A DNA stretch of 32,811 nucleotides, from contig CACOAB010000008.1 of NCBI GenBank assembly GCA_902625125.1, positions 1 through 32,811 of the forward strand, in the 5' to 3' direction. The first letter of the stretch is position 1. Every line of letters begins with the position of its first letter. The position numbers and the translations under genes were made by a program. Of this stretch, positions 1 through 32,811 are shown in pieces. The notes beneath the pieces are model-generated. The model worked only from the letters and a program-made list of their open reading frames with translations, was not told where the DNA came from and did not search any database. The DNA comes from an uncultured Pelagibacteraceae bacterium (GTDB taxonomy: Bacteria > Pseudomonadota > Alphaproteobacteria > Pelagibacterales > Pelagibacteraceae).

Positions 1-342
1 TTTAATAAGCGGTAAATGAGAAATAGTCTTTGTTTTTTTAATTTTTTCAAGCGATACAGGGTATTTTAGATGCTCTTGGAACCTAACCTGGACGGCTACA
101 AATCTTTTTTTTTTATCAGTTTTATCAATAAATGCCTCTTTAATTACCTTCACAATGCCCACAATTTCTTTTCCAATATTTGAATGATAAAAAAAACATA
201 AATCTCCTGTCTTCATTGCTTTTAAATTATTAGCTGCCTGATAATTTCTAACTCCGTCCCAAGCCGCCCCTTTTTTCCCAGCCCTCTTTTGTTGATCAAT
301 TGACCAAACGTCTGGCTCAGATTTCATTAACCAGTATTGCAT
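1..342 (-). CDS. EVE-domain protein, 3' end cut by window edge
   Basis: Reading the minus strand from the ATG at 342-340 gives 114 residues with no stop before the window edge, so the C-terminus is missing; the family is usually about 135-140 residues. The N-terminus MQYWLMKSEPDVWSID followed by WDGVRNYQA (about residues 33-41) and GDLCFFYHS (about 52-60) is the classic start of an EVE domain. That is a PUA-like fold thought to bind modified nucleobases in nucleic acids. The exact ligand of bacterial stand-alone EVE proteins is not settled, so I name no substrate. Its ATG shares one base with the tsaD stop codon (TAATG), so the two are almost certainly co-transcribed and translationally coupled. 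An EVE gene near tsaD is a common alphaproteobacterial arrangement. Confidence 0.88.
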   Translation of the reverse strand, partial: MQYWLMKSEPDVWSIDQQKRAGKKGAAWDGVRNYQAANNLKAMKTGDLCFFYHSNIGKEIVGIVKVIKEAFIDKTDKKKRFVAVQVRFQEHLKYPVSLEKIKKTKTISHLPLIK

Positions 343-1418
343 TATAATTTTAATCCAGGTCCTTTCATGTAGGGAGCATTTTCATCAAGAGGCCATCTTG
401 ATTTAGCTGTTATGTTAACATCATCAATCATATTTTTTTTAAACCTTTGTATACCTGCCCAAGCGATCATGGCAGCGTTATCACCACAAAACTTTGGATC
501 CGGGTAAATAGTTTCAAAACCTATTTCATCAGATAAAGATGATAAATTATTTCTTATTGTTTCGTTAGCCGCAACACCTCCAGCTACAATTAATTGAAAA
601 TTATCTTTCTGTGTTTTTTCTTTAAACATTTCAACAGCTACTTTGGTTTTTTTATAAAGTATTTTATTAATTGTGTTTTGAAAAGAGGCTGCTAAATTAT
701 ATTTTAACTTATCTTCTCCATTAATTTTCTTTGACTCTCTAAGAACTGCTGTTTTAAGACCAGCAAATGATAAATTGCAACCTGCTTTATTAATAATTGG
801 TTCAGGTAATTTAAAAAAATCTTTATCTCCCAATTTAGCAAATTTTTCAACACTAGGTCCTCCTGGATAACCTAGGTCTAACATTTTTGCTGTTTTATCA
901 AATGCTTCTCCTAAAGCATCATCAATTGTTGTTCCTAATTGCTCATAATTGTTTACATCTTTAACTATTAGAAACTGCGTGTGACCTCCTGAAATTAATA
1001 ATAATAAATATGGGAATTTAATTTTTTTCTCTAAGCCAGGACTTAACGCATGCCCTTCCAAATGATTTACTCCAACAAAAGGTTTATTAGAAAATGCAGC
1101 GATTGATTTACCAATATTTAATCCAACAGTTAAACAAACTATCAAACCGGGCCCAGCTGTGGCTGCAACACCGTCTAAATCTTCAATAGAAATTTTACTT
1201 TCTTTTAAAGTTGCATCAATAATGTACTCGATATTTTCTAGGTGAGCTCTAGCCGCTAACTCAGGTACAACACCACCAAATTTCTTATGTTCCTCTATTT
1301 GACTAGAAACTATGTTAGATAAAATATTTGCAGTTCCTTTGTCATTTTCTCTAACAACTGCTGCGGCTGTTTCATCGCAGCTAGTTTCAATCCCTAAAAA
1401 AGTTATTTTTTTTGCCAT
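342..1418 (-). CDS. tsaD: tRNA N6-threonylcarbamoyladenosine transferase TsaD
   Basis: 358 residues, the normal length for TsaD (formerly Gcp/YgjD). With TsaB and TsaE it transfers the threonylcarbamoyl group from TC-AMP to A37 of ANN-decoding tRNAs in the cytoplasm. The sequence opens with FLGIETSCDETAAAVV (ASKHA ATPase phosphate loop). It has the metal-binding HLEGH at 119-123, LLISGGHTQ near 140-150, GGVAANETIR in the C-terminal lobe and CGDNAAMIAWAG near the end, which carries the last metal-ligand Asp. It is divergent from hemC with only 56 bases between them, and is followed by the EVE gene with a one-base overlap. Nothing is unusual in length or motifs. tsaB and tsaE are not in this window. 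Confidence 0.97.
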   Translation of the reverse strand: MAKKITFLGIETSCDETAAAVVRENDKGTANILSNIVSSQIEEHKKFGGVVPELAARAHLENIEYIIDATLKESKISIEDLDGVAATAGPGLIVCLTVGLNIGKSIAAFSNKPFVGVNHLEGHALSPGLEKKIKFPYLLLLISGGHTQFLIVKDVNNYEQLGTTIDDALGEAFDKTAKMLDLGYPGGPSVEKFAKLGDKDFFKLPEPIINKAGCNLSFAGLKTAVLRESKKINGEDKLKYNLAASFQNTINKILYKKTKVAVEMFKEKTQKDNFQLIVAGGVAANETIRNNLSSLSDEIGFETIYPDPKFCGDNAAMIAWAGIQRFKKNMIDDVNITAKSRWPLDENAPYMKGPGLKL

Positions 1419-1446
1419 TATCTGTTTTAATTTTAAATAGTATAAT
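1419..1446 (+). promoter_or_regulatory. putative sigma-70 type promoter for hemC
   Basis: A perfect TATAAT lies at 1441-1446, 28 bases before the hemC ATG. A weak -35 match (TTATCT at 1418-1423) sits 17 bases upstream. In such AT-rich DNA a TATAAT hexamer is not strong evidence alone; the position in the short divergent tsaD/hemC gap is the main support. Confidence 0.35.
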
Positions 1447-1474
1447 TTAGTTCTTTCAAATATATAATCAGTTA

Positions 1475-2395
1475 ATGACTAAAATTACAATCGGAGCAAG
1501 AGGAAGTGAGCTATCAAAAGCCTATGTGAAAAAAGTAAAAAAGCTTCTTATTCAAAAAAATAAAGATTTAAAAGAAGAAGATATAAATTTTAAAGCTATT
1601 AAAACTTCTGGTGATATTCATCAAAATATAAAATTATCCGAACTAGGTGGTAAAAATCTTTTTTGTAAAGAAATCGAGGAAAATCTTTTAAAAAAAGAAA
1701 TAGATATAGCTGTCCATTCTTTAAAAGACATGGAGTCCATTGAAAATAGAGCTCTTATAATTGGAGCGTATATAAAGAGAAACGATTATAGAGATGTAAT
1801 TATAAGCAATACAATCAAAAATTTAGATGATCTAAAAAGAAAACTAGTTATTGGCTCAAGCTCAAGAAGAAGAGAGCTTCAACTTAAAAAAATAAACAAA
1901 GATATTTCAGTATTAAATATGAGAGGAAATATTGATACCAGGATTAAAAAACTTGAAGAAGGTAAATTAGATGGAATAATTTTGGCTGCTGCAGGAATTA
2001 AAAGTTTAAATTTAGAAAATAAGATAAGTTTATCGTTTAAAGTAGAAGAAGTTTTGCCTGCAGCAGGACAAGGCGTAATAGCTGTCCAATGTAATAAAAA
2101 TGATGATACAATTAAAAAATTTTTAAAAAACATAAACGATCAAGATACTGAAGTATGCGCAAAATCTGAACGTGCAATGCTCAAAGCTATCGGAGGTAAT
2201 TGTGAGACAGCAGTTGGGGGTTTAGCATTAATAGAAAATAACAATCTTAAATTAAGAGCACAATTATTTTCAGATGTAGGATCGAAAAGTTATGAATATG
2301 AATTGTCAGGTGAAATTAGTGAAGCAGTAAAAATTGGGAAATCAGTAGGAGAAGAATTATTGAAATTGGCTGGATCGGAATTTAAAAAAAAATGA
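1475..2395 (+). CDS. hemC: hydroxymethylbilane synthase (porphobilinogen deaminase)
   Basis: 306 residues, full length. It polymerises four porphobilinogen units into hydroxymethylbilane for haem and other tetrapyrroles, in the cytoplasm. Visible signatures are IGARGSELSKA (6-16) at the N-terminus, HSLKDM (81-86) with the catalytic Asp85, GSSSRRRELQL (127-137) and GNIDTR (151-156) for substrate carboxylate binding, PAAGQG (195-200), and the dipyrromethane cofactor Cys243 in AIGGNCETAVGG. The context around that Cys (GGNCETAVGG) departs from the more usual GG(S/C)CxxPI/VG but keeps the Cys. The gene overlaps hemD by four bases (ATGA), so the two consecutive enzymes are translationally coupled. 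The ATG was chosen because the family motif begins three codons later. Confidence 0.97.
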   Translation: MTKITIGARGSELSKAYVKKVKKLLIQKNKDLKEEDINFKAIKTSGDIHQNIKLSELGGKNLFCKEIEENLLKKEIDIAVHSLKDMESIENRALIIGAYIKRNDYRDVIISNTIKNLDDLKRKLVIGSSSRRRELQLKKINKDISVLNMRGNIDTRIKKLEEGKLDGIILAAAGIKSLNLENKISLSFKVEEVLPAAGQGVIAVQCNKNDDTIKKFLKNINDQDTEVCAKSERAMLKAIGGNCETAVGGLALIENNNLKLRAQLFSDVGSKSYEYELSGEISEAVKIGKSVGEELLKLAGSEFKKK

Positions 2396-3090
2396 ACATT
2401 TTAATTACTAGACCTCTTATAGACACTGAGGATTTAATGGGAAAGCTTTTCTCTCTTGGACATAAGATTGTTCATATCCCAACCTTAAAAATTTCAGCAG
2501 CGAATGTTATTTCGGTAGATGCAAAAAAATATGATGCGTTTGTTTTTACAAGTGCAAACGCTATAAGAAATTTAAAATTGATCAATCAAGATAATAATAA
2601 AATATGTTTTTGTGTTGGTGCGATTACTGAGAAAATTGTAAGACAAAAGGGATACAATAATACAATTTCTGCAGGAGGAACTGTAAACGCTTTAAAAAAT
2701 ATAATTTTAAATTCAGATCAAATCGATAAAAAAAAATCTATTGCTTATTTTTGTGGGGATTACATTTCATCAAATTTAGATATCGAACTTAAAAACGAGG
2801 GATTCCAGGTAGATAAAATAGTTAACTACACTTCTGAAAAAATTACCAATCTTAACGAAGAAAATAACAAAATAATCAAAAAACATCCTCCTGACATAAT
2901 TTTTATTTACTCTAAAAGAAGTGCTGAGAGCTTTATTGAAATAGTAAAAAAATACTCTCTTAATGGTCTAATGACAGAGTCTAGAGTATTATGTATAAGT
3001 GAAAAAGTTTTAAGTGTATTTAAAAATTCAGGATGGAAAAAATTGGAGGTTTTCCAACCAGGTGAAGAGTTAAGAAAACTAAAAAATTAA
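2392..3090 (+). CDS. hemD: uroporphyrinogen-III synthase
   Basis: 232 residues. HemD closes and isomerises ring D of hydroxymethylbilane to give uroporphyrinogen III. This family diverges strongly, so the call rests on the N-terminal ILITRPLIDTEDL, the following VFTSANAIRNL (the conserved FTSxNAV-type block), CFCVGAITEKIV, and IIFIYSKRSAESFIEIV in the second half, together with its position directly after hemC with an ATGA overlap. Both halves of the bilobed fold appear present and the length fits. In many alphaproteobacteria hemD is followed by a mitofilin-like (Mic60) gene; here the next gene, four bases downstream, is an MscS-type channel. Confidence 0.92.
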   Translation: MNILITRPLIDTEDLMGKLFSLGHKIVHIPTLKISAANVISVDAKKYDAFVFTSANAIRNLKLINQDNNKICFCVGAITEKIVRQKGYNNTISAGGTVNALKNIILNSDQIDKKKSIAYFCGDYISSNLDIELKNEGFQVDKIVNYTSEKITNLNEENNKIIKKHPPDIIFIYSKRSAESFIEIVKKYSLNGLMTESRVLCISEKVLSVFKNSGWKKLEVFQPGEELRKLKN

Positions 3091-3094
3091 AAAT

Positions 3095-4186
3095 ATGGAA
3101 GTATTGCAAAATTTTAAAAATTTATTTTTTGATGTGTGGAATAAAGGTATTTCAGGAATTAACATTTCAGAAATAATAATTGCACTACTGATTTTTTTAT
3201 TTTTTTTATTTTTGAGAGGTGTTTTTTCTAAGTTCGTGGTTAAAAGATTAGAAAATTACGTTTCAAAATCTACGAATAATTTTGACAACTCTCTTGTTTT
3301 TTCAATGGAAGGACCAGCAAAGTTCTTTCCAGTTGTTTTAGGATTTTTTGTTTCTACAAGTTATTTAACTGTTGAAACTCAAGCAGCAGAATTTTTAGAA
3401 ACTATTAATCGATCTTTAATAACCATTTTAATTTTTTGGACATTTCATCAAATCATTGGCCCCTTATCCGTGGTTATCAAATCAGTTGGTGGTTTACTTT
3501 CAAAAGATTTAATCAATTGGATTATAAAAGCCATAAAGGTTTTGATTTTTATTTTAGGAGCTGCAGCAGTACTAGAACTTTGGGGAATAAAAATTGGCCC
3601 CATCATTGCCGGTTTAGGTTTATTTGGTGTAGCGGTTGCACTTGGAGCTCAAGATTTATTCAAAAACTTAATTTCAGGCATACTAGTTTTAGTCGAGCGA
3701 AGATTTCAAGTTGGCGATTGGATTTACGTAGAGGGAGTAATTGAAGGAACCGTAGAAAGTATAGGTTTTAGGTCAACTGTAGTGAGAAGATTTGATAAAT
3801 CTCTCGCAACAATTCCAAATTTTCAATTTGCCGAAAATGCTGTGATTAATAATACTCAAACAACAAATAGAAGAATTAATTGGATGATTGGTTTGGAATA
3901 TCGAACTACTAGCGAACAATTAAAAAACATAAAGAGTGAAATTGAAGATTATATTAAAAAAAGCGACGACTTTGTTAAGTCTGGAGACACAATGCTATCT
4001 GTAAAAATAGATCAATTTGCTGCAAGCTCCATAGATATAAGACTAATTTGTTTTACAAAAACAAAGTACTTTCAAGAATGGCTTAATGTAAAAGATACTT
4101 TGGCCTTAGAAATAAAAAATATTGTTGAAAAAAATAAAGCTTCGTTTGCGTTCCCAAGTACATCGGTTTATGTGGAGAAAAATTGA
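3095..4186 (+). CDS. MscS-family mechanosensitive ion channel
   Basis: 363 residues. About five membrane segments can be seen (roughly 23-42, 76-93, 106-128, 142-163 and a pore-lining 168-195). The pore helix is Gly/Ala rich (IIAGLGLFGVAVALGAQDLF, 170-189), followed by NLISGILVLVERRFQVGDWI and VEGTVESIGFRSTVVRR-like beta-domain sequence, which is the MscS signature. A cytoplasmic C-terminal domain completes it. The family opens under membrane tension to release solutes during osmotic downshift; in a marine cell that would be protective. There are two more N-terminal helices than in E. coli MscS, as in many MscS-like proteins. It lies four bases after hemD and shares one base with yggT, in the same transcription unit. 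Confidence 0.92.
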   Translation: MEVLQNFKNLFFDVWNKGISGINISEIIIALLIFLFFLFLRGVFSKFVVKRLENYVSKSTNNFDNSLVFSMEGPAKFFPVVLGFFVSTSYLTVETQAAEFLETINRSLITILIFWTFHQIIGPLSVVIKSVGGLLSKDLINWIIKAIKVLIFILGAAAVLELWGIKIGPIIAGLGLFGVAVALGAQDLFKNLISGILVLVERRFQVGDWIYVEGVIEGTVESIGFRSTVVRRFDKSLATIPNFQFAENAVINNTQTTNRRINWMIGLEYRTTSEQLKNIKSEIEDYIKKSDDFVKSGDTMLSVKIDQFAASSIDIRLICFTKTKYFQEWLNVKDTLALEIKNIVEKNKASFAFPSTSVYVEKN

Positions 4187-4476
4187 TGAAATCAGTTTTA
4201 ATATTGTTTGATAATGTAATTACTCTTTATATATGGATACTGATCATCAACGCAGTTATAAGTTGGTTAGTTGCTTTTAACATTTTAAACACTGGAAACA
4301 GATTTGTTTATTCAGTTCTAGATTTCTCTTATAGGTTAACAGCCCCAGCTTTAAATTATATTAGACGGTTTTTACCTAATTTAGGTTCAATTGATATATC
4401 TCCAGTAATATTAATTTTAGCACTAATGTTTTTAAGAAATTTTATTTTTGAAATGTTTGCCCCAAGTTTATTTTAA
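4186..4476 (+). CDS. YggT-family membrane protein
   Basis: 96 residues with two hydrophobic segments (about 8-30 and 65-85) and the family signature in between: WILIINAVISWLVAFNI followed by RLTAPALNYIRRFLPNLG and IDISPVILILAL. YggT proteins are small integral membrane proteins of unclear function, linked by others to osmotic tolerance and membrane-associated processes. The frame also allows a TTG start at 4183, but the ATG at 4186 overlaps the mscS stop as TGATG and is the better choice. It is followed two bases later by folD. The association with an MscS channel is consistent with an osmotic role but does not prove it. Confidence 0.9.
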   Translation: MKSVLILFDNVITLYIWILIINAVISWLVAFNILNTGNRFVYSVLDFSYRLTAPALNYIRRFLPNLGSIDISPVILILALMFLRNFIFEMFAPSLF

Positions 4477-4478
4477 TA

Positions 4479-5315
4479 ATGATTATTGATGGAAAAAAAG
4501 AAGCGGAAATTTTGAAACAAGAGATTAAAAAAGAAATTGAGTCATTAAAATCTAAAAACAATAAAATCCCTGGATTAACCGTCATATTAATTGGTGATTT
4601 TGCGCCAAGTCAGATCTATGTCAAGAATAAAGAAAAAAGCGCCAAAGACGTCGGAATTAATTCTAATGTTATCAGATACCCAAAAGATGTATCAGAAAAA
4701 GAAGTTTTAAAAAAAATTGAAGATCTTAATAAAGACACAGAAGTTTCTGGTATACTAGTTCAGCTTCCTTTGCCTCCCCAAATTAATAAGGAAAAAATTA
4801 TTAATGCTATAAGCCCTAAAAAAGATGTAGATGGATTTCATCCTATGAATGTTGGCAACCTTTCCTCCGGTCATCATGCTTTAGTTCCTTGTACTCCTTT
4901 AGGATGTTTATATTTGATAAAAAAAGTTGAGAAAAATTTATCGGGTAAACATGCAGTTATAATCGGCAGATCAAATTTAAATGGTAAACCTATGGCTCAA
5001 TTACTTTTAAAAGAAAATTGTACAGTTACTGTTGTTCATTCGAAAACAAAAGATTTAAAAGAAGAATGTTTAAAAGCCGACATCTTAGTCGCGGCAGTAG
5101 GAGTGGCTAAATTAGTAAAAGAGGATTGGGTAAAAAAGAATTCAATAGTTATTGATGTAGGAATTAACAAAGAGGGTGATAAAATTGTTGGTGACGTTGA
5201 CTTTGATAGCATAAAAGAAAAATCTAAGGCTATAACTCCGGTACCAGGCGGGGTAGGGCCCATGACTATTGCTTGTTTATTAAAAAATACTTTAGAATGT
5301 TTTAAAGCTCATTAG
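4479..5315 (+). CDS. folD: bifunctional methylene-THF dehydrogenase / methenyl-THF cyclohydrolase
   Basis: 278 residues, standard FolD length. It interconverts 5,10-methylene-, methenyl- and 10-formyl-tetrahydrofolate using NADP, at the centre of one-carbon metabolism. Catalytic Tyr47 and Lys51 are in SQIYVKNKEKSA, followed by VQLPLPPQIN (94-103) and KDVDGFHPMNVG (115-126). The Rossmann part has IIGRSNLNGKPMAQLL (161-176), and the C-terminal signature is TPVPGGVGPMTIACL (253-267). SAR11 cells depend heavily on one-carbon and glycine chemistry, which makes FolD expected. The last 14 bases overlap the convergent gene on the minus strand, and no terminator hairpin is visible between them. Confidence 0.97.
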   Translation: MIIDGKKEAEILKQEIKKEIESLKSKNNKIPGLTVILIGDFAPSQIYVKNKEKSAKDVGINSNVIRYPKDVSEKEVLKKIEDLNKDTEVSGILVQLPLPPQINKEKIINAISPKKDVDGFHPMNVGNLSSGHHALVPCTPLGCLYLIKKVEKNLSGKHAVIIGRSNLNGKPMAQLLLKENCTVTVVHSKTKDLKEECLKADILVAAVGVAKLVKEDWVKKNSIVIDVGINKEGDKIVGDVDFDSIKEKSKAITPVPGGVGPMTIACLLKNTLECFKAH

Positions 5316-5688
5316 ACTTAGATTTATCAATTTTTAAGTATTTGCTATTTCTAAATCTAATTACCACAGTTGCTATAGCCACAATTAATATAGCAACTGA
5401 TATATAAATTAAATTAGTCGGGTCACTCTCTTTATCTTGTAATATAATAAATCGGGCTAAGGCTGTTATTGCAATCACTAAAGGATAAGTAATTCTAACT
5501 GCCCTTGTTTCCCAATAAGATCTTACTAATCCGATAACTTCTATGTAGATGAACATTAAAAGCAGGTCTGCTAATGCAATATCTCTATTCTCGTACATTT
5601 CTCTCATCTCTAAAAAGAAAGCAATGATCGTTGAGATTAGGACAACTACAACAGCAACTAATTGAATATTTCGAATCGAGTTGTTCAT
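5302..5688 (-). CDS. PsiE-like (phosphate-starvation-inducible E) membrane protein
   Basis: 128 residues with four predicted membrane segments (about 8-25, 41-60, 69-85 and 92-112). The middle reads LADLLLMFIYIEVIGLVRSYWE, then RITYPLVIAITALARFII, which matches the PsiE family (PF06146). Family members are small four-helix membrane proteins; E. coli psiE responds to phosphate and cAMP-CRP, but the molecular role is unknown. The C-terminus overlaps folD by 14 bases in convergent orientation. It lies 22 bases downstream of argG in the same direction, so it may be the last gene of the ialB-argG unit. No Pho box was identified. The family call is fairly firm; the function is not. Confidence 0.82.
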   Translation of the reverse strand: MNNSIRNIQLVAVVVVLISTIIAFFLEMREMYENRDIALADLLLMFIYIEVIGLVRSYWETRAVRITYPLVIAITALARFIILQDKESDPTNLIYISVAILIVAIATVVIRFRNSKYLKIDKSKSNEL

Positions 5689-5710
5689 CTAATAATATTG
5701 TATCAAAAAT

Positions 5711-6895
5711 TTAACCTTTATTTAACTGTTTAGAATGAAATTTAATAAAATTTTCGACTTTTGCCTTATTAAAGGTTTTATTTTCTTCAAAGGAAACTTT
5801 TTTCATTGAGTAAGCTCTGTTTTTTGTATTTCTTGAAAGAATTGTAATATTTCCCTTATACAAGCTTAAAACTATTTCGCCAGAAACCTGATTTCTTTTT
5901 TTATCAATAATTTTTTGAAGTTTAATTCTTTTTTTGGAAAACCAATACCCATTGTAAACTAATTCTGCAAACTCAGGCATAACTTTTTCTTTATCGTGGG
6001 CTGTTTTTTTATCTAAAGTCACTGACTCCATCGCTCTATGTGCAGCATATAACAAAGTTCCTCCAGGTGTTTCGTAAACGCCTCTTGATTTAATACCGAT
6101 AAATCTATTTTCAACAAGATCAACTCTACCGATACCATTTTTCCCAGCAAGAATATTCAATTTATCTAAAAGTTTATCAGGTCTTAATCTTTTTCCATTC
6201 ACAGCAACCGGATCACTATTTTTAAACGTAATTTTCACTTTTGTTTTTTTATTAGGAGCTTTTTCTGGTGAAACAGTTCTTTGAAAAATAAATTCTGGTG
6301 CAGAATTTTTTGGATTTTCTAAAACTTTACCCTCAGTAGAAGTATGAAAAATATTATCATCTACAGAGAAAGGTGGAGCACCTTTTTTGTCTTTAGGAAT
6401 TGGAATATTATTTTTTTTTGCATATTTAATTAAGTCTGCTCTAGATTGTAATTTCCACTCTCTCCAAGGTGCGATAGTTTTAATTTTTTTTCCACCAAAA
6501 AAAGCATAACCAAGTTCAAATCTAACTTGATCATTACCTTTACCTGTGGCTCCATGAGATACTGCGTAAGCCTTAAATTTTTTTGCAATGGCAATTTGTC
6601 TTTTAGCTATTAAAGGTCTAGCAATTGAAGTGCCAAGTAAATAAACACCCTCATAAACAGCATGTGCTCTAATCATTGGGAACACATAGTCTTTTACAAA
6701 GATATTTTTTAAATCTTCGATTATTATATTTTTAACTCCAAGGCGTTTTGCGTTAGTTATAATTTTTTTTTTATTAATTTCTTGACCAATGTCTGAAGTA
6801 TAAGCAATTATTTCTGCTCTATAATTTTCTTGCAACCATCTTAAAATAATCGAAGTATCTAATCCTCCTGAGTAGGCTAATACAATTTTTTTCAT
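5711..6895 (-). CDS. argG: argininosuccinate synthase
   Basis: 394 residues, typical of the bacterial type. It condenses citrulline with aspartate using ATP to give argininosuccinate in arginine synthesis. The N-type ATP pyrophosphatase P-loop is VLAYSGGLDTSIILRWL (5-21). Further signatures are YEGVYLLGTSIARPLIAK (81-98), GATGKGNDQVRFELGY (115-130), APPFSVDDN in the middle and GVYETPGGTLLYAAHRAME in the synthetase domain. The ATG directly abuts the TAG of the upstream ialB-like gene, so the two are read from one transcript. argH is not in the window. The insertions and the Lys-rich C-terminus are as expected for an AT-rich genome. Confidence 0.97.
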   Translation of the reverse strand: MKKIVLAYSGGLDTSIILRWLQENYRAEIIAYTSDIGQEINKKKIITNAKRLGVKNIIIEDLKNIFVKDYVFPMIRAHAVYEGVYLLGTSIARPLIAKRQIAIAKKFKAYAVSHGATGKGNDQVRFELGYAFFGGKKIKTIAPWREWKLQSRADLIKYAKKNNIPIPKDKKGAPPFSVDDNIFHTSTEGKVLENPKNSAPEFIFQRTVSPEKAPNKKTKVKITFKNSDPVAVNGKRLRPDKLLDKLNILAGKNGIGRVDLVENRFIGIKSRGVYETPGGTLLYAAHRAMESVTLDKKTAHDKEKVMPEFAELVYNGYWFSKKRIKLQKIIDKKRNQVSGEIVLSLYKGNITILSRNTKNRAYSMKKVSFEENKTFNKAKVENFIKFHSKQLNKG

Positions 6896-7396
6896 CTAGC
6901 CGCAGGTTTTTTTCGCAGTGTTATATGCTTTTGTAAATCCCATCATTGAATAATGATCAGTAGTTTCAGCACCTTTTGTTGTTCTAGCTTTAACAATAAG
7001 ATTTGTTGCTCTTTTCATTAATTTAATAAAATTTTTTTCCTCTTGATTATCTAGTAGCCAAGCGAAATTTTTTTGTGAGAAAAAAGAATACCTTTTTTTT
7101 CCTGAGCTAGCAGTAACAGTAGAGCTTTTATAATCGTGACCGCTTGTAACGCTTACTTCATCTTTAATTTTTTCACCAGGTCTAAACGTTACAAACAACT
7201 TAGATTGTTCCCTCTGAATCGCCCCCGGAGCTCTCTTTGTAGGAACAGTTTGAGCAAAACAAATTTTACCTTTATCTGTTTCTGCAACAAAACTCTCCCA
7301 ATTTTTGTATTTACCGGTTGACCGAGGTGTATTGGCAAAAGCCGTAAAAGAAAAGATTGTAAGAATAATTATAATAAAAATTTTATTGATCATCAT
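6896..7396 (-). CDS. IalB-family (invasion-associated locus B) periplasmic protein
   Basis: 166 residues with a clear Sec signal peptide (hydrophobic core IIIILTIFSFTAFA, cleavage likely after Ala21 before NTPRST). The mature part has WESFVAETDKGKICFAQTVP, then LFVTFRPGEKIKDEVSVTSG, SSGKKRYSFFSQKNFAWL and a C-terminal TTDHYSMMGFTKAYNTAKKTCG. This is the layout of the IalB family (PF06776), widespread in alphaproteobacteria. The name comes from Bartonella, but in free-living bacteria the function is unknown, and nothing here suggests invasion of host cells. Cys46 and Cys165 could form a periplasmic disulfide. The gene stops directly before the argG ATG. Confidence 0.85.
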   Translation of the reverse strand: MMINKIFIIIILTIFSFTAFANTPRSTGKYKNWESFVAETDKGKICFAQTVPTKRAPGAIQREQSKLFVTFRPGEKIKDEVSVTSGHDYKSSTVTASSGKKRYSFFSQKNFAWLLDNQEEKNFIKLMKRATNLIVKARTTKGAETTDHYSMMGFTKAYNTAKKTCG

Positions 7397-7437
7397 AGAT
7401 CGTTTTTATACTAAATTAATCTGATTTCAACGCTCGA

Positions 7438-8475
7438 TTAAGGTGATGGATTAGGGTTGTAGTTATGGATTTCATTTACTTTATCCATCATCTCATCCGT
7501 AAATTCTATATTAATACTTTCAACATTCTCCTTTAGTTGATCCATTGTGGTTGCTCCAATAATATTACTTGTTACAAATGGTCTTGAGTTAACAAAGGAT
7601 TGAGCTAGCTGAACCATTGTTAAGTTTAAATCTTTAGCAAGTTTAAAATATCTATCATAGGCCTTCATAGCTAAAGGATTTAAATGTCTCTCCCAACCTT
7701 TGAAGAGTGCCATTCTTGAATCTTTAGGCATTTTACCATTCCTATATTTTCCAGATAATCCTCCAGCTGCAAGAGGATAATAAACGAGCAAGCCACATTT
7801 CTCTCTAATAGAAATTTCTGACATACCTATTTCATAAGTTCTGTTGACTAAGTTATATGGATTTTGCACTGACATCATCCTTGGAGCGCCTTTATTTTTT
7901 GCGATTTCAAGATACCTAGATAATCCATAGGGTGTTTCATTTGACATACCGATATGTCTAATCTTTCCACTCTTTATATATTTTTCCAAAGCTTCGAGTA
8001 TACTTTCAAAACTATTCCAATTTCCCTCTTTATTATTGAAAAGGTAGTCTCTTCTTCCGAAAAAATTTGTAGAACGTTCAGGCCAATGTAATTGATATAA
8101 ATCAATATAATCTGTTTTTAATCTTTTTAAGCTGCCATCAATAGCTTCACCAATTTTCTTTTCATCAAAATTATTACCTCCACCTCTTATCCAGCCACAT
8201 CCTGGCCCAGCAACTTTAGAAGCTAAAATAATTTTATCTCTATTTTTTCTTTTTTCGAACCAATTACCAATCATTATCTCTGTTTTACCGTAAGAGTCTG
8301 AAGTTGGTGGCACAGAGTAAATTTCCGCAGTATCAAAAAAGTTTATTCCTTGCGATACCGCATAGTCCATCTGCTCGAAAGCATCTATTTCAGTATTCTG
8401 AGTTCCCCATGTCATTGTGCCGAGGCAAATTAAACTTACATCAATATCTGTGGTTCCAAGTTTTCTATATTTCAT
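7438..8475 (-). CDS. aldo/keto reductase, Tas-like
   Basis: 345 residues forming one AKR barrel. The catalytic tetrad is visible: Asp48 and Tyr53 in INFFDTAEIYSVPP, Lys87 in ILASKVAGPG, and His130 in DLYQLHWPERS. The extended sequence between the Tyr and the Lys (TSDSYGKTEIMIGNWF) and the FGRR insertion after LHWPERS are typical of the Tas/YajO-like subfamily. NADPH binding is suggested by the C-terminal NIIGATTMDQLKENVESI. Substrates of this subfamily are generally not known; small aldehydes and ketones are likely. It is divergent from the BI-1-like gene across 78 bases. I do not assign a physiological substrate. Confidence 0.92.
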   Translation of the reverse strand: MKYRKLGTTDIDVSLICLGTMTWGTQNTEIDAFEQMDYAVSQGINFFDTAEIYSVPPTSDSYGKTEIMIGNWFEKRKNRDKIILASKVAGPGCGWIRGGGNNFDEKKIGEAIDGSLKRLKTDYIDLYQLHWPERSTNFFGRRDYLFNNKEGNWNSFESILEALEKYIKSGKIRHIGMSNETPYGLSRYLEIAKNKGAPRMMSVQNPYNLVNRTYEIGMSEISIREKCGLLVYYPLAAGGLSGKYRNGKMPKDSRMALFKGWERHLNPLAMKAYDRYFKLAKDLNLTMVQLAQSFVNSRPFVTSNIIGATTMDQLKENVESINIEFTDEMMDKVNEIHNYNPNPSP

Positions 8476-8553
8476 AAAAATTAATATTTATGGCTCATTT
8501 TTAGGTCAATTTTTGACTATTGAAAAGTTTTTAAAAAAACATATATATGTCGT

Positions 8554-9297
8554 ATGGAATTTAACAAACAAACATCAACTGTTAGATCATCAGCATCTGA
8601 AGCAATTATAGATCAGGGCTTACGTTCTTACATGCTTAAAGTTTACAATTACATGGGATCAGCTTTAGCGTTGACAGGTTTCATAGCACTTTTAACTGCT
8701 AGATTTGCAGTAGAGTCATTTGAACCTTTAATTTTATCCTCTTTAGGAAATTCTTTGTATAATTCCGGCCTTGCATGGGTCGTAATGTTAGCACCTTTAG
8801 GAGTGGTGTTTTATATGAGTTTTGGAATAGCAAAAATGTCTGCAGCAAAAGCTCAAACAGTATTTTGGATTTTTGCCGCTTTAATGGGTTTATCACTTTC
8901 TTCAATTTTTATTGCTTACACGGGAGCAAGTATAACTAGAGTGTTTTTTATTACAGCTGGAACCTTTGGGGCAATGAGTATTTACGGTTACACAACAAAA
9001 AAAGATCTTACTAAACTTGGATCGTTTTTAATGATGGGTCTTTTCGGAATTATAATCGCATCACTAGTAAATATATTTATGAAATCGGCTATGATGTATT
9101 TTGTAATTTCAATTCTTGGAGTTTTAATTTTTGTTGGTCTTACCGCTTATGATACACAAAAAATAAAGAATATGTATTTAGTAAGTGATAGTGGAGAAAT
9201 GTTAGGTAAAAAAGCTGTCATGGGCGCGTTAACATTATACTTAGACTTTATAAATTTATTCATAATGCTTTTAAGACTTTTCGGCCAAAGAAGATAA
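8554..9297 (+). CDS. BI-1/YccA (UPF0005) family membrane protein
   Basis: 247 residues with about seven membrane helices (roughly 33-50, 71-92, 100-122, 127-146, 155-175, 179-197 and 221-242). The N-terminus DQGLRSYMLKVYNYMGSALALTG and the C-terminal pair LTAYDTQKIKNMY (196-208) and ALTLYLDFINLFIMLLRL (225-242) are the Bax-inhibitor-1 family signature, with the conserved Asp200. Bacterial relatives include YccA, which modulates the FtsH membrane protease, and calcium-leak channels such as BsYetJ. Which role applies here cannot be told. Its stop codon directly abuts the stop of the convergent DUF2794 gene with no bases between. Confidence 0.93.
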   Translation: MEFNKQTSTVRSSASEAIIDQGLRSYMLKVYNYMGSALALTGFIALLTARFAVESFEPLILSSLGNSLYNSGLAWVVMLAPLGVVFYMSFGIAKMSAAKAQTVFWIFAALMGLSLSSIFIAYTGASITRVFFITAGTFGAMSIYGYTTKKDLTKLGSFLMMGLFGIIIASLVNIFMKSAMMYFVISILGVLIFVGLTAYDTQKIKNMYLVSDSGEMLGKKAVMGALTLYLDFINLFIMLLRLFGQRR

Positions 9298-9645
9298 TTA
9301 CTTTACTATTTTTAACTTATTCCAACTAGTTTTATTTATCAGCTGATTTAAATTCTCAGACTTTTTAAGAATCGTACCGTTTTTATCCTTAATAACATAT
9401 TTTTCATTGAAATATTTGGGCTTGAGATTCTTTAAAATTCTAAGAACAGGTTTCTCAGATGCCCTTTGATAAACATTGAATGACACTTCTTTTATTCCAG
9501 AAGTAAACGAATAATCTTTCCATGAACCGTTTGAAACCATTTTTGCATATAAATTTAAGATACTTTGTAATTCTTTTTTAATAAAAAATTTTTCTCTTTC
9601 ATTTTTTTTGGCTACATTATTAACAACTAGTCTTAATTTATTCAT
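9298..9645 (-). CDS. DUF2794 family protein
   Basis: 115 residues, soluble and basic, with no signal or membrane segment. The block FFIKKELQSILNLYAKMVSNGSWKDYSF followed by VSFNVYQRASEKPVLRILKNLK and the short C-terminal KDKNGTILKKSENLNQLI match DUF2794 (PF10984), an alphaproteobacterial family of unknown function. Its ATG overlaps the stop of yciB by four bases, so it is translationally coupled to that gene. I know of no biochemical role. The Trp-Lys-Asp-Tyr and Gln-Arg-Ala-Ser-Glu-x-Pro positions look like the conserved core. Confidence 0.8.
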   Translation of the reverse strand: MNKLRLVVNNVAKKNEREKFFIKKELQSILNLYAKMVSNGSWKDYSFTSGIKEVSFNVYQRASEKPVLRILKNLKPKYFNEKYVIKDKNGTILKKSENLNQLINKTSWNKLKIVK

Positions 9646-10187
9646 AACTTAGACCTATTTATTAGAGGCAATTGCATAGCTGTAAAAATTATTGTAATTG
9701 GCAACATACCCCATACTTTAAAGTTTACCCAAGTTGCCTCTGGTTGAGTACGCCAGACAAACTCATTTAGTAAAGCTAAAAATATAAAAAAATAAGCCCA
9801 TCTCGAATTAAGTTTGCCCCATCCTTCTTCATTTAACTGGAATGCTGTCTGTAAAAAAAATTTTAAAAAATTCTTATTAAAAAAGGATTTACTGACAAGT
9901 AGAGTAGCTGCAAATATCAAATTCACTATTGTTGGTTTCATGTAAATAAATATTGGATTATTAAAATATAACGTCAAACCACCAAACAATGAGATCACTA
10001 CAGCACCAATTAAAGGAACATATGGAATTTTTTTTTCAACGAAATACATTATAGCAACTGCTATTAATGTGGAAATTATTAAAGGGGGGATAGCTGCACT
10101 TAAATTATTGCCACTTTTATAGTAAATAGTAAAAAAAATTAATAATGGACCAAAGTCTGTAATAAATTTTAAAAACGACTTATTCAC
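9642..10187 (-). CDS. yciB: YciB / intracellular septation protein A family
   Basis: About 181 residues, five or so membrane helices. The N-terminus SFLKFITDFGPLLIFFTIYY, the NPIFIYMKPTIVNLIFAA block and the C-terminal LNEFVWRTQPEATWVNFKVW are the YciB/IspZ signature. The family influences inner membrane and envelope organisation and has been tied to septation in Shigella; the molecular activity is unknown. The frame opens with a TTG at 10193 and a GTG two codons later at 10187. I chose the GTG because it is the commoner start and gives MNKSFLKF at the usual distance from the DFGPL motif; the TTG remains possible. There is no clear Shine-Dalgarno for either. It is divergent from hspQ and couples to DUF2794. 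Confidence 0.88.
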   Translation of the reverse strand: MNKSFLKFITDFGPLLIFFTIYYKSGNNLSAAIPPLIISTLIAVAIMYFVEKKIPYVPLIGAVVISLFGGLTLYFNNPIFIYMKPTIVNLIFAATLLVSKSFFNKNFLKFFLQTAFQLNEEGWGKLNSRWAYFFIFLALLNEFVWRTQPEATWVNFKVWGMLPITIIFTAMQLPLINRSKL

Positions 10188-10263
10188 AAACAATTATTAG
10201 CATATAATAAAATTTTATTAAATTAGATATTGATTTCTGAATAAAAATTATTAACTATTTGAT

Positions 10264-10587
10264 ATGAGCGCAAGTAATACAGCTAAATTTTCCATAGGTG
10301 AGGTCGTCAAACATAGGCACTTCGATTTTAGAGGAGTAATCTATGATGTTGATTTTGAATTTAATAATTCAGAGGAATGGTATCAGTCTATTCCAAAGGA
10401 AGTCAGACCAAGGAAAGATCAACCCTTTTATCATTTACTAGCTGAAAGTAATGATGTTACTTATGAGGCATACGTTTCTGAACAAAACCTTCTTTTAGAT
10501 CTATCCAAAGAACCAGTTAAGCACCCACTTATTGAAGAGATATTTTCAGGGAAAAAAGGTGCAAGTTACCTCAAAATTTCCAATTAA
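10264..10587 (+). CDS. hspQ: heat shock protein HspQ / hemimethylated-DNA-binding YccV family
   Basis: 107 residues, one domain. The FSIGEVVKHRHFDFRGVIYDVD block (9-30), followed by the PFYHLLAES segment and then YEAYVSEQNLLLD, is the diagnostic YccV-like beta fold (PF08755). In E. coli the protein is known both as a hemimethylated oriC binder and, more recently, as a specificity factor for Lon protease. Which activity applies here is not visible. It is divergent from yciB (76 bases between the chosen starts, containing only AT-rich DNA). It is followed by a 178-base gap with a strong hairpin before ccmC, so it is probably a single-gene unit. Confidence 0.92.
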   Translation: MSASNTAKFSIGEVVKHRHFDFRGVIYDVDFEFNNSEEWYQSIPKEVRPRKDQPFYHLLAESNDVTYEAYVSEQNLLLDLSKEPVKHPLIEEIFSGKKGASYLKISN

Positions 10588-10661
10588 TAATAACTGCCTA
10601 AAATTCAACAATTTTTATTCAAACCTCAGACACAGAGAATTTATATATTCTTAATGTTTTA

Positions 10662-10716
10662 GCCCAATTGAGAATGAACTTCTTTAGTTATACTCCCTCC
10701 TAATTCTCAGTTGGGC
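10662..10716 (+). ncRNA. candidate structured RNA: long hairpin upstream of ccmC
   Basis: Within the 178-base gap 10588-10765, GCCCAATTGAGAAT (10662-10675) pairs with ATTCTCAGTTGGGC (10703-10716) over 14 positions with one G-U. The 27-base loop holds a small AACT/AGTT stem (10677-10680 with 10686-10689) and then an exposed CTCCCTCC (10692-10699). An AT-only stem follows (10719-10725 with 10743-10749). There is no U-run after the main stem, so it is not an ordinary terminator. It may be a ccm leader element or a small RNA; the loop resembles the anti-Shine-Dalgarno loops of some alphaproteobacterial sRNAs. The orientation is assumed from ccmC; the stem itself is nearly symmetric. Confidence 0.5.
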
Positions 10717-10765
10717 CCATAATATAACTTCACATAAAAAAAATATTATAGTAGTTAAAAGTAAC

Positions 10766-11473
10766 ATGTTTAAACTTTTAAATTTAAGTAACTTATTTTT
10801 TTGGATAGAAAAATTAATCAAATTTATAAATTCAATTTTTTTTATATTACTTTTAGTAGCTCTTTCATTTGCTTTAATTTTTTCACCACCTGATTATTTG
10901 CAAGGAGATAGTGTAAGAATTATGTACGTACATGTTCCTTCAGCATGGATTGGTTTAGCCTCTTTTTCTTCAATTGCCATATTATCTCTTGCTCATTTTA
11001 TTTTTAAAATTAAAAACATAAAATTAATAACTAAAAGTATTGCTCCAATAGGACTTATGTTTACATGCTTGGCATTAGTTACTGGCTCTATTTGGGGCCA
11101 ACCAACATGGGGAACATGGTGGGCTTGGGATGCTAGAATAACGTCAATGTTGATTCTCGCTCTTTTTTATATTGGATTTATCACAACTTACAAATTGATT
11201 AATGATGAAAATAAAGCTGATAAAATCTCCAGTATTATTGCAATAATAGGTTTAATAAATATTCCAATAATTAAATATTCTGTTGATTGGTGGAATACAC
11301 TTCATCAACCTGCCAGTATTAAGTTAACTGGAGAAAGTTCAATCCATCCATCTATGTTAATGCCATTATTGTTAATGTTTTTTGTCTTAATATTGTATTG
11401 TGCGCTAATTTTTCTGATGAAATACAAGACAGAAATCATTAGAATAAAGAAAAAAAACTTAAAAAGATTATGA
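10766..11473 (+). CDS. ccmC: haem exporter / chaperone-loading protein CcmC
   Basis: 235 residues, six membrane helices. CcmC belongs to the haem-handling protein superfamily and presents haem to CcmE on the periplasmic side in System I cytochrome c maturation. The tryptophan-rich WGQPTWGTWWAWDARIT (110-126) is the haem-binding WWD domain. The two flanking axial histidines are His56 (YVHVPSAW) and His180 (WNTLHQPAS). Length is normal. It is the first gene of the ccm block here and overlaps ccmD by ATGA. The ABC subunits ccmA and ccmB, often immediately upstream, are absent; a 178-base gap and hspQ are found instead. A structured element lies 50 bases upstream of its start. Confidence 0.97.
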   Translation: MFKLLNLSNLFFWIEKLIKFINSIFFILLLVALSFALIFSPPDYLQGDSVRIMYVHVPSAWIGLASFSSIAILSLAHFIFKIKNIKLITKSIAPIGLMFTCLALVTGSIWGQPTWGTWWAWDARITSMLILALFYIGFITTYKLINDENKADKISSIIAIIGLINIPIIKYSVDWWNTLHQPASIKLTGESSIHPSMLMPLLLMFFVLILYCALIFLMKYKTEIIRIKKKNLKRL

Positions 11474-11703
11474 TTCAAAATTTTTTATCAATGAGCGGTT
11501 ATGGTTTATTTGTATGGGGATCTTTCGCGATTACTTTTTTTGCGTGCGGTTTGCTTTACTACAAAACATTAAAAACACTTAAAAAGTACGAAAGAGAATT
11601 TGCAAGAGAGATTAATGAGCTTTCATTCGAGCGAAAAAAAGCAGTTATTGAGAATTCAAAAATAGCTTCACAAGTTTTATCCTCATTTAGCAAAACTATT
11701 TAA
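11470..11703 (+). CDS. ccmD: cytochrome c maturation protein CcmD
   Basis: 77 residues, at the long end for CcmD. A single membrane helix (about 10-29, GYGLFVWGSFAITFFACGLL) is preceded by a short periplasmic N-terminus and followed by a charged cytoplasmic tail (KTLKKYEREFAREINELS). The FLSMSGYGLFVWGSF start is typical of the family. CcmD releases holo-CcmE from the CcmC complex. Position between ccmC and ccmE, with ATGA coupling to ccmC, supports the call. The C-terminal 30 residues beyond the usual KR-rich tail are not conserved in families I know. Confidence 0.9.
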   Translation: MIQNFLSMSGYGLFVWGSFAITFFACGLLYYKTLKTLKKYEREFAREINELSFERKKAVIENSKIASQVLSSFSKTI

Positions 11704-11711
11704 AGCAGTTA

Positions 11712-12140
11712 ATGCTTCCAAAAAAAGTAAAAAAAAGAGCATCACTCTTAGCCATAACGTTACTAGCTTCAGTAATTGGAATATTTTTCATACTTCAATC
11801 GTTAAACAAAAACATTTTATATTTTAAATCTCCTACAGATATTAAAAATAATCAAAATATTAATTTTGATAAAAAAATTAGAGTAGGCGGAATGGTTAAA
11901 AAAAATTCATTGATAATTAAAGAAGAAGAAATAAAGTTTATAATTACTGATTTTAATAATGAATTAAATATTAGCTTTAGCGGAACGGTGCCAAACTTAT
12001 TTTCAGAGGAAAAAGGTGTTGTTGCTGAGGGAAAGTTACAAGATAAGACTTTTTTTATAGCTGATAGAATTTTAGCAAAACATGATGAAAATTATATGCC
12101 TCCAGAATTAAAAGATATGATGAAAAATAATGCTAAGTAA
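11712..12140 (+). CDS. ccmE: haem chaperone CcmE
   Basis: 142 residues. An N-terminal anchor (about 11-29) is followed by a periplasmic OB-fold, with RVGGMVKKNSLIIKEEEIKF near the start and GTVPNLFSEEKGVVAEGKL in the centre. The covalent haem-binding His124 and neighbouring Tyr128 lie in AKHDENYMPPELK, the HxxxY motif of the ordinary His-type CcmE. It receives haem from CcmC and passes it to CcmF/H. It overlaps ccmF by 11 bases. The C-terminal tail is short. No sign of the Cys-type variant. Confidence 0.97.
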   Translation: MLPKKVKKRASLLAITLLASVIGIFFILQSLNKNILYFKSPTDIKNNQNINFDKKIRVGGMVKKNSLIIKEEEIKFIITDFNNELNISFSGTVPNLFSEEKGVVAEGKLQDKTFFIADRILAKHDENYMPPELKDMMKNNAK

Positions 12141-14010
12141 TTTAGGAAATATATTATTATTTTTAAATGTAATCTTAAGTTTAAGTATTATTTATACTGC
12201 TAACAGAAATCTTAGAATATCTGGAGAAGTAGACAAAAATATTTTTCAGTTAAGTTTAATTCAGAGCACCTCAATAATCATTTGTTTTTTTGTTTTGATA
12301 GCTGCTTTTGTAGTCTCAGATTTTTCTTTAATCACTGTTTATCAAAACTCGCATTCTTTGAAGCCTTTATTTTATAAGATCGCAGGAACATGGGGAAACC
12401 ATGAGGGAAGCTTATTGCTTTGGGCCATAATTCTCTCAATATTTTCTTTTTTATTTTTAGTCTATAACAAAAATCACCCAAAAAAATTTAGACTTTTAAC
12501 TTTAATAATTCAAAATATTTTAATACTTGGTTTCCTTTTTTTTATTCTTTTTAATTCAAACCCTTTTAGTAGAATTTCTCCAGTTCCATCGGAAGGTTTA
12601 GGTTTAAATCCAATATTACAAGATCCTGCTTTAGCTATTCATCCCCCATTACTTTATGTAGGTTTTGTTGGTGCATCTATTTATTTTTCAGCAGCAATAG
12701 CATCATTAATTACTAATTATTCAGAAAGATCATTTTCTCTGTCTATAAAAAATTGGGTTTTAATATCTTGGTGTTTTCAAACGCTTGGAATTCTTGTTGG
12801 ATCCATATGGGCTTACTATGAATTGGGTTGGGGAGGTTTTTGGTTTTGGGATCCAGTAGAGAATGCATCCCTATTACCTTGGTTTGCTATGACAGCACTA
12901 TTTCATTCATTAATCGTTTTTGAAAGAAGAAATTTATTCTATTTTTGGGTAATTATACTATGTTTAATTACGTTCACTCTTAGTGTTACTGGAACTTTTT
13001 TAGTGAGATCTGGGATTTTAAATTCTGTTCACACCTTTGCAAGTGATCCAACTAGAGGAGTTTATATCCTATTATTCTTAAGTTTAATGATATTTAGTTC
13101 TATTTTTCTTCTTTTTACAAAATATAAAAAAGAAAATTATGATTTAAATCAGAACAGTAAAGAAACATTCATTTTAGTTAATAACTGGTTTATGATGTTT
13201 TACTTAATTACAGTTTTGCTAGGAACTATTTACCCAATTTTTACTGATGCTTTAACAGGTAATAAAATTTCGGTAGGTCCACCTTTTTATAACGCAATTA
13301 TATTTCCAGTAGTTGTTGTGTTTCTCGTATTTATGGCTTTAGGGCCTAAAGCAAAATGGATAAAAAATAAGTTTGAAAACATTAGAATTTATTTGCTTAT
13401 ACTTACAGGCGCGATCGGTTTAAATTTAGCAATAATATTTTTCTTCAAAAGCTATTCCCTTTTATCTAATTTTATTATTATTAGTGCTACATTTTTGATC
13501 ATTTCTTCTTTAATGGATGCAGCAAAAGCTTTTAAAAAAAATAAATTAGATTTTGCAAGAATTATTTCACATACATCTTTTGGTTTTTTAGTTTTATTCA
13601 TTGGATTGAATGACATTTTCTCGGTGGAAAAAGATTATAATATTAAAATAGGGGAAACAAAAAGATTTGAGAATTACTCTATTCAGTTACAGAATTTAGA
13701 CTTAAAAAATTATAAAAATTATCAGGCGGTTATTGGAAAATTGGAAATAAAAAATATAAATTCAAATCAAACTAATATTTTAAATCCAGAAATAAGAATT
13801 TACGATAAGCCCAAAACTTTAACTTATGAGGCAGCTATTAAAACCAGTTTAATAAAAGATTATTATTTAACCATGAGCAATATTGATAGATCAGATTATT
13901 ACAATATTAAGTTTCAAAAAAAACCATTAATGGCTTGGATTTGGATATCGGTAATTATGATTGTTGTTGGTGGTTCTATAAGATTGTTTAGTAATGCAAA
14001 AAATAATTAA
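12130..14010 (+). CDS. ccmF: cytochrome c haem lyase subunit CcmF
   Basis: 626 residues, many membrane helices. The signature GWGGFWFWDPVENASLLPW (233-251) is the WWD haem domain. Flanking histidines appear as His171 (LAIHPPLLYVGFVG), His259 (ALFHSL) and His301 (ILNSVHTFASDPTRG). The N-terminal AGTWGNHEGSLLLWA (85-99) is also conserved. CcmF with CcmH attaches haem to the CxxCH of apocytochromes in the periplasm. The C-terminal periplasmic domain (about 505-590) looks intact but is more divergent. Length is slightly below the usual 640-660. It overlaps both ccmE (11 bases) and ccmG (17 bases). Confidence 0.97.
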   Translation: MLSNLGNILLFLNVILSLSIIYTANRNLRISGEVDKNIFQLSLIQSTSIIICFFVLIAAFVVSDFSLITVYQNSHSLKPLFYKIAGTWGNHEGSLLLWAIILSIFSFLFLVYNKNHPKKFRLLTLIIQNILILGFLFFILFNSNPFSRISPVPSEGLGLNPILQDPALAIHPPLLYVGFVGASIYFSAAIASLITNYSERSFSLSIKNWVLISWCFQTLGILVGSIWAYYELGWGGFWFWDPVENASLLPWFAMTALFHSLIVFERRNLFYFWVIILCLITFTLSVTGTFLVRSGILNSVHTFASDPTRGVYILLFLSLMIFSSIFLLFTKYKKENYDLNQNSKETFILVNNWFMMFYLITVLLGTIYPIFTDALTGNKISVGPPFYNAIIFPVVVVFLVFMALGPKAKWIKNKFENIRIYLLILTGAIGLNLAIIFFFKSYSLLSNFIIISATFLIISSLMDAAKAFKKNKLDFARIISHTSFGFLVLFIGLNDIFSVEKDYNIKIGETKRFENYSIQLQNLDLKNYKNYQAVIGKLEIKNINSNQTNILNPEIRIYDKPKTLTYEAAIKTSLIKDYYLTMSNIDRSDYYNIKFQKKPLMAWIWISVIMIVVGGSIRLFSNAKNN

Positions 14011-14515
14011 AATAATAATTTCAATCGTTTTCTTATTTGTAATAGGTATATTTTATATAAGTCTAACAAGAGACACAAATTATAATACCTCAAGTTTAAT
14101 AAATAAGGAGACGCCTGAATTTAAAATTATTTCTTTTGATAATACAAATTTCTACACAAAAGATGACATTAAAAAAAATAATTATACACTAATAAATTTT
14201 TGGGCATCTTGGTGCGCGCCCTGCAAAATTGAACATCCTATTTTAATGAAATTATCCCAAACTAAAAATTTAGTGATACTAGGTATCAATTTTAAGGATA
14301 AAGAGACTCAAGCTAAAACTTTTTTAAGTGAGTTAGGAAATCCTTATGATTTATTAGCGAAAGACAAAAATGGTAAACATTCAGTGAAATTTGGTATTTA
14401 TGGAATCCCAGAAAGTATTTTAATAAATAAGGAATTAATGATTATAAAAAAATTTGTAGGACCGCTATCAGTTGATGATTATAATAATATTATCGAAATT
14501 ATAGAGCAATTATGA
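13994..14515 (+). CDS. ccmG: thiol:disulfide interchange protein CcmG (DsbE)
   Basis: 173 residues. An N-terminal membrane anchor (about 6-24) is followed by a periplasmic thioredoxin fold. The redox site is WCAPC (73-77) in NFWASWCAPCKIEHP, the typical CcmG form, and the cis-Pro region appears as YGIPESILINKE. It reduces CcmH or apocytochrome thiols before haem attachment. The start is the ATG inside the end of ccmF (17-base overlap), and the gene overlaps ccmH by ATGA. All expected residues are present. Confidence 0.96.
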   Translation: MQKIIKIIISIVFLFVIGIFYISLTRDTNYNTSSLINKETPEFKIISFDNTNFYTKDDIKKNNYTLINFWASWCAPCKIEHPILMKLSQTKNLVILGINFKDKETQAKTFLSELGNPYDLLAKDKNGKHSVKFGIYGIPESILINKELMIIKKFVGPLSVDDYNNIIEIIEQL

Positions 14516-14871
14516 AATTAAATTTAATCTTATTATTATTTATTTTTTTTTCAAAATTTTCTTTTGCAGCAGAAAAAACTGTTGATCCAAATTTAATTCA
14601 TAAAAATTTACGTTGTCTAGTCTGCCAAGGACAATCAATTTCGGACTCGAATTCTGATTTTGCTCAAACAATAAAATTAGTCGTGAAAGATTTAATTGAT
14701 GAAGGTAAAACAGAAGATGAAATTTATGAATTTATGTCTGATAAATATGGTGACTGGATTGTGTTTAAGCCTCAATTTAATACTCAAAATTCCTTGTTAT
14801 GGATTTTGCCTTATATAGCACTAATTTTTGGAGGGTTTTTCATTTTTTCTTTTCTGAAAAAAAGGCAATAA
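14512..14871 (+). CDS. ccmH: cytochrome c maturation protein CcmH (CcmL)
   Basis: 119 residues. A signal peptide (cleavage near Ala19-Ala20) is followed by LRCLVCQGQSISDSNSD with the LRCxxC motif (Cys35, Cys38), a three-helix periplasmic domain ending YGDWIVFKP, and one C-terminal membrane helix (about 94-114). This is the short CcmH form, lacking the CcmI (CycH) tetratricopeptide part, which is not found downstream; the next gene is a PagL-like protein 49 bases on. CcmH with CcmG keeps apocytochrome cysteines reduced and partners CcmF. It is the last ccm gene in this cluster. Confidence 0.96.
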   Translation: MKLNLILLLFIFFSKFSFAAEKTVDPNLIHKNLRCLVCQGQSISDSNSDFAQTIKLVVKDLIDEGKTEDEIYEFMSDKYGDWIVFKPQFNTQNSLLWILPYIALIFGGFFIFSFLKKRQ

Positions 14872-14920
14872 AGCACTAAAGGAAACTGTACATATTTAAT
14901 ATTTAGTTGTATTTTTTTAT

Positions 14921-15424
14921 ATGAAATTCAAACTGCTAATTAGTTTATTATCTATTTTCATCATTTTTGCTCATGCACAAGCAGAGCAGGGAGATGCAGA
15001 TATCTCATTTTATACTGGTACTTTTGATGTAATAGATAAAGAGGGGGATGATCAAACTACTCTATTTGGTATCGAACACAAAAATCCCAACTTATTTAGG
15101 GATACTTTTCTTGGCAAATTCAAACCTGTTACTGGAGCTTTTATGACAGGAAATAGTTCAGTTTATCTTTACACAGGGATAGAAGGACAGTATGGAATTG
15201 GTCCTTTAAAAATTTTGCCGAGTTTTACACCTGGTTATTATGAGAAAGGTGATGGAAAAGATTTAGGTAGTGTATTAGAGTTTAAAAGTGAAGTTAAAAT
15301 AGGTCTGGATATTTTTGAAAATTCAAAATTAAGTTACAGTTACAGTCATATTTCAAATAATGACTGGGGGGATACTAATCCAGGAACAGATAATCAACAC
15401 ATAACATTTTCGAAAAACTTTTAA
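14921..15424 (+). CDS. PagL-like lipid A 3-O-deacylase (acyloxyacyl hydrolase family)
   Basis: 167 residues with a Sec signal peptide (cleavage near Ala21, AHAQA-EQGDA). The mature protein alternates short polar and hydrophobic strands as in an eight-stranded outer-membrane barrel and ends in Phe (FSKNF). The C-terminal EFKSEVKIGLDIF followed by KLSYSYSHISNN and NPGTDNQHITFSKNF matches PagL (PF09411). The presumed catalytic pair is His143 and Ser145 in SHISN. PagL removes the 3-position acyl chain from lipid A. It lies five bases before the lldD-family gene. Function in a marine oligotroph is open; the family call is good, the enzymatic call moderate. Confidence 0.8.
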   Translation: MKFKLLISLLSIFIIFAHAQAEQGDADISFYTGTFDVIDKEGDDQTTLFGIEHKNPNLFRDTFLGKFKPVTGAFMTGNSSVYLYTGIEGQYGIGPLKILPSFTPGYYEKGDGKDLGSVLEFKSEVKIGLDIFENSKLSYSYSHISNNDWGDTNPGTDNQHITFSKNF

Positions 15425-15429
15425 TAATA

Positions 15430-16578
15430 ATGAGTCTTGAGGATTGTTATAATTTTGAAGATTTTAGAAGATTAGCAAAAAAAAATTTACCAGCTCCAAT
15501 TTTTCATTATATAGATGGAGGCTCTGATGATGAGACTACTTTAAGAAGAAATACAGAGTCATTTTTAAAATGTGATTTGGTACCTAATATTCTGGCTAGT
15601 GTTGGAGAACCGGATCTCTCAACAACTGTTTTTGGTCAGAAAATTGATATGCCTTTGTTTTTAGCACCAACTGCAATGCAAAGATTATATCATCACGATG
15701 GAGATAAAGCATCTGCGAGAGCTGCGGAAAAATTTGGAACCTTTTATAGTATGTCGACTATGGCGACATCTTCAATTGAGGAAATAGCAAATGTTGCAAG
15801 CGGACCTAAGATGTTTCAACTTTATATTCATAAAGATCAAGGTTTAACAGATAATTTAATAGATAGATGTAAAACAGCTGGATTTAAATCATTGTGTTTA
15901 ACTGTCGATACAGTTGTTGCAGGAAACAGAGAAAGAGATCATAAATGGGGTTTTACTACGCCACCAAAATTAACTTTAAAAAGTATTATGAGTTTTGCAA
16001 TGCATCCTAAATGGGCATTCAATTATTTGACTAATAAAAAATTTGAGTTGGCAAATGTTTCTCATTGGACAAAAAAAGGATCTAGTATCGCGAAAGGAGT
16101 AATGGATTATATCAACGAACAATATGATCCAGCGATGAGCTGGAAAGATGCTGAGTATGTTGTAAAAAAATGGGGAGGACCATTTGCATTAAAAGGTGTC
16201 ATGTCCGTTGAAGATGCTAAAAGAGCAATAGATATTGGAGCTTCTGCAATTTTATTATCCAATCACGGTGGAAGACAATTAGATGGTTCACGATCACCTT
16301 TTGATCAACTACCAGAAATAAAGGAAGCGGTTGGAGATAAGTTAGAAATTATTTTAGATGGAGGAATAAGAAGAGGCACTCACGTTTTAAAAGCTTTGTC
16401 ATTAGGTGCAACTGCTTGTAGTTTTGGAAAAGGGTTCTTATTTGCTCTTGGTGCCGGCGGTCAAGCTGGTGTGGAGCAAATTTTAAAAAGAATGAGAGAA
16501 GAAATAAGAAGAGATATGATTTTATTAGGTTGTAAAAGCATAAAAGAGCTAAATAGTTCAAAAATTGCATACAGGTGA
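15430..16578 (+). CDS. lldD: FMN-dependent 2-hydroxyacid dehydrogenase (L-lactate dehydrogenase-like)
   Basis: 382 residues, full-length (beta/alpha)8 FMN enzyme. Key segments are IFHYIDGGSDDETTLRRN (24-41) with the N-terminal active-site Tyr, LFLAPTAMQRLYHHDG, STMATSSIEEIA, LTVDTVVAGNRERD, the FMN-binding Lys in FALKGVMSVEDA, and the catalytic His with Arg in LLSNHGGRQLDGSRSPFDQLPEI. The family oxidises L-2-hydroxyacids to 2-oxoacids. The length and the membrane-type L-lactate dehydrogenase pattern favour L-lactate, with electrons passed to quinone or a cytochrome. Glycolate oxidase activity cannot be excluded, though a separate glcDEF set lies downstream. Its stop codon sits inside a nine-pair inverted repeat. 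Confidence 0.85.
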   Translation: MSLEDCYNFEDFRRLAKKNLPAPIFHYIDGGSDDETTLRRNTESFLKCDLVPNILASVGEPDLSTTVFGQKIDMPLFLAPTAMQRLYHHDGDKASARAAEKFGTFYSMSTMATSSIEEIANVASGPKMFQLYIHKDQGLTDNLIDRCKTAGFKSLCLTVDTVVAGNRERDHKWGFTTPPKLTLKSIMSFAMHPKWAFNYLTNKKFELANVSHWTKKGSSIAKGVMDYINEQYDPAMSWKDAEYVVKKWGGPFALKGVMSVEDAKRAIDIGASAILLSNHGGRQLDGSRSPFDQLPEIKEAVGDKLEIILDGGIRRGTHVLKALSLGATACSFGKGFLFALGAGGQAGVEQILKRMREEIRRDMILLGCKSIKELNSSKIAYR

Positions 16579-16586
16579 TGCAATTT
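16562..16586 (+). other. inverted repeat spanning the lldD stop codon
   Basis: AAATTGCAT (16562-16570) pairs perfectly with ATGCAATTT (16578-16586) around a seven-base loop, with the lldD TGA (16576-16578) in the loop and first base of the second arm. No U-run follows directly, so it is not a standard terminator. It could stabilise the 3' end of an lldD mRNA segment or be chance. Confidence 0.35.
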
Positions 16587-16627
16587 AGGAGTTTGAAATT
16601 TTCAAAAAATTTTAATAAAAATTTACT

Positions 16628-17791
16628 ATGAAACTAGCAAAAAATTTAGAACGATTAGGAACCGAAACAGCTTTTAGTGTCTTAGCAGAAGCCAAGAAAC
16701 TTGAAGCTCAAGGTAAAGAAATGATCCATTTAGGGTTGGGTCAACCCGATTTTAAAACACCTCAGCATATTATGGATGCAGCTAAAAAAGCAATCGATGA
16801 TGGACATCACGGATATGTTTTAGCGAACGGTATCACAGAATGTAGACAAGCTGTTTCTAGAAAAATTAAAAGTTTATATAAAAAAGATGTAGATCCAGAG
16901 AGAATTATGATTATGCCTGGAGGGAAACCCACAATGTATTATGCTATTCAAATGATCGGTGAGCCTGGTGCCGAGATAGTTCATCCAACTCCTGGATTCC
17001 CTATCTATGAGTCCATGATAAATTATACCGGAGCCAAAGCTGTTCCCTATGATTTAACAAAAGAAAAAGATTTAAAGTTTGATCCAGAAAAGATTTTATC
17101 TTCAATAACTGACAAAACAAGATTAGTAATTTTAATTAATCCAAACAATCCAACTGGAAGTTTTGTTGAAAAACCTGCCATAGATTTTCTTGCCGAAGGT
17201 TTAAAGAAGCACCCACATGTCTACATATTAAGTGATGAAATTTACAGTAGACAAATCTTTGACGGAAAAGAAATGCCAACATTTTTCAATTATCCTGACT
17301 TACAAGATAGATTAATAGTCTTAGATGGATGGAGTAAAGCTTACTCTATGACTGGTTGGAGAATGGGCTGGAGTGTATGGCCTGAGAGCTTAATTTCTCA
17401 TGTAACAAAATTAGCGATAAATAGTTTTTCTTGTGTAAATGCACCATCACAATTTGCTGGGATAGCTGCACTGGATGGACCTGACGACTCTATTCATCAC
17501 ATGATGGAAAAGTTTGATCAAAGAAGAAAATTAATTCACAAAGGTTTAAACGACTTGCCAGGGGTTACTTGTAGTATGCCTGGAGGTGCTTTTTATGCTT
17601 TTCCGAATGTTAGCGGAACAGGGATGAGCGGATCTGAATTTTCAAAAAAATGCATGCATGAAGCTGGTGTGGCAATTGTTCCTGGTACAGCTTTTGGCAA
17701 GACATCTGTAGATTTTGTGCGTTTTAGCTTCGCAGCTTCTCAGGACAATATTCAAAAAGCACTAGATAAAATATCAAAAATGCTTAAGTAA
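16628..17791 (+). CDS. PLP-dependent class I/II aminotransferase
   Basis: 387 residues, fold-type I. Recognisable parts are HLGLGQPDFKTP (34-45), the HHGYVLANGI segment, ILINPNNPTGSF, ILSDEIYSRQIFDG, and the PLP Schiff-base Lys in LDGWSKAYSMTGWRMGW. FVRFSFAASQDNI near the end carries the carboxylate-binding Arg. It belongs to the broad aspartate aminotransferase superfamily; the exact amino donor is not readable. Placement nine bases before glcD suggests, but does not prove, that it transaminates glyoxylate to glycine. Aspartate, alanine or other 2-oxoacid pairs are alternatives. It follows lldD by 49 bases. Confidence 0.9.
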   Translation: MKLAKNLERLGTETAFSVLAEAKKLEAQGKEMIHLGLGQPDFKTPQHIMDAAKKAIDDGHHGYVLANGITECRQAVSRKIKSLYKKDVDPERIMIMPGGKPTMYYAIQMIGEPGAEIVHPTPGFPIYESMINYTGAKAVPYDLTKEKDLKFDPEKILSSITDKTRLVILINPNNPTGSFVEKPAIDFLAEGLKKHPHVYILSDEIYSRQIFDGKEMPTFFNYPDLQDRLIVLDGWSKAYSMTGWRMGWSVWPESLISHVTKLAINSFSCVNAPSQFAGIAALDGPDDSIHHMMEKFDQRRKLIHKGLNDLPGVTCSMPGGAFYAFPNVSGTGMSGSEFSKKCMHEAGVAIVPGTAFGKTSVDFVRFSFAASQDNIQKALDKISKMLK

Positions 17792-17799
17792 GGAAACTT

Positions 17800-19296
17800 A
17801 TGAGTAGTTTACAAATGCCAAAAGTTGATAATTCAATTTTATCAAAAAAAGATAAAATTGTTTCTGATATAGGAAGAATAATAAATCCTAAGAACGTTCT
17901 TTCACACCCAGATGAATTAAGACCTTTTGAAACTGATGGTTTAACCGCTTACAGGCAAATGCCTCTTGTCGTAGTAATGCCCGAGACTGTGGAGGAAGTA
18001 AGTAACATATTAAAATATTGTAATGAAAATAAAGTTAAAGTAGTCCCAAGGGGAGCTGGAACGGGTTTATCGGGTGGATCATTGCCTTTAGAGGATTGTG
18101 TGTTAATGGCGATGGGAAAATTTAATAAAATTCTAGAAATCGATTACGAGAATAGATGTGTAGTAACACAACCATGTGTAACAAATTTAGCAATCACTCA
18201 TGCTGTTCAAGATAAAGGATTTTACTATGCTCCAGATCCTTCTAGTCAAATTGCATGTTCTATAGGTGGAAATGTAGCTGAAAATTCTGGAGGCGTGCAC
18301 TCTTTAAAATATGGAGCTACAACAAATAATCTTTTAGGTATTGAAGTTGTGCTCATGGATGGAACGATAACTAAATTTGGTGGTAAGGCAATGGACTCAG
18401 AAGGTTACGACTTTTTAGGTTTAATGACTGGTTCGGAAGGTTTACTAGGAGTTATAACAGAAGTAACAGTAAAAATTCTTAAGTCACCAGAGATTGTTAA
18501 GGCTGCATTAATTGGCTTTCCAACCATTGAAGATGCAGGAAATTGTGTTGCAGAAATAATAGCAGAGGGATGTATACCCGCAGGAATGGAAATTATGGAC
18601 AAAGCTCTCACTAAAGCGACAAATGATTATTCGAAGGCAGGATATCCAACAGATGCAGAGGCAATGATGATCGTTGAGTTTGACGGGACAGAGCATGAAG
18701 TAGAGGCTTACATTGAAAAAGCAAAACAAATTGCTGAAAAAAATAATTCATCCAGTTTAAAGGTAAGTAAATCTAATGAAGAGAGATTAAAATTTTGGGC
18801 AGGTAGAAAAGCAGCTTTCCCAGCATGTGGAGTTTTAGCGCCTGATTATATGTGCATGGACGGTTCAATACCAAGAGGTAAACTTGCAGAAGTTCTCAGA
18901 GAAATCACAAGACTATCAAAAAAATATGATTTACCAGTTGCTAATGCCTTTCATGCAGGTGATGGAAATCTTCATCCATTAATTATGTTTGATGCTAATG
19001 ATAAGAACTCACTTAAGAAATGCGAAGACTTTGGAGCTGATATATTAAAATATTGTGTAAAAGTTGGTGGAGCTCTTACAGGTGAGCATGGAGTAGGAAT
19101 AGAGAAAAGAGAATTAATGTGCGAGGCTTTCAATGACAAAGACATTCAGCAGCAGCTCACTATAAAAGTAGCTTTAGACCCAAATTCATTATTAAATCCA
19201 GGCAAAGTTTATCCAATACTTAGAAAATGTGCTGAGGAAGGGAGAGTTCACGTCCATGGAGGAAAAACAAAATTTCCAGACATCCCTAGATTTTAA
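17800..19296 (+). CDS. glcD: glycolate oxidase, FAD subunit GlcD
   Basis: 498 residues. The FAD-binding PCMH domain has VVPRGAGTGLSGGSLP (81-96) and SSQIACSIGGNVAENSGGVH. The C-terminal FAD-linked oxidase domain has NAFHAGDGNLHPLIMFD, GGALTGEHGVGIEKRE and DPNSLLNPGKVYP, all typical of GlcD. It is the catalytic FAD subunit that oxidises glycolate (and often D-lactate) to the 2-oxoacid. AAGGAAACTT gives a fair Shine-Dalgarno before the ATG. D-lactate or D-2-hydroxyglutarate dehydrogenases are similar, but the presence of GlcE and GlcF next to it favours glycolate oxidase. The end overlaps glcE by 41 bases. Confidence 0.94.
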   Translation: MSSLQMPKVDNSILSKKDKIVSDIGRIINPKNVLSHPDELRPFETDGLTAYRQMPLVVVMPETVEEVSNILKYCNENKVKVVPRGAGTGLSGGSLPLEDCVLMAMGKFNKILEIDYENRCVVTQPCVTNLAITHAVQDKGFYYAPDPSSQIACSIGGNVAENSGGVHSLKYGATTNNLLGIEVVLMDGTITKFGGKAMDSEGYDFLGLMTGSEGLLGVITEVTVKILKSPEIVKAALIGFPTIEDAGNCVAEIIAEGCIPAGMEIMDKALTKATNDYSKAGYPTDAEAMMIVEFDGTEHEVEAYIEKAKQIAEKNNSSSLKVSKSNEERLKFWAGRKAAFPACGVLAPDYMCMDGSIPRGKLAEVLREITRLSKKYDLPVANAFHAGDGNLHPLIMFDANDKNSLKKCEDFGADILKYCVKVGGALTGEHGVGIEKRELMCEAFNDKDIQQQLTIKVALDPNSLLNPGKVYPILRKCAEEGRVHVHGGKTKFPDIPRF

Positions 19297-20509
19297 CCAA
19301 AATATTTTTAAACCATCTACTAGAGAAGAAATTGTAGAAATCGTAAAAAATTGCTACAAAAAAAGTATTCCTTTAGAAATAAGCGGTTTACAATCAAAAA
19401 ATAAAATTGGTAGAAATTTTCAAGCAGAGAAAACTTTAGATCTTTCTAATTATAAAGGGATCATAGATTATAAACCTGAGGAACTTTATATTAAAGTTAA
19501 GGCAGGTACTCCTATAAGTGAAATTGAAGAAGCACTTAAAAAAAATAACCAACAATTAGCGTTTGAACCTAATGACTTTGGTTATTTATTTTCAGGAAAG
19601 AGCAATAGCGGTTCGATTGGAGGGGTGGTTGCTTGTAACTTTGCTGGATCAAGAAGATTTAAAGTTGGAAGTGTTAGAGATCATCTTCTTGGTTTTCAAG
19701 GAATTAATGGAAAAGGTGAAACGATAAAATCAGGTGGTACAGTTGTAAAAAACGTTACCGGCTACGATTTGTGTAAGATATTATCTGGATCTTTTGGAAC
19801 ACTTACCATCTTAACAGAAATATCAATTAAAGTTTTACCAAAACCAGAGACAAGTAAAACACTAATTATTAAAAATCCTCATGTTAAAAAAGCACTTGAT
19901 TATTTAGGACAATCTTTATCATCATCAACCGATCCCTCTGGAGGTGTTTTTTATCCAGATTATTTTGGAAAAAATTTCATTTTAAATGATCTTACGCATG
20001 ATGGTGGCTTGACTGGCATAAGAATAGAAGGTCCCATGAACTCAGTTGACCAGAGGATTGATAGACTCTCAAAAGAATTAGATCTTATTGACAATGAGTT
20101 TTCGGTTTTAGATAGCGTCCAGACAGAAATTTTTTGGAATAAAACAAAAAACTTAGAAGTTTTCAAAAATTCAAAAAGTAATTTAATAAGAATAGTTGTG
20201 CCTATAAGTGAAACGTTACAAGTTATTCAAAAGCTTAAAAAAGATGATTTAAATTATTTCATTGACTGGGGCGGCAGTCTTATTTGGATGGCTTTTGACC
20301 AATTAAATCCTAAAATCCTTTCAGAAATAAAAGGGATAACTAAGAATCACCAAGGGTACTATACATTAATTAAAATAGAGGATGATTTTAAAGCCTCTGC
20401 TGACATTTTTACAATAGATCCAATTAAGTATAAAATCAGTGAAAAAATAAAAAAAAGTTTTGATCCGAAAAGAATTTTTAACCCGGGTAAGATGTATACA
20501 GGAATTTAA
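19256..20509 (+). CDS. glcE: glycolate oxidase subunit GlcE
   Basis: 417 residues from the ATG at 19256; the frame stays open to a GTG at 19229, but I prefer the ATG because a purine-rich AGGAAGGGAGA lies upstream and the extra nine residues are not family-like. An FAD-binding PCMH domain fills the first half (ISGLQSKNKIGRN, LAFEPNDFGYLFSGKSNSGSIGG-type segment, VVKNVTGYDLCKILSGSFGTL). The second half is more variable and ends FDPKRIFNPGKMYTGI. It is the second FAD-type subunit of the GlcDEF complex. It is read through a 41-base overlap with glcD and its stop abuts the glcF ATG exactly. Confidence 0.93.
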   Translation: MEEKQNFQTSLDFNQNIFKPSTREEIVEIVKNCYKKSIPLEISGLQSKNKIGRNFQAEKTLDLSNYKGIIDYKPEELYIKVKAGTPISEIEEALKKNNQQLAFEPNDFGYLFSGKSNSGSIGGVVACNFAGSRRFKVGSVRDHLLGFQGINGKGETIKSGGTVVKNVTGYDLCKILSGSFGTLTILTEISIKVLPKPETSKTLIIKNPHVKKALDYLGQSLSSSTDPSGGVFYPDYFGKNFILNDLTHDGGLTGIRIEGPMNSVDQRIDRLSKELDLIDNEFSVLDSVQTEIFWNKTKNLEVFKNSKSNLIRIVVPISETLQVIQKLKKDDLNYFIDWGGSLIWMAFDQLNPKILSEIKGITKNHQGYYTLIKIEDDFKASADIFTIDPIKYKISEKIKKSFDPKRIFNPGKMYTGI

Positions 20510-21808
20510 ATGCAGACATCATTTACAGAGAACCAACTAAAAGACAAAGATAACAAAACCAGTGAAACAATTATAAGAAAATGTGTTCACTGCGGAATGT
20601 GTAATGCAACTTGCCCAACTTACGGAATTAATGGAGAAGAATTAGAAGGTCCAAGAGGAAGGATATATCTAATAAAAGATATGTTAGAGAATAAAAAACC
20701 TGCTACCAAACAAATTGCAAAACATATTGATAGCTGCTTATCATGTTATTCTTGCATGACAACTTGTCCTTCAGGCGTGAATTATATGCACCTAATTGAT
20801 CATGGAAGAAATTATGTAGAGGAAACTTACAAAAGACCTTTCTTCGATAGATTATTTAGAAATATTCTTTCATTTGTACTACCAAGACCAAAAGTATTTT
20901 TATTAATGGCTTTATCTTCTAAAATTATAAAACCGTTTAGTTTTTTATTCCCAAAATTTCTTAAGAATGCTCTAAGCTTAATGCCAGATAAAATACCTGG
21001 TAAAAAATTAAAAGAAAAAAAGGTTTATGAAGTCACGCATGGTAAAAAAATTTCAAGAGTGGCACTATTAACTGGATGTGTACAAAGAGTCATCTCTCCC
21101 GAAATAAATGAGTCGACTATTAGACTTCTAAATAGACACAATGTTGAAGTTGTTGTGATGCCAGACATATATTGTTGTGGTTCCCTGAATCACCATTTAG
21201 GTAAACAAAAACTAGCGCACGAGTCTTTTAAAAATAATATAAATAGTTGGCATGATGAATATCTTAAAAATGGTTTGGATGCGATAATTAGCAATACTTC
21301 AGGCTGTGGCACAACTTTAAAAGATTACGGACATATTTTTAAAAATGATAAAGATTTGAAAAAAAAAGCAAAAAAAATTTCTGAGTTAACAAAGGACATC
21401 ACCGAGTATCTTGATGAGAATTTAAAATTAAATATAAATTTAAATACTGAGAAAAAATATAAAATTGCTTATCATTCAGCTTGTTCGATGCAACATGGAC
21501 AAAAAATTCATCAACAACCTAAAGATTTGATTTCAAAAACTGGAAACGAGGTCTTAGAAATACCGGAAGGACATTTATGTTGCGGATCTGCTGGGACTTA
21601 TAATATCCTTCATCAAAAAATGGCAAAATCGTTATTAAAAAATAAAGTTAAGAATATTGAAAAAATTTCTCCTGATTTTATTTCAACAGGTAATATAGGC
21701 TGCATGACACAAATTTCATCTGGAACTAGAATTCCTATTATTCATACAGTTGAATTACTTGATTGGTTCACAGGAGGACCGAAACCATATAAATTAAATA
21801 AATTCTAA
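20510..21808 (+). CDS. glcF: glycolate oxidase iron-sulfur subunit GlcF
   Basis: 432 residues. Two 4Fe-4S clusters are bound by CVHCGMCNATCP (Cys25, 28, 31, 35) and CLSCYSCMTTCP (Cys76, 79, 82, 86). The two C-terminal CCG domains have YCCGSLNHHLGK and LCCGSAGTYNIL, and another conserved block is NTSGCGTTLKDYGH. GlcF passes electrons from the flavin subunits to the membrane quinone pool. Length and all cysteines are as expected. It starts directly after the glcE stop and is followed by a one-base gap to the reductase gene, so glcDEF and that gene form one transcript. Confidence 0.96.
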   Translation: MQTSFTENQLKDKDNKTSETIIRKCVHCGMCNATCPTYGINGEELEGPRGRIYLIKDMLENKKPATKQIAKHIDSCLSCYSCMTTCPSGVNYMHLIDHGRNYVEETYKRPFFDRLFRNILSFVLPRPKVFLLMALSSKIIKPFSFLFPKFLKNALSLMPDKIPGKKLKEKKVYEVTHGKKISRVALLTGCVQRVISPEINESTIRLLNRHNVEVVVMPDIYCCGSLNHHLGKQKLAHESFKNNINSWHDEYLKNGLDAIISNTSGCGTTLKDYGHIFKNDKDLKKKAKKISELTKDITEYLDENLKLNINLNTEKKYKIAYHSACSMQHGQKIHQQPKDLISKTGNEVLEIPEGHLCCGSAGTYNILHQKMAKSLLKNKVKNIEKISPDFISTGNIGCMTQISSGTRIPIIHTVELLDWFTGGPKPYKLNKF

Positions 21809-21809
21809 A

Positions 21810-22766
21810 ATGAAAAAAAAAATTTTTGTTACTAGAAGGCTCCTTAAAGAAAACGAGGAGAAGCTTCAAAGCTTATTTGAAGTGACTTTAAATAAAGATG
21901 ACAAAATTTATACACCTCAAGAAATTATTGATGGATCTAAAAATTATGATGGAATCTTAAGTTCAGTTACTGATCCAATTGATGCTGATACTATATCTAA
22001 ATTGTCAAGCTCCATTAAAATTATCGCTAACGGTGCAGTTGGTTTTGGAAATATAGATATTCTAGCTGCTAAAGCAAAAGGAATTACGGTTACAAATACT
22101 CCTGATGTTTTGACTGACGCAACAGCTGACATCCAAATATTACTTTTATTAGGAGCGTCTAGGAGAGCTTATGAGGGTCGTATTGCAGCTGAAACTCAAA
22201 ACTGGAAATGGTCTTTTGATTTTTTATTAGGAAAACAAATGTCAAATAAGAGATTAGGAATTCTTGGAATGGGCAGGATAGGTAGAGCGGTAGCTAAAAG
22301 AGCGAAGGCATTCGGTATGGAAATACATTATCATAATAGATCTAAACTTTCCTCTGACTTAGAAGACGGTGCAATTTATCACAAAGATATAAAAAGTTTG
22401 TTCGAAAAAAGTGAATTTTTATCCATCAATTGTCCTGCTACCCCAGAAACAAAAAATATAATAAATAAAAAAACTTTGAGTTATTTAAAAGAAAACACCG
22501 TTGTAGGTAATGCTGCTAGAGGAGATGTTGTAGATGATGATGCTATGGTAGCGGCCTTAAAAAATGGAAAAGTATTTGCCTACGGATTAGATGTTTATAA
22601 TGGCGAACCAAAAATTCATCCAGAATATTTAAAGTTAAAAAATATTTTTTTACTTCCACACTTAGGTAGTGCGACTAAAAGAACAAGATGGGATATGGTT
22701 TACCGAGCTACAAAAAATTTAGAAGATTTTTTTTCTGGCAATAAACCACAAGATCAAGTGAACTAG
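21810..22766 (+). CDS. D-2-hydroxyacid dehydrogenase, glyoxylate/hydroxypyruvate reductase-like
   Basis: 318 residues, two Rossmann-like domains. The NAD(P) loop is LGILGMGRIGRAVAKRAKAF (149-168), with an Arg at 177 (YHNRSKL) that suggests NADPH. The catalytic set is Arg237 (NAARGDVVDDDAM), Glu266 (DVYNGEPKIHP) and His284 (LLPHLGSATKRT). This matches GyaR/GhrB-type glyoxylate and hydroxypyruvate reductases; other D-2-hydroxyacid enzymes are possible. It sits one base after glcF, so the cluster encodes both an oxidase making glyoxylate and a likely NADPH enzyme reducing it. Confidence 0.87.
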   Translation: MKKKIFVTRRLLKENEEKLQSLFEVTLNKDDKIYTPQEIIDGSKNYDGILSSVTDPIDADTISKLSSSIKIIANGAVGFGNIDILAAKAKGITVTNTPDVLTDATADIQILLLLGASRRAYEGRIAAETQNWKWSFDFLLGKQMSNKRLGILGMGRIGRAVAKRAKAFGMEIHYHNRSKLSSDLEDGAIYHKDIKSLFEKSEFLSINCPATPETKNIINKKTLSYLKENTVVGNAARGDVVDDDAMVAALKNGKVFAYGLDVYNGEPKIHPEYLKLKNIFLLPHLGSATKRTRWDMVYRATKNLEDFFSGNKPQDQVN

Positions 22767-22862
22767 TACACCTATAGATTGAATCTGCAAATTAAAATAA
22801 TTCCAAAAATATCGAGACTCTGATTTGAGTTTGTGTTTAAATCTTTAAGTTAATTAACTAAC

Positions 22863-22867
22863 GGAGG
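22863..22867 (+). promoter_or_regulatory. strong Shine-Dalgarno of dctP
   Basis: GGAGG lies five bases before AT-ATG of dctP. It is clearer than the ribosome sites of most genes in this window, consistent with the high expression expected of a periplasmic binding protein. The 105-base gap before dctP shows no convincing promoter hexamers. Confidence 0.6.
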
Positions 22868-22871
22868 ACAT

Positions 22872-24020
22872 ATGTCAAAAAAAATAAAAGGAGTAAAAAC
22901 TCCATCAAGACGTAAGTTCTTTAAAGCAGCTGCAGTAACGGGTGCAGCAGCGGCAGCAACAGTTGCAATGCCAAACATTGCACTAGGTGCTCCGGTAACT
23001 TTAAAGATGCAAGCGGCTTGGCCGTCAGGCGCTAACATTTTCTTTGAAATGGCTGGCGACTACGCAAAAATGGTAAGCGACATGTCTGGAGGTGAATTAA
23101 AAATTGATCTTCAGCCAGTTGGAGCAGTAGTAAAAACTTCGGAAATTGGACAAGCAGTAAGCTCAGGTGTACTTGATATGGGTCACTGGGTAACAGCTTA
23201 TTGGTATGGAAAAAATCCGGCAGCTTCTCTATTCGGTACTGGTCCGTCATACGGAATGTCATCTCAAGAAGTAATGGGATGGATGGAGTATGGTGGAGGT
23301 AGAAAACTTTATGATGAAACTCTTGCAAAGGTAGGTTTCGATTATGTTGGTTTCTTCCATATGCCAATGCCTGCACAGCCTTTTGGATGGTTCAAAAAGA
23401 ACGTAACAAAAGTATCTGATGTAAAAGGTATGAAGTACAGAACAGTAGGATTAGCTACTAACGTATTGACAGCAATGGGAATGGTTGTAAGACAATTACC
23501 AGGTGGTGAAATTCAGCCTGCAATGAAAACAGGTTTGATCGAAGCTGCTGAGTTTAACAACCCAACATCAGACTCTCAGTTTGGTATGCAAGATGTTTCT
23601 AAGCATTATCACTTAGGAAGCTTCCACCAATCGCAAGAGATGTTTGAAATTCCAGTAAATAAAAAAACATTCAATGGTTTATCGCCTCAACATCAGGCTA
23701 TTCTAAAGAATGCTGCTTATGCTGCGAATACAGATAACTACTTTAAAGCATTAGTAAGATACTCAGCTGATTTATCTAAATTAATGAACCAGCACAAAGT
23801 AAATGTGTATCAAACGTCTGACGCGATCTTAGCTCAACAATTAAAAGGTTGGGATAAAGTAATCGGTGATTTCAATAAGAAAGATCCATTCTTTAAAAAG
23901 ATTGTAGATTCTCAGAAGAAATATGCTAAGAGAGTTATGAAGTACTTACTCATGAACCAACCTAATTACAAGTTGGCTTACGAGAATGAATTCGGCTCAA
24001 TAGCTAAAGTAAAAATTTAA
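22872..24020 (+). CDS. dctP: TRAP transporter solute-binding protein, 2-oxoacid (TakP-like) type
   Basis: 382 residues. The N-terminus carries a twin-arginine signal, SRRKFFK (12-18), followed by an Ala-rich hydrophobic stretch and a likely cleavage near residue 40 (NIALGA-PVTL). The mature domain begins LKMQAAWPSGANIFFEMAG, with FGWFKKNVTKVSDVKGMKYR and IQPAMKTGLIEAAEFNNP in the middle, a DctP-family pattern closest to TakP/LakP-like proteins that bind 2-oxoacids or lactate as dimers. Substrate is inferred only. It has a strong Shine-Dalgarno and is followed by a strong terminator before dctQ, so it is probably made in excess over the membrane parts. It is also often annotated as a mannitol/chloroaromatic-type TRAP protein. 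Confidence 0.9.
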   Translation: MSKKIKGVKTPSRRKFFKAAAVTGAAAAATVAMPNIALGAPVTLKMQAAWPSGANIFFEMAGDYAKMVSDMSGGELKIDLQPVGAVVKTSEIGQAVSSGVLDMGHWVTAYWYGKNPAASLFGTGPSYGMSSQEVMGWMEYGGGRKLYDETLAKVGFDYVGFFHMPMPAQPFGWFKKNVTKVSDVKGMKYRTVGLATNVLTAMGMVVRQLPGGEIQPAMKTGLIEAAEFNNPTSDSQFGMQDVSKHYHLGSFHQSQEMFEIPVNKKTFNGLSPQHQAILKNAAYAANTDNYFKALVRYSADLSKLMNQHKVNVYQTSDAILAQQLKGWDKVIGDFNKKDPFFKKIVDSQKKYAKRVMKYLLMNQPNYKLAYENEFGSIAKVKI

Positions 24021-24040
24021 ATTTTTACTTGATTAATTGA

Positions 24041-24070
24041 AAAGGGGGCGTTATTTCGCCCCCTTTTTTT
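24041..24070 (+). terminator. Rho-independent terminator between dctP and dctQ
   Basis: AAAGGGGGCG (24041-24050) pairs with CGCCCCCTTT (24057-24066) around TTATTT, and the T run continues to 24070. It is by far the strongest terminator shape in the window. Placed 20 bases after dctP and 41 before the dctQ ATG, it probably stops most transcripts after the binding protein. Confidence 0.93.
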
Positions 24071-24111
24071 ATGGAATAAATCAAAGAATTAGACTAGATT
24101 TTAGACTTCTT

Positions 24112-24696
24112 ATGAGAGGTTTTATACATTTTGCAGATACTTTAAGTACGTCTGTCGGAAAAGCTTTTTCATGGTGTATCGTTATTTTAATGGGCGGTAC
24201 ATGCTATGAAGTAGTCATGGCTTATGCTTTTAACGCTCCAACTCTTTGGAATTTCGATTTTAGTCTACAAATGTACGGAGCAATTTTTATGATGGCAGGC
24301 GCATACACTTTATCTACAGAGGCACACGTGAGAGGAGATGTAATCTACAGATTATTTAAACCCAGAACGCAAGGTTACATAGATTTAATTTTATATTTTA
24401 TATTTTTCTTTCCAGGAGTACTCGCTTTAGCATTTTATGGTTATGAGTATGCGTCTTTAGCTTGGAAAATCAAAGAGACAAGTTGGAACAGTCCAGCTCA
24501 AATACAAATTTACATGGCAAAATCTTTAATACCAGCAGCCGGTATTTTATTAATTATTCAAGGTATCAGTGAAGTTTTTAGGTCAATTATTTGTATTCAA
24601 ACAGGTCACTGGCCAGCTAGAATGGTTGTTGCTGAGGAGACAGAAAAAATATTAATGAGAACTTCACAAGACGAGGATCAAAAAGATGTTATTTAG
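24112..24696 (+). CDS. dctQ: TRAP transporter small permease subunit DctQ
   Basis: 194 residues with four membrane helices (about 18-40, 48-70, 92-113 and 136-155). AGAYTLSTEAHVRGDVIYRLF is the typical Q-subunit block; the small permease supports assembly of the large one. The frame can be read upstream to a TTG at 24037, but that start lies at the foot of the terminator hairpin, and the extra 25 codons are just the hairpin in translation. The ATG at 24112 (MRGFIHFADTLSTSVGKAF) is much better. It overlaps dctM by 11 bases. The C-terminal tail is charged and cytoplasmic. Confidence 0.9.
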   Translation: MRGFIHFADTLSTSVGKAFSWCIVILMGGTCYEVVMAYAFNAPTLWNFDFSLQMYGAIFMMAGAYTLSTEAHVRGDVIYRLFKPRTQGYIDLILYFIFFFPGVLALAFYGYEYASLAWKIKETSWNSPAQIQIYMAKSLIPAAGILLIIQGISEVFRSIICIQTGHWPARMVVAEETEKILMRTSQDEDQKDVI

Positions 24697-26047
24697 TTTA
24701 ACCAACCCAGAAATTGCAATCTTAATGATGGGAATTTTCCTATTCGCGGTTTTACTTGGTTTTCCTATCGCATTTACACTTATGGCTATGGGAGTAGGAT
24801 TTGGTTACTACGCTTATTTTGATCCAACAAGAATGGAGCATCTATTAGATAATAGAATTTTTCAATTATTTGTTCAAAACACTTATACGGTAATGGACAA
24901 CACTGTTTTGACTGCTGTCCCCTTATTTTTATTTATGGGATACTTAGTTGAAAGAGCAGGAATAGTTTCAAGATTATTTTTTGCAATCAGATTAGCTTCA
25001 CACAGGTTGCCAGCTTCAATGGCTGTGGCAGCGCTTATTACTTGTGCATTATTTTCTACTGCAACTGGAATTATTGGAGCTGTTGTAACTTTAATGGGAT
25101 TATTGGCATGGCCGGCGATGATTAAAGCTGGTTACGATAAAAAATTTGCATCAGGAGTAATTTGTTCTGGTGGATGTTTAGGAATTTTAATACCTCCAAG
25201 CATCATGTTAATTGTTTATTCTGTTATTGCACAACTATCTCCGCTGAGATTGTTTGCAGCAGCAATTTTTCCAGGATTATTATTAGCTGGCTTGTATATA
25301 ATGTATGCTGTAACTCTAGCATACTTAAATCCATCAATTGCACCAAAGCCACCTAAAGAAGATATTCCTCCAAGATCTGTCATTTTAAAAGAAGTAATTG
25401 TTTCCTTCTTGCCTTTGTTTTCTCTAATAATTCTAGTGCTAGGAACTATTTTAGGCGGGCTTGCAACTCCAGCTGAAGCTGCAGCTGTAGGTGCTTTTGG
25501 AGCTTTAGTCCTATCATATTTTTACAAAACTCTTAAATGGAAAAATTTTAAAGAGTCAGTTTTTTTAACAGCGAAAACAACTGCAATGATAATGTGGTTG
25601 TTCATTGGTTCTTGGACTTTTGCATCTGTATTTTCTTATCTAGGCGGACATGAAGTGTTTGAGCATTTCTTTAAATCATTGAATTTACAACCTTGGCAAT
25701 TTTTAGTCATAACTCAAATAATTATCTTTTTACTAGGTTGGCCTTTAGAGTGGACCGAAATATTAATTATATTTGTTCCAATATTTTTACCGCTGGTTGC
25801 TTTTTTTGAAGTAAACCCTTACTTCTTTGCAATGTTAATTGCTTTAAACCTACAGACATCTTTTTTAACACCTCCCATGGCAATGTCCGCATATTATTTG
25901 AAGGGAGTACAAAGTAAGAATGTTGAGTTAATGGAAATATTTAGAGGAATAATGCCTTTCTTAGGAATAGTAATTTTTGCGATGGTATTAATGTACATGT
26001 TTCCAGGTATAGCTCTTTGGCTGCCAGATACTTTATTTGCTAACTAA
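24686..26047 (+). CDS. dctM: TRAP transporter large permease subunit DctM
   Basis: 453 residues, about twelve membrane helices. Typical DctM features are LLGFPIAFTLMAMGVGFGYYA near the N-terminus, AVPLFLFMGYLVERAGI, ALFSTATGIIGAVVTLMGLLA, SGGCLGILIPPSIMLIVY, and the second repeat with GGLATPAEAAAVGAFGAL and LQTSFLTPPMAMSAYYLKG. It is the sodium-coupled transport subunit in the inner membrane. The pattern fits the TRAP group that works with TakP-like binding proteins. The start overlaps dctQ by 11 bases; the amidase ATG follows six bases after its stop, so transcription continues. Confidence 0.95.
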   Translation: MLFSLTNPEIAILMMGIFLFAVLLGFPIAFTLMAMGVGFGYYAYFDPTRMEHLLDNRIFQLFVQNTYTVMDNTVLTAVPLFLFMGYLVERAGIVSRLFFAIRLASHRLPASMAVAALITCALFSTATGIIGAVVTLMGLLAWPAMIKAGYDKKFASGVICSGGCLGILIPPSIMLIVYSVIAQLSPLRLFAAAIFPGLLLAGLYIMYAVTLAYLNPSIAPKPPKEDIPPRSVILKEVIVSFLPLFSLIILVLGTILGGLATPAEAAAVGAFGALVLSYFYKTLKWKNFKESVFLTAKTTAMIMWLFIGSWTFASVFSYLGGHEVFEHFFKSLNLQPWQFLVITQIIIFLLGWPLEWTEILIIFVPIFLPLVAFFEVNPYFFAMLIALNLQTSFLTPPMAMSAYYLKGVQSKNVELMEIFRGIMPFLGIVIFAMVLMYMFPGIALWLPDTLFAN

Positions 26048-26053
26048 AAATAA

Positions 26054-27388
26054 ATGATAGATGTTTCCACTTTAACGGCCAATGAATTAGTATCCAAACT
26101 TCAATCTGGAGAAATTTCATCTGTTGAACTTTGTAATAAATATCTAGAAAGAATTAAAAAATTTGAAAAAGATGTGCAAGCTTGGGCTCATCTTGATAAA
26201 AAACTTTTATTAGAGAAAGCTGAGGAGGCAGATACTTACAGAAAATCAGGCAAACCCTTAGGACCTCTTCATGGTATGCCTATTGCTGTCAAAGATATTA
26301 TTGGTACGTATGATATGCCAACAGAGTGTGGAACAGTGTTTAGAAAAAAAATGTCTAGCTCCCAAGACTCTGAAATAGTAAACCTGCTTAAGAATGCTGG
26401 CGCCATCATAATGGGTAAAACTGCAACAGCAGAACTTGCTTACATTCATCCATGTAAAACAAAAAATCCTCATGATTATTCTAGAACTCCGGGCGGATCA
26501 TCTAGTGGATCGGCTGCAGTAATAGCTTCACATATGGCACATTTATCTATTGGATCACAAACAGGTGGATCAATTATTAGACCAGCATCATATTGTGGTG
26601 TCGTTGGTTACAAACCTTCTTATGGTTTAATATCTAGAAATGGAGTGTTAAAAGTTTCAGATAAACTCGATACGATGGGTGTATTTGGCAAAACAGTTAA
26701 AGACGTTGCTTTACTAGCTAAAACATTGATCAAAAAAGATTTATATGATGCTTCTACTATCCATTTTTCAGCCGATAAGATGCTCGAGGTTTGTGATGAA
26801 GGACCTGTGTTTGAACCTAAATTTATTTTCTACAAAACTAATAAATGGAAAAATATTAACAAAAAATCTCAACAAGCATTTGAGTTTGTAATAAAAAATT
26901 TTAAAAAAAATATAGAAATTTTTGATACTCCGTCTTATTTTGAAGATATTCCAAAATACCATCAAATAATCCATGAAGTTGATATGGCAAACAATATGCA
27001 GGTTTATTACAAAAAAGATAAAACAAAACTTTCTAAAGAACTAAGAGATGCAATCTCAAGAGGATTGAAGTATTCAGGTAAAGAATATGCTGATGCAATT
27101 GACTTCATGAAACAAAGCTATGAGTCATACAAAGAAGTATTCGAAGATTATCATGGAATTATTACTCCATCTTCAAGTGGTGTGGCAGACAAAGGATTGA
27201 AATCAACTGGTAGCGCAGATTTTCAAAAAGTTTGGACATATCTAGGTTTACCAGCAATTTCATTGCCTTTACTTACTGGAGAAAATGACCTACCATTAGG
27301 ACTGCAATTAGTTGGTGATAAGCTTGATGATTTAAGGTTTTTAGGTACCGCTAATTGGCTAGAAAAAAATTGTAAAGATGAAGGATAA
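26054..27388 (+). CDS. amidase signature family hydrolase
   Basis: 444 residues. The Ser-cisSer-Lys triad is visible: Lys80 in LHGMPIAVKDI, the cis-Ser in TPGGSSSGSAA (around 149-150), and the nucleophile Ser173 in GSQTGGSIIRPASYCGVVGYKP. Members hydrolyse amides, including glutaminyl-tRNA (GatA), malonamide, indoleacetamide or urea derivatives. This is not GatA by context: it lies six bases after dctM, with no gatB or gatC. Linkage to a TRAP importer hints that it acts on an imported amide or on a related small molecule, but I name no substrate. Its last 11 bases overlap a 59-codon frame. Confidence 0.9.
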   Translation: MIDVSTLTANELVSKLQSGEISSVELCNKYLERIKKFEKDVQAWAHLDKKLLLEKAEEADTYRKSGKPLGPLHGMPIAVKDIIGTYDMPTECGTVFRKKMSSSQDSEIVNLLKNAGAIIMGKTATAELAYIHPCKTKNPHDYSRTPGGSSSGSAAVIASHMAHLSIGSQTGGSIIRPASYCGVVGYKPSYGLISRNGVLKVSDKLDTMGVFGKTVKDVALLAKTLIKKDLYDASTIHFSADKMLEVCDEGPVFEPKFIFYKTNKWKNINKKSQQAFEFVIKNFKKNIEIFDTPSYFEDIPKYHQIIHEVDMANNMQVYYKKDKTKLSKELRDAISRGLKYSGKEYADAIDFMKQSYESYKEVFEDYHGIITPSSSGVADKGLKSTGSADFQKVWTYLGLPAISLPLLTGENDLPLGLQLVGDKLDDLRFLGTANWLEKNCKDEG

Positions 27389-27557
27389 AATTACTACTAT
27401 TATTGGAGTTGCGTTGTGTACCTTTTTCTTAATTGGTCTTGCGACGACATTAACTAGATCAATGATGATAGGCTTTAAGGATGTATTGCCAGTTTATATC
27501 CTCATGGGCATCGTGATCGTAATGATGTTCTATGAAGCCTTCGGTGACAAGAAATAA
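27378..27557 (+). CDS. 59-residue two-helix membrane peptide
   Basis: An ATG at 27378, inside the end of the amidase gene, opens 59 codons closed by TAA at 27555-27557. The product starts MKDKITTIIGVALCTFF and has two hydrophobic segments (about 6-26 and 36-53), with the charged ends KDK and EAFGDKK. I do not recognise a family. It fills the gap between the amidase (11-base overlap) and the EamA gene (26-base overlap), which would otherwise be the only untranslated stretch of about 140 bases in this run. The hydrophobic pattern without stops supports a real gene. GTAAAG before the ATG is only a weak ribosome site. Confidence 0.6.
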   Translation: MKDKITTIIGVALCTFFLIGLATTLTRSMMIGFKDVLPVYILMGIVIVMMFYEAFGDKK

Positions 27558-28437
27558 GAATTATTTTCCATATATATTATTATTCGTACAGCCAGTTTTT
27601 ATGGCGACAAACATTATTGTTGCTCGTGGAGGAGTAGAATATGTTCCACCAATTTCTTTAGCTTTTTGGAGATGGTTAACAGTTTTTTTATTATTACTGC
27701 CTTTTTTTTTTAATGAAATTATAAAAAACAAAAAATCCTTCAATAAAGAATTTTGGAAACTATTTTTTCTTGGTTCTATGGGTTGTGGAGTATGTGGGGC
27801 ATTTCCATTCATTGCTGGCATGTCTACAACAATGGCAAACATGGGAATTATTTATACTTCTTCACCAATTTTTATAATTATTTTATCTGTGATGCTTTTT
27901 AATGATAAAATTAATTTCTCGAGGATCATCGGATTAGTATTATGCTTGATTGGTGTTTTAGCGATTATAAGTAAAGGTAATTTAGATTTATTAATAAATT
28001 TTAAATTTACTTCAGGAGATTTATGGATGATAGGTGCCGCTATGGGTTGGGCCGTTTATTCGATTTATCTTCTAAACTGGAAAAGTAAATTTAGTCTAAT
28101 GGCACGATTTACTTTGATAGCAATGTTTGGGACAATATCTCTATTTCCTTTCTATATTTTAGAAGAAATTTTTTATTTTAGTACAGCCTTCAACATTAAT
28201 TTTTTATTTTGGGTTTTGTTTGCAGCTATTTCACCAGGTATTATTGCTTTTACTTTATATACTAAAGTGCAAAAATATTTAGGAGCTTCATTAACTGGTT
28301 TTACTCTTTATATTTTTTCAATTTACTCTGCAATTTACGGCATTTTACTTTTTGACGAAGCTCTTTTAAATTTCCATTATTTTGGGGCAGCTTTTGTCTT
28401 CGCTGGTGTATATTTAGCAAGGAAGATTAAATCATGA
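27532..28437 (+). CDS. EamA/DMT-superfamily transporter
   Basis: 301 residues, ten membrane helices in two EamA repeats (about 12-143 and 158-298). Repeat one has VQPVFMATNIIVARGGVEYV, then PISLAFWRWLTVFLLLLPF and GIIYTSSPIFIIILSVMLF. Repeat two has DLWMIGAAMGWAVYSIYLL and ISPGIIAFTLYTKVQKYLGA, ending FGAAFVFAGVYLARK. Such carriers export or import metabolites; the substrate cannot be told. The ATG lies 26 bases inside the small membrane ORF, and the end overlaps the hydrolase ATG by four bases. A later in-frame Met (MATNI) would lose the first helix, so I keep this start. Confidence 0.9.
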   Translation: MKPSVTRNKNYFPYILLFVQPVFMATNIIVARGGVEYVPPISLAFWRWLTVFLLLLPFFFNEIIKNKKSFNKEFWKLFFLGSMGCGVCGAFPFIAGMSTTMANMGIIYTSSPIFIIILSVMLFNDKINFSRIIGLVLCLIGVLAIISKGNLDLLINFKFTSGDLWMIGAAMGWAVYSIYLLNWKSKFSLMARFTLIAMFGTISLFPFYILEEIFYFSTAFNINFLFWVLFAAISPGIIAFTLYTKVQKYLGASLTGFTLYIFSIYSAIYGILLFDEALLNFHYFGAAFVFAGVYLARKIKS

Positions 28438-29234
28438 AATACATTTATCTAGCAGCAAGTTCAATAATCTTAGCTTATATTGGGATAACAATCTTTATAT
28501 ATTTTTATCAAAGAAACTTATTATATCACCCAAGTGAAAATAATTATTTAAATGACAAAGTTAGTTTTGAGTATGAAGAACTATTTATAAATACAGATAA
28601 AGGTATTTCACTAAAATCTTGGTTCATAAAAAAAGATTTATCTAAATTTAAAACAATACTTTTTTTTCATGGGAATGCCGGAAATCTCTTAAATAGAGTT
28701 CATAAACTTAATGAGCTTAATAAACTTGATGTAAACATTTTATTAATTTCATGGAGAAGCTTTAGTGGAAATAAGGGAAAACCTTCTGAGAAAAACCTTT
28801 ATCATGATGGTAATAGGGTTGTTGAATGGCTTAATGAACAAGGAATAAATAAAAATGATATTATTCTATATGGAGAGTCATTAGGAACTGGTGTAGCTAC
28901 TGAATTAGCATCAAATAACAAATTTGCTGGAGTTATTCTAGAATCTCCATTTACCTCAATAGCTGATGCAGCAAAAATCTATTATCCGTATTTACCGATT
29001 AATTTATTACTAAAGGATAGATATGACACGAAAAATAAAATCAAAAAAATTAATTCTCCAATTTTAATTATGCATGGAAAAAAAGATAATATAGTTCCTC
29101 AAAAAATGGGGCTAGAACTTTTTGAAATCGCTAACAATCCTAAATCTAGTTATTTTCCTGATAACGATGATCATATGATGGAATATAATGATGTCTTACT
29201 CTTAAATATCAAAAATTTTATTAATCAACTTTAA
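28434..29234 (+). CDS. membrane-anchored alpha/beta hydrolase (ABHD13/17, Bem46-like)
   Basis: 266 residues. An N-terminal membrane anchor (about 4-25) is followed by the YQRNLLYHPSE motif that marks this group. The oxyanion part is FFHGNAGN (77-84), the nucleophile Ser149 is in YGESLGTGVA, and Asp218 (MHGKKDNIVP) and His247 (NDDHMMEY) complete the triad. Related proteins include ABHD17 depalmitoylases, but bacterial members have no agreed substrate; lipids or thioesters are likely. It overlaps the EamA gene by ATGA and its stop overlaps the convergent ftsY stop by four bases, so no terminator fits between them. Confidence 0.9.
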   Translation: MKYIYLAASSIILAYIGITIFIYFYQRNLLYHPSENNYLNDKVSFEYEELFINTDKGISLKSWFIKKDLSKFKTILFFHGNAGNLLNRVHKLNELNKLDVNILLISWRSFSGNKGKPSEKNLYHDGNRVVEWLNEQGINKNDIILYGESLGTGVATELASNNKFAGVILESPFTSIADAAKIYYPYLPINLLLKDRYDTKNKIKKINSPILIMHGKKDNIVPQKMGLELFEIANNPKSSYFPDNDDHMMEYNDVLLLNIKNFINQL

Positions 29235-30151
29235 TTTTCAATTCCTAATAAAGCTTTTGAAAAATATTCAGCATTAAAGGGTTGCAAATCAGTTTCCTTC
29301 TCACCCATTCCGACCGCAACAATTGGAAGTTTAAATTTTTTACAAATTGCTAAAACAACTCCCCCCTTTGCAGTACTATCAAGTTTAGTAATAATTAAAC
29401 CCGTCAAATCATGAATCTTACTAAATTCTTCAACTTGGTTAAGTGCATTTTGTCCTGTAGTTGCATCTAAAACAAGAATTACCTCGTTAGGATATGAAGG
29501 GTCGATTTTTTTTAGGACATTAATAATTTTTTTGTACTCTTCCATTAAATTTTTTTTGTTTTGAAGTCTTCCCGCTGTATCAATCAAAGCCACATCGATT
29601 TCATTTTTTTTTGCAAACTCAGCAGTTTTAAAAGCCACAGAAGCTGGATCACTATTGATTTCGGATTTAATAATATCAACTTTGACTTTTGCAGCCCAAA
29701 CTTGCAACTGATCTATGGCAGCTGCTCTAAAAGTATCCGCAGCCCCAAAAACAACAGATCTATTATTATCTTTAAAGTATTTTCCAAGTTTTCCGATACT
29801 TGTTGTTTTTCCAACTCCGTTTACTCCAGATACAACTATCACAGCAGACTTTGCATTTCCCATCAGGCTTAGATCTTTTTCATACTTTTGAAGATTAATT
29901 GCTAATTTATCTGCTATCAGTTTTAAAATTTCTTTATGATCTTCTAATTTTTTATCAACTTTGAAGTTTTCAAAATCTCTTCTTAATTCTTTTGCAACTT
30001 CTACTCCCGCATCAGATGTAATGATTAATTCTTCAAATTCTGTAAGAACATTTTCATCAATTTTTTTTTTGGAAAATATATTTTTAAAGCCTGTAGAGAG
30101 CCCATCTGAACTTTTACCTAATCCTATTTTAAATTTATCAAATAAACCCAT
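29231..30151 (-). CDS. ftsY: signal recognition particle receptor FtsY
   Basis: 306 residues. The N domain (1-95) starts MGLFDKFKIGLGKSSDGL, and the acidic A domain of E. coli FtsY is absent, as in many other bacteria. The GTPase G domain has GVNGVGKTTSIGKLG (109-123), AADTFRAAAIDQL (137-149), DTAGRLQNKKNLM (191-203), TKLDSTAKGG (255-264) and the C-terminal GMGEKETDLQPFNAEYF. FtsY docks Ffh-ribosome complexes at the inner membrane. The ATG directly follows the dapF stop, so both are read from one message. The partner ffh is just over 1 kb away on the other strand. Confidence 0.96.
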   Translation of the reverse strand: MGLFDKFKIGLGKSSDGLSTGFKNIFSKKKIDENVLTEFEELIITSDAGVEVAKELRRDFENFKVDKKLEDHKEILKLIADKLAINLQKYEKDLSLMGNAKSAVIVVSGVNGVGKTTSIGKLGKYFKDNNRSVVFGAADTFRAAAIDQLQVWAAKVKVDIIKSEINSDPASVAFKTAEFAKKNEIDVALIDTAGRLQNKKNLMEEYKKIINVLKKIDPSYPNEVILVLDATTGQNALNQVEEFSKIHDLTGLIITKLDSTAKGGVVLAICKKFKLPIVAVGMGEKETDLQPFNAEYFSKALLGIEN

Positions 30152-30982
30152 TTAGATCTCAAGGCTAGTATGTTTTATTTCTGAAACTGGACCTCTCATA
30201 AATATATTGAGATCTGCATCCAATTTAATATTTAAATTACCTTCCTCAAATTTAATATTGATATCATTTTTAGTTAACTTCTTGACAAATGCTGCAACAG
30301 CAGTAGCACAAGCAGCTGTTCCACATGCTTTTGTTAATCCTGCGCCTCGTTCCCAAACATTGACTGTAATATTATTTTCGTCATCAATTTGAGCAAATGT
30401 AACATTTGTTCTGTTAGGGAATAATTCATGAGTCTCTATTTTTGGCCCTAATATTTTTAGATCATATTTAAAACAATCTTTAACAAAAAAAATTATATGA
30501 GGGTTCCCTACATTGAGGCTAAATCCATCAGTGAATTTTTTACCATCAATATCTAGAGTTATATTTTTTTGATCTAACTTTTCTTTTAATGGGATTTTAT
30601 TCCACTCAAATATAGGCTTCCCCATTTCTAGTTGAACATCCGCCTCCCCTACAATTTTTGCATTAAGTAATCTATTATTTGTTTTTAATTTAATCTCTTT
30701 ATTATTTAATTCTTTGCTTAACAAGTAAGCAACACACCTACTTCCATTTCCACATGCACTTACCTCACCTCCATCTGAATTAAAAATGGTTATTGGAAAA
30801 GTATTATCAATTTCTTTTTCAATAAATATTATTTGATCAAATTCAATGTTACGATGAAAAGATTTTAGATTTCCCAAATGAACTATTTTTTCTTTAGATA
30901 TATGTATGGATTTTTCCCTTCTATCTACGATAATAAATCTATTACCTAAACCATCCATTCTAAAAGCTTTAATCAAAGGCAT
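30152..30982 (-). CDS. dapF: diaminopimelate epimerase
   Basis: 276 residues, standard length. It interconverts LL- and meso-diaminopimelate for lysine and peptidoglycan. The two catalytic cysteines are Cys77 (ACGNGSRCVAY) and Cys220 (KACGTAACATAVA). Other signatures are DGLGNRFIIVD near the N-terminus, NVGNPHIIFFV, and NRTNVTFAQI. The usual GNDF is GNRF here, a small change next to the conserved Asn. It is the first gene of the dapF-ftsY unit and is divergent from ffh over 167 bases. Both motif halves are intact, so it should be active. Confidence 0.96.
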   Translation of the reverse strand: MPLIKAFRMDGLGNRFIIVDRREKSIHISKEKIVHLGNLKSFHRNIEFDQIIFIEKEIDNTFPITIFNSDGGEVSACGNGSRCVAYLLSKELNNKEIKLKTNNRLLNAKIVGEADVQLEMGKPIFEWNKIPLKEKLDQKNITLDIDGKKFTDGFSLNVGNPHIIFFVKDCFKYDLKILGPKIETHELFPNRTNVTFAQIDDENNITVNVWERGAGLTKACGTAACATAVAAFVKKLTKNDINIKFEEGNLNIKLDADLNIFMRGPVSEIKHTSLEI

Positions 30983-31041
30983 ACTAGTAGATTAGTATAA
31001 TTATTCATTGACTTTTAAAACCCCAAATTGTAGTTTCCACG

Positions 31042-31149
31042 AACTTTCCGCAAATACCTAAGTTTTTGCGGTACTCTTAAAAACAAGAGTGTCGACACTA
31101 GTCAGCGAAGGTTCGCCCACTAGTGCGATAGGTGTTGGACGTTATAAAA
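31042..31149 (+). ncRNA. candidate structured leader RNA of ffh
   Basis: Three hairpins follow one another before the ffh ATG: CCGCAAA (31048-31054) with TTTGCGG (31065-31071); ACTCTT (31073-31078) with AAGAGT (31085-31090); and CACTAGT (31096-31102) with ACTAGTG (31119-31125), the last capped by GCGA/TCGC (31105-31108 with 31113-31116). ACAC (31095-31098) can alternatively pair with GTGT (31132-31135), and GTC (31091-31093) with GAC (31138-31140), which would bury the GGAC nearest the start. AACTT (31042-31046) can pair with AAGTT in the first loop (31060-31064). About half of 31091-31140 is G+C, far above the surroundings. A TATAAT at 30996-31001 could drive it. A regulatory leader is my inference; it may correspond to a motif already proposed for SAR11. 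Confidence 0.6.
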
Positions 31150-32502
31150 ATGTTTGAAAACTTAACAAATAAATTAGAAAATATTTTTTCTAAACTAAAA
31201 AGTGCACCTTCCTTAACGGAAGAACAAGTGGACTCTGGCTTGAAAGAAATACGCTTAGCTTTATTAGAAGCTGATGTAGCACTGCCAGTTGTGAAAGATT
31301 TTATTGAAAATGTAAAACCAAAAGCTATTGGCCAAGAGATCATTAGATCAACTTCACCTGGTCAAATGATAGTAAAGATTGTTTACGATGAATTAGTAAA
31401 CATACTTGGTTCAAAGAATGAAGAGATCAATCTAAAAGCAGTTCCACCAGTTTCTATATTATTAGTAGGTTTACAAGGGTCAGGAAAAACAACTTCAGCA
31501 GCTAAATTAGCTAAGTTAATTGAAAAAAATCATAAAAAAAAAGTTATGCTTGTGAGCTTAGACGTGTATAGACCTGCAGCTCAAGAGCAATTAAAATTAT
31601 TAGCTGATAAAAATAATATACAAAATTTACCAATCATAGAAAAACAACAACCTATTGATATTACTAAAAGAGCACTCAACGCTGCAAACCTTAGTGGTTC
31701 AGATGTTATAATTTTCGATACCGCTGGTCGAACGCAAATAGATTTACCAATGATGTCTGAGATTAAACAAATAAAAGATTTAACAAAACCTGCCGAAACT
31801 ATTCTAGTTGCCGATTCTTTAACAGGTCAAATAGCTGTAAACGTTGCAAAAGAATTTGATACAGCAGTCAATCTTTCATCAATTATTTTAACCAGAGTTG
31901 ATGGAGATGCGCGAGGTGGAGCTGCTTTGAGCATGAAACACATCACTGGCAAACCTATAAAATATATTGGAGTCGGAGAAAAAGTTTTTGACTTTGAAAT
32001 GTTTCATCCCGACAGGTTAGCTAACAGAATCCTTGGAATGGGTGATGTGGTTACGCTTGTCGAAAAAGCAGCACAAGATTTAAGTGAAGAAAAAATTAAA
32101 GAAACTGAGGAAGAGCTTAAACAAGGTATTTTTACAATGGACTCCTATCTCTCACAATTAAGGCAAATGAAAAAAATGGGAGGTATGGAAGGAGTTATGT
32201 CGATGTTACCTGGAGTAAATAAAATGAAAGCTAAAATGGATCAAGCTAATATAGATGAAAGAATGCTTATTGAAAATGAGGCCATAATTTTATCTATGAC
32301 AAAAAATGAAAAAGAAAATCCAAAAATTATTAGCGGTTCTAGAAAAAAAAGAATTTCCCAAGGCGCTGGAGTAGATGTTTCCAAAATAAATAAGTTACTT
32401 AAACAATTTAAAATGATGTCAGATATGATGAAAAAGATGTCACAAGGAAAAAAAATTCCATCTGGGATGATTCCGGATGAAATGCTCAATAAACTAAAAT
32501 GA
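31150..32502 (+). CDS. ffh: signal recognition particle protein Ffh
   Basis: 450 residues from the ATG at 31150. The frame stays open to a GTG at 31132, but MFENLTNKLENIF is the canonical Ffh start, and the extra six codons lie in the structured leader. The N domain is followed by the GTPase motifs GLQGSGKTTSAAKLA (107-121), DVYRPAAQEQL (138-148), DTAGRTQIDLPMM (190-202) and TRVDGDARGGAAL (248-260). The C-terminal M domain is methionine-rich (MKKMGGMEGVMSMLPG and KMMSDMMKKMSQGKKIPSG). It binds signal peptides and 4.5S RNA, with FtsY as receptor. It is followed 10 bases on by rpsP, the usual head of the rpsP-rimM-trmD-rplS operon. Confidence 0.97.
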   Translation: MFENLTNKLENIFSKLKSAPSLTEEQVDSGLKEIRLALLEADVALPVVKDFIENVKPKAIGQEIIRSTSPGQMIVKIVYDELVNILGSKNEEINLKAVPPVSILLVGLQGSGKTTSAAKLAKLIEKNHKKKVMLVSLDVYRPAAQEQLKLLADKNNIQNLPIIEKQQPIDITKRALNAANLSGSDVIIFDTAGRTQIDLPMMSEIKQIKDLTKPAETILVADSLTGQIAVNVAKEFDTAVNLSSIILTRVDGDARGGAALSMKHITGKPIKYIGVGEKVFDFEMFHPDRLANRILGMGDVVTLVEKAAQDLSEEKIKETEEELKQGIFTMDSYLSQLRQMKKMGGMEGVMSMLPGVNKMKAKMDQANIDERMLIENEAIILSMTKNEKENPKIISGSRKKRISQGAGVDVSKINKLLKQFKMMSDMMKKMSQGKKIPSGMIPDEMLNKLK

Positions 32503-32512
32503 AAGGTAAAAA

Positions 32513-32811
32513 ATGTTAAGAATAAGACTATCAATGGGAGGAGTAAGGAAAAGACCGATATATAAAATAGTTATAGCAGATGGAAGATATCCGCGAGACG
32601 GTAAATTTATTGAAAAAATTGGTTCTTATAATCCATTACTTCCAAAAGATAAAAAGGAAAGAATAAAGATAGAAGCTGAGAGAGTAAAATATTGGATGAG
32701 TAAAGGTGCTCAACCGACTCTTAGAGTTTCTAGACTTTTAGGAGAACTTCAAATAATGCCAATGCCAAAGCCAGGAAATAATCCTCAAAAAGCTATTCCT
32801 AAAAAGGATAG
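32513..32811 (+). CDS. rpsP: 30S ribosomal protein S16, 3' end beyond window
   Basis: The ATG at 32513, with AAAGG five bases upstream, opens 99 complete codons to the window edge. The start MLRIRLSMGGVRKRPIYKIV, then ADGRYPRDGKFIEKIGSYNPL and ERVKYWMSKGAQPTLRVSRLL is unmistakably S16. Core S16 is about 80 residues, so most of the conserved domain is inside; the remaining Pro/Lys-rich tail is an extension that continues past the edge, as in many alphaproteobacteria. S16 is a primary 30S assembly protein. It is co-transcribed with ffh. Confidence 0.97.
   Translation, partial: MLRIRLSMGGVRKRPIYKIVIADGRYPRDGKFIEKIGSYNPLLPKDKKERIKIEAERVKYWMSKGAQPTLRVSRLLGELQIMPMPKPGNNPQKAIPKKD

Follow-up and report, generated by a model that had tools for sequence, protein, structure and literature searches.

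What does a strongly folded RNA leader do in front of ffh, and which of the genes behind it does it serve? The question arises in the genome of an uncultured Pelagibacteraceae bacterium, in a stretch of 32,811 nt (contig CACOAB010000008.1) that we refer to as the window. The hairpins H1, H2 and H3 occupy the intergenic stretch between dapF, on the minus strand, and ffh (Table 1). Positions 31091-31140 have a G+C content of 56%, whereas the window as a whole has 31.3%, and 0.15% of 50-nt windows are as high. The minimum free energy (MFE) of 31043-31149 is -34.0 kcal/mol, compared with a mean of -22.4 for shuffled sequences (z -3.47, with 1 of 200 shuffles doing as well), and the fold of 31000-31160 reaches z -3.98, with 0 of 200 shuffles as good. 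Alignments of Ffh from relatives begin at residue 1, fitting an ffh start at ATG 31150, and the leader is therefore non-coding. The first-pass annotation of this DNA had proposed both the G+C-rich three-hairpin leader and this start codon, and both proposals hold: the structured element is real and well conserved. On the minus strand, ftsY (29231-30151, with its match at 29246-29845) and dapF (30152-30982) stand head to head with ffh, and the two signal recognition particle (SRP) GTPase genes, ftsY and ffh, are neighbours in the window; dapF was assigned by eye and from the gene order given by Meyer et al. (2009).

Table 1. Features of the leader and the genes behind it (positions in the window)
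Feature	Position	Strand	Basis and remarks
TTGACT, probable -35 box	31008-31013	+	Conservation of TTGAC
TAGTTT, weak candidate -10 box, 17-nt spacer	31031-31036	+	Read from the sequence
ffh leader	Three hairpins within 31048-31125	+	MFE fold
H1 (CCGCAAA / TTTGCGG)	31048-31071	+	MFE fold; pairing in SAR11
P2 (CGGTACTCTT / AAGAGTGTCG, 10 bp)	31069-31094	+	Inner part is H2, 31073-31090
H3, RF01793 core	31096-31125	+	Rfam match; covariation; C.C 31103/31118, A.C 31104/31117
Tail, CGATAGGTGTT followed by GG, proposed pause signal	31126-31138	+	3' end U31136, next G31137, 11 nt from H3
ffh	31150-32502	+	Open reading frame; first gene of the operon here; start backed by relatives
rpsP (ribosomal protein S16)	32513-32811, cut by contig end	+	Open-ended reading frame; by eye and match to other rpsP

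The element is already known, because Rfam matches it as RF01793 ('ffh') and Meyer et al. (2009; PMC2704228) describe the corresponding motif. The first-pass annotation had suggested a comparison with the Rfam models and had mentioned a survey of Pelagibacter RNAs, leaving open whether this element was in it. The Rfam match covers 31081-31133 and the complete model (1-52) at 42.4 bits, above the cut-off of 35, and the survey, which worked with 'Ca. P. ubique', itself related to the present genome, does contain the element as its 'ffh motif'. Meyer et al. (2009) present a single bulged hairpin before ffh, with covariation and two conserved C residues, which was seen in metatranscriptomes and ranges over SAR11, Rhodobacterales, Sphingomonadales and Rhizobiales; in the portions of the article used here, the motif is described as unlike the Ffh site (helix 8) of 4.5S RNA and as having no known function. 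H3 is such a bulged hairpin 5' of ffh and carries both conserved C residues (C31103 and C31118).

RF01793 is found in 268 of the 297 genomes of the order, with one copy each among the matches listed. When 20 of the 29 genomes lacking it were checked, the 5' end of ffh was present in none: two had a piece of ffh cut at a contig start, and the others had no ffh or FtsY-like matches of ~30% identity. In the class Alphaproteobacteria, the Rfam model reaches 112 of 387 genomes, and a broader model of H3 plus the tail, which we built from 87 sequences and call R1, matches 253 of the same 387, as well as 76 of 80 named rpsP loci. A sample of the phylum gave 93 matches in 299, every matching row lying in the class, whose share of the 299 is not given. 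Thirty weaker R1 matches, from 30 families, stand directly before ffh in 27 cases, before rpsP in two and near neither in one. The element is not universal, because some genomes in which ffh and rpsP are linked have no model match (e.g. G317, G318, G322 and G323); weak remnants just before ffh are seen in some model-negative genomes (L437, L439 and L451). The class search gave two R1 matches each in G302, G361, G428 and G495, and in G302 (7% contamination) the second copy is followed by rpsP. A plasmid intergenic small RNA of Mesorhizobium huakuii 7653R, MH_s5, has also been labelled RF01793 (PMC5596092). Spread in viral contigs was considered and rejected; a 14-base pattern occurred in at least 120 stretches, which we took as chance matches.

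For the comparisons below, we used 140 loci found with RF01793 (41 SAR11 and 99 others, L269 being dropped as a duplicate of L210) and a wider set of 244, which leaves out L369 (a partial match) and L434 (a match not near ffh or rpsP). Among 87 diverse sequences, 94.6% of the cells of H3 are paired, both sides change in 11 of its 12 pairs, and its covariation of 0.437 compares with at most 0.077 for slid controls. The stem carries a C.C mismatch in 139 of the 140 loci, for which the H3 finder rewarded C at the mismatch, and in 213 of the 244; the finder used for the named and weak loci gave no such reward, and the mismatch is less well kept in these weakest sets (52/75 named and 22/29 weak loci). 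Among the exceptions are 16 named loci, most of them from sphingomonads, that have C-G at that position, and 12 sphingomonad-type named loci, counted by eye, have the C.C one pair further in. The following position is A.C in 86 of the 140 loci and otherwise also C-G, U-A, G.U or G-C. An extension of H3 by AUCG/CGAU was discarded, because one of its pairs is broken in 7 of the 41 SAR11 leaders and the adjacent pair in 10.

The Rfam structure shows the stretch before H3 as unpaired, and P2 is absent from it. In our alignments, 68 of 127 non-redundant loci have a contiguous helix ending 1 nt before H3, compared with 26.3 in shuffled sequences, and all six pair types occur at nearly every position of this abutting helix. 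A gap of 0 is seen in 17 loci only; gaps of 2-5 are also raised, as would be expected if the same helix were trimmed. The lowest-energy upstream hairpin lies at the 1-nt gap in 41/41 SAR11 leaders and 46/99 others, the energy gain outside SAR11 being modest (mean -11.4 versus -9.4 in shuffles). Within SAR11, H2 shows compensatory changes on both sides in 5/5 pairs, and 90.5% of the cells of outer P2 are paired. By counts of compensatory changes, H2 and, in the 87 sequences, H3 both pass the covariation test that had been proposed for this leader.

The outer part of P2 (CGGU/AUCG) vies with H1 for the bases CGG. H1 itself is paired in 96.9% of cells across the 41 SAR11 leaders, with a compensatory change in one of its seven pairs, and the calculated energies in the window are -27.6 kcal/mol for H1, H2 and H3 together versus -23.8 for P2 and H3. 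In 7 of the 41 leaders, the C shared by the two helices is U, and its partners in H1 and in P2 are both A; such matched changes in two exclusive helices are the trace expected from alternative helices, and may be one event. The pair adjoining the shared C is G.G in 35 of the 41, and L300, L313 and L320 have scant room for H1 or H2, as in some families. A switch, as the first-pass annotation had suggested, is plausible on these alignments in view of this perhaps single matched change; the pairings which that annotation had named are not general. One of them, a long-range helix (P0) that closes all three hairpins and would mask the nucleotides just ahead of the start codon, belongs to the MFE fold of the window and was rejected for want of support across SAR11, where the mean best helix is 6.07 and 25 of 200 partner swaps are as long. 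The pairing of the H1 loop AAGTT with an upstream AACTT is not conserved in the alignment, judged by eye.

The gene order points past ffh. The next gene downstream is ffh in 133 of the 140 loci, rpsP in five, and a contig end in two, so that 138 loci have the element next to one or other of these genes and pointing the same way. On the same strand and within ~4 kb, rpsP lies downstream in 137 of the 140, which are all those that could be judged, and of the 30 genomes with weak matches 29 likewise have it downstream. Among the loci examined, none that has the element at ffh was seen to have rpsP elsewhere. Downstream of the element, at ~1.66-1.86 kb, at least 23 SAR11 contigs begin; the end of the window itself falls within rpsP. 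The SAR11 S16 protein (window 32513-32811; L466, L468 and L469) has a repetitive Ala/Glu/Pro-rich C-terminal tail, with 150-177 aa in all, and this repeat may break assemblies.

The five rpsP-adjacent loci form one family, which named records place in the PS1/OCS116 clade (genomes G335, G440, G520, G587 and G648, 93-97% complete; loci L211, L235, L266-L268 and L326-L330). None of the five genomes has an Ffh match. An SRP54-type GTPase domain is found in 0/5 of them, compared with 5/5 SAR11-order genomes and 14/14 named controls, and there is therefore no FtsY; 4.5S RNA is found in 0/5, compared with 5/5 SAR11-order genomes, two of these below the cut-off. Judging from these gene complements, the five genomes appear to have lost the whole signal recognition particle, and our search found no literature on the PS1 clade and SRP. 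These genomes amount to a natural deletion that parts the element from Ffh. Two further genomes are split: in G370, rpsP follows the element after 58 nt, and ffh, on another contig, lacks it; in G531, the element stands before rpsP with ffh on another contig, cut at its 5' end. The model matches in G370 and G531 are weak (27.4 and 31.5 bits). Separately, G339 and G353 (93% and 100% complete) have rpsP, no Ffh match at E 0.001 and no model match.

The first-pass annotation had suggested that the leader may sense Ffh. A feedback leader sensing Ffh or SRP would fit the position of ffh as next gene in most loci; it becomes very improbable when the element is kept before rpsP in genomes with no Ffh, FtsY or 4.5S RNA found, and stands at rpsP and not at ffh in G370. 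The H3 model also gives no above-chance match at the SAR11 4.5S loci L261-L265, and the passages of Meyer et al. (2009) on the motif report no likeness to helix 8. Mimicry of Ffh's RNA site was rejected as well, the element neither resembling 4.5S RNA under the H3 model nor occurring only with ffh. This evidence makes Ffh a matter of the element's history and not of its function.

Behind rpsP, the SAR11 locus L466 continues with trmD and rplS. Both genes also follow in L478 and L476, L477 has rimM/rplS (with trmD identified by eye), and in the split genomes examined rimM, trmD and rplS come after rpsP. The element thus heads a ribosomal-protein operon, with rpsP in 137 of 140 loci and rplS in L466, L476, L477 and L478. 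In L466, L468 and L469, the SAR11 operon is rpsP-trmD-rplS without rimM, and leuC, leuD and a leuB-like gene follow (the leu genes by eye). RimM was dropped as a candidate effector, as no rimM lies between rpsP and trmD in these three loci, again by eye.

Two of the operon's products could act on the leader at the level of translation, S16 or L19 binding P2/H3 and blocking ribosomes or destabilising the mRNA while RNA polymerase is untouched. That the element stays with the rpsP-trmD-rplS part, and that the C.C mismatch resembles a recognition site, would suit such an autogenous operator, which we nevertheless regard as unlikely. H3 and the start codon are separated by anything between 17 and 292 nt (median 38), which makes it unlikely that blocking the ribosome site at a set distance is the general mechanism, and ffh lies between the element and rpsP in 133 of the 140 loci. 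Searched against E. coli rrnB (16S/23S/5S), the H3 model finds no rRNA look-alike, its best match being 6.2 bits and antisense, and rRNA mimicry was accordingly rejected for this model and operon. Translational control would also leave unexplained a fixed U followed by G (U/G below) in the tail. Of the other effectors named in the first-pass annotation, a ribosomal protein is possible, and the leader comparisons gave no evidence for a metabolite.

Other features around H3 may bear on transcription. TTGAC occurs within 140 nt upstream of H3 in 140/140 RF01793-found, 51/74 named and 20/29 weak loci, 11% being expected from shuffles. It stands 36-115 nt before H3 in all 140, so H3 is made soon after initiation. 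Matches to a -10 box are modest in SAR11 (mean 3.15 of 6), and a generic sigma-70 scan called no promoter at TTGACT 31008-31013; from the position of the boxes, transcription would probably start near 31041-31045.

Downstream of H3, the tail is informative for ~14 nt, its conservation peaks at nt 10-13, and beyond nt 14 there is almost no information outside SAR11. U/G falls at nt 11 or 12 in 39/41 SAR11, 91/99 other, 60/75 named and 15/29 weak loci, or 130 of the 140 RF01793 loci, and is less frequent at positions 15-25. It was not built in, because the SAR11 and other sets came from the Rfam model, which has an 8-nt tail. The pause register it suggests is not unique, since U/G is also raised at nt 8 in SAR11 (34/41) and at each of nt 5-8 elsewhere (17-28 of 99). 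Alternatively, the tail may serve to bind a protein.

In class I pauses, a hairpin stands 10-12 nt before the RNA 3' end, with U or C at -1 and G at +1. The window has this geometry at U31136 and G31137, 11 nt after H3. In the E. coli his leader sequence, the hairpin is followed by CGATGTGTGCT and then GGAAG, where the U preceding GG is presumably U102 of the his pause. Pausing in his has been placed at U102, before G103 (PMC9098449). Against the SAR11 tail profile, the his tail reaches 11.27 bits (P 4.9e-5 for random 13-mers), and against the profile of the other loci 5.71 bits (P 2.1e-3), a comparison chosen after the tail was seen and made with a single pause signal. No other position in the his stretch scores as well as the true register.

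U-rich tails raise another reading, in which H3 and its tail form an intrinsic terminator that polymerase passes in certain conditions. An 8-nt stretch with at least 5 T, beginning 0-2 nt after H3, is found in 51/99 other, 42/75 named and 16/29 weak loci, compared with 18, 13 and 4 when the counted stretch is shifted by 12 nt. A distinct leader RNA was seen in marine metatranscriptomes (Meyer et al., 2009), and an 'ffH leader RNA' has been reported from Bartonella; a separate short RNA of this kind is what termination would leave. Among the E. coli pieces searched, the H3 model scores highest at the terminator of the his attenuator, with only 9.8 bits (E 0.57). Attenuation by termination as the main function is nonetheless distinctly unlikely, as a U-run is present in only 6 of the 41 SAR11 leaders, a scan finds no terminator in the leader of the window, and the strongest conservation, at nt 10-13, lies beyond what a terminator U-tract needs. 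The same reports of small RNAs, together with the Rfam type 'sRNA', could be read as a free small RNA acting in trans from its own promoter. This is improbable for an element that in 138 of 140 loci adjoins, and is co-oriented with, ffh or rpsP, and whose conservation stops 14 nt after H3 without any sign of a conserved seed.

The leader also has two hairpins 1 nt apart, the second imperfect, with a promoter close by, a layout that resembles put RNA of phage HK022. An RNA that modifies RNA polymerase for terminator read-through, as put does, is highly improbable here: the likeness is one of layout, and we identified no terminator for such an RNA to overcome.

We therefore favour, tentatively and at somewhat less than an even chance, a cis-acting, promoter-proximal pause or attenuation leader of the (ffh-)rpsP-(rimM)-trmD-rplS operon that would act mainly on RNA polymerase. 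H3 would fold in the RNA exit channel and hold the polymerase at the U of U/G, as in class I pauses of the his-leader type, and the pause site would set the flow of polymerase into the operon. About half of the non-SAR11 tails contain enough U to look like a terminator, so pausing may pass into termination; with a U-rich spacer, some transcripts may also end at the site, in keeping with the short leader RNA that others have described. H3 may in turn be tuned by which of H1 and P2 forms, in SAR11 and some other families. Pausing leaves the C.C mismatch unexplained, and the mismatch suggests a bound factor, for which it is a possible recognition site; as effector, we would guess S16, TrmD or L19, because in the loci examined their genes and the element remain together.

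A bolder statement, which we hold with still less confidence, is that the 'ffh motif' is misnamed. It would be the control leader of rpsP-trmD-rplS in Alphaproteobacteria, with a his-type pause, partial termination in some lineages, gating by H1/P2 and a C.C mismatch read by a protein of the operon or a Nus-type factor. A 2024 review states that nothing is known on the control of E. coli rpsP/trmD (PMC10931766), which would make it a rare gap among ribosomal-protein operons. The literature searched gave no function for the ffh motif, including a pause. If true, our reading would be the first described control of the rpsP-trmD-rplS operon, and an RNA that occurs in no fewer than 253 of the 387 alphaproteobacterial genomes sampled would carry its own polymerase pause.

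Compared with RF01793 as published, H3 is the motif's single bulged hairpin at the same site before ffh. The published structure is without P2/H2, H1 and a U/G tail past 8 nt, and its reported range excludes Caulobacterales and Rhodospirillales, whereas our broader model reaches further. The rpsP linkage found here is absent from the account of the motif in Meyer et al. (2009). The comparison shows a TTGAC box, P2 at 1 nt from H3, a near-invariant C.C, an 11-12-nt spacer to U/G and linkage to rpsP, all of which go beyond the published single hairpin. Autogenous leaders of ribosomal-protein operons may mimic the rRNA binding site, and with the H3 model no mimicry was found; like such leaders, the element stands at the front of an operon, here one that includes two ribosomal-protein genes. 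The E. coli his leader differs in that H3 is longer, has the C.C mismatch and is without a leader peptide seen, and pausing here is predicted. The two share the class I arrangement, a hairpin and then U followed by GG at 11 nt, as in the tail of the window, and CGAU and UGYU are common to the his pause and the SAR11 tail.
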